Shown here one piece after another: positions 1-64,000 of a stretch of DNA of 64,000 nucleotides; positions within the stretch are counted from its first letter, which is position 1, and each line of letters starts with the position of its first letter. This stretch comes from Nitratidesulfovibrio sp. SRB-5. GTDB taxonomy: Bacteria > Desulfobacterota > Desulfovibrionia > Desulfovibrionales > Desulfovibrionaceae. Position numbers and translations under genes: made by a program. The stretch lies in the NCBI RefSeq assembly GCF_019931275.1, contig NZ_JAIOTY010000001.1, positions 1,770,650 to 1,834,649 of the forward strand, read 5' to 3'. The notes beneath the pieces are model-generated. The model made no database searches. It was not told the origin of the DNA and was given only the letters and a program-made list of their open reading frames with translations.

Positions 1-375
1 CACGTTGACGCCGATGCTCATGTTGGGCGCCCAGAAGATGCGCGCGGTCCTGGCCAGGTCGGCCAGTTCCGCCTTCTGTTCTACGGTAAGGCCCGTGGTG
101 CCGATGACGTGCGACACCCCGGCCTTGGCGGCGGCGCGGGCGTTGGCCATGCTGGCCTCGGGCGAGGTGAAGTCCACCACCACGCCGCCGGGCACCATGG
201 CGAACACCGCATCCGGGTCGCTGCCCGAAGGGCATTTCCACACGTCGAGCGAGGCCAGGCGTTCGGGACGTTCGACGACGGCGGCCAGCGTAAGGGCCGG
301 GTCTTCCTGCGCCATGCGGCAGATGGTGGACCCCATGCGGCCACCGGCGCCCGTGACGATGATCGAAGTGCTCAT
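1..375 (-). CDS. dapB: 4-hydroxy-tetrahydrodipicolinate reductase, N-terminal part (runs off window)
   Basis: DapB reduces the dihydrodipicolinate precursor with NAD(P)H in the diaminopimelate/lysine pathway in the cytoplasm. The first 125 codons lie in the window and the rest is beyond the left edge. The start ATG is at 375. The protein opens with the Rossmann nucleotide-binding motif TGAGGRMG near residue 8. Later come the family motifs VVVDFTSPEA and IGTTGLT, and the fragment ends within the segment APNMSIGVNV, typical of DapB. It lies 81 bp downstream of ligA on the same strand and may share its transcript. The family assignment is firm, but the C-terminal catalytic half cannot be checked here. 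Confidence 0.95.
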   Translation of the reverse strand, partial: MSTSIIVTGAGGRMGSTICRMAQEDPALTLAAVVERPERLASLDVWKCPSGSDPDAVFAMVPGGVVVDFTSPEASMANARAAAKAGVSHVIGTTGLTVEQKAELADLARTARIFWAPNMSIGVNV

Positions 376-456
376 GCTCGCTCCTTATGCGTTATGCGCG
401 CCGCCGAAACCGGATGCAGCCCGGCGTGCGCGGCGTCTGATCGGAAATGGCGGAAA

Positions 457-3760
<3,304 letters not shown>

Positions 3761-3764
<4 letters not shown>

Positions 3765-4801
3765 AGAATCTCCTGCAACTGCCGGAAATTCTCTGGCCTG
3801 CCCACGGTGACCAGGGTATCGCCGGGATTCAGTTCGTAGGTGGATTCCGGGTTGAACAGCATGCGCCCGTCGGGCTTCTTCACCCCGATGACGATGAGGT
3901 TGAACCGCTGCCGGATGCCCGACGCCATCAGCGTCTTGCCCGCCAGTTCCGAGGCGTCGCCCACGGTCAGTTCTTCCATCTGGATGTTCATGTCGGTCTT
4001 GGAGTGGGCCAGTTCCATGAACGTGGTCACCGTGGGCCGCAAAATGGACTGGGCCATGCGCAGCCCGCCCAGATGGTGCGGCAGGAACACCCGGTCCGCG
4101 CCCGCCAGTTGCAGCTTGCCGATGTGCGATGCATCGCCCGCGCGGGCGATGATGGCCATGTCCGGATTCAGCTGCCGCGCGCTCAGCACCACGTACACGT
4201 TGGCGGAATCCAGCGACAGCGCGGCAATGAGCGCCCGTGCATGCCCGATGTTGCAGGCGTTGAGCACGTCGTCGCTTGTGGCGTCGCCCGCCAGGTGCAC
4301 GATGCCGTCGTTCTCCAGCCGTTCCACGGCCACCGGGTCGTTTTCCACCACCACGATGGGCACGCCTTCCTGCATCAGTTCGCGCGCCACCACCGAGCCG
4401 ATGCGGCCATAACCGCAGATGACGCAGTGGCCGCGCAGCGAGGATATGGTCTTCAGCACCCTGCGCCTCCCGAGCACTTTGTAAAGCTTGCCATCCACCA
4501 GCAATTGCGAGAACGCGCCGAGGATGAAGGCGAAGTTGCCCACACCCGTCAGAATCAGCACCGTGGTCAGCACCCGCCCGGCGTTGGACAGGGGGTGCAC
4601 TTCCTGGAAACCCACGGTGGAAAGGGTGATGACCACCATGTAGAAGCTGTCCCACAGGGACCAGCCTTCGATATGCGAGTAGGCCCATGTGGCCGTGGCA
4701 AACACCACCAGCATGGTGCACTGGCTGATGACCAGCGGGCCCCATGCGCCAAGGCGGGTGCGCAGCCGATGGTACCGGGTGATCAGCGGGTGTTGCCGCA
4801 T
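3761..4801 (-). CDS. Two-transmembrane potassium channel with RCK/TrkA-N domain
   Basis: This 346-residue protein is a prokaryotic K+ channel of the MthK/Kch type in the inner membrane. Two hydrophobic helices (about residues 25-42 and 80-100) flank a pore loop with the selectivity-filter segment TLSTVGFQEV, so the filter reads TVGF rather than TVGY. A cytosolic RCK/TrkA-N Rossmann domain follows at about residue 125 with the motif ICGYGRIGS and the acidic residue of VVVENDP. A TrkA-C-like domain (ELTVGDASELAGKTL) ends the protein. Ligand gating by nucleotide or Ca2+ is known for the family but not shown here. It is followed by the glycosyltransferase with a 4-bp overlap, while uvrB lies 240 bp upstream. 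Confidence 0.9.
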
Positions 4802-4897
4802 GCGCCGTTGTCCTGTGTGACCGTTGTGGCCCGGAATGGGCTGGTCTTACGCACTATGCCCATGACCTGCGCCATGGCCCGCAATCGCGCATCATGG

Positions 4898-4945
4898 CCC
4901 CGCCGTCATGCCCGCCAGTAACCCCGCCGTCATGCCCGCCAGTAA
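4898..4945. repeat. 24-bp direct repeat, two perfect copies
   Basis: Two perfect 24-bp units (4898-4921 and 4922-4945) stand head to tail, with a further partial copy after them. They lie in the 240-bp gap between uvrB and the K+ channel gene. Nothing in the unit resembles an operator or terminator. Confidence 0.85.
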
Positions 4946-5041
4946 CCCCGCCGCCGGCCCCCAGCCTGTGCCGCTTGCCCCGCGACACGCCGAGCCCGGC
5001 ATGCCGGTATCGGGCAGTCCGCAAAGTCCCGCTGCGGCACC

Positions 5042-7084
5042 CTACCCCGCGCCGCCCGCCCCCAGCAGATGCTCGCGCAGCAGCCGGATGCGGTCGCGCA
5101 GTTCCGCCGCCCGCTCGAATTCCAGCTCCTTGGCGGCCTCGCGCATGTCGCGCTCAAGCTGCTGGATCTGCCTGGCCAGTTCGTGCGGATCGCTGGACCA
5201 CGGGGCAAAGGTTTCCGCCGCCTGCGCCGCGCCCTTGCGCCCCTTGCCCTTGCGGCCCTTGGCCTCGGCGGCTTCGGCGTAGATGGCGTCGAACGGGGTT
5301 TCCACCGCCTTGCGGATGGTGGCGGGCACTATGTGGTGCGCCTCGTTGTAGCCGGTCTGCCGTTCGCGCCGCCGCGCCGTCTCGTCCATGGCGGCCTGCA
5401 TGGAGCGGGTCACCACGTCCGCGTACATCAGCACCCGGCCTTCGGCGTTGCGCGCGGCGCGGCCAAAGGTCTGGATGAGCGAACCCGCGGAGCGCAGAAA
5501 GCCCTCCTTGTCCGCATCAAGGATAGATACCAGAGAAACTTCCGGGATATCAAGACCTTCACGCAGCAGGTTGATGCCCACCAGCACGTCGAATTCCTTG
5601 CGGCGCAACGCCTGGATGATGGCCATGCGTTCCATGGTGTCGATGTCGGAATGCAGGTAGCGGGCGGCCACGCCCATCTCGTTGAAGTATTCTGTCAGGT
5701 CCTCGGCCATGCGTTTGGTCAGGGTGGTCACCAGCACCCGCTCGTCGCGCGCGGCGCGCAGGCGGCATTCGCCCAGCAGGTCGTCCACCTGTCCCTTTGT
5801 CGGCCGCACCTCCGTGATGGGGTCCACCAGGCCGGTGGGCCGGATGATCTGTTCCGCCACGATGCCCTGCGAGCGGTCCAGCTCCCACTTGCCCGGCGTG
5901 GCGGACACATAGATGGCCTGGTTCAGCCGGGCCAGGAATTCGTGGAATTCCAGCGGGCGGTTATCCAGCGCCGAGGGCAGGCGAAACCCGTAGTCCACAA
6001 GGGTGGACTTGCGCGAGCGGTCGCCCTTGTACATGGCCCCCACCTGCGAGACGGTAATGTGCGATTCGTCCACGAACAGCAGGAAGTCGTCGGGAAAGTA
6101 GTCCAGCAGGCACGAGGGCGGGTCGCCCGCCTTGCGGCCATCCAGATGGCGCGAATAGTTTTCCACCCCGTTGCAGTAGCCCATTTCCTCCATCATTTCG
6201 AGGTCGAGCATGGTGCGCTGTTCCAGCCGCTGCGCCTCCACCAGGCGGTTGCCGCCCTTCAGTTCGCGCAGGCGTTCGCCCAGTTCGTCGCGGATGTCGG
6301 AAATGGCGCGCACCAGGTTGTCGCGGTCGGACACGTAATGGCTGGCGGGGTAGATGACCGTCTTGCCCACGGATGCCAGCACCTGCCCGGTCAGCGGATC
6401 GATCTCGCTGATGGCGTCGATGTCGTCGCCGAAGAACTCGATGCGCAGCGCCCGTTCGTGATGGTAGGCGGGAATGATTTCCAGCACGTCGCCGCGCACC
6501 CGGAAGGTGCCGCGATGGAAGTCGTAGTCGTTGCGCTCGTACTGCACTTCCACCAGCCGGGTGATCAGCGCATCCATGGACAGCCGCTGCCCGGTCTCCA
6601 CGGGGATGACCAGTTTGGCGTAGTATTCCGGCGAACCCAGGCCGTAAATGCACGACACCGAGGCCACGATGACCACGTCGCGCCGGGTGAGCAGCGCATG
6701 GGTGGCCGCGTGGCGCAGCTTGTCGATGTTGTCGTTGATGGACGAATCCTTCTCGATGTAGGTGTCCGATGACGGCACGTAGGCTTCAGGCTGGTAGTAG
6801 TCGTAATAGCTGACGAAATATTCCACCGCGTTCTCGGGGAACAGCTGGCGGAACTCGTTGTACAGCTGGGCGGCCAGGGTCTTGTTGGGGGCCAGCACCA
6901 GGGCGGGCCTGCCGCACCGGGCGATGACCTGGGCCATGGTGAAGGTCTTGCCGGAACCGGTGACGCCCAGCAGCACCTGGTCCGTCACGCCCGCCTCGAT
7001 GTTGGAGACGATCTGGCCGATGGCTTCCGGCTGGTCGCCGCGCGGTTCGTAGTCGGTGCGCAGAATGAACGGGGATTGGGTCAT
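5042..7084 (-). CDS. uvrB: UvrABC system protein B
   Basis: UvrB is the helicase-like, damage-verifying subunit of nucleotide excision repair. It works with UvrA and then UvrC. The 680-residue product has the family length. Walker A is GVTGSGKT near residue 40, followed by the [12 protein letters not shown] region that begins the beta-hairpin. The DEAH-like segment FVDESH, the domain-5/6 helicase motif [14 protein letters not shown] and the QTFGRAARN motif are all present. The C-terminal UVR domain ([19 protein letters not shown]) is intact. I chose the ATG at 7084 because [19 protein letters not shown] is the normal N-terminus; the open frame upstream is low complexity. The gene is first in the leftward group. 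I see no LexA-like operator upstream. Confidence 0.96.
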
Positions 7085-7404
7085 GTATGCATCCGTGGCC
7101 CGCAGGGGCCGGTGGTGAGTCCTGAAACGTCGGGGCAGGCACGCCGCCTCGCAACGGCAGCAGAGGCTGCCCGGGGGCCATGCGGCCCATGGAAGCCCGA
7201 AGGAAGGGGGGACGAAGACGCGGTACGGCCTGCCGCCCCCTTCCATCCGTCGGAAAGATGGTCTAGAAAATCCGGAAGCGGCACGCCCCGTTGCCTGCAC
7301 CCGCAGGTGCACTCCGGTGGCCGCCACGCCAAACCCGACGAAGCACGCGCCTCCGGTGGCCAGGTCCACGACCCCGGCATGCCGGAACCCCGCATGGAGC
7401 CCGC
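7085..7404. other. Divergent intergenic region uvrB / hypothetical gene
   Basis: This 320-bp GC-rich spacer separates divergently transcribed uvrB and the gene at 7405, so it should hold two promoters. I see no convincing -10/-35 pair, no SOS-like box and no conserved RNA. The least GC-rich stretch is around 7255-7275. Confidence 0.5.
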
Positions 7405-7926
7405 ATGGAACTGACCGTCATTCCCGTGGAAGGCACGCCCCCGGTGGAGCGCATCCACGTCATATCCGTCACCATCCGCACCTTCAAGGGGCGGCGCAAC
7501 GTACAGGCCCATCTTTTCCGGCTGCCCGACGGGGACGCAACGAGCCAGGGGCTGGACAGCCTGCGCGCGGTGCCCGGCCTGGTGGGGGCGCCGCTTGATC
7601 CGAGCGCGCCGGGCGCCGACGACCTGACCGGCCCGGAAGCGGAAACCGACGCCCTGCGCACGGTGCTGGAAGCCTTTACCGAGGCGGAACGCGACGCGGT
7701 GGTGGACTACCTATCGCAACGCTACGCAGACCGGCTGACCTGCATCATCGCCTGTCCGCTGCAACTGCCGGTGCCGCGCGGGGTGGTGCCCTTCTCCGCC
7801 CTGCCGGAAGGCAAGACCATGGGGGTCATCCGCTTCGACGAGGTGCCCCGTTATCCGCTGCCCTTTGCCATTCGCGGCTTCTACGACCTGGCCCAGCACG
7901 AACCGCTGGTGCACGAACAGGAATAA
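7405..7926 (+). CDS. Hypothetical protein, function unknown
   Basis: This 173-residue protein matches no family I recognise. It appears soluble: there is no signal peptide, membrane helix or cysteine cluster (only two isolated cysteines near residue 115). The N-terminal third ([16 protein letters not shown]) and the last third ([16 protein letters not shown]) look like beta-rich folded segments. They are joined by an acidic, helical middle ([20 protein letters not shown]). The start at 7405 has an AGCCCGC spacer after GGAG, a plausible ribosome site; the open frame extends upstream to 7291 in low-complexity sequence. It is a lone plus-strand gene, divergent from uvrB and convergent with aat. 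Codon use is like its neighbours, so it looks native. Confidence 0.75.
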
Positions 7927-8148
7927 CCCGCCGCGCCGCCGCACGCCACTTGGGTGCGCGGCACGGGACAGCGCGCCACAGGGCAGCGCGGCACCGGACA
8001 GCGGATGCACGCGGCAACCATGCCTGCCCTGGTGCAGCGCACGTCCGGGTCGGCTACCCGCAAGTGGGCCACGTGTTGACCGGCCACGTGCTGACCGGCA
8101 CCATGCCCCGCCTACGACGGGCCGCGTGCCCGTTCCGTCCATCGTCCG

Positions 8149-8982
8149 TCACAAGGGTCTGAAACCGGCCGGGACACGCCAGTGCCTGGCCGGTCTTGCT
8201 TCCGCCCCAGGCTGTTGCGCGGCCATCCACGGGGCGTCCGGCCCCGGCGTCAAGGTCCGCATCGGCAAATCCGAAATTTCCGGGCAGCGCACCTCGCTGC
8301 CGTCGGCAAGGCGCAGTGCGCCGCGCACCCCGTCCGCCAGCCGGGCCAGAAATTCCGGGCGCGGCAGTTCGCGCGCGCCAAAGCGCACCATGTGCGGCGT
8401 GGTCTGCTGGCAGTCGATGAGCGTGCACCCCGCCTGGCGCAGCCATGTTGCCAGCCAGGTGAAGGCCACCTTGGAGGCTTCGGGCACTAGGTGGAACATG
8501 GATTCGCCGTAGAACACCCCGCCCAGGGCCACGCCGTACAGCCCGCCCACCAGCCTGCCGTCCTGCCACGCTTCCGCCGAATGGGCGATGCCCAGACGGT
8601 GCAGCCCCTCATAGGCGTTGATCATGGCGGGCACCAGCCAGGTGCCGCGCTGCCCCTGCCGGGGCGTGGCGGCACAGCGCCGGATAACCAGGGCAAAGGC
8701 CTTGTCGAAGGTGACCTCGAAGGCGTTCGAGCGGATGCACCGCGCCAGGCTGCGCGAGACGTGCAGTTCGTCCGGCAGCAGCGCGCAGCGCGGGTCGGGC
8801 GACCACCACAGGATGGGCGTGCCCCGGTCGTACCACGGGTAGATGCCACGCAGGTAGGCGGCCACCAGCCGGGCGGGCGAAAGATCGCCCCCCACGGCCA
8901 GCAGCCCTTCGGGCGGCGCGGCGACCGGATCGGGGAAGTCGGAACCGTCCCCGGCCATCCGCCCCAGCACCCGCACGTTCAT
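8149..8982 (-). CDS. aat: Leucyl/phenylalanyl-tRNA--protein transferase
   Basis: Aat adds Leu or Phe from charged tRNA to proteins with N-terminal Lys or Arg, turning them into N-end-rule substrates for ClpS/ClpAP. The 277-residue product shows the family signatures FPDP, LLAVGGDLSP, RGIYPWY and ILWWSPDPR in the first 65 residues. SAEAWQDGRLVGGLYGVALG and FYGESMFH follow in the GNAT-like core, then LIDCQQTTPHMVRFGA. Its ATG at 8982 overlaps the clpA stop by 4 bp (ATGA). Aat, ClpA and ClpS act in one degradation pathway, so the operon makes functional sense. Confidence 0.96.
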   Translation of the reverse strand: MNVRVLGRMAGDGSDFPDPVAAPPEGLLAVGGDLSPARLVAAYLRGIYPWYDRGTPILWWSPDPRCALLPDELHVSRSLARCIRSNAFEVTFDKAFALVIRRCAATPRQGQRGTWLVPAMINAYEGLHRLGIAHSAEAWQDGRLVGGLYGVALGGVFYGESMFHLVPEASKVAFTWLATWLRQAGCTLIDCQQTTPHMVRFGARELPRPEFLARLADGVRGALRLADGSEVRCPEISDLPMRTLTPGPDAPWMAAQQPGAEARPARHWRVPAGFRPL

Positions 8983-11426
8983 TTATCGGTGGCGGCTTCG
9001 TCGCCGCCAAGCGGCTCGTAGCGGAACACCAGCCCCAGCCCGGCAATCCCCTGCTGATCGGCGGACGGCCCGGCCGTGGCTGAGACTGTCGGCGCGGCCT
9101 TGGCCACGTCGGCGGATACGGCTGGCAGCGCGCCATCCTTGGCCGCCTTGCCCTTCCCCTTGCGGGCGGGCCTGGCGGGCGCTGCCGCAGCCTCCGGCGC
9201 GGCCACGTCCACGATGGCGGTGCCGCCCTTGCGCAGCTTGCCGAACAGCACCTCGCGGGCCAGTTCGTCTTCCAGCGCGGTGCGGATCACCCGGCGCAGC
9301 GGACGCGCCCCGAAGGCAGGCTCGAAGCCCTTTTCGGCCAGCCGCGCGCGGGCCGCCGGGGTCAGTTCCAGGCGCACGCGGCGATCCTTCAGCCCGGCGC
9401 CCAGTTCCAGCACGAACTTGTCCACGATACGCTCCATGACCGGGGTGGTCAGCCCGGCAAAGGGGATCATGGCGTCCAGCCGGTTGCGGAATTCCGGGCT
9501 GAACATGTTCTCCACGGCCTTGCGGCCCTTGCCCGCCACGTCTTCCTGAGCGGTTGCTCCAAAACCGATGGACGGGGCGCTCATTTCGCGCACGCCCGCG
9601 TTGGAGGTCATGATGAGCACCACGTTGCGGAAGTCCGCCTTGCGCCCGGTGTTGTCGGTGAGCGTGGCGTAGTCCATGACCTGGAGCAGGATGTTGAAGA
9701 TGTCCGGGTGGGCCTTTTCGATTTCGTCCAGCAGCAGCACGGTGTACGGCTGCTTGCGGATGGCCTCGGTCAGCAGGCCGCCCTGGTCGAAGCCCACGTA
9801 GCCGGGGGGCGCCCCGATGAGCCGCGACACGGAGTGCTTCTCCATGTACTCGCTCATGTCGTAGCGCAGGAAACCGATGCCCATGACTTCCGCCAGGCGG
9901 CGGGCCAGTTCGGTCTTGCCCACCCCCGTGGGACCGTAGAACAGGAAGCTGCCGGTGGGCCGGTCTTCGCGGCCCAGCCCCGCCCGCGCGCGCAGGATGG
10001 CCCGCGACAGGATGCCCACTGCCGCGTCCTGCCCGAAGACCACGTTGCGCAGGTCTTCATCAAGGGTGCGCAGGCGGTCACGGTCGCTGGACGACACCGT
10101 GCGCGACGGTATCTGGGCCATGCGCGCCACCACCTTTTCCACTTCCTTCACGCCGATGGCGGCATCGGATGCCGACGCCGCGCGGGCACCCCGCCGCAGC
10201 CGGGCCGCCGCGCCCGCCTCGTCCAGCACGTCGATGGCCTTGTCCGGCAGCAGCCGCTCGGTGATGAACCGGGCGGAAAGCTCTACCGCCGCGCGCAGGG
10301 CGGGCAGCGTGTAACGCACCTTGTGGTGGTCCTCGTAGTAGGGGCGCAACCCCTTCAGGATGTCCACGCATTCGTCCTGCGAAGGCTCCTGCACGTCGAT
10401 CTTCTGGAACCGGCGCGACAGGGCGCGGTCCTTCTCGAAGTGGTTGCGGTACTCCTCGTACGTGGTGGACCCGATGCAGCGGATGCTGCCGTCGGCCAGC
10501 ACGGGCTTCAGGATGTTGGAGGCATCCATGGAGCCGCCGCTGGTGGAGCCCGCGCCCACGATGGTGTGGATTTCGTCGATGAACAGGATGGCCCCCGGCA
10601 CCTTGCCGAGGTCGGTGATGACGCCCTTCAGGCGCTGCTCGAAGTCGCCACGGTACTTGGTGCCCGCCAGCAGCGCGCCCATGTCCAGAGCAAAGATGCG
10701 CACGTCGCGGAATTCCTCGGGCACGTCGCCGCCCGCCACGCGCAGGGCCAGCCCTTCGGCGATGGCGGTCTTGCCCACGCCGGGGTCGCCCACGTACAGC
10801 GGGTTGTTCTTGCGCCGCCGGGCCAGCACCTGGATGGTCCGCTCCAGTTCCTTCACCCGCCCGATGAGCGGGTCGATGCGGCCATCGCGGGCGCGGGCGG
10901 TCAGGTCCACGGTGAACTTTTCCAGCGCGTCGATGCGGGGCGTGTCCGGCGCTCCGTCCTCGCTCTCGGCGTCGCCGCCGCCGTCCACGTCGCCACCCTG
11001 CGGCGCACCGTGCGAGATGTGCTGCAACACGTCCAGCCGGGTCACCCCCTGCGACTTCAGGAAGTAGGTGGCGTAGGCGTCGTCTTCTTCGAAAATGGCG
11101 GCCAGCACGTCGCCGATTTCCACGGCGCCCTTGCCCGCGGACTGCATGTGGCGGATGGCCCGCTGCAACACGCGCTGCACGCCCAGGGTCTGCACCACCT
11201 CGGTGGGGGTATCTGCGGGCAGCGGCTCCAGGTGGGTGGCGAAAAAGGTTTCCAGGCGCAGGCGCAGGGACTTCACGTCCACCCCCACGGCCTCAAGGAT
11301 GTGCTTGCCCGCATCCTCGCCGGTGATGGCGTAGAGCAGATGCTCCAGCGTCAGGAACTCGTGATTGCGCGTCCGCACGTCGTTGACGGCGGCGGTAAGC
11401 GCTGCTTCAAGGCGTCTTCCGATCAT
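8979..11426 (-). CDS. clpA: ATP-dependent Clp protease ATP-binding subunit ClpA
   Basis: ClpA is the AAA+ unfoldase that feeds substrates to ClpP. The 815-residue product has an N-domain with two Clp-N repeats, a first AAA module (Walker A GDPGVGKT, Walker B ILFIDEIH), and a second AAA module (GPTGVGKTELA, LLLDEIEKAHPD). A SIGFG segment corresponds to the IGF/L loop that docks on ClpP. The last 80 residues form a Lys/Ala-rich tail absent from E. coli ClpA. The start at 11426 has a good ribosome site (GAGG) inside the end of clpS, one base after its stop, so the two are translationally coupled. clpP is not in the window. Confidence 0.96.
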   Translation of the reverse strand: MIGRRLEAALTAAVNDVRTRNHEFLTLEHLLYAITGEDAGKHILEAVGVDVKSLRLRLETFFATHLEPLPADTPTEVVQTLGVQRVLQRAIRHMQSAGKGAVEIGDVLAAIFEEDDAYATYFLKSQGVTRLDVLQHISHGAPQGGDVDGGGDAESEDGAPDTPRIDALEKFTVDLTARARDGRIDPLIGRVKELERTIQVLARRRKNNPLYVGDPGVGKTAIAEGLALRVAGGDVPEEFRDVRIFALDMGALLAGTKYRGDFEQRLKGVITDLGKVPGAILFIDEIHTIVGAGSTSGGSMDASNILKPVLADGSIRCIGSTTYEEYRNHFEKDRALSRRFQKIDVQEPSQDECVDILKGLRPYYEDHHKVRYTLPALRAAVELSARFITERLLPDKAIDVLDEAGAAARLRRGARAASASDAAIGVKEVEKVVARMAQIPSRTVSSSDRDRLRTLDEDLRNVVFGQDAAVGILSRAILRARAGLGREDRPTGSFLFYGPTGVGKTELARRLAEVMGIGFLRYDMSEYMEKHSVSRLIGAPPGYVGFDQGGLLTEAIRKQPYTVLLLDEIEKAHPDIFNILLQVMDYATLTDNTGRKADFRNVVLIMTSNAGVREMSAPSIGFGATAQEDVAGKGRKAVENMFSPEFRNRLDAMIPFAGLTTPVMERIVDKFVLELGAGLKDRRVRLELTPAARARLAEKGFEPAFGARPLRRVIRTALEDELAREVLFGKLRKGGTAIVDVAAPEAAAAPARPARKGKGKAAKDGALPAVSADVAKAAPTVSATAGPSADQQGIAGLGLVFRYEPLGGDEAATDK

Positions 11427-11427
11427 G

Positions 11428-11895
11428 TCATACCTCTTCGAGGGTGCAGCGCAGTGGATAGCCTTCGCGCCGGGCGCGGGCATACACGAGGGCGACCTTG
11501 GTTTCGGCCACCTCTGCCGTGTACACGCCGCATTCACCGACGCCCTTCTCGTGGACGGCCAGCATGATGCGCGTCGCCTCGTCGGGCGTTCTGCGGAACA
11601 CCTCGACCAGGATCGACACCACGAACTCCATGGTCGTGTAGTCGTCGTTGTGCAGCAGCACCCGGAACATCCGGGGCTCGCGCACCTCGTCCTCGATGAG
11701 GATCTCCGTGTCCCTGCCGCCATCGGGCATGTCCGATGGATTCGACGGGCCGCCGGGTTTTGAAGGGCCTGCCGGTTCCGAGGATCCCGAGGATCCCGAG
11801 GGCCCCGAGTATCCCGAGGGGCGGGCAGGTTTTGCAGGACCGGCCATGCACGCCGGAACGGCCGGGAAACGATGGGTGCGGGAATGGGTGCTCAT
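11428..11895 (-). CDS. clpS: ClpS adaptor with low-complexity N-terminal extension
   Basis: ClpS binds N-degron substrates and hands them to ClpA. The C-terminal 100 residues are a normal ClpS: FRVLLHNDDYTTMEFVV with the substrate-pocket residues, then VHEKGVGECGVYTAEVAETK, which contacts ClpA. From the ATG at 11895 the product is 155 residues, with about 55 residues ahead of the core rich in Ser, Gly and Pro. The latter come from 9-bp tandem repeats. An ATG at 11730 would give a standard 100-residue ClpS, and neither start has a strong ribosome site. I list the longer form, but the extension may be untranslated. clpA follows after one base. Confidence 0.85.
   Translation of the reverse strand: MSTHSRTHRFPAVPACMAGPAKPARPSGYSGPSGSSGSSEPAGPSKPGGPSNPSDMPDGGRDTEILIEDEVREPRMFRVLLHNDDYTTMEFVVSILVEVFRRTPDEATRIMLAVHEKGVGECGVYTAEVAETKVALVYARARREGYPLRCTLEEV
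11775..11819. repeat. 9-bp tandem repeat within clpS N-terminal region
   Basis: Five near-identical 9-bp units of the form atcccgagg occupy this stretch; three are identical. In the clpS frame they code for Ser/Gly/Pro-rich residues. The in-frame unit length means copy changes would not break the reading frame. Confidence 0.8.
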
Positions 11896-12220
11896 GTGTG
11901 CTCGTTTCGCTGTTTCCGGGCGGTAACCGCTGACGGCGGCCCGGCATCCGCCCTCGTCATCCGGGTAATGCCGTCGAAGGCAACGCCGTCGGGGCAACGC
12001 CATCAAGGACAATGCCTCCGGAGGCGCGGGGACCGGGTGTGCGCCGGGCGCGGGTCACGCCTTTATACTAACATCGCGCCGCCCGCTGTCGAGGGGCTTG
12101 CGGTCGGCTGCGGCAAGGTCGCCGTGTCGAAGGATTCGTGACCATTTGCGGGCGGGCCTGCTCACGCCGGTTCTCGCCCGCTCTCGCCCGGTCACTCAGG
12201 TCGCTCCGGATACGTCCGGT
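11896..12220. other. Upstream region of clpS-clpA-aat
   Basis: This 325-bp stretch has no gene. The part nearest clpS (about 11965-12010) holds degenerate 14-15 bp repeats of gccgtcgaaggcaac type. A promoter-like pair for the clp operon lies at 12065-12092. The part next to the CYTH gene stop shows nothing recognisable. Confidence 0.5.
12065..12092 (-). promoter_or_regulatory. Candidate sigma-70 promoter for clpS-clpA-aat
   Basis: On the minus strand TCGACA (12092-12087) is followed after 16 bp by TAGTAT (12070-12065), in a local AT-rich patch of otherwise very GC-rich DNA. The predicted start would leave a leader of roughly 160 bases before clpS. This is pattern matching only. Confidence 0.35.
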
Positions 12221-12898
12221 TCACTCCGGGCCGGAAGGGCCTGCCCCGCCGTCGCCGTTGCCGAAGACCGCCCGGCGCGCGTCGGCCAGCCCAGCCGCGT
12301 CAAAGGTGAAATCCTCCGACGGGGGCAGCCCGCGCGCTGCGCGCCACTGGCGGTTCAGGTCGTGATACGTTGCGGTGGATGCGCGAGCCCTGTCAAGGCC
12401 AAGCCGGTCGGCCACGGCCAGAATGGCCTCGCGATCGCCCTCCAGTTCCACCACGGGACCGAAGGGCACGGTGTCGAGGCAGACATGCACCCCGTCCAGG
12501 TGCCACACCTCGCGCACCTTGTCGTAGCCGAAGGCCACGCCGTAGCCCAGGCCCGTCAGCACCTGGTGCATGGCGTCCGCGTCGGCCACCACGGTCTGCA
12601 CTTCGTCCCACACCTTCACGTCATCAGGAATGGGAGCGGACCCGGCACCCCCCGCACCCCCGGTGTCCTCCGCGCGGGGCGGCCTTTTCATGGTCAGCAC
12701 GGCGGCGCGCAGGTTCGGGCCGGTCTTGGTGCGCAGCCGTAGCAGCGTGTTCGCCGCGCGCAAATCGCGTCCCGGGGTGTCGTACACCCGGTTGCATTCA
12801 AGGTACGGCGCGCCATCCGCGGCCCCCAGCGCTTGCAAAGCGCTGCGAAGCGCGGCAAGGTCCGCTTCGGGGAACTTGATTTCTATTTCCAGTGCCAT
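12221..12898 (-). CDS. CYTH-domain protein (class IV adenylate cyclase / thiamine-triphosphatase type)
   Basis: CYTH proteins form a small barrel that binds triphosphates and includes class IV adenylate cyclases (CyaB), thiamine-triphosphatases and inorganic triphosphatases. The 225-residue product begins MALEIEIKF with the diagnostic ExExK motif at residues 4-8. The expected alternating charged strands follow: TLLRLRTKTG, AVLTMKRPP, KVWDEVQTVV, VCLDTVPFGPVVELEG. A Gly/Ala-rich loop near residue 90 is unusual. The start at 12898 has a GGAG ribosome site 5 bases upstream. Which triphosphate is used cannot be told from sequence. The gene diverges from crcB. Confidence 0.85.
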   Translation of the reverse strand: MALEIEIKFPEADLAALRSALQALGAADGAPYLECNRVYDTPGRDLRAANTLLRLRTKTGPNLRAAVLTMKRPPRAEDTGGAGGAGSAPIPDDVKVWDEVQTVVADADAMHQVLTGLGYGVAFGYDKVREVWHLDGVHVCLDTVPFGPVVELEGDREAILAVADRLGLDRARASTATYHDLNRQWRAARGLPPSEDFTFDAAGLADARRAVFGNGDGGAGPSGPE

Positions 12899-13020
12899 GT
12901 GAACTCCATGGACCGCGTCCCCGCCGTCCCGCATTCCCGCTGCCGTCATGACAGCCCGTGGAAGAAGGAGACGAGGCACGGCCAGGCGCCGCCCCGCGCG
13001 GCGCGAAAGAGGGCCTTTTC

Positions 13021-13395
13021 GTGCAGAAGATCGTCTTGCTGGGCCTTGCGGGCGCCCTGGGCAGTCTGGCCCGCTACGGCCTTGCCGGGCTGGTGCAGCG
13101 CGCCGCGCCCGGTTCGTTTCCGCTCGGAACGTTCATCGTCAACGTGCTCGGCTGCCTGGCCTTCGGCTTTGTCTGGGGGGTGTGCGAAAACCGCATATCC
13201 CTGCACCCCGACGTGCGCGTGGTGCTGCTGACCGGCTTCATGGGCGCGTTCACCACCTTTTCCACCTTCACCTTCGAAAGCCTGGGACTCATGGAGACCG
13301 GGCAGTGGCTGGCCTTTGCCCTGTACGCGGGCGGCCAGTTGCTGCTGGGCCTTGCCCTGCTGTGGCTGGGCCTCGGCACCGGACGACTGGTTTAG
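13021..13395 (+). CDS. crcB: Fluoride channel CrcB/Fluc
   Basis: CrcB is a small dual-topology membrane protein that exports fluoride. From the GTG at 13021 the product is 124 residues, the exact usual family length, and an AAAGAGG ribosome site precedes it. An earlier in-frame start at 12958 would add an unrelated N-terminus. Four hydrophobic helices are visible. The family motifs are GSLARYGLAG, GTFIVNVLGC and TGFMGAFTTFSTFTFE, the last containing the phenylalanines that line the fluoride path and the central Na+ site region. A DUF190 gene follows 110 bp downstream, a common partner of crcB. I looked for a fluoride riboswitch upstream and see none. Confidence 0.93.
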   Translation: MQKIVLLGLAGALGSLARYGLAGLVQRAAPGSFPLGTFIVNVLGCLAFGFVWGVCENRISLHPDVRVVLLTGFMGAFTTFSTFTFESLGLMETGQWLAFALYAGGQLLLGLALLWLGLGTGRLV

Positions 13396-13418
13396 GACAC
13401 CGGACGACAGGTTCAGGA
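13377..13418. repeat. 21-bp direct repeat spanning the crcB stop codon
   Basis: Two 21-bp units (13377-13397 and 13398-13418) differ at only two or three positions. The first contains the last codons and stop of crcB. This looks like a local duplication. Confidence 0.75.
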
Positions 13419-13505
13419 CACCAGCGGCTGGTGCAGGCCAACGGGCCGCCCCTGTCACCCATGCACGGAAACCGGCATCGCATCCGCGACCGGAAGGAGC
13501 ACGCC

Positions 13506-13901
13506 ATGCGCATCATATCCGGCGACGCCCTGCGTCTGCGCATCTACACCGGCGAGCGAGACACCCACAAGGGCCGCGCCCTGCACGACGTCATCCTGGA
13601 ATGGGCCCGGCGCGAAGGGTTGGCGGGCGGCACGGTGTTCCGGGGCCTTGCGGGCTTTGGCGCCAACAGCGTCGTGCACACCGCGCGGGTGCTGCGCCTG
13701 TCCGAAGACCTGCCCATCGTGATCGAAATCATCGACGACGCGCCCAAGATAGAGGCATTCCTGCCCCGCGTCGAGGCGCTGCTGGCCGAAGGGCTGGTCA
13801 CCGTGGATCCGGTGCGCGTGCTGCTGTACCGCCACGGCCCCGGCAAGGAAGCGCCGCAGGATGCCCACGCGCAACGCGACAGTGACGCGCAGGGCGTCTA
13901 G
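13506..13901 (+). CDS. DUF190 family protein
   Basis: This 131-residue soluble protein belongs to DUF190, a PII-like ferredoxin-fold family often encoded beside crcB. Its biochemical role is not established. Family features are the N-terminal LRIYTGERDTHKGRALHDVI, the glycine-rich GLAGGTVFRGLAGFGANS, and the strand DLPIVIEIIDDAPKIEAFLP. About 20 residues at the C-terminus are polar and probably disordered. The ATG at 13506 has the ribosome site GAAGGAG. Position just after crcB suggests a role in fluoride tolerance or its regulation, which is inference. Confidence 0.88.
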   Translation: MRIISGDALRLRIYTGERDTHKGRALHDVILEWARREGLAGGTVFRGLAGFGANSVVHTARVLRLSEDLPIVIEIIDDAPKIEAFLPRVEALLAEGLVTVDPVRVLLYRHGPGKEAPQDAHAQRDSDAQGV

Positions 13902-13963
13902 CCCTGCCGACCTCCCCCTTCCCTGCCCCCCGCGCAACGACACCCGGGTTCCGGTCCGCCCCT

Positions 13964-14500
13964 CTATCGCGGGCGTGCCGGTGGTGTTTCGCGCGCGTCC
14001 AGCGTCAGCTGCAAAAAGGCGAGATCAAGCCAGCGGCCAAACTTGCAGCCCACCTCGCGCAGCACCCCCACCTCGGTGAAGCCCATTTTTCGGTGCAGGG
14101 CCATGGATGCCTCGTTCCCCGCCTCCACGCCCGCGACCATCACATGCTTTCCCATGTCCCGCGCGCGTCCGATCAGGGCGTGCAGCAAGGCCGCGCCAAT
14201 GCCGCGCCCACGGGTGTCCTTGTGCACGTACACCGAATGTTCCACGGTGTGCCGATACCCATCCCAGGCCCGCCAGTCGCCGAACGTGGCGTAGCCAAGC
14301 ACCATGGGGCCTCCGTTCAGGCCTGCCTCCACGGCCACGAGCACAGGGTACCCCGCCGCCCTTCTGTCCGCCAGCCACGCGGCGCGCCCCGCCGCGTCCG
14401 TGGCCGATTCGTTCCAGATGGCCGTGGTGTTGCACACCGCGTCGTTGTAGATGGTCACGATGCCCTCAATGTCGCCTGATTCCGCATCACGTATCAACAT
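13964..14500 (-). CDS. GNAT N-acetyltransferase, phosphinothricin acetyltransferase-like
   Basis: This 178-residue enzyme is a GNAT acetyltransferase that uses acetyl-CoA to acetylate an amine. It resembles the Pat/Bar/YncA subfamily: MLIRDAESGDIEGIVTIYN at the start, VEHSVYVHKDTRGRGIGAALL containing the acetyl-CoA pyrophosphate loop (R-x-x-G-x-G/A), and ASMALHRKMGFTEVGVLREVG near the end. Members act on phosphinothricin, methionine sulfoximine or related amino acids, and the natural substrate here is unknown. It converges with the DUF190 gene, with only 62 bp between stops. Confidence 0.87.
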   Translation of the reverse strand: MLIRDAESGDIEGIVTIYNDAVCNTTAIWNESATDAAGRAAWLADRRAAGYPVLVAVEAGLNGGPMVLGYATFGDWRAWDGYRHTVEHSVYVHKDTRGRGIGAALLHALIGRARDMGKHVMVAGVEAGNEASMALHRKMGFTEVGVLREVGCKFGRWLDLAFLQLTLDARETPPARPR

Positions 14501-14527
14501 CGCTGTCTCCCGCAGGGCTGGTCCATT

Positions 14528-14561
14528 TGGCTGACCGTGTGGCTGACCGTGTGGCTGACCG
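14528..14561. repeat. 12-bp tandem repeat, about three copies
   Basis: Units of tggctgaccgtg begin at 14528, 14540 and 14552 (the last is incomplete). The third unit can also pair with the inverted copy at 14575-14584 to form a 10-bp stem. It lies between the GNAT gene start and the sulfite reductase terminator. Confidence 0.8.
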
Positions 14562-14601
14562 CACGGCGAACGTCCGGTCAGCCAACCTTATCCAACGCAA
14601 A

Positions 14602-14627
14602 CCGGGCGGAGGAAATCCCCCGCCCGG
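14602..14627 (-). terminator. Rho-independent terminator of the sulfite reductase gene
   Basis: The 8-bp perfect stem ccgggcgg/ccgcccgg (with two further inner G-C pairs and an AAAT loop) lies 32 bp after the gene stop. On the minus strand it is followed by TTTGCGTT. Confidence 0.6.
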
Positions 14628-14659
14628 CCAGATGATTGCGTAAAGCCGGATCGCCGCTA

Positions 14660-15337
14660 CTACCCGGCGGCGGGCAGCAGCGCGGCGCGAATGGCCTCGA
14701 TGCCGGTCTTGTCCACGTACTTGGACACCCGCAGGCGCTTGCCGGAATTTTCGCGGTACATGGCCATGAAACGCTGCACCAGATCAAGCGCCGCCTCGCG
14801 GGTCAGGTCTTCGGCCAGCACGTCGCCAATGCGCGGGTGCCCGCCGGAATTGCCGCCCACGATCACCGTCCAGCCGCGCTTGGTGCCCACCAGGCCCACG
14901 TCGCGCAGGTAGCTTTCGCCGCAACACATGGGGCAGCCGGACACGCCGAACTTGACCTTGGCCGGGAAGGGCTGTTCCGCCAGCGTCTGTTCGATCTCGA
15001 TGCCGAGCCCCAGCGAATCCTGAAGCCCGAGCTTGCAGACCGCCGTGCCGGGGCAGGCCTGCACGTAGTGCACGCACAGTTCCACGGCGCGGCCCACGTC
15101 CATGCGCAGGTCTTCCCAGATGGGTTCCACCTGCTCCGCCGTCATGCCCACCAGGGCAAGGCGCTGGCCGGAGGTGATCTTGATGATGGGGATGGCGTAC
15201 TTGCGCGCCACGCGGGAAATGGCGTCCAGGACGTCGGGCGACAGCATGCCGCAGGGGGTGCGGGGCACGATGGCGTAGGTCTGCTTGTCGCGCTGGAGAA
15301 TGGCGCCTCTCGGTTCCGGCGTGCCGGTATCAGTCAT
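14660..15337 (-). CDS. Small assimilatory-type sulfite reductase (siroheme, [4Fe-4S])
   Basis: This 225-residue protein resembles the low-molecular-weight assimilatory-type sulfite reductase of Desulfovibrio, a single-subunit siroheme enzyme able to reduce sulfite to sulfide with six electrons. The coupled siroheme/[4Fe-4S] cluster motif is complete: C95-x5-C101 in ACPGTAVCK and C135-x3-C139 in SGCPMCCGES. The segment ITSGQRLALVGM and the C-terminal GGNSGGHPRIGDVL also fit siroheme reductases. The ATG at 15337 has the ribosome site AAGGAG; the frame upstream to 15400 is unlikely to be used. It is monocistronic, between the cheB hairpin and its own terminator. The physiological role in a dissimilatory sulfate reducer is uncertain. 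Confidence 0.92.
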   Translation of the reverse strand: MTDTGTPEPRGAILQRDKQTYAIVPRTPCGMLSPDVLDAISRVARKYAIPIIKITSGQRLALVGMTAEQVEPIWEDLRMDVGRAVELCVHYVQACPGTAVCKLGLQDSLGLGIEIEQTLAEQPFPAKVKFGVSGCPMCCGESYLRDVGLVGTKRGWTVIVGGNSGGHPRIGDVLAEDLTREAALDLVQRFMAMYRENSGKRLRVSKYVDKTGIEAIRAALLPAAG

Positions 15338-15382
15338 GTCTGATGCTCCTTGGTCCGTATGCGTTGTCGTTGAGGAGAACAT

Positions 15383-15418
15383 GGCGATCACCCGGGGCAA
15401 TGCCCCGTGGCGATCGCC
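15383..15418 (-). terminator. Stem-loop after cheB
   Basis: A two-part stem (7 bp ggcgatc/gatcgcc outside, 6 bp cggggc/gccccg inside, 3-base loop) lies 40 bp after the cheB stop. The following minus-strand bases ATGTTCTCC make a poor T-tract, so termination may be weak or this may be a transcript-end stabiliser. Confidence 0.45.
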
Positions 15419-15457
15419 ACATGTGTCACGGGTGTCGGCGTTGACGCACCACAGGGT

Positions 15458-16528
15458 TCAGCAGGCCCGGATGATGGCCGGGGCGATTTCTTCCAGCGAA
15501 ACCACCTTGCGCACGCCGCCCAGCTTGATGGCCTCCTGCGGCATGCCGAAGACCACGCAGCTGGCTTCGTCCTGGGCAATGGTGTGCGCGCCAACGTCGA
15601 ACAGTTCCTTCATGCCCGCCGCGCCGTCGTCGCCCATGCCGGTCATGATGGCGGCCACGGCGTTGCGCCCGGCGTACCGTGCCGCGGAACGGAACAGCAC
15701 GTCCACCGAGGGCCGGTGCCTGCGCACCAGGGGGCCTTCGCGCACCTCGACATAGTAGCGCGAGCCGTTGCGCTTGAGCAGCATGTGCATGTTGCCGGGC
15801 GCTATGAGCACCTGGCCGCGCCGCATGGCGTCGTTGTCCTGCGCCTCCTTCACGGTTACCCGGCAGATGGCGTTGAGCCGGTTGGCGAAGGCTGCGGTGA
15901 AGTGTTCCGGCATGTGCTGCACGATGGCGATGGGCGGGCAATCGGCGGGCAGCGCCTCCAGCACCACGCGCAGGGCCTCCGTGCCGCCGGTGGAAGCGCC
16001 GATGACCACCATCTTTTCGGTCTGCTGCACCGTGGTGGTCAGCGGGGTGGCCGCGGGCAGCACCGCATCGGCGGAAAGCTTGGGCGGCACCCCGGCGGCC
16101 AGCGGGCTGAGCTTGCGCAGCCGGGCGCGGGCGGCGGCCTTCAGCGCGTCGCAAATGCGGATGCTGGATTCCTCCAGAAAGCGCTTGGTGCCCATGCGCG
16201 GCTTCTGGATGACCTCCACCGCGCCGTATTCCATGGCCTTGAAGGTGGCCTCGGCCCCCTGCTCGGTCACCGACGAGCAGATCACCACCGGAATGGGGTG
16301 CTGGGTCATGATCTTGCGCAGGAAGGTGATGCCGTCCATGCGCGGCATCTCCACGTCCAGCAGGATCACGTCCGGGGCCACCGTCTCCATGCGCTTGGCC
16401 GCCACGAAGGGGTCGGACGCGGTGCCTATGAGTTCCAGTTCCTCGTCGCTGGCGACGATGTCGGCCAGGGTCTGGCGGACCAGGGCCGAATCGTCCACCA
16501 CCAGTACCTTGATGCGGCGGGGGGTCAT
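15458..16528 (-). CDS. cheB: Chemotaxis response regulator protein-glutamate methylesterase CheB
   Basis: CheB removes methyl groups from MCP glutamates when phosphorylated by CheA, giving adaptation. The 356-residue product has an N-terminal receiver domain (VDDSALVR; phospho-acceptor Asp in [11 protein letters not shown], about residue 57; switch Ser in VICSSV; Lys in QKPR). After a linker comes the methylesterase domain with the catalytic Ser in [10 protein letters not shown], His in VQHMPEHF and Asp in [12 protein letters not shown]. Its ATG overlaps the cheR stop by 4 bp. All catalytic residues are present. Confidence 0.96.
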
Positions 16529-17415
16529 CGCGTTCTCCGGTAGACGGTGGGAGCCACCTGTTCAAGGGGCAGCGCCATGCCGGTAAGACTTTCGGAGTGG
16601 CCGATGAACAGGTGCCCGCCGGGGCGCAGGCACTGGCAGAACCGGCTGAACAGCCCTTCCTGCGTGGGCTTGTCGAAATAGATGATCACGTTGCGGCAGA
16701 AAATGATGTCCATGGGCTCTGAAAAGCTGAAGGGATCCATGAAGTTCAGCCGTTCGAAGTGCACGGCGGAGCGCAGTTCCGGCCCGATGCGCACCAGGCG
16801 GCGCGAACGGTCGCGGCTGCGCAGCAGGTAGCGCTTGCGGAACTGGTCCGGCACGTTGTGCACCCGCTCTTCTTCATACACGGCGCGGACCGCCTGTTGC
16901 AGCGCCCGCGACGAAATGTCCGTGGCCAGGATGGAAAAGCTGAAACCTGCTGTGCGTTCCTGATAGTCGCGCAGCACCATGGCCAGGGTGTAGGGCTCCA
17001 TGCCGATGGAACAACCCGCGCTCCATACCCGCAGGGGGCGCTGGGCGCGCAGGCGCACCGCCTCGCTCGTCCAGCCGGGCAGCAGCGTGGAGGTCAGGTA
17101 GTCGAAATGACGCGGTTCGCGGAAGAATTCCGTGGTGTTGGTGGTCACCACGTCGATGAAGTTGCGCAACTCCTCGTCAAAGCCCTTTTCCGTGAACAGG
17201 TAGTCCACGTACTGGTCGTAGCTGGCCATGCCCAGCACGCGCAGCCGCTTTTGCAGGCGCGCCTCCAGCATCACCCGTTTGGAGCCGGGCAGCTTGATGC
17301 CCACCTGTTCGTAGACGAAGCGGCTCATGCGGTCGAACAGCTTCTGCGACATGGGGCCGGGGCGGGCACAGCCCACTGGCAATAATGCCGGGCTGTCACT
17401 GCGGTTGGGACTCAT
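16525..17415 (-). CDS. cheR: Chemotaxis protein methyltransferase CheR
   Basis: CheR uses S-adenosylmethionine to methylate receptor glutamates. The 296-residue protein has the N-terminal all-helical CheR domain ([17 protein letters not shown]), the motif [14 protein letters not shown], the SAM-binding segment [18 protein letters not shown] and the residue pattern [12 protein letters not shown]. The substrate-side motif [10 protein letters not shown] follows. The first 21 residues are variable, so MSQKLFDR at residue 22 could be the true start. The ATG at 17415 overlaps the cheA stop by 4 bp and cheB follows with 4 bp overlap. Confidence 0.96.
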
Positions 17416-19586
17416 GCGCCCCCCCCGTGCGACGCCGCGGGCACACGCTGCCCGCGCGGGGGCTGGTCCACCGCAAGCTGCACCAGTCCCGGCACGTCCA
17501 GGATCAGGGCCATGCTGCCGTCACCCTTGATGGTGGCGCCGGAAATGCCGGGCACGTCCTTGTAGATGCGGCCCAGGCTCTTGATGACCGTCTGGTGTTC
17601 GCCCACCACGCAGTCGACCACTAGGCCGAACCGGCTGCCCTGCGCATCGACCACCACCACCTGCTCGATGGCCGGAGCGGGACCGGAAGAGGCGAACAGC
17701 TCGCGCAGGCGGATGTAGGGCACGATCTCTCCGCGCAGGTTGATGATGCGCTGCCTGCCATCGGCGGAACTGGGGGTGGAGTGTTCCGCGCATTCCTCCA
17801 CGTGGTTCAGCGGGATGACGTACGATTCGCCACCCACCAGCACCTGCAGGCCGTCGATGATGGCCAGGGTCAGCGGCAGGCGGATAGTCAGGGTGGTGCC
17901 CCTGCCCACCGCGCTGTCCAGTTCTATGCGGCCACGCAACGCCTCGATGGAGCGCTTCACCACGTCCATGCCCACGCCCCGGCCCGAAACGCTGGTGACC
18001 TTTTCCGCCGTGGAAAATCCGGGGGCGAAGATGAGCTCGATGGCCTCGCGCGCGGGCAGTTCCACATCCGGGGCAATGACGCCGCGCCTGCGGGCGATTT
18101 CCAGCACCCGGGCGGGGTCGATGCCCGCGCCGTCGTCGGCGATGGTGATCAGCACCTCGCCCCCGGCATGGGCCGCCGAAAGGGTTACCGTGCCGGTGCG
18201 CGGCTTGCCTGCGGCGGCGCGCACGTCGGGCGACTCCACGCCGTGGTCCAGGCTGTTGCGCAGGCAGTGCACCAGCGGGTCGCCCAGGCGCTCTATGACG
18301 GTCTTGTCCAGTTCCGTCTCGCCGCCCAGGGTCACCAGTTCCACGTCCTTGCCCAGTTCCGCCGAAAGGTCGCGCACCAGGCGGCGGAACTTGCTGAACG
18401 TGGTGCCGATGGGCAGCATGCGGATGCCGAGGGTGGTGTCGCGCAGTTCGTCGCTCAGCCGTTCCAGTTCTTCCACCAGCCCCAGCAAGCCGGGATCGCT
18501 GCGCAGATGCGCCGCCTGGGAAAGCTGGGCCTGCACGATGACCAGTTCGCCCACCAGATCCACCAGAAAATCCAGCTTGGATGCGGCAACCCGGATGCTG
18601 GCCCCTGAATCGTCGCGCGCGGTCGATTCCTTGTCGCGCGACTGGCGGATGGTGCGCACGGCCTGCTGTTCGGCCAGCGCGGCATCCACCCTTTCCGGGG
18701 GCACCACGCCCGCGTCGGTCAGCAGCCTGCCCAGGGGGCGCTGCTCGTCCAGCACACGATGCAGATCGTCGGAGCTGACGTCGCCGCGCTCGATCAGGAT
18801 TTCGCCCAGCCGCTTGTAGGCGGCGTCGTCCACGATGCGCGCATCGTCCACCAGGCGGATGTCGACGTCCGCGTCGTCCTCCACGAACAGGAACACGTCG
18901 CGGATGGCGGCCTCGTTCGATTCGCTGGAAAGCAGCACGTCCCACCACACGTGGCACAGCTCGGGCTGCAACTCGTCCAGGCCGGGCACCTCGCTGAAGT
19001 GCGGAAACACCTGCGCGCCGCCCATGTCGCGCAGTTCGTCCAGCAGGGCCAAGGGGTTGGTGCCGCTGAAAAGAATCGAAGGCACGGGGCGAAAGCGCAC
19101 CCGCCAGGTGCGGGCACAGGGGGGGCACGGCGCTTCCGTCTCTGCCGGGCATTCCCCGTCGGCAGTGCCGTCTGCCGGGGCATCGGCCGGGGGGGCGGCC
19201 ACGGGCACCAGCGCCCGCAAAGAGGCGGTGATGGCGGCGGCGTGCGCCAGGTCCGGGGCATCGCCGGTAACGGCGCAGTTCAACAGTTGGGCGATGTGGT
19301 CGCGCGAGGCCAGGGTCAGGTCCAGCAACTGGCGGGTGACGGGCACCTCGCCGTTGCGCACCCGGTCGAACACCGTTTCCACGTCATGGGTGAAGTGGGC
19401 GATGTCGTCGAAACCGAACATGGCCCCGGAGCCCTTGATGGTGTGCATGGCCCGGAACACTCGCGCCACCAGGTCGCGGTCATCGGGCTGCGCCTCCAGT
19501 TCCAGCAGGGCCGTTTCCAGCTCTGCCAGCAGGTCCTGCGCTTCTTCGATGAAGGCTGCCCTGTTTGCGTCTTCCTGCGATTGCAT
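17412..19586 (-). CDS. cheA: Chemotaxis histidine kinase CheA with MshEN-like middle segment
   Basis: CheA autophosphorylates on histidine in response to receptors and passes phosphate to CheY and CheB. In this 724-residue form the HPt domain carries His48 in FRAMHTIKGSG. A nonstandard region follows at about 160-250, where CheA P2 normally lies. Residues 259-308 hold two motifs of the MshEN/GspE-N type (RLGEILIERGDV and LGRLLTDAGVV, each ending EQ). The dimerisation helices (SKLDFLVDLVGELVIV, about 335), ATPase domain (N-box HCLRNSLDHG, then DDGAGID and GRGVGMDVV) and C-terminal CheW-like domain are complete. The ATG at 19586 matches the usual start. No separate cheW is nearby. Confidence 0.95.
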   Translation of the reverse strand: MQSQEDANRAAFIEEAQDLLAELETALLELEAQPDDRDLVARVFRAMHTIKGSGAMFGFDDIAHFTHDVETVFDRVRNGEVPVTRQLLDLTLASRDHIAQLLNCAVTGDAPDLAHAAAITASLRALVPVAAPPADAPADGTADGECPAETEAPCPPCARTWRVRFRPVPSILFSGTNPLALLDELRDMGGAQVFPHFSEVPGLDELQPELCHVWWDVLLSSESNEAAIRDVFLFVEDDADVDIRLVDDARIVDDAAYKRLGEILIERGDVSSDDLHRVLDEQRPLGRLLTDAGVVPPERVDAALAEQQAVRTIRQSRDKESTARDDSGASIRVAASKLDFLVDLVGELVIVQAQLSQAAHLRSDPGLLGLVEELERLSDELRDTTLGIRMLPIGTTFSKFRRLVRDLSAELGKDVELVTLGGETELDKTVIERLGDPLVHCLRNSLDHGVESPDVRAAAGKPRTGTVTLSAAHAGGEVLITIADDGAGIDPARVLEIARRRGVIAPDVELPAREAIELIFAPGFSTAEKVTSVSGRGVGMDVVKRSIEALRGRIELDSAVGRGTTLTIRLPLTLAIIDGLQVLVGGESYVIPLNHVEECAEHSTPSSADGRQRIINLRGEIVPYIRLRELFASSGPAPAIEQVVVVDAQGSRFGLVVDCVVGEHQTVIKSLGRIYKDVPGISGATIKGDGSMALILDVPGLVQLAVDQPPRGQRVPAASHGGGA

Positions 19587-19695
19587 GTGGCACTTCCTTG
19601 TCCGCCCGCCTGACCACGCCGGGCTCACTGATTCAATCGATCCGCCGGTTCCGGGGCCACCTGCTCCGGGCACTCGCCCGCCCGTGTCCATCAGA

Positions 19696-19735
19696 CTTTG
19701 GCACGCTTTGGCAGGCTTTGGCACGCTTCGGCAAA
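19696..19735. repeat. 10-bp tandem repeat, four copies
   Basis: Units ctttggcacg, ctttggcagg, ctttggcacg and cttcggcaaa stand in a perfect 10-bp phase. This is close to one helical turn. Confidence 0.85.
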
Positions 19736-19752
19736 CCCCGCAAGGTACGGCC

Positions 19753-19809
19753 GGGTTCGCGGACTTCGGCAGGGTTCGCGAAGTTCGGCCGGATTCGTGG
19801 AGTTCGGCA
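19753..19809. repeat. 19-bp tandem repeat, three copies
   Basis: Three 19-bp units of the type gggttcgcggacttcggca (19753-19771, 19772-19790, 19791-19809) differ at a few positions each. They lie 20 bp from the 10-bp repeat and share the ttcggca element with it. Confidence 0.85.
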
Positions 19810-19940
19810 GGGGCCACGGGGTTCCCCGAGTGCCCGGAGCCGTCCGAGTCCGCCTGCACAGGTCTGAACCGGTTCGAGCCGGTGCGAACCGGGCCGGACG
19901 GGTCTGGACCAGTTCAGGCTGGCCCGGACTGGACCGCCCC

Positions 19941-20000
19941 CGGCTGAACCGAGAGGATCCCGGCTGAACCGAGAGTATCCGGGCTGAACCGGGCCAGGGC
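19941..20000. repeat. 20-bp tandem repeat, three copies
   Basis: Units at 19941-19960 and 19961-19980 are cggctgaaccgagag(g/t)atcc with one difference. A third, more diverged unit fills 19981-20000. Confidence 0.85.
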
Positions 20001-20234
20001 GGTCCGACAGGACGACCGCGAAGACCGGGCGAACGGCACGAACGGAGCAAACTGCACGAACCGCGCGAGCGGCTGACATGCCCCATCAGGGCAGGGGCAG
20101 GCAAGGTCCGGTCATGGTCCGGGCAGGAAAGCCCGTCCCCATGCCGGCCAGCGAGACGGGCTGGTCGTCCCCGGACCCGTCGTTCCGTCTGCCGTGCCGT
20201 TGCCCCGGTGCTCCGCCGATGCGAGGCGCCGGTC

Positions 20235-20597
20235 CTAGCCGAGCACCTTCTTGACCACGGCCAGCAGCTGCTCCGGCTGGAACGGCTTGACGATCCACCC
20301 CGTGGCCCCGGCGGCCTTGCCTTCCTGCTTGCGCGTGGCCTGCGATTCCGTGGTCAGCATGACGACGGGAATGAACTTGTACGCCGGGTTGGCGCGAATC
20401 TGCCGGATCAGTTCTATGCCGTCCATGTTGGGCATGTTCAGGTCGGTGATCACCATCTTGATGGGGCCGGAAAGCTTGCTCACCGCATCCTTGCCGTCCT
20501 TGGCCTCGATGACTTCATACCCAGCGTTGCGCAGGGTGAAGCCTACCATCTGCCGGATGCTCGCAGAATCGTCCACCGTCATGATGAGCTTGCTCAT
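20235..20597 (-). CDS. cheY: Chemotaxis response regulator CheY
   Basis: This 120-residue single-domain receiver is phosphorylated by CheA and presumably controls the flagellar motor. The acidic pair is in MTVDDSASIRQ (residues 9-10), the phospho-acceptor Asp is in VITDLNMPNMDG (about residue 52), the switch Thr in MLTTES and the conserved Lys in IVKPFQP. No output domain is present. It has a GAGGG ribosome site. It sits 203 bp after the soluble MCP-like gene and 648 bp before cheA on the same strand, so it belongs with this cluster. Confidence 0.94.
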   Translation of the reverse strand: MSKLIMTVDDSASIRQMVGFTLRNAGYEVIEAKDGKDAVSKLSGPIKMVITDLNMPNMDGIELIRQIRANPAYKFIPVVMLTTESQATRKQEGKAAGATGWIVKPFQPEQLLAVVKKVLG

Positions 20598-20699
20598 GAT
20601 ATCCCTCGTGCTCGAATGTTCGGAGTTGGCGGTTCAGCACCGGGCCTGGCCGACGGCGACATGCACTGGCCGGTTGGGGCCTGTCGGTCGTGTCAATGC

Positions 20700-20735
20700 A
20701 CCCTGGGCACCTCGGGCACCCTGGGCACATCGGCG
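20700..20735. repeat. 18-bp direct repeat, two copies
   Basis: Two units of the type accctgggcacctcgggc (20700-20717 and 20718-20735) lie in the gap between the soluble MCP-like gene and cheY. Confidence 0.7.
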
Positions 20736-20800
20736 CAGTGGCGGCAATGGCCCGATGGGGCACCCGGCTGGCATGACGGAGGGGCCGCGACGCCGCATAT

Positions 20801-22627
20801 TCAGAAAAGTTCCACGTTGTCGCCGTAGCCGTCGCCGCTTCCGTCAGCGGGCGCGGCAACGTCCTGCGCAGCATGGCCGCCGCCCAGCACGCGACCGTGC
20901 AGCACCCGTTCCTGCTCCATGGTATAGCGGTCGCGCATGGCGGCCAGACGGCGCGACGCCGCAGCCCGCGCCGAGGCGGGCACCCGTTCCCGCAGCGCTG
21001 CCGCCATCTCGCCCACCTCGTCGGCGGCACCGGAAAGCCCGGCCACCACCTGGGCGTCAAAATCCAGCCCCTTGACGGCGTGGTCCACCCGGTTGGCCAG
21101 TTCCGCGCAGGCCTGGCCAACCCTGGCGAACAGGCGGGCGGCCTCGCCGTTCACCTCGCGCAGGCCGTGGGTAAGCCCTTCCAGTTCGCCGGAAATCTCG
21201 GACACCCGCGAGGAATCGAGATAGGCCGTGGCGTAGGTCTTGAGCTGCCCGGCCACGCCGTCCACCTCGCGCAGCAGGGTGGCCAAGGCCGTGGTGCTTT
21301 CGCCCGCGTCCTGCGACAGCCGCTGGATGGACGAGGCCAGCACCCCCAGGGCCTTGCCCTTTTCGCCGGTATGGGCGGCCCGGATGCTGGCGTTGAGCGC
21401 GATGAGCTCGATCTCGTCGCCAACGTCTTCGATATCTTCAAGGAAAGCGCTCATCTGCGCAACCATTTCGGCCACCTCGACCATGACGTGCCCCATGCGC
21501 TCGCCCTGCTCCGCCAGGGACAGCATGCGCGTGGCGATTTCCGTCACGCTGCGCTCCATGTGGTCGAGCACGGCAGTGCCGCCGCAGTCTTCGCCCAGGC
21601 ACGTCGCGTCGGAAAAGCCCCCGGTGCGCTGCCCCACGCCGCGCACGCTGGCGGCAATGGCCGTCAGTTCGCGCCGCAAGGTGGAAACGGCATCGGAAAA
21701 ACTGACCCTGGCGTTTTCCAGCTGGGCCTGCTGCAGGGCGCAGATGTCTGCGGCCACGGCCAGTTCCACTGCCACGGCCTCGTCGGCTGCGGGGGCTTCC
21801 GGAGTGTTGGGGGAACTGGCGGAAGCATTGCCGAAGGCGCCTTCCAGGCTCGCACGCGCGTCGGTCAGGGCCTCCTCCACGTGTTCCACCTGCTGACGCA
21901 CGATGTCGTGGAATTGCAGCGAACCTATGATGCGTCCCATGGAAGCGGAAATGTCCGCCGTATGTCCGCGCACGTCTTCCGAGGCCTTGCGGCTGCCCTC
22001 GGCCACTTCGTGCAGGGTATCCATGTTGTCGCGGATGGAGCCGAACACCGAATAGGCGCATTCGCGCTGCATCTCGTGCATCTCGCGGGTGCTGGCCTCC
22101 GCCTTTTCGGCCAGGTTGTCCAGCGTCTTGGCCTGCTGCATGATGCGGTCGGAATATTCGACGATCTTGTAGCCCAGCTTTTCCACGTCGTCGGCAAGGG
22201 TGCTGAAGCCGCGCCCGTCGGCCCCCAGGCGGGCGCTTTCGATGCGCGTGGAAATGCCCAGCATTTGCAAGGTGCGCACCACGCGGGCATAGTCGCGTAT
22301 GGATTTGGAAAGTTCGTGCACTAGTTCGCGGGCGCGGGCCAGCATGGCGAGGTCCCTGGCGTCATCGTCCACGTGGCAGAGGGTCTGCATGGCGTCCAGT
22401 TCCACCACCAGCTCTTCCAGAATATGGCGCACGGTGTCGCCCGAGGCGATGTGGTTCAGCTGCTGGCTGTCCGCGGCGATGTCCTGCACCCGCATGGCCA
22501 CGTCCTGCAATTCCGCGCCAAGGGCAAGAAAATCGTCTTCACGCCGCTGCACCAGCAGGGCCAGCCCGCTGCCCACACGTCCAAGCCGCTCCCGCACTTC
22601 GCGCGCCAGCGCCGTGTATTCCTGCAT
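20801..22627 (-). CDS. Soluble MCP-like chemotaxis protein with two signalling-hairpin tips and a CheZ-like motif
   Basis: This 608-residue, almost wholly helical protein lacks any membrane segment or signal peptide. It looks like an internal duplication. Residues about 122-150 (LGISTRIESARLGADGRG) and 408-436 (LIALNASIRAAHTGEKGK) both resemble the MCP hairpin tip that contacts CheA/CheW. Each is followed about 110 residues later by a similar segment, LQFHDIVRQQ (237-246) and LDFDAQVVAG (521-530). The first contains D241-x-x-x-Q245, the spacing of the CheZ phosphatase motif. A low-complexity linker (about 265-290) joins the halves. Lying just before cheY, it may act as a cytoplasmic receptor, a CheY phosphatase, or both; this is inference. 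The segment GLGGGH... near the end is probably disordered. Confidence 0.75.
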   Translation of the reverse strand: MQEYTALAREVRERLGRVGSGLALLVQRREDDFLALGAELQDVAMRVQDIAADSQQLNHIASGDTVRHILEELVVELDAMQTLCHVDDDARDLAMLARARELVHELSKSIRDYARVVRTLQMLGISTRIESARLGADGRGFSTLADDVEKLGYKIVEYSDRIMQQAKTLDNLAEKAEASTREMHEMQRECAYSVFGSIRDNMDTLHEVAEGSRKASEDVRGHTADISASMGRIIGSLQFHDIVRQQVEHVEEALTDARASLEGAFGNASASSPNTPEAPAADEAVAVELAVAADICALQQAQLENARVSFSDAVSTLRRELTAIAASVRGVGQRTGGFSDATCLGEDCGGTAVLDHMERSVTEIATRMLSLAEQGERMGHVMVEVAEMVAQMSAFLEDIEDVGDEIELIALNASIRAAHTGEKGKALGVLASSIQRLSQDAGESTTALATLLREVDGVAGQLKTYATAYLDSSRVSEISGELEGLTHGLREVNGEAARLFARVGQACAELANRVDHAVKGLDFDAQVVAGLSGAADEVGEMAAALRERVPASARAAASRRLAAMRDRYTMEQERVLHGRVLGGGHAAQDVAAPADGSGDGYGDNVELF

Positions 22628-22999
22628 CTGCGTCCCGTCTCCAGTGGTTCTGCATCCCCGCGATGCCCAGACTGTAGCGGCATCATGCCAGCCGCGCCAG
22701 AGTATCTTGCCCAGAGTGTCTCAGTGTGTCTTGCCCATGGTGCCCGGCCCGAAGCATCCGGGCCATGCCACAGTCCCCCGCCCGCCCGACCGTACGGCCT
22801 TGTGGCGCCCGGCCCGGCCATCCCCTTCTGACGACAGTATCCGGCCAACCCGGCGCCAGCGTGCCGCCAGGGGTTTCGCCGTGCACACGGGCAAGGGCGC
22901 CAGTAAACGCATGGTATCGCACCCCCCATCGTGTTTAAAGTATAAAATGGGGGTGATCCCGCAAGAAAGCGCCCCGTTTCCGCCAGTGGCATTGCACGG
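22628..22999. other. 372-bp spacer between H-NOX MCP and soluble chemotaxis gene
   Basis: No gene is visible. The end next to the MCP holds an AT-rich patch with an inverted repeat and a TATACT box (listed separately). The remainder is GC-rich, with a short direct repeat of ttgccca(g/t)-type around 22700-22740. Confidence 0.5.
22920..22955 (-). promoter_or_regulatory. Inverted repeat enclosing a -10-like box
   Basis: caccccccat (22920-22929) and atgggggtg (22947-22955) form a 9-bp inverted repeat around an AT-rich 17-base centre. On the minus strand the centre contains TATACT (22944-22939), a good -10 box, but no good -35 at 17 bp. It could be an operator over a promoter for the downstream gene, or the transcript end of the MCP gene (45 bp after its stop) lacking a T-tract. 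Confidence 0.4.
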
Positions 23000-25105
23000 T
23001 CAGTCCAGAAAGCGGATTTCCGCCCGTGCCACATGCTCGCCCTGCGGGGTCAGCCTGACGTCCACCTTCCGCTTCATGAAGTCGGCCGCGCCAAGGACGA
23101 TTCCCTCGAAGTATTCGAACAGCGCACGGGAGGAACGATAGGTCATCACGAGAGTGTCACCCCTGTCTTCATAGGTGAATGCGGGAGGATTGATGCCCGG
23201 ATAGTCCTTGGTGAGCTGCTTGTGCAGTGCATCCATGCCCAGGTACAATTCCTTCAGGTCATTGGTCTTGAAGTAGCGGCGATACATCCGGTAGAAGCCG
23301 TCCATGGTGTAACGGCCCAGCTTGCGGAACACGTCCCTGGACGAATCGCCCGTGATGCGCGAAAGCTCGTGGGCCATCTGCTTCAGCACCTGATCCGGAT
23401 AGTTGGCGGTGGCCAGGAACACGGGGTTGCCCATGGCCTCCAGCATCTTGGCCACCACATCGCGCCCGTAGTTGCCCACGGCGAATTCCTGCATCAGCTT
23501 GGGCAGCACCCCGCGCATCTGCCCCTGCGACTTCCACAGCTTGGTGGCGTCCACCTTGGCCTCGCTGAAGCGCACGGCCAGCGTCAGCAGTTCCTGCGAA
23601 AGTCCGGCCAGGTCACGCGTGGCCGCCGAGGCCTGCACCGCGCCCGTTTCCGATTCACCGGCCACGCTGGCGATGGCCTCCACCGCGCCGGTGACCTCTT
23701 CTGCCGAGGCGGACTGCTGTTCCGCCGCCGTGGCGATCTGGGCCACCCGCTCCACCATGTCCTGTATGCGCACGGTAATGCGGCTGATGGCCTGCCCCGC
23801 CTCGTTGGAAAGGCGCGTGCTTTCCGTCACCTGCCCGCCCGTGACCTGCATGGACTGCATGGCGTCGTGCGAGCGCTGCTGGATGGTGCGCACGGCCTGT
23901 TCCACTTCCTTGGTGGCGGACATGGTCTTTTCGGCCAGCTTGCGCACCTCGTCGGCCACCACGGCGAATCCGCGCCCGGCGTCACCGGCGCGCGCCGCCT
24001 CGATGGCGGCGTTGAGCGCCAGCAGGTTGGTCTGGTCGGCTATGTCGTTGATGACCCCGATGATGCGGCCTATCTCGCCAGCCTGCCCGTCCAGCTGGTC
24101 CAGTTCCGCGGCCAGCCGTTCGGCGGACTCGGCCACGGCGTTGATGCCCTCCACGGCATGCTGCACCAGCGCCGCGCCCGCCGTGGCATCGTCACGGGCG
24201 CCCCGCGCGGCATCGGACGTGGCAGATGCGTTGCGGGCGACCTCCTGCACGGTATGGCGCATCTGCTCCATGGCCGTGGCCACCGACGAGGCTTGCTCCT
24301 TCTGGCGCCCCGCGCCCCGCGCCTGCTCGTCGGCCGAGGCGGAAAGCTCTTCGGAGGCGGACGCCACCCGCTGGGCCAGCCCGCTGATGTCGGCACCCGT
24401 GGCCAGCAGTTCCTGCTGGCGCAGTTCCAGGGCCGAACATTCGCGGCGGGCGTCGCTATGGTCGAACAGGGCCACCACCGCGCCGGTCAAGGTGCCCGCG
24501 CCATCAACAAGGGATTCGGAATGCGCCTGCAACGACAGGCTCACTCCGGACGTGGTGGCCAGTTCCACGTCGCGATGCATGGAGGTCGTGGGCGGCACGG
24601 GCATGAAATCCAGCGCGGCCCTGGTGGCGCCGCTGCCGCCCCCACTGCCCGCAAGGGCCTCTGCCGGGCTGCGCCCCACCATCCGCCCCTCTGGCAGGCC
24701 TGCCAGCGTGACCACGCCCTTGCTGGCCCTTGCGATGCGGCCCGAGGCATCCAGCAGCAGCACCGGGGCGGTCATGAGTTCGAAGGCCTTGTGCAGTTGG
24801 GTGGCATCCGCCTCCAGCCGGGCGGCGACCTCCAGTGCCGGATGAGGAACCGCGCCCCGGGCGCGCTGGTCGTCACGCACTCGCACCGGCCCCTGAGCGG
24901 CCAGGTCGGCCCGCAGTTGTTCCAGCAAGACTGCGCTGGCCCGCAGATCGTACGCCACGGCCACCGCGGTGAGCGCAAGGCCGCAACACAGGGCGATGAC
25001 GGCCCACATGATGCCGCCCGGCAGCGCAAGACCTGCGGCAAGAAGGGTCAGTGCGGTGCCAAGTACGGCCAGGACGAAGGAAAATGGCGGGCGCGGGTTT
25101 TCCAT
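23000..25105 (-). CDS. Methyl-accepting chemotaxis protein with C-terminal H-NOX domain
   Basis: This 701-residue receptor has two N-terminal membrane helices (about 8-28 and 33-53) with almost no periplasmic loop, then a PAS-like domain (about 105-215). The MCP signalling domain has its tip at [20 protein letters not shown] (residues 355-374). The last 180 residues are an H-NOX (HNOB) heme domain: ANYPD, then DALHKQLTK with His628 at the place of the proximal heme ligand. YRSSR (656-660) matches the YxSxR motif that holds the heme propionates. H-NOX domains bind NO and sometimes O2, and C-terminal fusion to an MCP is known in Desulfovibrio. The ATG at 25105 has a GGAGG ribosome site. No CheR tether is present. 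Confidence 0.93.
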
Positions 25106-25554
25106 GGCAGCCTCCGGAGGGCGGTGGTGTTGTGCCGGACAGTAGCGCCGAATGTACCGTGTTGCGCCGCGCAAGCAAGCGGGATTGCCAGATTATCATG
25201 CGACGGCACAAGGATGCCCCAAGTCTGTTCCCAGCCTGGGCAGGGCCAGGCACGCCTGCCGGCACCGGGGGCGGATCCGCTTGCCATGGCAGGACAACAG
25301 GGAGAGACAGGTCGCACCAGACCAAAGCCGCACCGTCGGGCCTTGGCGCGGCGCATTTGCTCGGTGCACGGGCACCCTCTGCCTATCGGCAGGAAATGTG
25401 AAAAGACAGGGGGAAAAGCGAAGGCGCACCATAACGGACACGCCACGACAAAGAGTGGCGCAGGTGCGCGGGAGCGCGGCGAAGGGAAGCAGGAGGGACA
25501 GACACGGCAAGCGGGCTTGCGGCGGCAAGGCAGGGCAAGGGCACCCCGCCGGGG
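25106..25554. other. 449-bp spacer between radA and the H-NOX MCP
   Basis: No gene is supported. The region is GC-rich and must contain the MCP promoter and the end of the radA transcript. I see no clear sigma-70 or FliA-type promoter. A near sigma-54 sequence at 25171-25191 has the wrong spacing. There is no strong terminator hairpin. Confidence 0.5.
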
Positions 25555-27033
25555 TCAGACGTCGTCGTCGCCGCCATAGTCGGAGCCGGAATCCGCTGTG
25601 TCGGCGGGGCCGCCGAAGGCGGAGGGGGTGCCGCCCCCCTGTGCGCGGGGGCCGTTACCCGCCGGATCGGCGTACGAGGGACGCCGGGCACGCCGGAACA
25701 AGGCATCCTGCAAGGCGGCCACGGTGGGCACGCCGCGCGCGGCATCGTCGGCGGGGTGGAGAATGGGGGTGTAGCCAAGCCTGCGGGCCTGGTCGCGGCG
25801 GATGGTATGGGCCGCCACCGGGCGGACCTGGCCATTGAGATCGACCTCGCCCCAGAACACCGCCCGCTCGGGCAGGGGCAGGTCGTAGAACGACGACAGC
25901 ACGGCGGCCACCAGCCCCAGATCCATGCCGGGATCCTGCAACTTCATGCCGCCGCCGATCTTGGCGTAGATGTCCACCTGCCCGAAGTTGAGGCGCAGGC
26001 GCTTTTCCAGCACCGCCAGCAGCAGGTGCAGGCGGTTGACGTCGAACCCCAGCCCGGTGCGACGGGGTATGGCCAGGTAGCTGCGGGTGACCAGGGCCTG
26101 CACTTCCACCGCCAGCGGGCGCTGCCCGTCCACGGCCATGACCAGCGCGGTGCCCGACAGGGCCGGATCGCGCGCGCCCAGGAAGAAGGTGGAAGGGTCT
26201 TCCACCACTTCCATGCCCTGCTCCACCATGCGGAAGACCAGCAGTTCCTGGTTGGGACCAAAGCGGTTCTTGAGCACCCGCAGCAGGCGGAACATCTGCC
26301 GCCGGTCGCCTTCGATGGAGATGACCGTGTCCACCAGGTGTTCCAGCAGGCGCGGCCCGGCCAGCGCGCCGTCCTTGGTCACGTGGCCCACCAGCAGCAC
26401 GGTGGTGCCGCTGCGCTTGCAGGCTTCCACGATTTCCGTGGACACGGCGCGCACCTGGCTGACGTTGCCGGGCAAACCTTCTGCCCTGTCGGAACTGACG
26501 GTCTGCACGGAATCGACGATGAGCAGCGCGGGGGCTTCGGGGCCTTCAAGGTGGGGCAGCACGTCGTCCAGCCGGGTGGTGGCCACGGCCATCAGCTCGT
26601 CGTGCAGCACGCCGAGGCGGGCGGCGCGGGCCTTCAACTGGGGCAGCGATTCCTCGCCCGAAAGGTACAGCACGCCGCGCCCTGCGGCGGCCACGGCCCC
26701 GGCCACCTGCAACAGCAGCGTGGACTTGCCGATGCCCGGCTCGCCCCCCACAAGGATGGCCGCGCCCGGCACAAGGCCCTTGCCCAGCACGCGGTCCAGC
26801 GCGTCCAGCCCGCTGCCGAAGGGTTCGGCACCGTGGTCGACCACGTCCTTGAGCGGTTGCGCCCTGCCCTGCGCGCCAACGGACGAGGCGCCGGGGCGCG
26901 CCCCGGCCTTGCCCGCGCGCGGGGCCACGGTCAGTTCAAGGGTGTTCCATTCCTTGCAGGCGGGGCACTGGCCGCGCCATTGCGGCGCGCGCGCCCCGCA
27001 GGCGGTGCAGACGTAGGTTTCGCGCAGCTTCAC
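25555..27033 (-). CDS. radA: DNA repair protein RadA
   Basis: RadA (Sms) is a hexameric DnaB-like helicase that promotes branch migration in recombination. The 492-residue product starts with the four-cysteine zinc finger (CTACGARAPQWRGQCPAC). It then has Walker A (GGEPGIGKSTLL, about residue 100), Walker B (ALLIVDSVQ), the RadA-specific LKNRFGPNQE motif and the C-terminal Lon-protease-like domain. The C-terminus adds an acidic Gly-rich tail (SGSDYGGDDDV). The start is a GTG at 27033, giving the standard MKLRETYVCTACG, 9 bp after the zinc-ribbon gene. Confidence 0.95.
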   Translation of the reverse strand: MKLRETYVCTACGARAPQWRGQCPACKEWNTLELTVAPRAGKAGARPGASSVGAQGRAQPLKDVVDHGAEPFGSGLDALDRVLGKGLVPGAAILVGGEPGIGKSTLLLQVAGAVAAAGRGVLYLSGEESLPQLKARAARLGVLHDELMAVATTRLDDVLPHLEGPEAPALLIVDSVQTVSSDRAEGLPGNVSQVRAVSTEIVEACKRSGTTVLLVGHVTKDGALAGPRLLEHLVDTVISIEGDRRQMFRLLRVLKNRFGPNQELLVFRMVEQGMEVVEDPSTFFLGARDPALSGTALVMAVDGQRPLAVEVQALVTRSYLAIPRRTGLGFDVNRLHLLLAVLEKRLRLNFGQVDIYAKIGGGMKLQDPGMDLGLVAAVLSSFYDLPLPERAVFWGEVDLNGQVRPVAAHTIRRDQARRLGYTPILHPADDAARGVPTVAALQDALFRRARRPSYADPAGNGPRAQGGGTPSAFGGPADTADSGSDYGGDDDV

Positions 27034-27042
27034 GGGCGCACG

Positions 27043-28011
27043 CTACTTGCTGTCGGGCGGGGTGCGCGCCTCTACCACCTTGACGCCGAATTCGGCCACG
27101 GAGGCGGGCGGGTTGTAGAACACCACCATGAACGGCACTTCGCCGCCGGGGGGCACGTTGGTGTTGTTGGTGAGGATTTCGATCTTGTTGTTGAGGGCCG
27201 TTTCCAGCTCCTGCTCGCCCAGCACCTGCAACTGGAACAGCGACACGGTGACGCCGCACAGTTGCTGTTTGGTGACCACGGCGGCGCCTGCCGCGTCGTA
27301 CAGCGAGGCCTCGATCTTGATCAGTTCGCGCGGCGAGGAAAAGTTGTTCACCACCTTGCCCTCGATCACCGCGACCTGGCCCACCTTCTCGTTGTTCACG
27401 TAGTACTGGCGGTAGTTGCGCAAGGCGATGTTCTTGATCTGCTCAGTGCCGTTGACCACCGGCGGGGGCGTTTCCGCCGCCTTCTCGCCGGGCCAGATGC
27501 CCGTGAAGCGCAGGGTGACGCCCACGGCAACGGACAGCAGCACGGCCACGAACCCGGCGATGACCGGCCAGCCGTACTTCTTGGGCGGCACGGCGGGCGG
27601 GGCGTCGTCCAGGTTGTAGCCCTTCATGGAGCCGATGATGTCGCTGACATCCGGCCCGTCATCGGGGCCGCGCTTGCGGGCATCGGCCTGCACCTTGGCG
27701 CGCACGGCGGCGGCAAGGTCCGCCTCCGGGTCGGAGGCAACGGCGAAGGGGCCGTGGTCCAGTTCCGTGCCGTTGGGCGACACGGCTCCGGGCTTGCCGG
27801 GGGCGGCGTCATCCGCACCGCCCATCCCTAGCCCGCCCATCCCGAGCCCACCCATGACGGCGTCGAAGTCGGGCGCGCCAGCGGAAGGCGGCGTGGCCGA
27901 TTCGATGGGGAAGACGGACTTGCACAGCGTGCATTTCAGCTTCGCACCGGGGCGGGCGCGATCGTCGGGCAGGTTGTACTTGGTCGAGCAGCTGGGGCAA
28001 ATGACGATCAT
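27043..28011 (-). CDS. Zinc-ribbon (MJ0042-type) membrane protein, DUF3426
   Basis: This 322-residue protein has an N-terminal zinc ribbon of the MJ0042 type (CPSCSTKYNLPDD then CTLCKSVFP). After a disordered region containing GGLGMGG repeats comes one transmembrane helix at about 146-168 (WPVIAGFVAVLLSVAVG). A C-terminal domain of the DUF3426 type (about 185-322) follows, probably periplasmic. The family is widespread in proteobacteria and its function is unknown. It lies between hpt and radA, all on one strand with short gaps, and probably forms part of that operon. A GAGGTG ribosome site precedes the ATG. Confidence 0.85.
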   Translation of the reverse strand: MIVICPSCSTKYNLPDDRARPGAKLKCTLCKSVFPIESATPPSAGAPDFDAVMGGLGMGGLGMGGADDAAPGKPGAVSPNGTELDHGPFAVASDPEADLAAAVRAKVQADARKRGPDDGPDVSDIIGSMKGYNLDDAPPAVPPKKYGWPVIAGFVAVLLSVAVGVTLRFTGIWPGEKAAETPPPVVNGTEQIKNIALRNYRQYYVNNEKVGQVAVIEGKVVNNFSSPRELIKIEASLYDAAGAAVVTKQQLCGVTVSLFQLQVLGEQELETALNNKIEILTNNTNVPPGGEVPFMVVFYNPPASVAEFGVKVVEARTPPDSK

Positions 28012-28080
28012 CGGGCACCTCGGACAGGGGATCTCGGCGAATGGCCGGGGCGCGACGACAGGCTGGCGGCGTGGCCCACC

Positions 28081-28620
28081 CTACGCACCCTCGGGTTCGA
28101 TGACGGCTTCGTAGATACCGGGAAGTTCGCGATACCGTTCGGCATAGTCGAGGCCATACCCTACAATGAAGCCACCGGGCAACGCAAACCCCGCGAAATC
28201 CACGCGCACGGGCACGGCGCGCCGCTCCTGCTTGTCCACCAGCGCGGCCAGTCGCAGGCTCTTGGCACCGCGCGCCGCAAGCTGCCGGAACAGGAAGTCC
28301 ACGGTGTGGCCGGTATCCACGATGTCTTCCACCAGCAGCACGTGCTTACCCTGCAAGGGCACTTCCACGTCCTTGGTGAAACTGACGGTGCCGCAGGTGG
28401 AGGTGGACGAACCGTAGCTGGCCACGCGCACGAAATCGAGTTCCGGGCGCATGTCCAGATGCCGCACCAGGTCGGCAAAGAACATGAACGCGCCCTTCAG
28501 CACACAGACCACCACCAGTTCCTCGCCCGCGTACAGGCGATTGATCTCCTGCCCCATCTCGGCCACGCGCGTGGCAATGGCCTGCGCGTCGTACACCACC
28601 TTCAGGTCCTTGATCTTCAT
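28081..28620 (-). CDS. hpt: Hypoxanthine phosphoribosyltransferase
   Basis: Hpt salvages hypoxanthine (and often guanine) by joining it to PRPP to give the nucleotide. The 179-residue product has the PRPP-binding motif VLLVEDIVDTGHT near residue 100, the flexible loop SYGSSTSTCGTV and the purine-site segment GGFIVGYGLDYAERYRELP. The ATG at 28620 gives MKIKDLKVVYD; the frame upstream to 28683 is not expected to be used. It is preceded by the acetyltransferase gene (168 bp gap). Confidence 0.95.
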   Translation of the reverse strand: MKIKDLKVVYDAQAIATRVAEMGQEINRLYAGEELVVVCVLKGAFMFFADLVRHLDMRPELDFVRVASYGSSTSTCGTVSFTKDVEVPLQGKHVLLVEDIVDTGHTVDFLFRQLAARGAKSLRLAALVDKQERRAVPVRVDFAGFALPGGFIVGYGLDYAERYRELPGIYEAVIEPEGA

Positions 28621-28788
28621 TGTCGTCCGGCCTCCGGGCCCGTGTATCGCAGGGTGCCGGGTACACCGCGCGTTGCGCGGCATGCCCGGCCCGTGGGGTT
28701 GTCATGTCCTGGCTCACGCCACCGCAAGCGGCGGCAAACGGCGTCAGTCACGGCACGTGCGGCAGCGGGCCGCGGCGCGCCCCGCCCG

Positions 28789-29256
28789 CTACATTTCCAG
28801 CAGCACCGCCGTTTCGTCGCAATCGGGAAACTTGGGGCAGTGGATGCAGTCCGCCCAGATCTTCTGGGGCAACACGTCCTTTTCCACCACCCGGAATCCC
28901 ATCCGCAAAAAGAACTCCACCTGGTAGGTCAGCGCGAACACCCGGAAGATGCCCAGGGTCACGGCATCGCTCAGGCAGGCATCCACCAGCTTGCGCCCCC
29001 AGCCCTTGCCGCGCAGGTCGTCGGCCACCACCAGCGAACGCACCTCGGCGATGTCGTCCCAGGCGATGGACAGGGCGCAGCAACCCACCAGCGGGCCGCC
29101 GTCGTCGGGGTCGATGACCAGAAAGTCGCGCAGGTGGCTGTACAGCTGGTTCAGTGAACGCGGCAGCAGCAGCCCCTGGCCGGAGGTATGCATGAGCAGG
29201 GCGTGGATGGGCTTGACGTCCTGCACACGGGCCTTGCGGATGTACGGCTGGCCCAT
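28789..29256 (-). CDS. Short N-acetylglutamate synthase-type acetyltransferase
   Basis: This 155-residue GNAT protein matches the short N-acetylglutamate synthase group, which makes N-acetylglutamate for arginine synthesis without an amino-acid-kinase domain. Signatures are IRKARVQDVKPIHALL, GLLLPRSLNQLY, VVGCCAL-like LVGCCALSIAWDDIAEVRS, and the acetyl-CoA loop RGKGWGRKLV. The C-terminal FALTYQVEFFLRMGF and QKIWADCIHCPKFPDCDE follow, with three cysteines typical of the group. The ATG directly abuts the TlpA-like stop and uses the GGGGGG just inside that gene as ribosome site, so translation is coupled. The assignment is by resemblance only. Confidence 0.85.
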   Translation of the reverse strand: MGQPYIRKARVQDVKPIHALLMHTSGQGLLLPRSLNQLYSHLRDFLVIDPDDGGPLVGCCALSIAWDDIAEVRSLVVADDLRGKGWGRKLVDACLSDAVTLGIFRVFALTYQVEFFLRMGFRVVEKDVLPQKIWADCIHCPKFPDCDETAVLLEM

Positions 29257-29742
29257 CTAGTTGCCCCCCAGCAGGGTATCCACGAACTTGCCCAGTTCAT
29301 CGGCCTCGACAAGGCCCACGTGGTTGGCCACCAGCTTGCCCTGCCGGTCGTAGACCAGCAGTTGCGGAATGGAGGACACGTTGAAGAACCGCTGCAACTC
29401 CTCCTTGCCCTTCCACACCGGATAGTTGAACGGGGTGCGGGACATGAAGGCCGCGAGCTGCCTGGGATTCTCGTCCAGCGAGATGCCGTACAGGGCCACC
29501 TTGTCTTCGGAGTAGCGGGCGCGCACGTTGATCAGGCCGGGAATTTCCTCCAGGCACGGCGGGCACCACGAGGCAAAGAAATTGACGATGACCACCTTGC
29601 CCCTGGCGGCGGTGACGCGGCGCAGCAATTCGCCGGAGCCCATCTCTTCAACCGCCGGAGCGGCCACAGCCACGCCGGACACGGCGACGAGCAGGGCGAC
29701 GAGCAGCAGGGGAAGAAGCATGAGCGATGTCAGGCGTTTCAT
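29257..29742 (-). CDS. Periplasmic TlpA/ResA-like thioredoxin-fold protein
   Basis: This 161-residue protein has an N-terminal signal peptide (hydrophobic core about residues 5-28, cleavage near AVA-AP). A thioredoxin fold of the TlpA/ResA type follows, with active site WCPPC (Cys60 and Cys63) and the cis-proline in SSIPQLLVYD. Such proteins reduce or exchange disulfides in the periplasm, for example during cytochrome c maturation, which matters in cytochrome-rich sulfate reducers. The ATG at 29742 has the ribosome site GGAGG; the upstream frame to 29940 is not supported. It is probably first in an operon with the acetyltransferase. Confidence 0.92.
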   Translation of the reverse strand: MKRLTSLMLLPLLLVALLVAVSGVAVAAPAVEEMGSGELLRRVTAARGKVVIVNFFASWCPPCLEEIPGLINVRARYSEDKVALYGISLDENPRQLAAFMSRTPFNYPVWKGKEELQRFFNVSSIPQLLVYDRQGKLVANHVGLVEADELGKFVDTLLGGN

Positions 29743-29959
29743 GTACAAGCCTCCGATGGGATAAAGCCACTGCGCCCGGAATGCCACGGGCGGTTGCCCA
29801 CGGCTGTTCCAGGGTCCGCCACGGGGGCGGAGCGCATTCTTACCGCCGAACGCGCGCCGGGGCAACCGGCACGGACGGGGCGGCCATGCGCAAGGCAAGG
29901 GGGAAGGCGGGCGCCGGAACGACGAACCCGCCACATGCAAGGGCGGTTGCCAAACGGGG

Positions 29960-32416
29960 CTACTGCACCGTCAGCAGTTCCTTGGCCACCCGCACGGCCT
30001 CCACGGCGTCGGCGGAATAGCCGTCCGCGCCGATGGCCTCGGCGTAGGCGGGCGTAACCACAGCCCCGCCCACCATGACCTTGACGGACAGGCCGCGCTC
30101 GCGCACCAGGCGCACGGTGTCTTCCATGCGCACCATGGTGGTGGTCATCAGGGCCGAAAGCCCGATCACCCGCGCGCCGTGGCGTTCCGCGGCCTCCACG
30201 ATGTCGGCGGCCTTCACGTCCTTGCCCAGGTCCACCACGTCGAAGCCGTGGTTGCCCAGCATCAGGGTGACGATATTCTTGCCGATGTCGTGGATGTCGC
30301 CCTCCACCGTGGCCATGATGATCACCGGGCGCGTTTCGTGCCCCCGCTGGGCTTCAAGCAACGGTTGAAGTTTGCGGAAGGCGTGCTGCATGGTCTCTGC
30401 CGAGCGGATGAGCTGCGGCAGGAAGTATTCGCGCCGCTCGTAGCGGCGGCCCACCTCGGTGATGCCGGGAATCAGCTTTTCCTGCACCAGCGAGAACGGG
30501 TCGGCCCCTTCGGACAGGGCGCGTTCCACCAGGGCCAGCGCGCCGTCGCGGTCGCCCCGGATGACGGCCTCTTCTAAGGTGGCGGCCTTGGCCTTCACGC
30601 CGCCCGCCCCACCACCGGTGCCGCCAGATGCCCCACCGGCAACCGTTCCCGTGGCGTCACCGCCCGGCGTCCAGCCGGAATAGCCTTCGATGAACGACTC
30701 GGCGTTGGCGTCCAGCCCCAGCAGCACGCTGGAGGCGGCCACCGCCTCGCGGATGCGCGCGTTGCCGGGGTGGGCGATGCACGAGGAAAGCCCCGCGCCC
30801 GCCGCCATGGCCAGAAAGGTGGAGTTCAGCAGTTCGCGCGCGGGCAGGCCGAACGAGATGTTGGACAGCCCGATGGTGGTGGGCAGCCCCTGCGCCGCGC
30901 ACCAGCGGATGGTATCCAGACAGTGGCGCGCGGCCTCTGCCTTGGACGACACGGCCAGGGCCAGCACGTCCACCATGACCAGGCGGCGCGGAATGCGCAG
31001 GCTGTCGGCCTGTTGCAGCAGTTCCTCTATGATGGCGATGCGTTCCGCCGCCGTCACCGGCAGCTTGCGCCCCTTGAGCGGCAGCAGGATGAACGGTGCG
31101 CCGTGGTCGCGGCACAGCGGCCCCAGGTGCTCCATGCGGCCCGGTTCGCCACTGATGGAGTTGACCAGCGGCGAGCCGGGATGGAACGGCAGGGCCGCGG
31201 CAATGGCGTCGGCATTGGACGAATCCAGCGACAGCGGCAGCGAATGGCGGGCCACCAGGCGTTCCACCAGTGCGGGCAGCAGCGCCGCCTCGTCCACCAT
31301 GGGCGCGCCCACGTTCACGTCCAGCAGCGGCGCGCCCGCCTCCACCTGTTCGTCGGCAAAGCGCAGGGCCTGGGCGAATTCGCCCGCCTGCAATTCCGCC
31401 GTCAGCAGCTTCTTGCCGGTGGGGTTGATGCGTTCGCCGATGATGCGGATGGGGCTGCCCGCCCCGATGTGCACGGCCTGGGCGCGGGTGGTCAGGACGA
31501 TGCCGTCGCGCCGGGCCGGATCGGGAACAAGGCCGCCGGAAAGGTTGTCCAGTGCGCCGCGCAGGGCGGCGATGTGGTCGGGCGTGGTGCCGCAGCAGCC
31601 GCCCAGCATGCGCACGCCGGACGCGGCAAAGCGCGCGGTGTGCCGGGCGAAGTCGTCCGGCCCCAGGCGGAACACGGTCTTGCCGTCCACCAGTTCCGGC
31701 AGGCCGGCGTTGGGTTCCACCAGCACGGGCACCTCGGAGATGGCCAGCAGTTCATCCGCCACCTCTGCCATCTGCTCCGGCCCGGCGCTGCAATTGGTGC
31801 CCACAAGGTCCACGCCCATGTTGAGCATGGACTGCACGAACACTTCGGGCCGCGTGCCGGTAAGGCTGACGCCGTTCTCGAAGGTCATGGAAACGCCCAC
31901 GGGCAGGTCGCACTCTGCGCGCACGGCCAGCACTATGGCCCGTGCCTCCGCCAAGTCGAACTGGGTCTCGGCCAGGATCAGGTCCACCCCGCCCTGCACC
32001 AGCCCCCGTATCTGGGCGCGGAAGGCGGCCACCAGTTCGGCGGGGTCCAGATCGCCCAGCGGGCGCATGAAGTGGCCGGACGGCCCCACGCTGCCCGCCA
32101 CGAAGGCCTCGCGACCACTGGCAAGCACGGCCTCGCGCGCGGCGCGGGCCATGGCCCGGTTGAACTCCACCACGTCGGGAGCGCCGGGGCCCGTGCCTAA
32201 TTTATGGATGCAGCCGCCAAAGGTGTTGGTGGTCAGCACGTCGGCCCCGGCCCGCAGGTAGTCGGCATGAATGCCCACCAGCACGTCGGGCCGGGCCAGG
32301 CAGAACAGTTCCGGGCTTACGCCGGGCGGCAACCCTCGTGACTGGAGCATGGTACCCATGCCGCCATCGAAGACCAGCCGACGACCTGACCGAAGCGCTT
32401 GACGAAAATCTGGCAC
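29960..32416 (-). CDS. metH: Cobalamin-dependent methionine synthase, lacking the reactivation domain
   Basis: MetH moves a methyl group from methyltetrahydrofolate to homocysteine through cobalamin. The 818-residue product has the homocysteine-binding domain (FDGGMGTML; zinc ligands in GTNCSAG and MLGGCCGTTPDH), and the pterin-binding domain (IGERINPTGKK to about residue 600). The cobalamin cap and B12 domain follow with the lower-ligand motif DIHDIGKNI. It ends after the B12 domain, so the C-terminal SAM-dependent reactivation domain of E. coli MetH is missing, as in other short MetH proteins. I chose the GTG at 32416 because AGGAG lies 8 bases before it. A frame extends to 32803 but would overlap rpoH. 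No riboswitch is visible upstream. Confidence 0.93.
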   Translation of the reverse strand: MPDFRQALRSGRRLVFDGGMGTMLQSRGLPPGVSPELFCLARPDVLVGIHADYLRAGADVLTTNTFGGCIHKLGTGPGAPDVVEFNRAMARAAREAVLASGREAFVAGSVGPSGHFMRPLGDLDPAELVAAFRAQIRGLVQGGVDLILAETQFDLAEARAIVLAVRAECDLPVGVSMTFENGVSLTGTRPEVFVQSMLNMGVDLVGTNCSAGPEQMAEVADELLAISEVPVLVEPNAGLPELVDGKTVFRLGPDDFARHTARFAASGVRMLGGCCGTTPDHIAALRGALDNLSGGLVPDPARRDGIVLTTRAQAVHIGAGSPIRIIGERINPTGKKLLTAELQAGEFAQALRFADEQVEAGAPLLDVNVGAPMVDEAALLPALVERLVARHSLPLSLDSSNADAIAAALPFHPGSPLVNSISGEPGRMEHLGPLCRDHGAPFILLPLKGRKLPVTAAERIAIIEELLQQADSLRIPRRLVMVDVLALAVSSKAEAARHCLDTIRWCAAQGLPTTIGLSNISFGLPARELLNSTFLAMAAGAGLSSCIAHPGNARIREAVAASSVLLGLDANAESFIEGYSGWTPGGDATGTVAGGASGGTGGGAGGVKAKAATLEEAVIRGDRDGALALVERALSEGADPFSLVQEKLIPGITEVGRRYERREYFLPQLIRSAETMQHAFRKLQPLLEAQRGHETRPVIIMATVEGDIHDIGKNIVTLMLGNHGFDVVDLGKDVKAADIVEAAERHGARVIGLSALMTTTMVRMEDTVRLVRERGLSVKVMVGGAVVTPAYAEAIGADGYSADAVEAVRVAKELLTVQ

Positions 32417-32535
32417 AGCCTGTACTCCTGAAACTTGGCTCGCAGGCGATGAAGAATCCGTGCACCGCGAGTGTTCCGAAAACATGTCCGACCGGCGCGT
32501 ACCGCCGCATGGGAAGGCCTGTGTACCGGAAAGCC

Positions 32536-32564
32536 TTGTAAAGGACAAACAAAAATCATACCAT
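32536..32564 (+). promoter_or_regulatory. Candidate sigma-70 promoter for rpoH
   Basis: TTGTAA (32536-32541) and TACCAT (32559-32564) are 17 bp apart in the only AT-rich patch of the 238-bp metH/rpoH divergent region. The predicted leader to the rpoH start is about 85 bases. TATGAT on the other strand overlaps it and might serve metH, but has no well-placed -35. Confidence 0.35.
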
Positions 32565-32654
32565 CCCGGCCTGTACGGCCCTGTCACGCATGGTGGGACC
32601 CCGCTACACGACGCACGAACCGGCGCGGCCTGCTCCGCGCCTTGACCGGATACC

Positions 32655-34064
32655 ATGACCGATACAGTGAAAACGCCGCGCCGCGCCGCGCGCACGCGCG
32701 GTGCCAAGGCCGCCCAATCAGCACAATCCGCACAATCCGTCGGACACGCAGGGGTGACCGGCGCCCTCTCCTCTGCCCCTGAATCTTCCGAAGCGCCCGT
32801 CATGCCGGAAGTCGTGCTTGAGGCCGAGGTGCTTCTGGATCAGCAGCCGGAAGTTGCCACCAGGGCCCGCGCCAAGGCGGGCTCCGGCAAATCCTCTTCC
32901 GGCAAGTCCGCACGGGGCCGCCGCGCCGCAGCCTCTCCCGCTGGCGACGGCGACGAGGGAGCCCCGGCCTCTGCCCCCCTGTCCGACGAAGCCCCCGACG
33001 AAGCGGACGACGATGAAAGTTCCGACGACGAACTGGACATCGACTTCGACGGTCCCGGTGACGACGCCATCGACGTCGACCTGCTGCACGGCGACGACGA
33101 TTCGTCGCATGCCCGGCATGACGCACATGACGGGGCGGGCGCATCTGACGAGAGCGCAGGCCGCCACCGTTCCCTGCCCGTACTGCGCCCGGCCATGCCC
33201 GGCGCCTCCACGCGCGACTCGCTGCACCTGTACCTGCGTGAAATCAGCCGGTTTCCGCTGCTGAAGCCGGACGAGGAATTCGACCTTGCCCGGCGCGTGC
33301 AGGAACAGGGCGACAGCGATGCCGCCTTCCGGCTGGTCACCTCGCACCTGCGCCTGGTGGTCAAGATCGCCATGGACTTCCAGCGGCGCTGGATGCAGAA
33401 TGTGCTGGATCTGATTCAGGAAGGCAACGTGGGCCTGATGCGCGCGGTCAACAAGTTCGACCCGGAAAAGGGCATCAAGTTCTCGTACTACGCCGCCTTC
33501 TGGATCAAGGCCTACATCCTCAAGTTCATCATGGACAACTGGAGGATGGTCAAGATCGGCACCACGCAGGCCCAGCGCAAGCTGTTCTACAATCTCAACA
33601 AGGAACGCCAGCGGCTCATCGCGCAGGGGTACGATCCTGACGCCACCATCCTGTCGGAAAAGCTCAACGTGACCGTCGAGCAGGTCATCGAGATGGAACA
33701 GCGCCTCGATTCGTCCGACATGTCGCTGGACATCACCGTGGGCGAAGATTCCGGCGGGGCCACCCGCATGGACTTCCTGCCCGCCCTGGGCCCCGGCATA
33801 GAGGAAACGCTGGCCAACAGCGAAATCGCGCGCATGGTGCAGGACAGGGTGCAGACCATCCTGCCGAAGCTGTCGGACAAGGAGGCGTACATCCTCCAGC
33901 ACCGCCTGCTTTCGGAACAGCCGGTCACCCTGCGCGAAATCGGCGAGAAGTACGACATCACCCGGGAACGCGTCCGCCAGATAGAAGCGCGCCTGCTGCA
34001 AAAGCTGCGCGACCATCTGTTCAAGGAAATCCGCGACTTCTCCTCGGACTGGATATCACAGTAG
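32655..34064 (+). CDS. rpoH: RNA polymerase sigma factor RpoH (sigma-32) with 185-residue N-terminal extension
   Basis: The C-terminal 284 residues are a sigma-32 family heat-shock sigma factor, the same length as E. coli RpoH. Region 1.2/2.1 begins near residue 186 ([18 protein letters not shown]). Region 2 contains [20 protein letters not shown] and [17 protein letters not shown]. The RpoH box [11 protein letters not shown] distinguishes it from RpoD. Region 4.2 ends with [17 protein letters not shown]. The first 185 residues are low complexity: a basic Lys/Gly/Ser part followed by a very acidic stretch (about 98-165). No in-frame start near 33210 is obvious, and composition resembles a coding region. 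It diverges from metH and precedes the TPR lipoprotein by 36 bp. Confidence 0.9.
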
Positions 34065-34100
34065 CCGCCCGGCCCGGTCAGGCCGTTGCACGAGCCCTCC

Positions 34101-35924
34101 ATGCCATCCATACTCCGCTTTTTCCCCCGCCGCAGCGCCACGGTCGCACAGGCGGCCAGCCGGCTGCCGCGCAGCCGCGTGTCCATCCGGACATCCGGCC
34201 CTACATCCGGCCCGGCCCCCGGACGTTCGCGCGTGGGGTCGCTTTCCCGCGTTGCCGCGCTGCTGGCGGCGGTCTGCCTTGCCTCCGGCGTGTCCGGCTG
34301 TGCCACGCGCCAGCCCGCGCCGGACCAGCCCGTCGCCCCCGTGGAATGGCGGCTGTCGCCCGACGCGGCCACCACCTACTACTATCTGCTCCTTGAGCAG
34401 GCGGCGCGCAACGGCAACATGCGCGATGCGCTGACGGCCATCGAGCAGTTGGTGGCCCTCGACCCGTCGCCCAGGGTGTTCATCGACGGTGGCTCGTTCC
34501 TGCTTTCGCGCAAGGAAGCGACCCTGGCCCGCCAGGTGTTGCAGGAAGGCGTGACCCGCTACCCCGACGACCTGGACATCACCCTGCTGCTGGTGGAAAC
34601 CTACCTCGAGGAAAACCGCACCGGCGATGCGCTGTACACCCTGCGCAGCTTCGTCGGCGCCCATGGCGAAGACGAGCAGGCCCGCCAGGAACTGGCCCTG
34701 CTGCTGGTGAAGACCCGCAACTTCGCCGAGGCCGACAAGCTGCTCTCCGGCATTGCCGAGCGCAACCGCACCCCCGTGCTGCGCTACTACCACGCTCGCG
34801 CCCTGGTGGGGCTGAACCGCCATTCCGAGGCGCTGGGCCAGTTGCGCAAGGCCGTCAAGGCCGCGCCCGACTTTCTGGAAGCCTGGGCCGAACTGGCCTT
34901 CATCTACGAGTTGCGCAAGGACTACGTGGAAGCCGAGCGCACCTACGAGCAGATCATCACCCTGGACGAAGGCAACCAGGACGTGTGGCTGCGGCTCATC
35001 GCCATCAGCCTGAAGCTGAACAACCCGGCCAAGGCCTACGAACTGGCCCGACAGGGGCCGGAAACCTTCGGCTTTCTGCTCACGGCGGCCACCCTGTTCC
35101 TGGAAGAAAAGTTCTACGAACAGGCCGACGCCCTGCTCACCGTGGTCAAGGACACCCCCGGCGCGCCCGAAGAGGTGTACTTCTACCTGGCCGTGCTGTC
35201 CTTCGAGGGCAAGCGCGACCCGGCAGGGGCCCTGCACTGGCTGTCGGAAATCACCCCGTCCAACAAGTACCACGACCGCGCCCTGCGCCTGAAAAGCCAG
35301 CTGCAGTACGAAAGCGGCGACCTTACCGGGGCGCTGGCCACGCTGAAGGAAGGACAGAAGACCTACCCCGGCCAGAAGGAATTCTGGCAGATGGAGGCCC
35401 AGCTGTACCTGAACAGCGACAAGCCGGAAGCGGCCCTGGCCGTCATGGACGAGGCGCGCAAGTTCTGGCCCGACGACGCCGAAATCGCCTTCATGCGCGG
35501 CATCATCCTGGACGAGCGCGGCCAGAAGGCCGAGGCGTTCACCATGATGGAGCAGGTCATCGCCGATCACCCGCGCCACGCCCAGGCCCTGAACTACGTG
35601 GGCTACACCCTGGCGGAACAGGGGCGCGACCTGGACCGCGCGCTGGAACTTATCACCCGTGCCCTTGAAGAATCGCCCGACAGTACCTACATCATCGATT
35701 CGCTGGCCTGGACGCACTACCGCCGGGGCGAGTTGAACGAGGCGTGGCAGGCCATCAGCCGCGCCGTGGAACTGGGCGCCAGCGACCCGACCATCTGGGA
35801 ACACTACGGCGACATCGCCGCCGCCCTCGGCAAGAAGGCAGAGGCGCGCAAGGGGTACCGCAAGGCCCTGGAAATGTCGCCCGCCAACGCGGCGGACGTT
35901 ACCGCCAAGCTCAAGAACCTGTGA
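34101..35924 (+). CDS. TPR-repeat lipoprotein
   Basis: This 607-residue protein consists of tetratricopeptide repeats and is probably an outer-membrane or periplasmic assembly/scaffold lipoprotein. A long basic n-region precedes the hydrophobic helix and the lipobox VSGC (Cys near residue 72). At least ten helical TPR-like pairs follow, the clearest being RALVGLNRHSEALGQLRKAV, AELAFIYELRKDYVEAER and YHRRGELNEAWQAI-type sequence near the end. The ATG at 34101 was preferred over a TTG at 34086. Its stop overlaps the start of the next lipoprotein gene (TGATG), so the two probably work together. No enzymatic motif is present. Confidence 0.85.
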   Translation: MPSILRFFPRRSATVAQAASRLPRSRVSIRTSGPTSGPAPGRSRVGSLSRVAALLAAVCLASGVSGCATRQPAPDQPVAPVEWRLSPDAATTYYYLLLEQAARNGNMRDALTAIEQLVALDPSPRVFIDGGSFLLSRKEATLARQVLQEGVTRYPDDLDITLLLVETYLEENRTGDALYTLRSFVGAHGEDEQARQELALLLVKTRNFAEADKLLSGIAERNRTPVLRYYHARALVGLNRHSEALGQLRKAVKAAPDFLEAWAELAFIYELRKDYVEAERTYEQIITLDEGNQDVWLRLIAISLKLNNPAKAYELARQGPETFGFLLTAATLFLEEKFYEQADALLTVVKDTPGAPEEVYFYLAVLSFEGKRDPAGALHWLSEITPSNKYHDRALRLKSQLQYESGDLTGALATLKEGQKTYPGQKEFWQMEAQLYLNSDKPEAALAVMDEARKFWPDDAEIAFMRGIILDERGQKAEAFTMMEQVIADHPRHAQALNYVGYTLAEQGRDLDRALELITRALEESPDSTYIIDSLAWTHYRRGELNEAWQAISRAVELGASDPTIWEHYGDIAAALGKKAEARKGYRKALEMSPANAADVTAKLKNL

Positions 35925-36829
35925 TGCACCTCTTTCGTCTTTCTCACGACCGATCCCTGGCGCACGGCACTGCCGTGCGCCATCGCGTGTGGTCCCGGCC
36001 GGCCCTGCCCGTCTCTATCCTGCCCGTCCTGCTCCTGCTTGTCCTGGCCGCCCTGCTTCAGGGCTGCGCCTCGCGCGTGGTCCCCGGCGTGCCCGCATCC
36101 ACCGAGCAGGCCGACGCCGCCTGGCATGCCTACCGCAGTTGGGCGCAGACCAACGACGCGGATGCGGGGCCCTTCCGGGTCAACGCCAGCCTGCGCTACA
36201 AGACCGGCGAACACGACGGCAACCGCGTGGTGGCCCTGCTGTGGTCCAACGGCGACGTGCCGCTGCGCCTGGACATCATGGCGGGCATCGGCGCCACCGT
36301 GGCCCGCATCCGCGAGGACGACACCACCTTCCTTGCCTATGCCCCCAACGAGAACCGCGCCTACTACCATAGCGGCGACCTGAACCATGGCGGGCGGGCC
36401 CTGCTCTCGTTCGGCGTGCCGGTGCCCTTTTCCGTGCCGGATCTGGCCAACCTGCTGAATGGCCGGTTCGCCCGGGTCTTCGACGATGCCCGCGCGGATG
36501 CACGGCTTGTGGCCGACGGGGGAATCGCCTACACTCTGCCGCGCGGCAGGGTTCGCGGAATGCTTGAACTTTCTCCCGAAGGGCTGCCTCGCCACTGGAC
36601 GGATACGCCCCCCGGTGAAAAGCAGGCTGGCTGGGACATGCGCATCGACTACGACGAGGCCGTGCCCCCCCTGCCCCGCAAGATCACCATCACCCACGCC
36701 AAGGGGTACTCGGCCATCCTGCTGGTGAAGGAACGCGAACGGCCACAGGCCTTCACCGGCGAGCAGCTGGGGCTGGAACTGCCCGAAGGCACCGAGGTTT
36801 TGCCGCTGCGCGAAGGAGCCCGTCGCTAA
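35924..36829 (+). CDS. LolB/DUF4292-like lipoprotein
   Basis: This 301-residue protein has a signal peptide with a lipobox LLQGC (Cys near residue 47) and a mature part rich in beta strands. The pattern FRVNASLRYKTGEHDGNRVVALLWSN, VPLRLDIMAGIGATVARI and FLAYAPNENRAYYHSG resembles the half-barrel LolA/LolB fold, where LolB inserts lipoproteins into the outer membrane. The match is by general layout; I cannot separate LolB from the DUF4292 group by eye. Its ATG overlaps the TPR lipoprotein stop by one base. The classic lolB-ispE-prs neighbourhood is loosely preserved, since ispE and prs occur about 6 kb downstream. Confidence 0.7.
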   Translation: MHLFRLSHDRSLAHGTAVRHRVWSRPALPVSILPVLLLLVLAALLQGCASRVVPGVPASTEQADAAWHAYRSWAQTNDADAGPFRVNASLRYKTGEHDGNRVVALLWSNGDVPLRLDIMAGIGATVARIREDDTTFLAYAPNENRAYYHSGDLNHGGRALLSFGVPVPFSVPDLANLLNGRFARVFDDARADARLVADGGIAYTLPRGRVRGMLELSPEGLPRHWTDTPPGEKQAGWDMRIDYDEAVPPLPRKITITHAKGYSAILLVKERERPQAFTGEQLGLELPEGTEVLPLREGARR

Positions 36830-36898
36830 GGGGGCATCCCTTGCCGGTCCAACCCGGCCCACGGGCTGCCCGCACGCTTCACCAACTGTTCCGACCGG

Positions 36899-36952
36899 CC
36901 CGACCGATCTGCCAGGCCCGACCGATCCGGCAGGCCCGACCGATCCGGCAGG
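36899..36952. repeat. 18-bp tandem repeat, three copies
   Basis: Three 18-bp units (36899-36916, 36917-36934, 36935-36952) of cccgaccgatccggcagg type; the last two are identical and the first differs at one or two bases. They lie in the 248-bp gap before the small helical-protein gene. Confidence 0.9.
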
Positions 36953-37077
36953 CACGGCAGGCAGACGGGCACGGCGGGTTGACCAGTCTGGCTGTCCGGC
37001 TGGCCTGACCATCAAACCGGCCCGACCATTCCACCAACGGACACACCACGCAGCACCATAACGCGACGGAGACGTTC

Positions 37078-37461
37078 ATGACCGCACCCGATACCCAGAC
37101 CTCCTTCTCTCTTTCGGCCGTGCTGTCCAACCTCAAGGTGGGGCTGTGCGTGCTGCGCGGCGAACTGGGCCGCGTGGCCTCCGGCGTGCTGCGCGGCATG
37201 GAGGCGCGCCAGTTGCGCCGCCGCCTGGACGAGGAACACGCAGCCCTGGGCCGCCGCGTGGCGGAACTGCTGGAAGCGGGCAGCCTTGATGCCCAAGGTG
37301 CCTGTGGCCTGACTGATGACGCCCGCCTCCGCGAACTGGCCGGACGCGCCGCCTTCCTGCGTGACGAACTGGCCCGCCATGCCGCCGGTGCCGCTGCGGA
37401 CCGCGAGCGCCACATGGGCCGCATGGCCCGGCGTTGCGGCTCGAATGGCCCGGGTGCCTAG
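37078..37461 (+). CDS. Small helical hypothetical protein
   Basis: This 127-residue protein matches no family I recognise. It is Ala/Arg/Leu-rich and predicted almost wholly helical, with heptad-like stretches (RQLRRRLDEEHAALGRRVAELLEAG) that suggest a coiled coil. It has no membrane helix. Only two cysteines are present outside the tail. The ATG at 37078 is preceded by a GGAGACGTTC spacing that makes a good ribosome site. It stands between two repeat-rich gaps, upstream of rpiB, and codon use is like the neighbours. Confidence 0.7.
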   Translation: MTAPDTQTSFSLSAVLSNLKVGLCVLRGELGRVASGVLRGMEARQLRRRLDEEHAALGRRVAELLEAGSLDAQGACGLTDDARLRELAGRAAFLRDELARHAAGAAADRERHMGRMARRCGSNGPGA

Positions 37462-37547
37462 CCCGGCGGGAATCGGCTTTCAGGCCGCGTAACCGGCTGA
37501 CACCGCCAGGACAGGCGTTTTCCGTCTTGCCCGGTCACGGCTCCGTC

Positions 37548-37576
37548 TTGACAAGCGGCCCTCGGAACAGCACATT
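37548..37576 (+). promoter_or_regulatory. Weak candidate promoter for rpiB
   Basis: A consensus TTGACA (37548-37553) is followed after 17 bp by CACATT (37571-37576), a poor -10. It lies about 120 bp before the rpiB start. Confidence 0.25.
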
Positions 37577-37699
37577 CCCAGCGCCAGCCGGACCCGCCCC
37601 GCATCCGGGACGCACGACCGGCATCAATGCCACGGCATACCCGGCGCCCGCCACGGGCGCGCATTCCGTATTTTCGCCAGCACGCAGCAAGGAAACCAC

Positions 37700-38197
37700 A
37701 TGTCCGCACCCGCCAGTCACGCGCCCGCCAGCCACGCATCCGCCATGTCCGCCCCGGTCATCATCGGCTCCGACCACGCCGGTCTCGCCCTGAAGCAGGT
37801 CATCGTCGCCCACCTCAAGGCTGCGGGCCGCCAGGTGGAAGACCTTGGCCCCCAGACCGCCGAAAGTTGCGACTATCCGCTCTACGCCGCCAAGGTGACC
37901 GAGCGGGTGCTGGCCACCGGCGGCTTCGGCATCCTGGTCTGCGGCACGGGCATCGGCATGTCCATGGCCGCCAACCGCTTTCCGGGCATCCGCGCCGCGC
38001 TGTGCACCTGCGAATTCCACGCCCGCGCCACCCGCCAGCACAACGACGCCAACGTGCTGTGCCTTGGCGAACGGGTAACCGGTCCCGGCGTTGCCATGGG
38101 CCTTGTGGACCTGTTTCTGGACACCCCCTTCGAGGGTGGCCGCCACCAGCGCCGCATCGACCAGTTCGACGGGCCTGCCTGTACCGGCGGTTGCTAG
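37700..38197 (+). CDS. rpiB: Ribose-5-phosphate isomerase B
   Basis: RpiB interconverts ribose-5-phosphate and ribulose-5-phosphate in the non-oxidative pentose phosphate pathway. The 165-residue product has the family start PVIIGSDHAGLALK, the active-site Cys in GFGILVCGTGIGMSMAANRF, then RAALCTCEFHARATRQHNDA containing the catalytic His/Arg, and LCLGERVTGPG. The first 15 residues (SHAPASHAS) are a repetitive extra, and an ATG at 37745 would give the standard N-terminus. An AAGGA ribosome site favours 37700. Confidence 0.95.
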   Translation: MSAPASHAPASHASAMSAPVIIGSDHAGLALKQVIVAHLKAAGRQVEDLGPQTAESCDYPLYAAKVTERVLATGGFGILVCGTGIGMSMAANRFPGIRAALCTCEFHARATRQHNDANVLCLGERVTGPGVAMGLVDLFLDTPFEGGRHQRRIDQFDGPACTGGC

Positions 38198-38228
38198 GCA
38201 GGACATCGGCCTTGCAGGCCGAATGCCT
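38196..38228 (+). terminator. Stem-loop after rpiB
   Basis: A two-part hairpin (aggca/tgcct outside, cggcc/ggccg inside, ttgca loop) starts within the rpiB stop codon. It lacks an immediate T-tract, though cttcttcatt follows 10 bases on. It may attenuate transcription into cysS. Confidence 0.3.
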
Positions 38229-38327
38229 GCACCACGCTTCTTCATTAGCCTGTCCACCGTGCCGGGCGCATCCGGCATACGGCGTTCATTCGCCGACGCA
38301 CCACACCGCATTCCCACGGGAGCATCA

Positions 38328-39785
38328 ATGCAACTGTACAATACCCTGACGCGCAAGAAGGAACACTTCGAGCCTGCCGTGCCCGGCAAGGTCAACATGT
38401 ACGTCTGCGGCATAACCGCGTACGACCTGTGCCACATCGGCCACGCCCGCTCCGCCGTGGTGTTCGACGTGCTGGTGCGCTACCTGCGCCACACCGGTCT
38501 CGACGTCACCTTCGCGCGCAACTTCACCGACGTGGATGACAAGATCATCACCCGCGCCAATCAGGAAGGCCTGACCAGCCAGGAAGTGGCGGAAAAGTAC
38601 ATCGCCACCTTCTACGAGGACATGGACCGCCTGAACGTGCTGCGGGCGGATCTGGAACCTCGAGCCACCACCCACATCGAAGAGATGATCTCACTGTGCG
38701 TGCGGCTCATCGAGCAGGGCAAGGCCTACGCCACCCCCTCGGGCGACGTGTACTTCCGCGTGCGCGCCTTTCCCGGTTACGGCAAGCTTTCCGGCCGCGA
38801 CGTGGACGACCTGCGCTCCGGCGCCCGCGTGGCCCCCGGCGAGGAAAAGGAAGACCCGCTCGACTTCGCCCTGTGGAAGGCGGCCAAGCCCGGCGAACCC
38901 TTCTGGGAAAGCCCGTGGGGCAATGGCCGCCCCGGCTGGCACATCGAATGCTCCGCCATGAGCGAAAAGCATCTGCCCCTGCCTCTGGACATTCACGGCG
39001 GCGGGCAGGATCTGGTCTTTCCGCACCACGAGAACGAAATCGCCCAGACCGAGGCGGCCCTTGGCAAGGATTTCGTGCGCTACTGGGTGCACAACGGCTT
39101 CGTGCAGGTGAACGCCGAAAAGATGTCCAAGTCGCTCGGCAACTTCCGCACCATCCGCGACATTCTTGAAAACTACCTGCCGGAAACGCTGCGCTACTTC
39201 CTGCTGACCAAGCACTACCGCAGCCCCATCGACTTCACCTTCGAGTCCATGGACGAGGCGGAAAAGAATCTCAAGCGCATCTACGAGGCGCTGAGCCTGC
39301 TGCACGCCGAACTCGAACGAGAAAAGTGGACCTCCGGCCCCCTGCCCAAGGACGTGACCGAGGAATTCGAAGGGCTGCGCCAGGCCTTCGCCGACGCCAT
39401 GGAAGACGACATGAACACCGCTGCCGCCCTTGGCCACGTGTTCACCATGGTCCGCCTGGCCAACCGCATCCTGGACAACAAGGGCCAGCGCAAGACCGAG
39501 GGCGCCCGCGCCTTCTTCCGGGCCGTGCTGGACGAAGCCGCCACCTGGTTTGCCGTGCTGGGCGTGTTCGGCCGCGAGCCCGCCGGGTTCCTGGCGGAAC
39601 TGCGCGCCTGCCGCGTGGCACGCAAGGGCATTGACCCGGCCAAGGTCGAAGAACTGTTGCAGGCCCGCATCAACGCCCGCGCCGACAAGGACTTTGCCCG
39701 CGCCGACGCCATCCGCGACGAAATCGCCGCCCTCGGCATAGAGGTGCGCGATACGCCTTCCGGCGCGGTGTGGGACGTGCTATAA
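38328..39785 (+). CDS. cysS: Cysteinyl-tRNA synthetase
   Basis: CysS charges tRNA-Cys. The 485-residue protein has the class I signatures CHIGHAR (HIGH motif, about residue 40) and EKMSKSLGN (KMSKS, about residue 268). The zinc-binding residues are in MYVCGITAYD, GWHIECSAM and FPHHENEIAQ. Length and motif order are normal. The ATG at 38328 has the ribosome site GGGAGC. It is followed at 8 bp by the M48 peptidase gene. Confidence 0.97.
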   Translation: MQLYNTLTRKKEHFEPAVPGKVNMYVCGITAYDLCHIGHARSAVVFDVLVRYLRHTGLDVTFARNFTDVDDKIITRANQEGLTSQEVAEKYIATFYEDMDRLNVLRADLEPRATTHIEEMISLCVRLIEQGKAYATPSGDVYFRVRAFPGYGKLSGRDVDDLRSGARVAPGEEKEDPLDFALWKAAKPGEPFWESPWGNGRPGWHIECSAMSEKHLPLPLDIHGGGQDLVFPHHENEIAQTEAALGKDFVRYWVHNGFVQVNAEKMSKSLGNFRTIRDILENYLPETLRYFLLTKHYRSPIDFTFESMDEAEKNLKRIYEALSLLHAELEREKWTSGPLPKDVTEEFEGLRQAFADAMEDDMNTAAALGHVFTMVRLANRILDNKGQRKTEGARAFFRAVLDEAATWFAVLGVFGREPAGFLAELRACRVARKGIDPAKVEELLQARINARADKDFARADAIRDEIAALGIEVRDTPSGAVWDVL

Positions 39786-39793
39786 GCCGCTCC

Positions 39794-41266
39794 ATGACCC
39801 ACCGCATGACCAACGGTTTCCGCCATTCTTCCGCGCCCCGCACCGGCAGGCTTCGCGCCCGCCTGCGGGGCGCGCTTGCCCTGTGCCTGTGCGGGCTCAT
39901 GCTGCTGGGCCAGGCCCTGCCCGCCTTTGCGCCGCCCGCCGGGGCCTTCCTGGGCGACTTCACCGTCAAGGACGAGGTGGAGCTGGGCAAGAAGTTCAAC
40001 GTGCTCATCAAGGCCCGCCTGCCGCTGGTGGAAGACCCGGAGGTGAAGGAGTACGTGCGGTCCATCGTCGAACGGCTGAAGGCGGTGGTGCCGCCGCAGC
40101 CCTTCGAGTTCGAGACCAACGTGCTGCTGCACAACGCCGTCAACGCCTTTGCCAGCCCCGGCGGCTACATCTTCGTGCACACCGGCCTGCTGATGGCCAT
40201 GGAGCATGAAAGCGAGGTGGCGGGCGTGCTGGCCCACGAAATGGCCCACGTCACCCAGCGCCACATCGCCAGCCGCATCGAAAAGTCGCAGCGCATCACC
40301 CTGCTCAGCCTTGCCGGGGCGCTGGCCGGTGCCTTCGTGGGGGGGGGCGGCAGCAGCAAGGGCGCGGCCATGGCCGGTTCGCTGGCGGCGGGGCAGACGG
40401 CCATGCTCAACTACAGCCGCATCGACGAATCGGATGCGGACCAGGCGGGCATGCAGTATCTGGTGGCCGCGGGATTCCGGCCCGACGGCATGGCCGGGGC
40501 CTTTGAAAAACTGCGCAGGCAGAGTTGGTCCACCGGCACGGACGTGCCCGCCTATCTCAGCACCCACCCCAACATCACCGAGCGCATCAGCGAAGTGCGC
40601 CTGCGCGTGGAACAGCTGGCCGCCAGCGTGCGCAACCGGCAGGACGACGACGAACGCTTTCGCCGGGTGCAACTGCTGGTGCGCGCCCGCTACGCGGACG
40701 CCACCACCGCCCTGCGCACCTTCGAACAGGCCAAGCCAACCGACTGCATGTCCCAGTTGGGGCTGGCCATCCTGTATTCGCGCCTGAACCGGATCGGCGA
40801 GGCCACGACGGCCTTCGACCGGGCACTGGCCTGCAACCCCAAGGACCAGCTTGTCTGGCGCGAGGCCGGACGGTTCCACTACACCAAGGGCGATCGCAAC
40901 CGCGCCGCGCAGATGCTGCAACGCGCCGTGCTGATGAATTCGCGCGACTACATGGCCCTGTTTTTCTACGCGCGGCTGCTGTTCGACGCCGGCCAGCGCA
41001 ACGAGGCCTACACCTACTACAAGGAAGTGCTGCGCCACCTGCCCGAGGATTCCGAGGTGCACGACTATTACGGACGCGCCCTGGGCACGGACGGACAGGT
41101 CTTCAAGGGCTACCTGCACCTTGCCTACAGCGCGCTGTATTCCAACGAGAAGGAAAAGGTGGAACAGCTGCGCGACAAGGCGCGGGCGGTCATCCGCACG
41201 CCAGAGGACCAGACGGACCTGGAACGCTTCGACACCCGGTATCAGGAGCGCAAGGCGGTCTGGTAG
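39794..41266 (+). CDS. M48 family periplasmic zinc metalloprotease with TPR region (BepA-like)
   Basis: This 490-residue protein has an N-terminal signal peptide (hydrophobic core about 28-52). An M48 peptidase domain follows with the zinc motif HEMAH (in GVLAHEMAHVTQRH, about residue 150) and the third-ligand Glu in DESDADQAGM. A C-terminal TPR region (about 295-470) makes the layout the same as BepA (YfgC), which assists or degrades outer-membrane proteins such as LptD and BamA. Between them is a glycine-rich stretch (GAFVGGGGSSKGAAMAGSL). The ATG at 39794 is favoured and one at 39806 is possible. Its substrate is inferred. Confidence 0.9.
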   Translation: MTHRMTNGFRHSSAPRTGRLRARLRGALALCLCGLMLLGQALPAFAPPAGAFLGDFTVKDEVELGKKFNVLIKARLPLVEDPEVKEYVRSIVERLKAVVPPQPFEFETNVLLHNAVNAFASPGGYIFVHTGLLMAMEHESEVAGVLAHEMAHVTQRHIASRIEKSQRITLLSLAGALAGAFVGGGGSSKGAAMAGSLAAGQTAMLNYSRIDESDADQAGMQYLVAAGFRPDGMAGAFEKLRRQSWSTGTDVPAYLSTHPNITERISEVRLRVEQLAASVRNRQDDDERFRRVQLLVRARYADATTALRTFEQAKPTDCMSQLGLAILYSRLNRIGEATTAFDRALACNPKDQLVWREAGRFHYTKGDRNRAAQMLQRAVLMNSRDYMALFFYARLLFDAGQRNEAYTYYKEVLRHLPEDSEVHDYYGRALGTDGQVFKGYLHLAYSALYSNEKEKVEQLRDKARAVIRTPEDQTDLERFDTRYQERKAVW

Positions 41267-41381
41267 GGGCGCCCGGCTTCGGCGGTGTGGTGCGCGCCGT
41301 ACCGGATAACGTGCGCTTCGCTGCGCGCCCTGCGGCCCACTGCCCCGGAATGTTTGCCCAACGTTTTTCAGGACGGCCCTT

Positions 41382-41990
41382 GTGGACGATCTGTCCCTGA
41401 TCATCACCGCCCCTACCGGTCACGGCCTGCTGGTGGTGTCCACCGGCGACCTTGCCGCCACGGCGACCGACGCGGTGGTCAACGCCGCCAATGCCGAACT
41501 GCGCGGGGGCGGCGGTGTGGACGGTGCGCTGCACTGCGCCGCCGGGCCGATGCTGCTGCCCGCCGGACAGGACATCGTGGCCCGGCGCGGACCGTTGGCC
41601 GCCGGAGAGGCCGTGATAACCCCCGGCTTCAACCTGCCTGCCCGCCATGTCATCCACGCCGTGGGCCCCATCTGGCGCGGCGGCACGCACGGCGAGCCGC
41701 AGGCGCTGGCCGAGGCCCACGCCAACAGCCTGCGCCTGGCGGCGGAGCACGGGCTGGCACGGGTGGCCTTTCCGGCCATCAGTTGCGGCAGCTACGGCTA
41801 TCCGCCGGAACTGGCCGCGCCCATCGCCCTGGCTGAAGCCGTGCGCGGCCTGCGGGCCGGGCTGGTGCGCGAGGTGCGCTTCGTCCTGCACGGGCTGTCC
41901 ATGCTGGCTGTGTGGCGCACCGCGCTTCAGGCCCTTTCCGGTCCGCGTGCCCCCGTCCCCGAGGCGGGCGACGACCAGAGCAGCACGTGA
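41382..41990 (+). CDS. Macrodomain protein (ADP-ribose / O-acetyl-ADP-ribose hydrolase type)
   Basis: This 202-residue protein is a macrodomain of the YmdB type, which binds ADP-ribose and often removes O-acetyl or ADP-ribosyl groups. Signatures are VVSTGDLAATATDAVVNAANAEL-like sequence at 17-40 (ADP-ribose-binding Asp, Asn and Ala), the glycine-rich GGGGVDGALHCAAG, ITPGFNLPARHVIHAVGP and AFPAISCGSYGYPPELAAPIA. The fold is complete, and the last 15 residues are tail. The start is a GTG at 41382 with AGGA upstream. No ADP-ribosyltransferase is nearby, so it looks like a general-metabolism macrodomain rather than an antitoxin. Confidence 0.9.
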   Translation: MDDLSLIITAPTGHGLLVVSTGDLAATATDAVVNAANAELRGGGGVDGALHCAAGPMLLPAGQDIVARRGPLAAGEAVITPGFNLPARHVIHAVGPIWRGGTHGEPQALAEAHANSLRLAAEHGLARVAFPAISCGSYGYPPELAAPIALAEAVRGLRAGLVREVRFVLHGLSMLAVWRTALQALSGPRAPVPEAGDDQSST

Positions 41991-42113
41991 TCTGCACCCG
42001 GCTGGCGCCCGACTGGCACCCGACTCGCACCGGACCAGCGCAAGGCCCACCGCAGCCCCAACCCGCGCCCACCCCTTGCGCAACCGGCGCACCTGCGCCG
42101 AAGGAACAATCAT

Positions 42114-42671
42114 ATGGAACTGAAGGGAACCACCATCCTTGCCGTGCGCGACGCGGACGGCGTGGCCATGGCCGGTGACGGCCAGGTGACCATGGGCCAG
42201 AGCGTGGTCATGAAGCACACCGCCCGCAAGGTGCGCCGCCTGTACCGCGACCGGGTGCTGGCGGGCTTTGCCGGGGCCACGGCAGACGCGTTCACCCTGT
42301 TCGAGCGCTTCGAGGCCAAGCTGGAGGAATTCGGCGGCAACCTTACCCGCGCCGCCGTGGAGCTGGCCAAGGACTGGCGCAAGGACAAGTACCTGCGCAG
42401 GCTGGAGGCCATGCTGCTGGTGGCCGACGCGGAAACCATCCTCATCCTGACCGGCACCGGCGATGTCATCGAGCCGGACGACGGCATCGCCGCCATCGGC
42501 AGCGGCGGCCCCTATGCCCTGTCCGCCGCACGCGCCCTGTCGCGGCACACCACGCTGGACGCGGAAACCGTGGTCCGCGAGGCCATGGCCGTGGCCGGGG
42601 AACTGTGCGTGTTCACCAACGGCCACCTGACCGTGGAAACGCTGCGCCGCAACGGGGGCGCCACCGCGTGA
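42114..42671 (+). CDS. hslV: ATP-dependent protease peptidase subunit HslV
   Basis: HslV forms the proteasome-like chamber of the HslUV protease. The 185-residue product has [20 protein letters not shown] with the catalytic threonine at residue 6 or 7. Thus a five-residue propeptide (MELKG) must be removed, unlike E. coli, where Thr follows the initiator Met. The Lys/Arg-rich [20 protein letters not shown] and [15 protein letters not shown] motifs are normal. hslU does not follow. The next gene is ispE, whose GTG overlaps the hslV stop by 4 bp, so the unfoldase must be elsewhere. Confidence 0.95.
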
Positions 42672-43657
42672 GCACCCACGCCACGCCCGCGCCCGGCGCC
42701 GTCACCCTGCACGCGGGATGCAAGGTCAACCTGTACCTGCGCATCACCGGCGTGCGGCCCGACGGCTACCACGAACTGGACACCCTGTTCCTGCCCCTGC
42801 CGGAACCGTGCGACCTGCTGCACGTGTCGCCCAGGGCGGAAGCGGGCATCGTCTTCACCTGCACCGAACCGGACGTGGATCCGGCCCGCAACACCGTGGT
42901 CACCGCGTACGAGCGGTTCGCGACGGCCACCGGGTTTCGCCCCGGACTTGCGGTGCACCTGGAGAAACACATTCCGCACGGGGCCGGCCTTGGCGGCGGC
43001 AGCGCCGACGCCGCCGTGCTGCTGCGCCACCTTGCCGCGCTGTGCGCGCAGCAGGCCCCCGGCGCTGCCCCCACGCCCGAAGTACTGCGGGCCATGGCCG
43101 CCGGGGTTGGCGCCGACGTGCCCTTCTTTCTGATGGATGGCCCCGCACGGGCCAACGGCATCGGCGAGGTGCTCACCCCGCTCGCCCCCGGCGAACTCGC
43201 CGACCTGGGGCTGGCGGGCATGCATCTGGTGCTGGCCTGCCCGCCCGTGCGCGTTTCCACGCCGTGGGCCTATCGGGCCTGGGATGCCGCCAACGTCACC
43301 ACCCCGGATGGCAACGCCCAGACCAGTACCCGGACCAGTGCCCAAACCAGTGCCCGGATCATGACCGGGCAAAGCGCGAAATCATTGCGTCCTTGCTTGA
43401 CATCGGAAAGTCTAGAAGATAGAAATCCACTCTCTCGCGGACCGTGGCTGACCAACAGCTTTGAACCGGTTGTTTTTCAGACACATGCAACCCTGCGCCG
43501 GACCAAGGAATTTCTTCTTCGACGCGGGGCCTGTGCCGCGCTGATGAGCGGGAGTGGCGCCAGCCTGTTCGCCCTGTTCAGAAAGCACGGCACGGCGCGC
43601 GATGTGGCCGAAGCACTGCGCAACGACAACATCGCGGCCTTTTTGCACGCACTGTGA
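42668..43657 (+). CDS. ispE: 4-diphosphocytidyl-2-C-methyl-D-erythritol kinase, with insert
   Basis: IspE phosphorylates 4-diphosphocytidyl-methylerythritol in the non-mevalonate isoprenoid pathway. The 329-residue protein is a GHMP kinase: substrate-side [20 protein letters not shown] near residue 20, ATP-binding [16 protein letters not shown] near 100, VGADVPFF and the C-terminal [14 protein letters not shown]. It is 35-45 residues longer than typical IspE because of a stretch between about 217 and 260. That stretch is Thr/Ser/Gln-rich from short direct repeats and contains markedly lower GC DNA than the flanks. The GTG start overlaps hslV by 4 bp. tRNA-Gln and prs follow. Confidence 0.93.
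43397..43425 (+). promoter_or_regulatory. Candidate promoter inside ispE, for tRNA-Gln and prs
   Basis: TTGACA (43397-43402, full consensus) and TAGAAA (43420-43425) are separated by 17 bp, within the AT-richer insert of ispE. It would give a transcript start about 290 bases before tRNA-Gln. This is sequence-based inference only. Confidence 0.4.
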
Positions 43658-43719
43658 GACGCGCGCCGCAAGGCGCACGCAGGCCAGCCCCTGCGTCACG
43701 AACAAGATTTCCCTCATGC

Positions 43720-43795
43720 TGGGGTGTCGCCAAGTTGGTAAGGCAACGGGTTTTGGTCCCGTCATCCGAGGGTTCGAGTCCTTCCGCCCCAGCCA
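43720..43795 (+). tRNA. tRNA-Gln (anticodon UUG)
   Basis: A full cloverleaf can be drawn: acceptor tggggtg/cgccccA, D arm, anticodon stem acggg/cccgt with loop ttttggt giving anticodon TTG, and T arm gaggg-ttcgagt-ccttc. The discriminator is G73, as expected for glutamine, and CCA is encoded at 43793-43795. It lies between ispE and prs on the same strand. Confidence 0.96.
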
Positions 43796-43846
43796 CTTTT
43801 TTCCCGATGACGCTTGCCATCGCAACCACAAGCCGGAAGTCGAAAC

Positions 43847-44785
43847 ATGCACGGTGATCTGAAGATTCTTACCGGCACCTCGAACCCCGCCCTTGCCAAG
43901 GCCATCTGCAACCACTTGGGGTGCCAGCTCACCCCGGCCCTGTGCGAGACGTTCAGCGACGGCGAGATTCGCATCGAGATCGGCGACAACGTGCGCGGCG
44001 ACGACGTGTTCGTCGTTCAGGCCACCTGCTCGCCCGTGAACTACAACCTGATGCAGCTGTGCCTGATGCTGGATGCGCTGAAGCGCGCCAGCGCCGGTCG
44101 CGTCACCGCCGTGGTGCCCTACTACGGCTACGCCCGCCAGGACCGCAAGGTCAGCCCGCGCGCGCCCATCAGCGCCAAGCTGGTGGCCGATTTCCTGACC
44201 ACCGCCGGCACCGACCGCGTGGTCACGGTGGACCTGCACGCGGGCCAGATCCAGGGTTTTTTCAACGTGCCGGTGGACAACCTGTACGCGCAGCCGGTCA
44301 TTCTCGAATACCTGCGCCCGTACGCCGGTGACATCGTCATCGTTTCGCCCGACGCGGGCGGCGTGGAACGCGCCCGCTCGTTCGCCAAGAAGCTGAACGC
44401 GGGCCTGGCCATCATCGACAAGCGCCGCGACCGTCCCAACCAGGCTTCCGCCATGCACGTCATCGGCGACGTCCGGGACAAGATCGCCATCGTGGTGGAC
44501 GACATGATCGACACCGCAGGCACCATGTGCGCCGCGGGCGAGGTGCTGCTGAAGAACGGCGCCAAGGAAGTGATGGCCTGCGCCACGCATCCCGTGCTGT
44601 CCGGCCCGGCCATCGAGCGGCTGTGCAATTCCACCTTCTCGCAGGTCATCGTCACCGACACGGTGCCGCTGGGCGACAAGCTGGCCGCATGCAGCAAGCT
44701 GAAGGTGCTTTCCGTGGCGGGCCTTCTTGCAAAGGCCATCCACAACATCCACACCGAATCCTCGGTGAGCGTGCTTTTCGTATAG
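43847..44785 (+). CDS. prs: Ribose-phosphate pyrophosphokinase (PRPP synthetase)
   Basis: Prs makes PRPP from ribose-5-phosphate and ATP for nucleotide, His and Trp synthesis. The 312-residue product contains [38 protein letters not shown] and [12 protein letters not shown]. The catalytic-loop segment [11 protein letters not shown] and the PRPP-binding [12 protein letters not shown] follow. The ATG at 43847 has a GGAAG ribosome site. RpiB, encoded 6 kb upstream, supplies its substrate, though that proximity may be chance. Confidence 0.97.
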
Positions 44786-44846
44786 CAATTCACATTCCGA
44801 CGCGGGGCGGGATGCTTACGCGGGAATGAATTTAAGGAGAACTGCA

Positions 44847-45422
44847 ATGTCCGAATTGAAGACCCTGAGCGTGCGCAAGCGCGACGGCCTCGGCAAGGGC
44901 GCCAACCGCAAGCTGCGGGCCAAAACCCTGGTTCCCGGTGTGTTCTACAACGCCGAAGGCCTGAACGTGTCGATCGAAATGGACACGCTGCCCGTCGAAA
45001 AGCTGTTCGAAGCCGTTGGCCGCACCACCGTCTTCAACATCGAGGTCGATGACAACGGCACCAAGTCCACCCACCCGGCGCTGTTCTGGCAGATCCAGTA
45101 CCACCCGGTGAAGAACCGCTTCTCGCACATCGATTTTCGCGGGGTGGACCTGGAAAAGCCCGTCAAGATCCGCGTGCCCCTCGAATTCACCGGCACCGCC
45201 AAGGGCGTGAAGGTGGGCGGCAAGCTGGAAGTGTACCGCGAAGCGCTGGACATTTCCGCCAAGCCCCTGCTGATGCCCAGCAAGATCACCATCGATCTGA
45301 CCGACCTCGAAATCGGCAAGACCATCAGCGTGAACGACCTGCCCTTGGGCGAAGGCGTCTGCGCCGTTGCCGACCGCAACTTCGCCATCGTGGCCGTTGT
45401 TTCGCCCAAGGGCGAAGAATAG
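44847..45422 (+). CDS. rplY: 50S ribosomal protein L25/general stress protein Ctc
   Basis: L25 binds 5S rRNA. The 191-residue protein is the long TL5/Ctc form: an N-terminal L25 domain (LSVRKRDGLGKGANRKLRAK, then VPGVFYNAEG) plus a C-terminal beta domain (KVGGKLEVYREALDISAKP). A strong ribosome site (AAGGAGA) precedes the ATG at 44847. It follows prs by 61 bp and ends at a strong terminator before pth, the common prs-rplY-pth order. Confidence 0.96.
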   Translation: MSELKTLSVRKRDGLGKGANRKLRAKTLVPGVFYNAEGLNVSIEMDTLPVEKLFEAVGRTTVFNIEVDDNGTKSTHPALFWQIQYHPVKNRFSHIDFRGVDLEKPVKIRVPLEFTGTAKGVKVGGKLEVYREALDISAKPLLMPSKITIDLTDLEIGKTISVNDLPLGEGVCAVADRNFAIVAVVSPKGEE

Positions 45423-45528
45423 CGCCTGAGGCCGGGTACGCCGCTGCCGTCCGCCGCATCCTGATGCGGTGCATGCTCCTATGTGGGGTTGACGCGCGGT
45501 TTCCCAAGGTTCGGACCGCGGTTTCCCT

Positions 45529-45570
45529 CCGGCCCCGCGCACCTCGCGCGGGGCCGGTTTCCGCGTTTCC
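45529..45570 (+). terminator. Rho-independent terminator after rplY
   Basis: A perfect 12-bp stem (ccggccccgcgc at 45529-45540, gcgcggggccgg at 45546-45557) with a 5-base loop is followed by tttccgcgtttcc. It lies about 105 bp after the rplY stop. Confidence 0.75.
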
Positions 45571-45720
45571 GGAACCCGGCCCGTTTGTCACCATCACCGC
45601 CCGCGAAGCCTGGCCACAGGCGCCCGCAAGCGCCTTCGCGCGACTGCCTCCCTGTGCCGTGACGGCCCCGTTTTTCCGCCGCCTTTCCCGCCCCGCAGAA
45701 CTCCAACCCCACCTCCGCGC

Positions 45721-46329
45721 ATGAACGTCGCCGGTCTCATCGTCGGCCTGGGCAACCCGGGCAAGGAATACGAACGCACCCGCCACAATCTGGGCTTCAT
45801 GGCCGTGGATGCGCTGATGGAGGCTGCCGCCCGCGAGACGGGCGGGGGCTGCGACCAGCTTTCCGGCGGCAAGAAGAAGTACGACCTGTGGCGGTGCCGC
45901 ATCACTCCCACCGGTGACCCGTGGCTGGTGGCCAAGCCGCAGACCTTCATGAACCTGAGCGGCGAGGCGGTGCTGGCCATTGCCTCGTACTACCGCATCA
46001 AGCCGGGCGCCATCCTGGTGGTGCACGACGAGTTGGATATCCCCCTCGGTCGCATGAAGTTCAAGACCGGGGGCGGCAATGCCGGGCACAACGGCTTGAA
46101 GTCCATCACCCAGTTGCTCGGCACGCCGGATTTCCACCGCCTGCGACTGGGCATCGGGCGTTCGCCGCATGGCGGAGAGACCACCAACTGGGTGCTGGGC
46201 AGGCTTTCCGGGCCGGAGCAGACCCTGCTGGATACGCTGCTGCCTGCCGCCGTGCAGGCCATGACCACCTTTGCCAGCCAGGGCGCCGCAGCCGCCACCC
46301 AGTTCGCCAACGCCTACAAGCCGGACTGA
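45721..46329 (+). CDS. pth: Peptidyl-tRNA hydrolase
   Basis: Pth frees tRNA from peptidyl-tRNA dropped by ribosomes. The 202-residue protein has the family pattern LIVGLGNPGKEYERTRHNLGF (catalytic His in TRHN, about residue 22), KPQTFMNLSGEAV, VVHDELDIPLGRMKFK with the catalytic Asp, and GGNAGHNGLKSI. The 298-bp gap upstream contains the rplY terminator, so pth probably has its own promoter between 45570 and 45720, but I see none clearly. Confidence 0.96.
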   Translation: MNVAGLIVGLGNPGKEYERTRHNLGFMAVDALMEAAARETGGGCDQLSGGKKKYDLWRCRITPTGDPWLVAKPQTFMNLSGEAVLAIASYYRIKPGAILVVHDELDIPLGRMKFKTGGGNAGHNGLKSITQLLGTPDFHRLRLGIGRSPHGGETTNWVLGRLSGPEQTLLDTLLPAAVQAMTTFASQGAAAATQFANAYKPD

Positions 46330-46700
46330 CTCGCCTGGCACGACGGGCGTGACCGAAACGACGGGCACGACTGACTCGACAGGGGCGCCAGCCAGCACGA
46401 CAGACGAAGCAGCCGTGGCACCGGGACCCCGTGCCTGTCGTGCAAATGACGTCGGCACCCGGGCCGGTCGCCATCTCCAAACCCGCGCGATACGGGCTTC
46501 TTGCCCGGCACGTCACACGCCCCGGCGCTCTGCGCCCCTGCAATTGCCCTTCACGCCGCTGCGAGACCCGCTCGCGGAATACTCCGGCAATGCCATGGAC
46601 AATGCTGCGGACCGGCAGCGGGATGGACTCTTGCTGCGGATTGGGATAGACTGTCTTTTCCTGCCGAATTCAACCTTGTTTTCCCCGCATGGAGTTCCGA
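46330..46700. other. 371-bp spacer between pth and carD
   Basis: There is no gene. The first 80 bases contain degenerate repeats of cgacgggc(g/a)tgac type. A promoter-like pair for carD lies at 46624-46652. No terminator hairpin with a T-tract is visible after pth. Confidence 0.5.
46624..46652 (+). promoter_or_regulatory. Candidate sigma-70 promoter for carD
   Basis: TGGACT (46624-46629) and TAGACT (46647-46652) have 17-bp spacing, followed by an AT-richer leader of about 40 bases to the carD start. Each hexamer matches consensus at four positions. Confidence 0.4.
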
Positions 46701-47216
46701 GTGTTTGCCCAGGATCAACTCGTCGTCTACCCGGCTCAAGGCGTCGGCAAGGTCGAACGCGTCGAGTCGCAAGTGGTTGGCGGCGTTGCCACGGACTTTT
46801 ACATCGTCCGCATCCTGGGCAACAACGTGACCCTCATGGTGCCCGTACGCAATGCCGCCAACGTTGGGCTGCGCTCGCTGTGCGCGCCGGAACTGGGGGC
46901 GGAAATCCTTGAATCGCTGCGCGACCGCTCCGGCTTCACCGGGTATACCGGCCAGAACTGGAACCGCCGCTACCGCGAATACTCTGAAAAGCTGAAAAGC
47001 GGCGATTTGGCGGACGTGGCCTACGTGCTGCGCGAACTGCTGCTCATCGGCCGGGACAAGGAACTGTCGTTCGGCGAACGCCGCCTGCTGGAACAGGCCA
47101 TGGGGCTGATTACCCTGGAACTGGCCTGCGTGCTGGACCGGACCCAGGACAACGTGCGCGCCGAAATCGAAGAGATGTTCCAGGATGTCCTGCAAGCCAG
47201 GGAAAAAAGCGAGTAG
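46701..47216 (+). CDS. carD: CarD-family transcription regulator
   Basis: CarD/CdnL proteins bind the RNA polymerase beta subunit and stabilise open complexes at promoters such as those of rRNA genes. The 171-residue product has the N-terminal Tudor-like RNAP-interacting domain (DQLVVYPAQGVGKVERVE, FYIVRILGNNVTLMVPV) and the helical C-terminal DNA-contacting domain (NWNRRYREYSEKLKSGDLADVAYVLREL). I prefer the GTG at 46701, with GGAG six bases before it. The ATG at 46689 has no ribosome site and would add MEFR. It lies directly before rho, though a 308-bp leader separates them. Confidence 0.9.
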   Translation: MFAQDQLVVYPAQGVGKVERVESQVVGGVATDFYIVRILGNNVTLMVPVRNAANVGLRSLCAPELGAEILESLRDRSGFTGYTGQNWNRRYREYSEKLKSGDLADVAYVLRELLLIGRDKELSFGERRLLEQAMGLITLELACVLDRTQDNVRAEIEEMFQDVLQAREKSE

Positions 47217-47524
47217 ACCACTTGCCATCCCGTGTCGAATGGGCTAGGTAGCCCCTTGTACGGCGGGTGGAAGCAACCAGACATTGCAACACCTCTCTTG
47301 TGGGTCCCCTCCCCTCCTTACCGGGCAACGAAAACCCGGATCCGGACCCGGCACAGTGTTCCCGCCCGTCCATCACAACGATTTTCCATCATACCGTCAC
47401 TCCGACAACAGTCTACGCTTGCGAACCGATCGCCATTGTGCGGTCTTTCGTGCCGTGCGGACGACTGTGACTACATTCTTCCATACACCCCCACACCCTT
47501 CCAAAAGCAGTCCCCACCACGCCT
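47217..47524 (+). promoter_or_regulatory. Long C-rich leader of rho
   Basis: This 308-bp region between carD and rho has no gene. Several parts are rich in C and poor in G on the coding strand, especially 47295-47400 and the last 55 bases before rho (acacccccacacccttcc type). Such sequence resembles rut sites bound by Rho. In E. coli and other bacteria rho is autoregulated by termination in its leader, so the same is likely here; this is inference. Confidence 0.45.
47222..47250 (+). promoter_or_regulatory. Candidate promoter for rho
   Basis: TTGCCA (47222-47227) and TAGGTA (47245-47250) are 17 bp apart, right after the carD stop. The -35 is good and the -10 is weak. Confidence 0.3.
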
Positions 47525-48814
<1,290 letters not shown>

Positions 48815-48848
48815 CGCGCAAGCGGTACGGTTCCCGATACGGAAACAC

Positions 48849-48892
48849 GAAGCCCGCCGCTCCCTGCATGGGAACGGCGGGCTTCTTTCATT
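48849..48892 (+). terminator. Rho-independent terminator after rho
   Basis: An 11-bp perfect stem, gaagcccgccg (48849-48859) with cggcgggcttc (48875-48885), has inner tccc/ggga pairs and is followed by tttcatt. It lies 35 bp after the rho stop. On the opposite strand it could also help end the converging oxidase transcript. Confidence 0.8.
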
Positions 48893-48959
48893 GCGCGGGA
48901 ACAACAATGGTCCGGCAGGCGCGACATGCGTCGTCGCCAAACGCCCCCTGTGCCGGCGC

Positions 48960-50885
48960 CTACGGCAGGCGCACGTTGACCATCATCCCCTGGTCCTCGT
49001 GCTCCAGGTTGTGGCAGTGGAACAGGAATATCTGCTCGCCGGGGTAGGCGGGGCTGCCGAAGTCCACGTCGGCCAGCACCGTCTCGCCGGGCCACACCAG
49101 AACGGTGTCCTTCAGGCCAAGGTCGGTGGGCAGTCTGCCCGTGCCGTCCACGGCCAGTGCGCGCACCTGGGCCGGACTGCCCCTCCGCTCGCGCACCCTC
49201 AGGAAGTATCCGTGCAGATGCATGGGGTGCGGCATGCTGCGGGCCGCATTTTCCATGGCCCATGCCTCGCGCCGTCTGTCCGGCACGGTAATGGGAAAAC
49301 GGTCCATGGCAAAAGTCTCTCCGGCTATGGTCCACCGCTTGCCGTCGGCTTCCAGCCGCAGCGCACGGGTGAAGGCGGATTGCCCATCCGTGGCGGGCAC
49401 GGCTTCGTCCGGTGCGGGCAACCTCTCGGGCACCTTGCGGTCGTAGCGTTCCGCACGATCCACCGACACCCTCAGAATGGGGTAGTCGCCGCCCTCGGCC
49501 AGCCCATCGGATTCCCCATGCGCTCCGCTGCCCATTGACGCGCCGCCGTGCCCTTCGTGCTGACCGCCTTGCCTGACAGGGGGTGCCGTCACGGCTGGCA
49601 TGGTGGCACGGTTCATGCCGTGATGCATGGAGCCGTCATGCCCCATCTCCATTCCATCCATGGTGCCTTGCGCTGCGCCCCCCCCGCTGTGACCATCGCC
49701 ACCGGCCCCGTGCCCAGCCCCGTCGCTGCCGTGCTCCATCTCGTTGTGCATGGGATCGAAGGGAAGGTTGCGCAGCCACACCTGATCACCCGGCTCCATG
49801 TCGCGCAGATCCAGCAGCACTTCCGCCCGCTCACCCGGCGCCAGGAACAGCCCCTCCACCCGGCGTGGCGCGGGCAGGAACCCGCCATCGTTGGCGATCA
49901 CCGTCACGGGCACCCGTGCTCCCGCCTTTCCCGCGCTGCCGCCCGTGAAGGCCAGATTGAAGATACGCGCCGTGCTGCCGTTAAGCAGGCGGAACCTGTA
50001 CAACCGGGTGGAAGCGGACAGCGTGGGCAGGTGGGCGCCGTTCACCAGAACCCGGTCGCCCAGATACCCCATGAACAGTTCGTCCTGCGTGGGCGCGTAG
50101 ACCAACTCCCCAGCCTGCCCGATGCGCTTGTCCTGCAATACCAGCGGAATGTCCGTGGCACCCAGGGTCAGGTCCAGTTCACGGGCAAAGGCCCGTTCCT
50201 CGTCGTCACGCACGATGAAGAACGAGGCCAGCCCCAGATACGCCTGCCGGGCCGTGTCGCCGTGCGGGTGCGGATGGTACCAGTAGGTGCCTGCCCGGTT
50301 GGTGATGGGGAATGCGTAGTCATAGTGGGCGCCGGGCCCCACGGCATACATGGGGTGCCCGGCCTGTTGCCACGGGCAGTCCACGCCGTGCCAGTGGATG
50401 ATGGTGTCCGGACCGGACGGCGTTGCACCGGCGGAGCCCCCGTGGGAGGCGTGGGCGCCGTGGCCTGCGGGCATTGGCCCCAACGGGCCGAGGCCGTTGA
50501 CCAACCGCACGGCGAAGTCCTGCCCCTTGTCCAGCACCAGTACCGGGTTGTGATAGACGCGCCCCTGCTGTTCGACCGTGTAGGCCAGCATGGGACCGCC
50601 CGTTGCCGGCAGCAATCCGGCTTGCGGCATGGCGGAAAGGGTGAACGGCCCCGTGGGAGCAAACAGCCCGAACAGACCGGATTGACCGGGCAGGGGCAGC
50701 GGTCCTCCGGACATCAGGCGGGGCGTTTCCGCGCGGAGACCGCCCAACCATGGCGGCAGCCCGGAGGCAATGCCCAGCGCCAAGGCCGTACCGCCGGATA
50801 GCAGCAGAAAATCCCGGCGGCTGAGGCGCAAAGGCGCATCGGTGCGGGGCGGCCTGATGTTCTTGCAATAACCGTTCGTGGACAT
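48960..50885 (-). CDS. Tat-exported multicopper oxidase (CueO/laccase-like)
   Basis: This 641-residue protein is an exported multicopper oxidase that couples oxidation of a substrate, often Cu(I), to reduction of O2 to water. A twin-arginine signal (LSRRDFLLLSGG, Arg23-Arg24) directs folded export. All four copper-binding motifs are present: HWHG, WYHPHPHG, HPMHLHG and FHCHNLEHEDQGMM, giving the type 1, 2 and 3 copper sites. Between cupredoxin domains 2 and 3 lies a loop of about 85 residues packed with Met, His and Gly (MDGMEMGHDGSMHHGMN), comparable to the methionine-rich copper-binding region of CueO. The ATG at 50885 has an AGGGAGG ribosome site. In an anaerobe it may serve copper or oxygen defence. 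Confidence 0.93.
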   Translation of the reverse strand: MSTNGYCKNIRPPRTDAPLRLSRRDFLLLSGGTALALGIASGLPPWLGGLRAETPRLMSGGPLPLPGQSGLFGLFAPTGPFTLSAMPQAGLLPATGGPMLAYTVEQQGRVYHNPVLVLDKGQDFAVRLVNGLGPLGPMPAGHGAHASHGGSAGATPSGPDTIIHWHGVDCPWQQAGHPMYAVGPGAHYDYAFPITNRAGTYWYHPHPHGDTARQAYLGLASFFIVRDDEERAFARELDLTLGATDIPLVLQDKRIGQAGELVYAPTQDELFMGYLGDRVLVNGAHLPTLSASTRLYRFRLLNGSTARIFNLAFTGGSAGKAGARVPVTVIANDGGFLPAPRRVEGLFLAPGERAEVLLDLRDMEPGDQVWLRNLPFDPMHNEMEHGSDGAGHGAGGDGHSGGGAAQGTMDGMEMGHDGSMHHGMNRATMPAVTAPPVRQGGQHEGHGGASMGSGAHGESDGLAEGGDYPILRVSVDRAERYDRKVPERLPAPDEAVPATDGQSAFTRALRLEADGKRWTIAGETFAMDRFPITVPDRRREAWAMENAARSMPHPMHLHGYFLRVRERRGSPAQVRALAVDGTGRLPTDLGLKDTVLVWPGETVLADVDFGSPAYPGEQIFLFHCHNLEHEDQGMMVNVRLP

Positions 50886-51201
50886 GGCGTGCCTCCCTGG
50901 CGACAGGTATACAGGAACAGCAGCATCGCGGACGACGTGCGTGGCAGGGGGATGTTTCAAGGATACACGATTCCCTTCGCGCCGCAATCCCGTACATGTT
51001 TGTGGTTGCACGGTGCAGGACCGTCGCGGTCAGCCACAATGAAGGAGCCCCGACCTTGCGGTCGGGGCTCCTTCACACGGGCATCGCATGAGGCGGAAAA
51101 ACGGGTTGCCTGGCCCGCACCCTCCGGATGATTCAGACAAGACATCGAGGCATGCCCAGTGGCGCGGTGATGCCGCACCCGGGCACCCGGACGCCTCCCG
51201 C
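50886..51201. other. 316-bp spacer upstream of the multicopper oxidase
   Basis: This stretch holds the GGDEF gene terminator at 51041-51074 and, between it and 50885, the presumed oxidase promoter. I see no clear CueR-like dyad. No gene is present. Confidence 0.5.
51041..51074 (-). terminator. Rho-independent terminator of the GGDEF gene
   Basis: A perfect 15-bp stem (gaaggagccccgacc at 51041-51055, ggtcggggctccttc at 51060-51074) has a four-base loop. On the minus strand it is followed by ATTGTGG, a weak T-tract, but the stem is very strong. It lies 127 bp after the stop. Confidence 0.65.
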
Positions 51202-52272
51202 CTAGATGGGGCCCGCCACCACCCGTACCCGGTTGCGGCCTTCACGCTTGGCCTCGTACAGGGCCTTGTCGGCCAGATCGAACAGGGCGTCCGCCAACGG
51301 TTCCGCCATGCCGGGCCTGGCATGGGCCACGCCCGCGCTCAGGGTCACGCGCACGCCATGCTCCACCACATGCCCCTGCCCGTCGCGTATGGCAAAGTTG
51401 ACGCTCTCCAGACCGGCCCGCACCGACTCGGCAATTTCGCCTGCGCGCTGCGCGCCCGCTCCCGTCAGCACCAGCGCAAATTCCTCACCGCCAAAGCGCG
51501 CCACCACAGAGGCGCATTCCCCGGCTCCCTCGGCCTCATCATTCAGGCTGCGGTTGCAATCGTCCACCTTGCGGCGCAGTACCTCGGCCACGGTGCGCAG
51601 CACCTGGTCGCCGATGCGATGGCCGTGCTGGTCGTTGATGCGCTTGAAGCGGTCCACGTCGAACAGCACCAACGCCAGGGCCGTGCCGCCCTTCCAGGCA
51701 GCCTCGCCCGCCGCCAGCGCCGAGTCGAAGGCGCGCCTGTTGCCAAGGCCGGTGAGCGGATCGGTGACCGTCAGTTCGCCCACCCGGATGGCGTCGTTGT
51801 CCATCTGCTCGCGCACCTCGCTGAAGGTGGCCCGCAGCAAGCGCACCACTTCGGCGGGGTCCAGGCCGCTTTCCACGGCGCGCACGCTGTCCTGCTCCAG
51901 CTTGTCCATGTCGCCCCGCCGCTGGTGCAGCATGGCGCGGAATTCGCGGGCCAGACGCTCGGTTTCCTGCAAGGCGTCGCGCATGCGGCATTCATAGGGC
52001 TCCACGCGGATGTCGCGGTCTGCCCGCAGCACCTCGTGGTAGCTCTGCTCGCTGAAGTCGCGCCTGTGCAGCACATCCACCAGCAGTTGCTGGATGCGGG
52101 CCTTCTGGTCGTCGTTCATGGTGCTGAACTCGCCCAGCCCACGCATGTAGAAGACCAGTGTGCGCCACTTGCTGTCGTGCGGCACGCCCGCGCGGTCCAG
52201 TATTTCGCACAGCCGCTCCCCGCCCGAAAAGGTGCACTGGCGGCGAGAACAGTTGCAGGTGTTGTCGGCCAT
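51202..52272 (-). CDS. Diguanylate cyclase (GGDEF) with Cys-rich N-terminal region
   Basis: This 356-residue soluble protein ends in a GGDEF domain (about 180-356) that makes cyclic di-GMP from two GTP. The active site reads GGEEF, an active variant, in ARFGGEEFALVL, and the segment TDPLTGLGNRRAFD begins the domain. The inhibitory I-site RxxD expected five residues before GGEEF is absent (the residues there are ECAS). The N-terminus opens with clustered cysteines (NTCNCSRRQC, then another at GGERLC), followed by a helical region with coiled-coil character up to the cyclase. The cysteines may bind metal or sense redox state; that is inference. The ATG at 52272 has AGGAAGG upstream. Confidence 0.9.
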   Translation of the reverse strand: MADNTCNCSRRQCTFSGGERLCEILDRAGVPHDSKWRTLVFYMRGLGEFSTMNDDQKARIQQLLVDVLHRRDFSEQSYHEVLRADRDIRVEPYECRMRDALQETERLAREFRAMLHQRRGDMDKLEQDSVRAVESGLDPAEVVRLLRATFSEVREQMDNDAIRVGELTVTDPLTGLGNRRAFDSALAAGEAAWKGGTALALVLFDVDRFKRINDQHGHRIGDQVLRTVAEVLRRKVDDCNRSLNDEAEGAGECASVVARFGGEEFALVLTGAGAQRAGEIAESVRAGLESVNFAIRDGQGHVVEHGVRVTLSAGVAHARPGMAEPLADALFDLADKALYEAKREGRNRVRVVAGPI

Positions 52273-52394
52273 GGGTTCTGTCCTTCCTACCGGAATATCC
52301 CGTCCGCGCATCGCCCGGCCGGTATGGAGTTGCACCGTGCATATGCGCCGCTGCGTGAGGACAACGGCTGTCCGTTGCCCCCCAACACGCGACA

Positions 52395-52416
52395 GGGGCG
52401 GCCTGCTGGCCGCCCC
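52395..52416. terminator. Stem-loop after rpoD
   Basis: A perfect 9-bp stem ggggcggcc/ggccgcccc with a tgct loop lies 50 bp after the rpoD stop. The T-rich flank (ttatgttat) is on the plus strand, not in the rpoD direction, so rpoD termination here would need help or the hairpin may act in 3'-end protection. Confidence 0.45.
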
Positions 52417-52465
52417 TTATGTTATCAGCGAATGCGTTGCGCCGCCATGGGGCGCCGCGCGAATT

Positions 52466-54230
<1,765 letters not shown>

Positions 54231-54238
<8 letters not shown>

Positions 54239-56030
54239 TCGATCTCCCCAACGTTTCCTGAAGGGCCCTGAGCAATTCAATGCCTGCGGCAGGGTCGGTG
54301 GAAGTCGCCGTCTGGCGAAGGGCGGCCATCATGCTTGATGTGCCGAGTTCCCGTGTGGTCACCGATTCGATGCCGGAAAGCAGATCCTGCAATTCCTCGA
54401 GTTCCTTGTCGCGGGGCGGGACATCGCCCGTCCTGCACCTGATCCAGAATTCCTTTTCGCGTTCCGAAAGATTGGGCAGCAGCTGTTCCGGCTCCGCGCC
54501 GTGGCGGGCCATCTTGGCCCACAGCTCCCGTGCCCACGGGCTGGCCAGCACCAGTTCGGCCCCTGCCTCGCGCAGGCGGGCGAAATGGTGCGGGTAGCGC
54601 ACCAGAAAGAACATCACCGCCCGGTCGCGCTTGGCGGGGGCGTCGCCGCTGGTGTGCACCGCGTCCACCTGGCGTTGCGGGGCGGGGTTGCGCGCCTCTC
54701 GCGCACCGGGTGCGGCAGCCGCCGCGCCCTTGTAGAAATCTCCGGAAAGCCCTTCGCGGATGGCTTCCTCGCGGATGCCGAGGCCGGAAGCGATGCGCGA
54801 CAGAAAACGCGATGCCAGCAACTGGCCGTCCGCATGCCCCGCCCCGGCCTGCCGCAGCAGGTTGCGCGACCACTCCAGCGCATCGCCGGGCGAATAGAGC
54901 GTGCGCAGGGTGTCGATGCAGAAATCCAGCCCGTCGGGCGCGCTCTTGCGCAACGCCTCGAAGGCATCCTTGCCCTGGTCGTGCAGCAGGCTGTCGATGT
55001 CCTCTCCGTCGGGCAGCAGCACCACCTTGCAGCGCATGCCGCGCGTCAGCAGCATCTCGCAGGCGCGCATGGCCGCCTTGCGGCCGGGGTTGTCGCCGTC
55101 GAACAGCAGTTCCACCGTGGAGCAGAACCCGCCCAGCCGCTTGACCTGTTCCGGCGTCAGCGCGGTGCCAAGCACGCCGCAGGCCATGTTGTAGCCGTAC
55201 TGGTGCAGGGTCAGCACGTCCATGTACCCTTCGGTGAGCATGGCCGTCTTGTGCTGGGTCATGGCCCGGCGCGCCTGGAACAGCCCGTAGAGGTGCTCCC
55301 CTTTCTTGTAGATGGCCGAATCGCTGCTGTTGATGTACTTGGCCTGGTCCTCGTCGGCGATGATGCGCCCGCCAAAGGCGATGACCTGACCGGCCAGGTT
55401 CTTGATGGGAAAGATCATCCGCCCGCGAAAACGGTCGAACATGCGGCCCGCGTCGTTGCGCGAAAGCAGGCCCGCCTGCGCGGCGTCCGCCTGCTGAAAG
55501 CCCCCCCGGCGCAACGCATCCGCCAGGGCCGACCATTCACGCAGGCTCCAACCGAGTTCGAACCCGTTCACGATCTCCGGCGAAAGCTGGCGCCGCGCGA
55601 TGTAGTCGCGGCACTCCTGCCCGGCGGGGATGGTCAGGTTGCGCCGGAAATGCTCGCGCGCCACGTCGTACATGCGCAGGCACTGCCGCTTGAATGACTG
55701 CTCGCGCTGCACCTTGGGGTCCGGCTTCCAGTCGTCCTCCAGCGAAACGCCCGCCTCTTCGGCCAAGGCTTCCAGCGTCTCGCGAAATTCCAGCCCGTGA
55801 ATGCGCCCGTAGAAATCGAAAATGTCGCCCGAGGCCTGACAGCCGAAGCAGTAGAAAAATCCTTCCTCCTCATTGATGGAGAAGGAAGGCTTGGTCTCCT
55901 GATGGAACGGGCACGGGGCCATCCAGCGCGGGCCGCCGGTATGGCGCAACTCGACGTAGCGGCGCGCCACCTCCACGAGGTTCAGGCGGGCCTTGATGGC
56001 CTGCACGACCGAGCCGTCCCTGCGTTTCAT
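54231..56030 (-). CDS. dnaG: DNA primase DnaG
   Basis: DnaG makes RNA primers for replication. The 599-residue product has the N-terminal CHC2 zinc ribbon ([22 protein letters not shown]), the catalytic core with [10 protein letters not shown]-type motif and the TOPRIM residues EGYMDVL and [10 protein letters not shown] (about 265-315). A C-terminal DnaB-interacting domain follows, ending in [12 protein letters not shown] variable Ala/Pro linker near residue 450 joins them. It overlaps rpoD by 8 bp and follows mutS2 by 95 bp on the same strand. Confidence 0.97.
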
Positions 56031-56125
56031 GCCGCCGTTCCGGTGTTCCGGGTGCGCGAAAGGGAGGACCGCGTGGTGCGCGGGCCGCCCTGCTCCATTT
56101 TCACCGTGTTCTGCAACTGGACCAG

Positions 56126-58579
56126 CTACTTCAGTTCGATGACGGTCACGCCGTCGCCGCCCTGGTCTTCCGGGGCCAGGGCAAACGACCGCACGGCCGG
56201 GAATGACTTCAGGAACGCGTGGATTTCCTTGCGCAGGGCCCCGGTGCCGCGACCGTGGATGGCCTCCACAGCCGACATGCCCGCGAGCAGGGCCTTGTCC
56301 AGCGCACGTGAAAGTTCGCTTACGGCAACATCAGCACGCATGCCGCGCAAGTCAACCCTCATGGATGCGGTTGCGTCCGAAATGGTGCGGGTCACCGCGC
56401 CAACGACCACACGAGGCTTTTCGTCCAATGCGGCAAGGTCTTTAGCCTCGGCCCACATGGTCACGCCGCTCAGGTCCACGCGCACCCTGCCGCGCCGGGC
56501 GTCCACCTCGACCACCGTGCCCTTCTTGCCCCACGGCACATAGCGCACGGCCTGCCCGGTGCGCAGTGTTTCCACCTGCAACGCGGGCGGGGTCGTGTCG
56601 GCGGATCCCGGCGTGCCCTCGGCATCGCCGTTGCCCGCCGCGCCGGGAACCAGCCGGGCGCGGGTTTCCGCCAGCGCCTTCAGGGCCTGCTTGTGGCTGA
56701 CCTTGCCGGACTTCCATTCATGGAGCACGGCCTTGGCCTGCCCCTGCACGGTTTCGAACAGGGTGCGGCGCTCGCGCTCGAAGCGCTCGTCGAGCTTGGT
56801 GCGCTTGTCGCGCAGGCGGGCTTCTTCCGCCCGCAACGAGGAAATTTCCGCTTCGCGCTGCACGGCCAGGGTGTTCAGGCGGTCCACAAGGGCGCTGGTG
56901 TCCTCGCCGTCCAGCAGCAGATACTGCTCGGCGCGGCGCAGCACCGCTTCCGGCAGGCCGTGCTCTCGGGCCACGTCCAGGGCCTGGCTGGCCCCCACCT
57001 GATCGTAGGCCAGGCGGAACAGCGGGCGCTTGGTGACGGGGTCGAACAGCACCGAGGCGGCGCGCACCTTGTCGCGGGTAAGGGCGTAGGCCTTCAGCGC
57101 CGGAAAGTGGGTGGCGGCCACCACGGTGGAGCCTGCGTCCATCACCTCGTCCAGCACGGCCTGGGCCAGGGCCGCGCCCTGCGCCGGGTCCGTGCCCGCG
57201 CCGAATTCGTCCAGAATCACCAGCGCGCCGGGGCCAAGGCGGTCCCACACGCCGCTCAGGTGGCGGATCTGCGCGGTGAAGGTGGACACGTTGTCCTCAA
57301 GGCTCTGCTCGTCACCGATGAAGGCGAAAATGTCGGACCAGAACGGCAGCGAACTGCCGGGGCGCACCGGCACGGGCAGCCCCGCCAGGCCCATCAGCGC
57401 GATGAGGCCCAGCGTCTTCAGGCACACGGTCTTGCCGCCCGCGTTGCCGCCGCTGATGACCAGGCCAAGCTGGCCGGGCAGCAGTTCGATGTCCACTGCC
57501 TGCGGGCCATGCTGCGCACCATGCCCGGAGGCGGACTTGCCCTTGCCCGTGGCGTGCGGGGCGCGGGAGGCAGACGGCACAGCCTGCGCGGCTGCCGCCC
57601 CGCCCTTCTCGCCGCGCGCGGCGGACAGGGCCAGCAGCGGATGGCGCGCGCCCAGCAGCGAAACATGGCCGCCCTCGGTGACCGAAACGGCCCCGGCATC
57701 GCCGGATTCCTCGAACCGGGCGGACAGGGCGCAACGCGCGCACAACACGTCGCCCTCCACCAGCAGGCCGTAGGCGCCGCGCACGGAGGCCAGTTCGTCC
57801 CGCACGAGGTCGGTGAGATAGCGCAGCACCTTGCGCTCTTCCTCGCGCTCCTCGCGCTTCAGTTCCTGGAGGCCGTTGTTCAGCTCCACCAGGAACATGG
57901 GCTCGAAGTAGCAGGTTTCGCCGGTCTGCGAATAGTCGTGGATGATGCCCTGCAGGCGGCCCTTGAAGTTGGACTTCAGGGGCAGCACGTACCGGTCGGA
58001 CGAAAGGGTCATGAACTCGTCCTGCAGGTAGTGGGCGATGTTGTAGCGCTGGGCGTATTCCTTGACCTTGCGGGTGCACTGCTGGTGGATGCGGCGGATT
58101 TCGCCGCGCACCAGCGAAAGTTCGGGCGAACTTTCATCGCGCAGCATCCCGTCGTCGGACACGCAACGGTCAAGGCCGGACACGGTGCGCTGCGGCAGCG
58201 GGTGGCTGTCCACCAGGGCGGCCAGCAGATCCCAGCGGCCACCGGTGGACTGGCCCTCGCGGATGGACGCGGCCAGCTTGCGGGCCAGCCCCAGGGTCTG
58301 GCGCAAGGCCCACAGCGCGTCCAGGTCCAGCACCGTGGCCGGGGCGTCCAGCGCGCGGAACACGCCGTCCAGCGGGGGGAAGGAGGAAAGGCGGAACCCG
58401 GTGTGCCCGGCCCAGCGCCGCGCCTCGTCGAACAGGGCGGCGGCATGGTGCACGGCGTCGATGCCGGTCAGCGGGCGCACGGCAAGGGCCGCCTCCGCTC
58501 CGGCTTCGGAAACGCACAATCCGGCAAGATGCGTGAGCACCTTGCCGAATTCCAGCACCTGAAGGCTGCGGGATTCCAT
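56126..58579 (-). CDS. mutS2: MutS2-type protein with Smr endonuclease domain
   Basis: MutS2 resembles MutS but lacks the mismatch-recognition domain. It suppresses recombination and also acts on collided ribosomes in some bacteria. The 817-residue protein has the core/lever regions, the ATPase with Walker A in SGGNAGGKTVCLKT (Gly-Gly-Asn in place of the common Gly-Pro-Asn) and ILDEFGAGTDPAQGAALAQA. A coiled coil (EISSLRAEEARLRDKRTKLD) and a C-terminal Smr domain (VDLRGMRADVA, IHGRGTGALRKEI) follow. A basic Gly/Ser insert near residue 335 (TGKGKSASGHG) interrupts the clamp region. It lies 8 bp after the yqeY gene and before dnaG. Confidence 0.95.
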   Translation of the reverse strand: MESRSLQVLEFGKVLTHLAGLCVSEAGAEAALAVRPLTGIDAVHHAAALFDEARRWAGHTGFRLSSFPPLDGVFRALDAPATVLDLDALWALRQTLGLARKLAASIREGQSTGGRWDLLAALVDSHPLPQRTVSGLDRCVSDDGMLRDESSPELSLVRGEIRRIHQQCTRKVKEYAQRYNIAHYLQDEFMTLSSDRYVLPLKSNFKGRLQGIIHDYSQTGETCYFEPMFLVELNNGLQELKREEREEERKVLRYLTDLVRDELASVRGAYGLLVEGDVLCARCALSARFEESGDAGAVSVTEGGHVSLLGARHPLLALSAARGEKGGAAAAQAVPSASRAPHATGKGKSASGHGAQHGPQAVDIELLPGQLGLVISGGNAGGKTVCLKTLGLIALMGLAGLPVPVRPGSSLPFWSDIFAFIGDEQSLEDNVSTFTAQIRHLSGVWDRLGPGALVILDEFGAGTDPAQGAALAQAVLDEVMDAGSTVVAATHFPALKAYALTRDKVRAASVLFDPVTKRPLFRLAYDQVGASQALDVAREHGLPEAVLRRAEQYLLLDGEDTSALVDRLNTLAVQREAEISSLRAEEARLRDKRTKLDERFERERRTLFETVQGQAKAVLHEWKSGKVSHKQALKALAETRARLVPGAAGNGDAEGTPGSADTTPPALQVETLRTGQAVRYVPWGKKGTVVEVDARRGRVRVDLSGVTMWAEAKDLAALDEKPRVVVGAVTRTISDATASMRVDLRGMRADVAVSELSRALDKALLAGMSAVEAIHGRGTGALRKEIHAFLKSFPAVRSFALAPEDQGGDGVTVIELK

Positions 58580-58587
58580 GTGAAAGG

Positions 58588-59034
58588 CTACCCCGCCAGG
58601 CGCGCGCGAACGGTGGCGGAAAGCGCCTTGCCGTCCACCCGGCCCTTGTGGGCGTTCATGATGGCCTGCATCACCCGGCCCATGTCCTGCGGACCCTTGG
58701 CGCCGGTTTCGGCGATGGCGGCATCGATGGCGGCGGCAAGTTCGTCGCCTTCCAGCGGGGTGGGCAGGTATTCGCGCAGGATGACCAGTTCCGCCTGCTC
58801 CTTGTCGGCCAGGTCGGTACGGTTCGCGGCGGTGAACTGCTCGATGGAATCCTGCCGCTGCTTGGCCTGCTTCAGCACCACGTCCAGCAGTTCCGCCTCG
58901 GTCACGGGGCGCATCAGTTCCACCTGCATGTTCTTGGCGGCGGTCTTCAGCATGCGCAGCACGCCCAGGCGCACCGCGTCCTTGGCCTTGTAGGCCGACA
59001 CGTAGTCCTTCTCGATGCGTTCGGAAAGATTCAT
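58588..59034 (-). CDS. GatB/YqeY domain protein
   Basis: This 148-residue protein is the free-standing YqeY type, related to the tail of the amidotransferase subunit GatB. Its function is not established, although a role with tRNA is often assumed. Family features are MNLSERIEKDYVSAYKAKD, RLGVLRMLKTAAKN, KQAKQRQDSIEQF and the C-terminal GPQDMGRVMQAIMNAHKGRVDG. The ATG at 59034 gives the standard N-terminus. It lies between rpsU and mutS2, a common position in bacteria where yqeY follows rpsU. Confidence 0.93.
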   Translation of the reverse strand: MNLSERIEKDYVSAYKAKDAVRLGVLRMLKTAAKNMQVELMRPVTEAELLDVVLKQAKQRQDSIEQFTAANRTDLADKEQAELVILREYLPTPLEGDELAAAIDAAIAETGAKGPQDMGRVMQAIMNAHKGRVDGKALSATVRARLAG

Positions 59035-59080
59035 GGGTGCCACCAGAAGCGGAAGGATGGGGTTCCGGAAATACGGAATA

Positions 59081-59111
59081 CGGGAAACCCGGAAGACCTC
59101 CGGGTTTCCCG
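59081..59111 (-). terminator. Rho-independent terminator/attenuator between rpsU and yqeY
   Basis: A perfect 13-bp stem (cgggaaacccgga at 59081-59093, tccgggtttcccg at 59099-59111) with a five-base loop is followed on the minus strand by TATTCCGTATTTCC. It lies 54 bp after the rpsU stop and could let most rpsU transcription end before the rest of the cluster. Confidence 0.75.
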
Positions 59112-59165
59112 TTCCAGGCATGTCGCGGCTGCGTGAGGGGCAGTGCCCCGCGCAGGCGAAGCGGC

Positions 59166-59369
59166 TTACGCCATGTTCATCTTCCTGATCTTCTTCAGGA
59201 GACGCTTGCGGGCGGCCGCCTTCTTCTTCTTGCGCATCACGCTGGGCTTTTCGTAGTGCTGACGCTTCTTCATTTCGGAAAGAACGCCGGCCTTTTCGAC
59301 CTGCTTCTTGAAGCGACGCAGCGCGATGTCGAAGTTGTATTCGTCGTCGTTAAGATACACACCGGGCAA
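59166..59369 (-). CDS. rpsU: 30S ribosomal protein S21
   Basis: S21 is a small basic ribosomal protein used in translation initiation. The 67-residue product contains [18 protein letters not shown] and [21 protein letters not shown], typical of S21. The best start is a TTG at 59369 (giving [11 protein letters not shown]) with the ribosome site GGGGGT eight bases upstream; no ATG is available nearby. The leader has ccccgcaagggg and cacccaccccgc elements that could fold over the ribosome site, so translational control is possible. It begins the rpsU-dnaG-rpoD macromolecular-synthesis cluster. Confidence 0.93.
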
Positions 59370-59452
59370 AGAAATCACCCCCTTCGCCAGAAATCCCCTT
59401 GCGGGGTGGGTGCGAACGGGGTTGTTTACACTGCCCGCACGCAAAAGGCAAG

Positions 59453-59503
59453 CCCTGTCCGGGCCCGTCAAGGATCAACCTGACTGGGCCATGCCGGACA
59501 GGG
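59453..59503 (-). terminator. Large stem-loop after the small membrane-protein gene
   Basis: A 10-bp perfect outer stem (ccctgtccgg at 59453-59462, ccggacaggg at 59494-59503) with a further paired ggccc/gggcc region inside is followed on the minus strand by CTTGCCTTTTGCG. It lies 60 bp downstream of the small gene and before rpsU. Confidence 0.55.
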
Positions 59504-59563
59504 CCGAAAAAGTACCCGTTGGCACGCCGCGCAAGGCGGTCGAAACGGGTGGAAAGCTGGCGC

Positions 59564-59752
59564 CTAGTGGTGCCCTTCGGAATGGCACCCGCCCTTGCAG
59601 GTTTCCATCACCGACTTCAGGACCACGTAGCCCACGCCGCTGCATATCACGAACAGGACAGCGTACAGCACGCCGAAGAAAATGAAGTGGTCGGGCATCC
59701 ACCACGGAATGTCCTGCGGCAGGGGGCTGTGAATGGTTTCACCGTGTAACAT
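59564..59752 (-). CDS. Small membrane protein with C-terminal CxxxCH
   Basis: This 62-residue protein is not one I recognise. It has one hydrophobic segment at about 22-46 (FIFFGVLYAVLFVICSGVGY) and a short tail with C52-KGG-C56-H57 and SEGHH, so it is rich in potential metal or heme ligands. The N-terminus is Trp- and Pro-rich (PQDIPWWMPDH). A strong ribosome site (GGAGGAAC) stands before the ATG at 59752, which supports that it is a real gene. It lies 15 bp after the HU gene on the same strand and probably shares its transcript. CxxxCH is an uncommon heme c motif, but the positive-inside rule would place the tail in the cytoplasm, so metal binding is as likely. Confidence 0.75.
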   Translation of the reverse strand: MLHGETIHSPLPQDIPWWMPDHFIFFGVLYAVLFVICSGVGYVVLKSVMETCKGGCHSEGHH

Positions 59753-59767
59753 GTTGTTCCTCCAACC

Positions 59768-60040
59768 CTACTTGATCGAGTCCTTCAGGGTCTTGCCGGG
59801 GCGGAACTTGACCACCTTGGACGCGGGAATCTTGATTTCCGCGCCGGTACGGGGGTTGCGACCCTTGCGCGCCTGGCGATCTTCGACCGCGAAGGTGCCG
59901 AAGCCGGTCAGGGTAAGCTTGCCTTCGGCGGCCAGAGCATCCTTCACCGCGTCCAGGAACGCGTTCAGCGAGCGCTCGGCGCTGGCCTTGGTCAGGTTGG
60001 CCTTTGCCGCGATCTTGTCGACCAGATCAGCCTTGGTCAT
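59768..60040 (-). CDS. DNA-binding protein HU
   Basis: HU is a dimeric nucleoid protein that bends DNA. The 90-residue product shows the family pattern: MTKADLVDKIAAKANLTKA in the helical body and LTLTGFGTFAVEDRQARKGRNPRTGAEIKIPA with the proline-tipped DNA-binding arm. FRPGKTLKDSIK ends it. It is preceded by a 190-bp leader with a strong ribosome site (AGGAGG) and followed closely by the small membrane-protein gene. Confidence 0.95.
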   Translation of the reverse strand: MTKADLVDKIAAKANLTKASAERSLNAFLDAVKDALAAEGKLTLTGFGTFAVEDRQARKGRNPRTGAEIKIPASKVVKFRPGKTLKDSIK

Positions 60041-60119
60041 CTGCCTTTCCTCCTCTCGGGTTAGCTGCGGCCAGGTTGCCTGGGGACTTCAGCGGCAAGG
60101 GCGCTACGACACCCTCTTT

Positions 60120-60160
60120 GCGCCTTTTTTCTCAAGCCGCCCCGAAAAAACCAGAGGCGC
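60120..60160 (-). promoter_or_regulatory. Stem-loop in the HU leader
   Basis: The segments gcgcctttttt (60120-60130) and aaaaaaccagaggcgc (60145-60160) can pair as T6/A6 and gcgcc/ggcgc with a four-base bulge, about 80-120 bases before the HU start. It may stabilise the leader or control expression; it is not a typical terminator. Confidence 0.35.
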
Positions 60161-60231
60161 ACCCGGCACGCAACGGAACAACGGTACACTCCGCATCGAC
60201 AAACATGATTCCCGGCATAAAGTCAAGGCTG

Positions 60232-61245
60232 TCAGGGGATTTTGACGGATTCCGAGAGCATGTGAAAATCTTCCGGAGCAAGGCTTTCCGGCCGCACCGC
60301 CGGGTCCAGTCCCAGCCCCGTCAGCAGCGCGGGCACATCATCCTGCACGTAACCACGTAAAATCCTTTGCAACTGCTTGCGGCGCTGCTGAAAACACACC
60401 TTCAGCAGGCGCGAAAGGCGCGCCGGGTCGAACCGGCCCCGCGCCGCGCCCAGCGGCACGAAGGACAGCACGGCGGAATCCACCTTGGGGCGGGGCACGA
60501 ACACCTGCGGCGGCACGATGAATTCCATGCGCGGCGTGACGAAGCTTTGCAGCCACACCGAAAGTGCACCGTATGCCCCGCTGCCCGGTGCGGCCACGAT
60601 GCGTTCGCCCACTTCCTTCTGGATCATGAACACCGCCCGCGCAAGGCCGGGGGCCGTGCTCAGGATGTCCCACATCAGCGGCGAGGCCACGTTGTAGGGC
60701 AGATTGCCGATGACCTTCCACGAGCGGGCCGGGGTCAGCCTTTCCCACGGGAACAGCAGCGCGTCGGTGAGCACCGGGGTGATTACCGGCGGTTCCGCCG
60801 GACGGGTGCGGCCATGCTCGGTCGCCCAGTGGTAGTCCTTTTCCAGCAGGAACAGCTGGGCGGGAACGGCGGCATGGATGTGCCGGGTCAGCGCGCCCGG
60901 ACCGGGGCCTATCTCTATGACCCGGTCCTCCGGCCCGATGCGCAGGGCCGCCACGATCTTGGCGGCGATGTTGCGGTCGCGCAGGAAGTTCTGGCCCAGG
61001 CTCTTCTTGGCGCGCGGCCCCCCTGCCCCGTCGGGCGGGGGCATGGTGTCGTCCGCGCCCGTTCCGTCAATTGCGGTGGCGGGCATGTCCGCGTCCCTGT
61101 CGTTCGCATCCGGCGACAGGCCGTCGAAACGGTTGTGGCCCCGGACGAAACGTCCGGAGGACCGATCGGACGCACCAGCCCCCGAACGGTTCTGGCGTGG
61201 CCGGGAATGGCCGGGCTTGCCGGAATGCTTGCCGCGCTGGGTCAT
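60232..61245 (-). CDS. rsmA: 16S rRNA (adenine1518/1519-N6) dimethyltransferase
   Basis: RsmA (KsgA) dimethylates two adenines near the 3' end of 16S rRNA. From residue about 77 the 337-residue protein is a normal RsmA: KKSLGQNFLRD, SAM-binding IEIGPGPGALT, LEKDYHW, the catalytic motif NLPYNVASPL and FVPRPKVDSAVLSF. The first 75 residues are a polar, Arg/Gly/Asp-rich extension absent from most homologues. The ATG at 61245 is supported by a 4-bp overlap (ATGA) with the DUF2062 gene, so the extension is probably translated. Confidence 0.94.
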   Translation of the reverse strand: MTQRGKHSGKPGHSRPRQNRSGAGASDRSSGRFVRGHNRFDGLSPDANDRDADMPATAIDGTGADDTMPPPDGAGGPRAKKSLGQNFLRDRNIAAKIVAALRIGPEDRVIEIGPGPGALTRHIHAAVPAQLFLLEKDYHWATEHGRTRPAEPPVITPVLTDALLFPWERLTPARSWKVIGNLPYNVASPLMWDILSTAPGLARAVFMIQKEVGERIVAAPGSGAYGALSVWLQSFVTPRMEFIVPPQVFVPRPKVDSAVLSFVPLGAARGRFDPARLSRLLKVCFQQRRKQLQRILRGYVQDDVPALLTGLGLDPAVRPESLAPEDFHMLSESVKIP

Positions 61246-61847
61246 GAACGGTCTCCGTCATGGCCGCCGGTTGCCTCGGCGTCCACGGTTCGGTCAGTCT
61301 GTGAAGGCGGGGTGGCCCGGGGTGCAGCCAGGCCTGTCTGCCCGGACGGGACAACCTCGGCGTCGCGCCGGGCCTGCCAGGCGTGCAGCAGCTTGATGGT
61401 CCTGCGCTGGCGGTAGGCGTTCACCCCGCGAAAAGTCAGCACGTAAGTGGCCAAGGCGGCGGGAATGCCCAGCACCACCCCGCCCAGGCACATCACCAGA
61501 AAGAAATCCAGCCCCAGTTCCAGCATGTGGGTCATGTCCAGATGGGACGGGTCGAAGGCCACGGTGGTGTGCCAGAGCAGACCGCCCACCCAGTACAGCA
61601 TGGCGTAAAAGGGTATGACGTTGAGCGGATTGGACACGAACGTGCCGATGGCCGCGCCCACGGGGTTGCCCCGCAGCACGAAGGCCAGCGCCAGCGAAAC
61701 CACCGTCTGGAACGGGATGATGGGCAGAAAGCCCACGAACACGCCCACGGCCAGCCCCATGGCCAGCGAATGGGCCGACGCGGACTGGCGCATCAGCCGC
61801 AGATACTGAAAGCGCACGAAGCGCCGCAGCCTACCCCACCATTCCAT
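61242..61847 (-). CDS. DUF2062 domain membrane protein
   Basis: This 201-residue integral membrane protein contains DUF2062, whose function is unknown. An N-terminal basic helix (RFVRFQYLRLMRQSASAHSLA) precedes the motif GLAVGVFVGFLPIIPFQTVVSLALA, then GNPVGAAIGTFVSNPLN with conserved Asn/Pro, and two more membrane helices to about residue 145. The rest is a hydrophilic tail. Its stop overlaps the rsmA start, so the two are coupled, and fusA ends 57 bp before its start. Confidence 0.88.
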   Translation of the reverse strand: MEWWGRLRRFVRFQYLRLMRQSASAHSLAMGLAVGVFVGFLPIIPFQTVVSLALAFVLRGNPVGAAIGTFVSNPLNVIPFYAMLYWVGGLLWHTTVAFDPSHLDMTHMLELGLDFFLVMCLGGVVLGIPAALATYVLTFRGVNAYRQRRTIKLLHAWQARRDAEVVPSGQTGLAAPRATPPSQTDRTVDAEATGGHDGDRS

Positions 61848-61904
61848 CGTCGATCCCCGACAGGCACACCGCCGGGCGACCCGTCACAGTGCATGCAAAG
61901 CGCA

Positions 61905-64000
61905 TCACTCCATCCTGTCAAAGCGTTCGAAGCGCATCACCAGCCCGGCCCGGCCCTGGGTGGCCGAACGCAGGGCAGTGGAAAAGCCGAACAGCTCGCG
62001 CAGCGGGGCCAGGGCCTGCACCACCTTCTGGCCGGAATGGTCGAACATGTTCTCCACCTTGCCGCCGCGCGCGCCCAGCAGGCCTATGGCCGAACCCACG
62101 TGTGCCTCGGGCACGCCGATCTCCACGAACATGATGGGCTCCAGCAGCACCGGATCGGCCTTGGACAGGGCATCCTTGACGGCGGCCACGGCGGCCATGT
62201 GGTAGCCCGCCGGGCTGGAGGCGCCGTCGCGGCGGCGCAGTTCGGTGACGGCAATCTCCACGTCCTGCACGGGGTAGCCCTTGACCACCCCGCTCTGCAG
62301 GCTGTCGGTGATGCCCTGTTCCACGGCGTCCACCCACTGGCGGGGCCACAGCTGGGTGTCCACCTCGAAGCGGACGCGGGTGCCCGCGTCGCGCGGGCGG
62401 GGGGCCATGGACAGGGTCACATGGCCGTAATGCGGCTGATCGCCCAGTTCGCGGTCGAATTCGCCGCTGCCCGTGGCGGCGGAAAGAATGGTCTCCTGAT
62501 GCACCACCTGCGGGTTGCCCACGCGGGGCGACACGCCGTATTCGCGGCGCATGCGTTCAAGCACCACTTCAAGGTGCAGTTCGCCCATGCCCGACACGAT
62601 GCGCTGCCCGGTGCCCTCGTCCAGTTCCACGGCCAGGGTGGGGTCTTCCAGGGTGACGCGCTCCAGCACCTCGTCCAGCTTGGCGCCTTCCTCGGTGTTG
62701 CGCGGCTCCAGCGCCAGCGAGATCACCGGGCGGTACGCGGCAATGTTTTCCAGCAGCAACGGTCGGGCCGGGTCGGACAGGGTGTCGCCGGTGCGGACCG
62801 AGCGCAGCCCCACGGCGGCCACGATGTCGCCCGCCACGGCGGTTTCGATCTGCTCGCGCCGCCCGGCGTGCAGCCGGTACAGCTTGGAGAAGCGCTCGTC
62901 CTTCTCGCGGGTGACGTTGCGACAGGCATCCCCTTCGGACGCCGCGCCCGCGTACAGGCGCAGCAGGGCATACTTGCGGCTGCCCTCCATGACCACCTTG
63001 AACACCAGCGCGGACAGGGGCGCATCCGGGTCGAACGGCACGGGCACCTTGCGGCCCTGCGCGGTGTCGTAGCCCAGCACCGGAGCGGTTTCGTCCGGTC
63101 CGGGCAGGTACGCGCACACCCCGTCCAGCACGGGCTGCACGCCCGTGTTGCGCAGGGCGGACCCCGAGAACACCGGCACGGCCCGGCGGGCCAGGGTGGC
63201 CCGGCGCAACGCGGCGCGGATGACCTGCGGGTCCATGTCGCCGCCGCCCAGATACACGTCGATGAAGGTATCGTCGGCCTCGGCCAGGGTTTCCAGCATC
63301 CTGTCACGCCATGACGCGGCGGCGTCCAGCAGCGCCGGGGCCGGGGCATCCGGCAGGGATGCGGCCTCCGCCACGGGGGTGCGGGTGTACTCGCGGCCCT
63401 GGGTGGACTGGTCGAACGAAAGATATTCCATGGTCACCAGGTCCAGCAGGCCCTCGAAGTCCTCGCCCTCGCCCACCGGGGCCATCACCGGCACCACCAC
63501 CGCGCCCAGGCGGGTGCGCATGGCTTCCAGCACCGCGCCAAAGTCCGCCCCGGCACGGTCCATCTTGTTGACGAACGCCAGTTTGGGCACCCCGAACTTC
63601 TCGGACTGCCGCCACACCGTCTCCGACTGCGGCTCCACCCCGCCCACCGCGCAGAACACGCCCACCGCGCCGTCCAGCACGCGCAGCGACCGCTCCACTT
63701 CTATGGTGAAATCCACGTGGCCGGGGGTGTCGATGATGTTCACGACATACCCGTCCCACGCGCAGGTGGTGCAGGCCGAGGCGATAGTGATGCCGCGTTC
63801 CTGTTCCTCGGGCATGAAGTCCATGGTGGCGGTGCCGTCGTGCACCTCGCCCATGCGATGGATGCGGTCGGTATAGTACAGGATGCGCTCGGTGAGGGTG
63901 GTCTTGCCCGCGTCGATGTGCGCGATGATGCCGATGTTGCGCAGCGGTGCCGCCTTTTCGCGGGGATGGGGGCGTTTGCCGCCGGTGGCTGCGTGAGACA
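61905..64000 (-). CDS. fusA: Elongation factor G (5' end beyond window)
   Basis: EF-G is the GTPase that drives ribosomal translocation or recycling. The window holds the stop and 697 codons; a few codons at the start lie past 64000. The G domain has the P-loop [10 protein letters not shown], switch [18 protein letters not shown] and NKMD. Domains II, III, IV ([14 protein letters not shown] and [11 protein letters not shown]) and V ([17 protein letters not shown]) follow. Domain IV is complete, so it could function in translocation. No rpsL, rpsG or tuf genes are adjacent, so this may be a second EF-G rather than the str-operon copy; the gene symbol is therefore tentative. Confidence 0.93.

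Follow-up and report, generated by a model that had tools for sequence, protein, structure and literature searches.

What does a soluble protein built of two chemoreceptor signalling hairpins do beside cheY, when one of its helices carries an Asp-x-x-x-Gln motif like that of CheZ? The question is raised by a gene in the window, by which we mean the whole stretch of 64,000 nucleotides analysed here, part of a 4.12 Mb genome; the nearest named relatives found were Nitratidesulfovibrio and Desulfovibrio. The open reading frame of 608 residues is indeed present at 20801-22627, adjoining cheY, as the original prediction had it, and lies on the minus strand. Judging from sequence comparison, we find it reasonably probable that its product is a receptor-derived CheY phosphatase, which would work like CheZ while not being a member of that family.

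A two-hairpin receptor-like protein in a che cluster

The gene shares its strand with cheY, cheA, cheR and cheB downstream and with an MCP gene upstream:

20801..22627, minus strand: soluble two-hairpin MCP-like protein of 608 residues, the subject of this report (open reading frame list, Pfam, alignment, model)
20235..20597, minus strand: cheY, the proposed substrate (Response_reg 91.2 bits; adjacency)
17412..19859, minus strand: cheA, listed with a GTG start, the real start probably lying further downstream (Pfam)
16525..17415, minus strand: cheR (Pfam)
15458..16528, minus strand: cheB (Pfam)
23000..25174, minus strand: MCP with a C-terminal haem-NO-binding (HNOB) domain, the upstream neighbour (Pfam)

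Within the protein, conservation was read from an alignment of 61 distinct orthologous sequences from 69 loci (E<=1e-15), which were not chosen by motif:

22178..22264, minus strand: tip of hairpin 1, residues 122-150 (E130 in 60/61, R133 in 48/61)
21881..21916, minus strand: CheZ-like site, residues 238-249, QFHDIVRQQVEH, the most conserved 12-residue window
21893..21907, minus strand: DIVRQ, with D241 and Q245 of the DxxxQ motif (61/61 each), in the register of CheZ
21320..21406, minus strand: tip of hairpin 2, residues 408-436 (N412 and G421 in 61/61)
21038..21067, minus strand: LDFDAQVVAG, second-half counterpart of the DxxxQ site, variable in the orthologue alignment
20897..20929, minus strand: RYTMEQERVLH, residues 567-577 (Y568 and M570 in 61/61)
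20804..20824, minus strand: C-terminal tail GDNVELF, residues 602-608, a proposed CheY-docking peptide (F608 in 61/61)

The segments that had been singled out beforehand (122-150, 408-436, LQFHDIVRQQ at 237-246 and LDFDAQVVAG at 521-530) all lie where they had been placed. The protein shares the hairpin fold and the tips with the MCP signalling domain (PF00015), and MCPsignal is its sole Pfam domain above cut-off (66.3 bits, cut-off 34.6; best stretch 380-462). An internal duplication had also been proposed, and the two halves do match each other profile against profile (Prob 98.4, E 8e-15). As single sequences they are not significantly identical: offset 286 gives 21 identities, and the best of all offsets from 150 to 339 gives 22; since this is not above chance, the duplication is visible through family profiles only. 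The joining of two related MCP hairpins would look like such a duplication. In the profile alignment the offset, which had been thought constant at 284-286, is 281 near the start, rises to 286 by the tips and then drops to 284. An F-containing helix had been expected after each tip: the first is conserved and the second is variable (D522 in 17/61, F523 in 27/61), and because of this variability we rejected the idea that hairpin 2 holds an active site of its own.

The AlphaFold model of the whole protein is all-helical and of low global confidence (pLDDT 79, pTM 0.53). In a fold search, designed four-helix bundles matched parts of residues 85-471. This would be expected if the hairpins pack together, although helical models often give matches of this kind. 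Modelled alone (pLDDT 82, pTM 0.44), hairpin 1 returned 14 Foldseek matches at E<=0.001, all 14 of them MCP cytoplasmic domains, and after superposition its model deviates from the E. coli receptor tip (6s1k_E) by 1.3 A over 102 residues. Extending the offset of this superposition would place D241 near Tsr residue 496, in what we take to be the adaptation region.

The DxxxQ site and its resemblance to CheZ

The site is part of the C-terminal arm of hairpin 1. No other 12-residue stretch of the protein, the second MCP tip included, has an entropy as low as that of residues 238-249. D241 and Q245, on whose constancy the original prediction had staked itself, do not vary among the orthologues, and neither do Q238 and H249 (61/61 each); the motif had been correctly recognised as having the spacing of CheZ, and the site is in register with the CheZ active-site helix. 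Phe is found at position 239 in 55/61 sequences and His at 240 in 58/61, with Gln in the other three. The family consensus reads, with variation, SxQF(H/Q)DIxRQ. DxxxQ is present in 58 of the 60 family open reading frames from 59 fetched neighbourhoods; the two that have no such site (L165, L170) match mainly the second half of the 608-residue protein. Two members of genus g26 (L129, L132) have Ser for Phe at position 239 and keep both D and Q.

Comparison was made with true CheZ proteins from 30 genomes of the same taxonomic family, where the site reads (S/G)FQDLTGQR(I/L)K and VDDLL occurs near the C-terminus in 30/30. In the genome carrying the window, QFHDIVRQ of the 608-residue protein stands against GFQDLTGQ of its true CheZ. 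When aligned with the 30 CheZ sequences by hhalign, the hairpin-1 arm gave E 3.5e-5 and Prob 72, with both D and Q in register; the hairpin-2 arm gave E 1.2e-3 and Prob 19.5. Pfam CheZ (PF04344) is the commonest family among hairpin-1 arms (28/54 at E<=1, best 3.3e-5), as against at most 1/53 hairpin-2 arms and at most 12/47 arms of ordinary MCPs. At E<0.01 our own CheZ profile, made from 31 sequences, matched 25/54 hairpin-1 arms, 0/53 hairpin-2 arms and 8/47 ordinary MCP arms, and at E<1 it matched 45/54, 4/53 and 25/47, respectively; because ordinary MCP arms also match, part of the score reflects the coiled coil. Masking D and Q only left 3/54 hairpin-1 arms matching this profile, and masking eight residues left 1/54. 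A CheZ-site matrix ranked the family's own DxxxQ as the top position in 55/60 family open reading frames.

For the 608-residue protein itself these signals are weaker. Our own CheZ profile gave E 0.06 for the arm and 0.44 for the whole protein (Z=1000), and the site matrix scored residue 241 best, at 7.9, below the best of unrelated open reading frames and of three MCPs. No Pfam CheZ match was returned in either a protein scan at E<=1 or a six-frame genome scan at E<=10, so that the profile search suggested with the original prediction recovered the MCP signalling domain and not CheZ. The full-length two-hairpin relatives L147, L163, L172 and L161 likewise gave 0/4 Pfam CheZ matches at E<=0.5. 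The likeness is supported by whole-genome CheZ scans, which matched the family gene itself, below cut-off, in 7/41 genomes. In a PDB profile search the motif arms retrieved helical proteins, among them coiled coils and MCPs, with no CheZ in the best 60 of 88; in the fold searches CheZ was absent among the matches listed, which excludes nothing. A one-hairpin relative's C-terminal part, searched against the genome carrying the window, found the 608-residue gene first (E 3.5e-7) and CheZ as the second gene (E 0.003). Identity as a CheZ was rejected: the Pfam CheZ profile was tried and did not match, and the similarity is local. This local likeness would reflect either a shared short active-site helix or convergence on one.

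CheZ and the 608-residue protein have in common a long helix bearing DxxxQ, a Phe at -2, helical hairpins, a linker with a conserved C-terminal peptide and, by eye, hydrophobic residues at -4, +1, +6 and +9 from the site. They differ in scaffold, which here consists of two MCP hairpins with receptor tips, and at two site positions, Gly at +3 being replaced by Arg in the family (60/61) and Gln at -1 by His (58/61). The AXXF(Y)Q motif described directly before DxxxQ in CheZ (PMC7750401) has as its counterpart S-x-Q-F-H, where the A position is held by S in 54, A in 4 and G in 3 of 61 sequences. A further likeness extends to the CheC/CheX/FliY and Rap phosphatases, in which, as described, an amide side chain also orients water on the phospho-aspartate (PMC3035606).

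The HD pair at 240-241 invites a different reading, in which the site is a phosphotransfer site like that of HisKA_3, with H240 exchanging phosphate with CheY and with D and Q as phosphatase residues. The folds of the CheC/CheX/FliY and Rap phosphatases are unlike that of the CheZ-like two-hairpin protein, and the HisKA_3 consensus is HDxxxQ. H240, D241 and Q245 have this H-box spacing and His is present in 58/61 orthologues; the phosphatase Gln193 of DesK lies five residues past His188 and has been likened to the Gln of CheZ (PMC5231405). However, Gln replaces H240 in 3/61 orthologues and in three one-hairpin relatives, as in CheZ, HisKA_3 does not appear among the first 25 Pfam families listed for the 54 arms (down to families with two members, of which further ones may go unlisted), and the 608-residue protein matches neither HisKA_3 nor a histidine-kinase ATPase domain (Pfam E<=1). 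We regard phosphotransfer as highly improbable.

Receptor features, C-terminal tail and adjacent CheY

The 60 family open reading frames were set against 49 ordinary MCPs of the same neighbourhoods. The methylation consensus is missing from 48/60 family members, and at least one copy is present in 48/49 MCPs; the CheR-binding pentapeptide occurs in 0/60 as against 29/49; and a strongly hydrophobic 19-residue stretch is missing in 54/60, with one present in 43/49 MCPs. Methylation consensus, CheR pentapeptide and membrane helix are all missing from the 608-residue protein, whose top 19-residue hydropathy is 1.45 where 43/49 MCPs exceed 1.6, and no sensor domain was found among its Pfam matches. 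It differs in all these features from MCP chemoreceptors. Of the proposed fusion of a receptor-like protein with a CheY phosphatase, the phosphatase part is supported by the conserved site in CheZ register and by the adjacency of cheY, and the fusion part is not: no phosphatase module is attached to a receptor, the site lying within the hairpin 1 arm and the receptor features tested being absent.

The family carries a tail instead. A C-terminal [VI][EVD][LF]F is found in 58/60 family open reading frames, the exceptions being one at a contig end (L164) and one chimaera (L170), and in 0/49 MCPs and 1/5125 other six-frame open reading frames of at least 80 residues. In the model the conserved tail comes after a low-confidence linker. 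In E. coli CheZ, as described, a linker connects the helix bundle to a C-terminal helix (PMC7750401), and by analogy the tail recalls that CheY-docking helix in a parallel layout, although the sequences differ (VDDLLAQLGL in CheZ, DNVELF here).

A cheY gene adjoins the family gene in 54/60 cases, 53 of them strong matches lying next downstream on the same strand and one (L156) recognised by inspection. In the two members of genus g26 the gene stands directly before cheA with cheY missing between them; the closest cheY lies elsewhere in both genomes, in G121 (L132) beside another cheA and in G133 (L129) at another place. The remaining cases comprise one with no che gene near (L145), two at contig ends (L157, L164) and the chimaera. 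The adjacent CheY has Asn59 in 50/53, Glu89 in 53/53 and the active-site Lys109 in 53/53. It also has Trp at position 106 in 53/53, where E. coli CheY has Tyr106.

Lys92 of CheY touches CheZ, and at position 92 of the adjacent CheY there is no Lys among the residues listed (51/53). As an objection to catalysis we give this loss little weight, because the acid of CheZ is described as pairing with the active-site lysine of CheY (PMC3035606), which is kept throughout. The tail and the adjacency of cheY would suit a non-catalytic CheY-P sink or CheY localiser, the site and tail simply holding CheY at the array; binding alone, however, should need no strict retention of the catalytic Gln of CheZ, and we consider such a role quite improbable beside that of a phosphatase.

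As a CheY phosphatase, the protein would form a rigid helical rod, made by the two MCP signalling hairpins that its single soluble chain contains. The DNVELF tail on its flexible linker would first tether the neighbouring CheY, like the C-terminal helix of CheZ; the Asp-x-x-x-Gln site on the hairpin 1 arm would then enter the active site of CheY-P, where, just as in CheZ, Asp would pair with the lysine and Gln orient the attacking water. The MCP tips may keep the protein at the receptor array near CheA. Catalysis, tail docking and array location are all inferred. If so, this would be an added type of CheY phosphatase that profile annotation sees as an MCP signalling domain only. A bolder version, which we hold to be doubtful, makes the family a separate CheY-phosphatase lineage derived from chemoreceptor hairpins and forming part of the array, with the site at the place of the adaptation region, where tip conformation could gate it; the array would then control both the making and the removal of CheY-P.

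Relatives and distribution

Three one-hairpin relatives (L167, L168, L169) come from genomes of one family, f43. They share a hydrophobic segment at the N-terminus, a single normal MCP tip, FQD(I/A)TRQRIEHV and YTMExER; they end in NVELF, NIVLF or NVVLF, lie beside cheY-cheA, and give Pfam CheZ matches with E values from 0.0008 to 0.018. They may be a link from ordinary MCPs to the 608-residue protein. A search of the one-hairpin arm against plasmids gave no match.

These relatives bear on another possibility, that of an array scaffold like DosM (F9 class), whose two tips would staple arrays while the HDIxRQ helix docks CheA, CheW or another partner without catalysis. DosM and the natural single-chain MCP-like proteins are likewise soluble, with two signalling domains per chain, and DosM homologues are described as mostly having only those two domains and no sensor (PMC9321776). 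Tip residues are kept in both hairpins here, and the fold matches of hairpin 1 are MCP domains. The published descriptions, as far as they go, mention no DxxxQ site, tail or comparable neighbourhood; DosM/F9 clusters have CheW3, and a weak test, single-sequence phmmer at E<=1e-4, showed no separate CheW beside the gene in 59 neighbourhoods. A scaffold leaves unexplained the D/Q invariance with CheZ spacing and context, the tail and the adjacency of cheY, and D, Q and tail are kept also in the one-hairpin relatives with their hydrophobic N-terminal segment. We therefore think it unlikely. Natural single-chain MCP-like proteins are described as having no known role (PMC4692393); should the 608-residue protein be a phosphatase, they would gain a function. 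By titles and abstract openings in the open-access papers searched, no report of a CheZ-like site in an MCP was found.

A separate cheZ, cheC or cheX had been thought absent. This holds for the cluster, as the window contains no match to CheZ (E<=10) or to CheX or CheC (E<=0.001), but not for the genome, where CheZ is found at C1:1536189 and a CheX/CheC-type match at C2:173616. In a sample of the taxonomic family the gene occurs in 52/199 genomes (E<=1e-12), of which 49 have CheZ (exceptions: G014, G016 and the incomplete G136); this co-occurrence weighs against the phosphatase reading and led us to reject a genome-wide replacement of CheZ. In a sample of the phylum it occurs in 45/395 genomes, 41 of them outside the family, and 17 of these 41 have CheZ above cut-off. 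CheX matches were found in 41/46 and CheC matches in 24/46 genomes searched (E<=0.001). Two genomes listed as 100% complete stand out in the profile searches at E<=0.001: G321, with the two-hairpin type, has no CheZ, CheX or CheC, and G251, with the one-hairpin type, has none except the family protein; they have three and two CheA-type matches, respectively. In D. vulgaris, where the genetic evidence is thin, a cheA3 mutant is reported to lose motility halos, and cheA1 and cheA2 mutants are not (PMC3944678).

Several features of the loci deserve mention in their own right. The HNOB-domain MCP lies upstream of the family gene also in L114, L116, L117, L122, L124 and L127. The gap between cheY and cheA in the window (19690-20075) holds several short imperfect tandem repeats with units of 9-20 bases; the listed cheA frame extends into it, and translation probably begins close to the MQSQEDANRAAF Met. 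The chimaera (L170:7696-8739) joins the C-terminal part of a family member in frame with the ATPase and CheW part of a CheA, in the manner of a deletion, and its genome (G466) has a full-length family member elsewhere. In Geomesophilobacter (Geobacteraceae), too, cheY-cheA has a family member as its neighbour (L017). At L192:5986-7557 an open reading frame of 524 residues with a weak CheW match (E 1e-4) is flanked by cheR and cheY; it belongs to a further che cluster of its genome.
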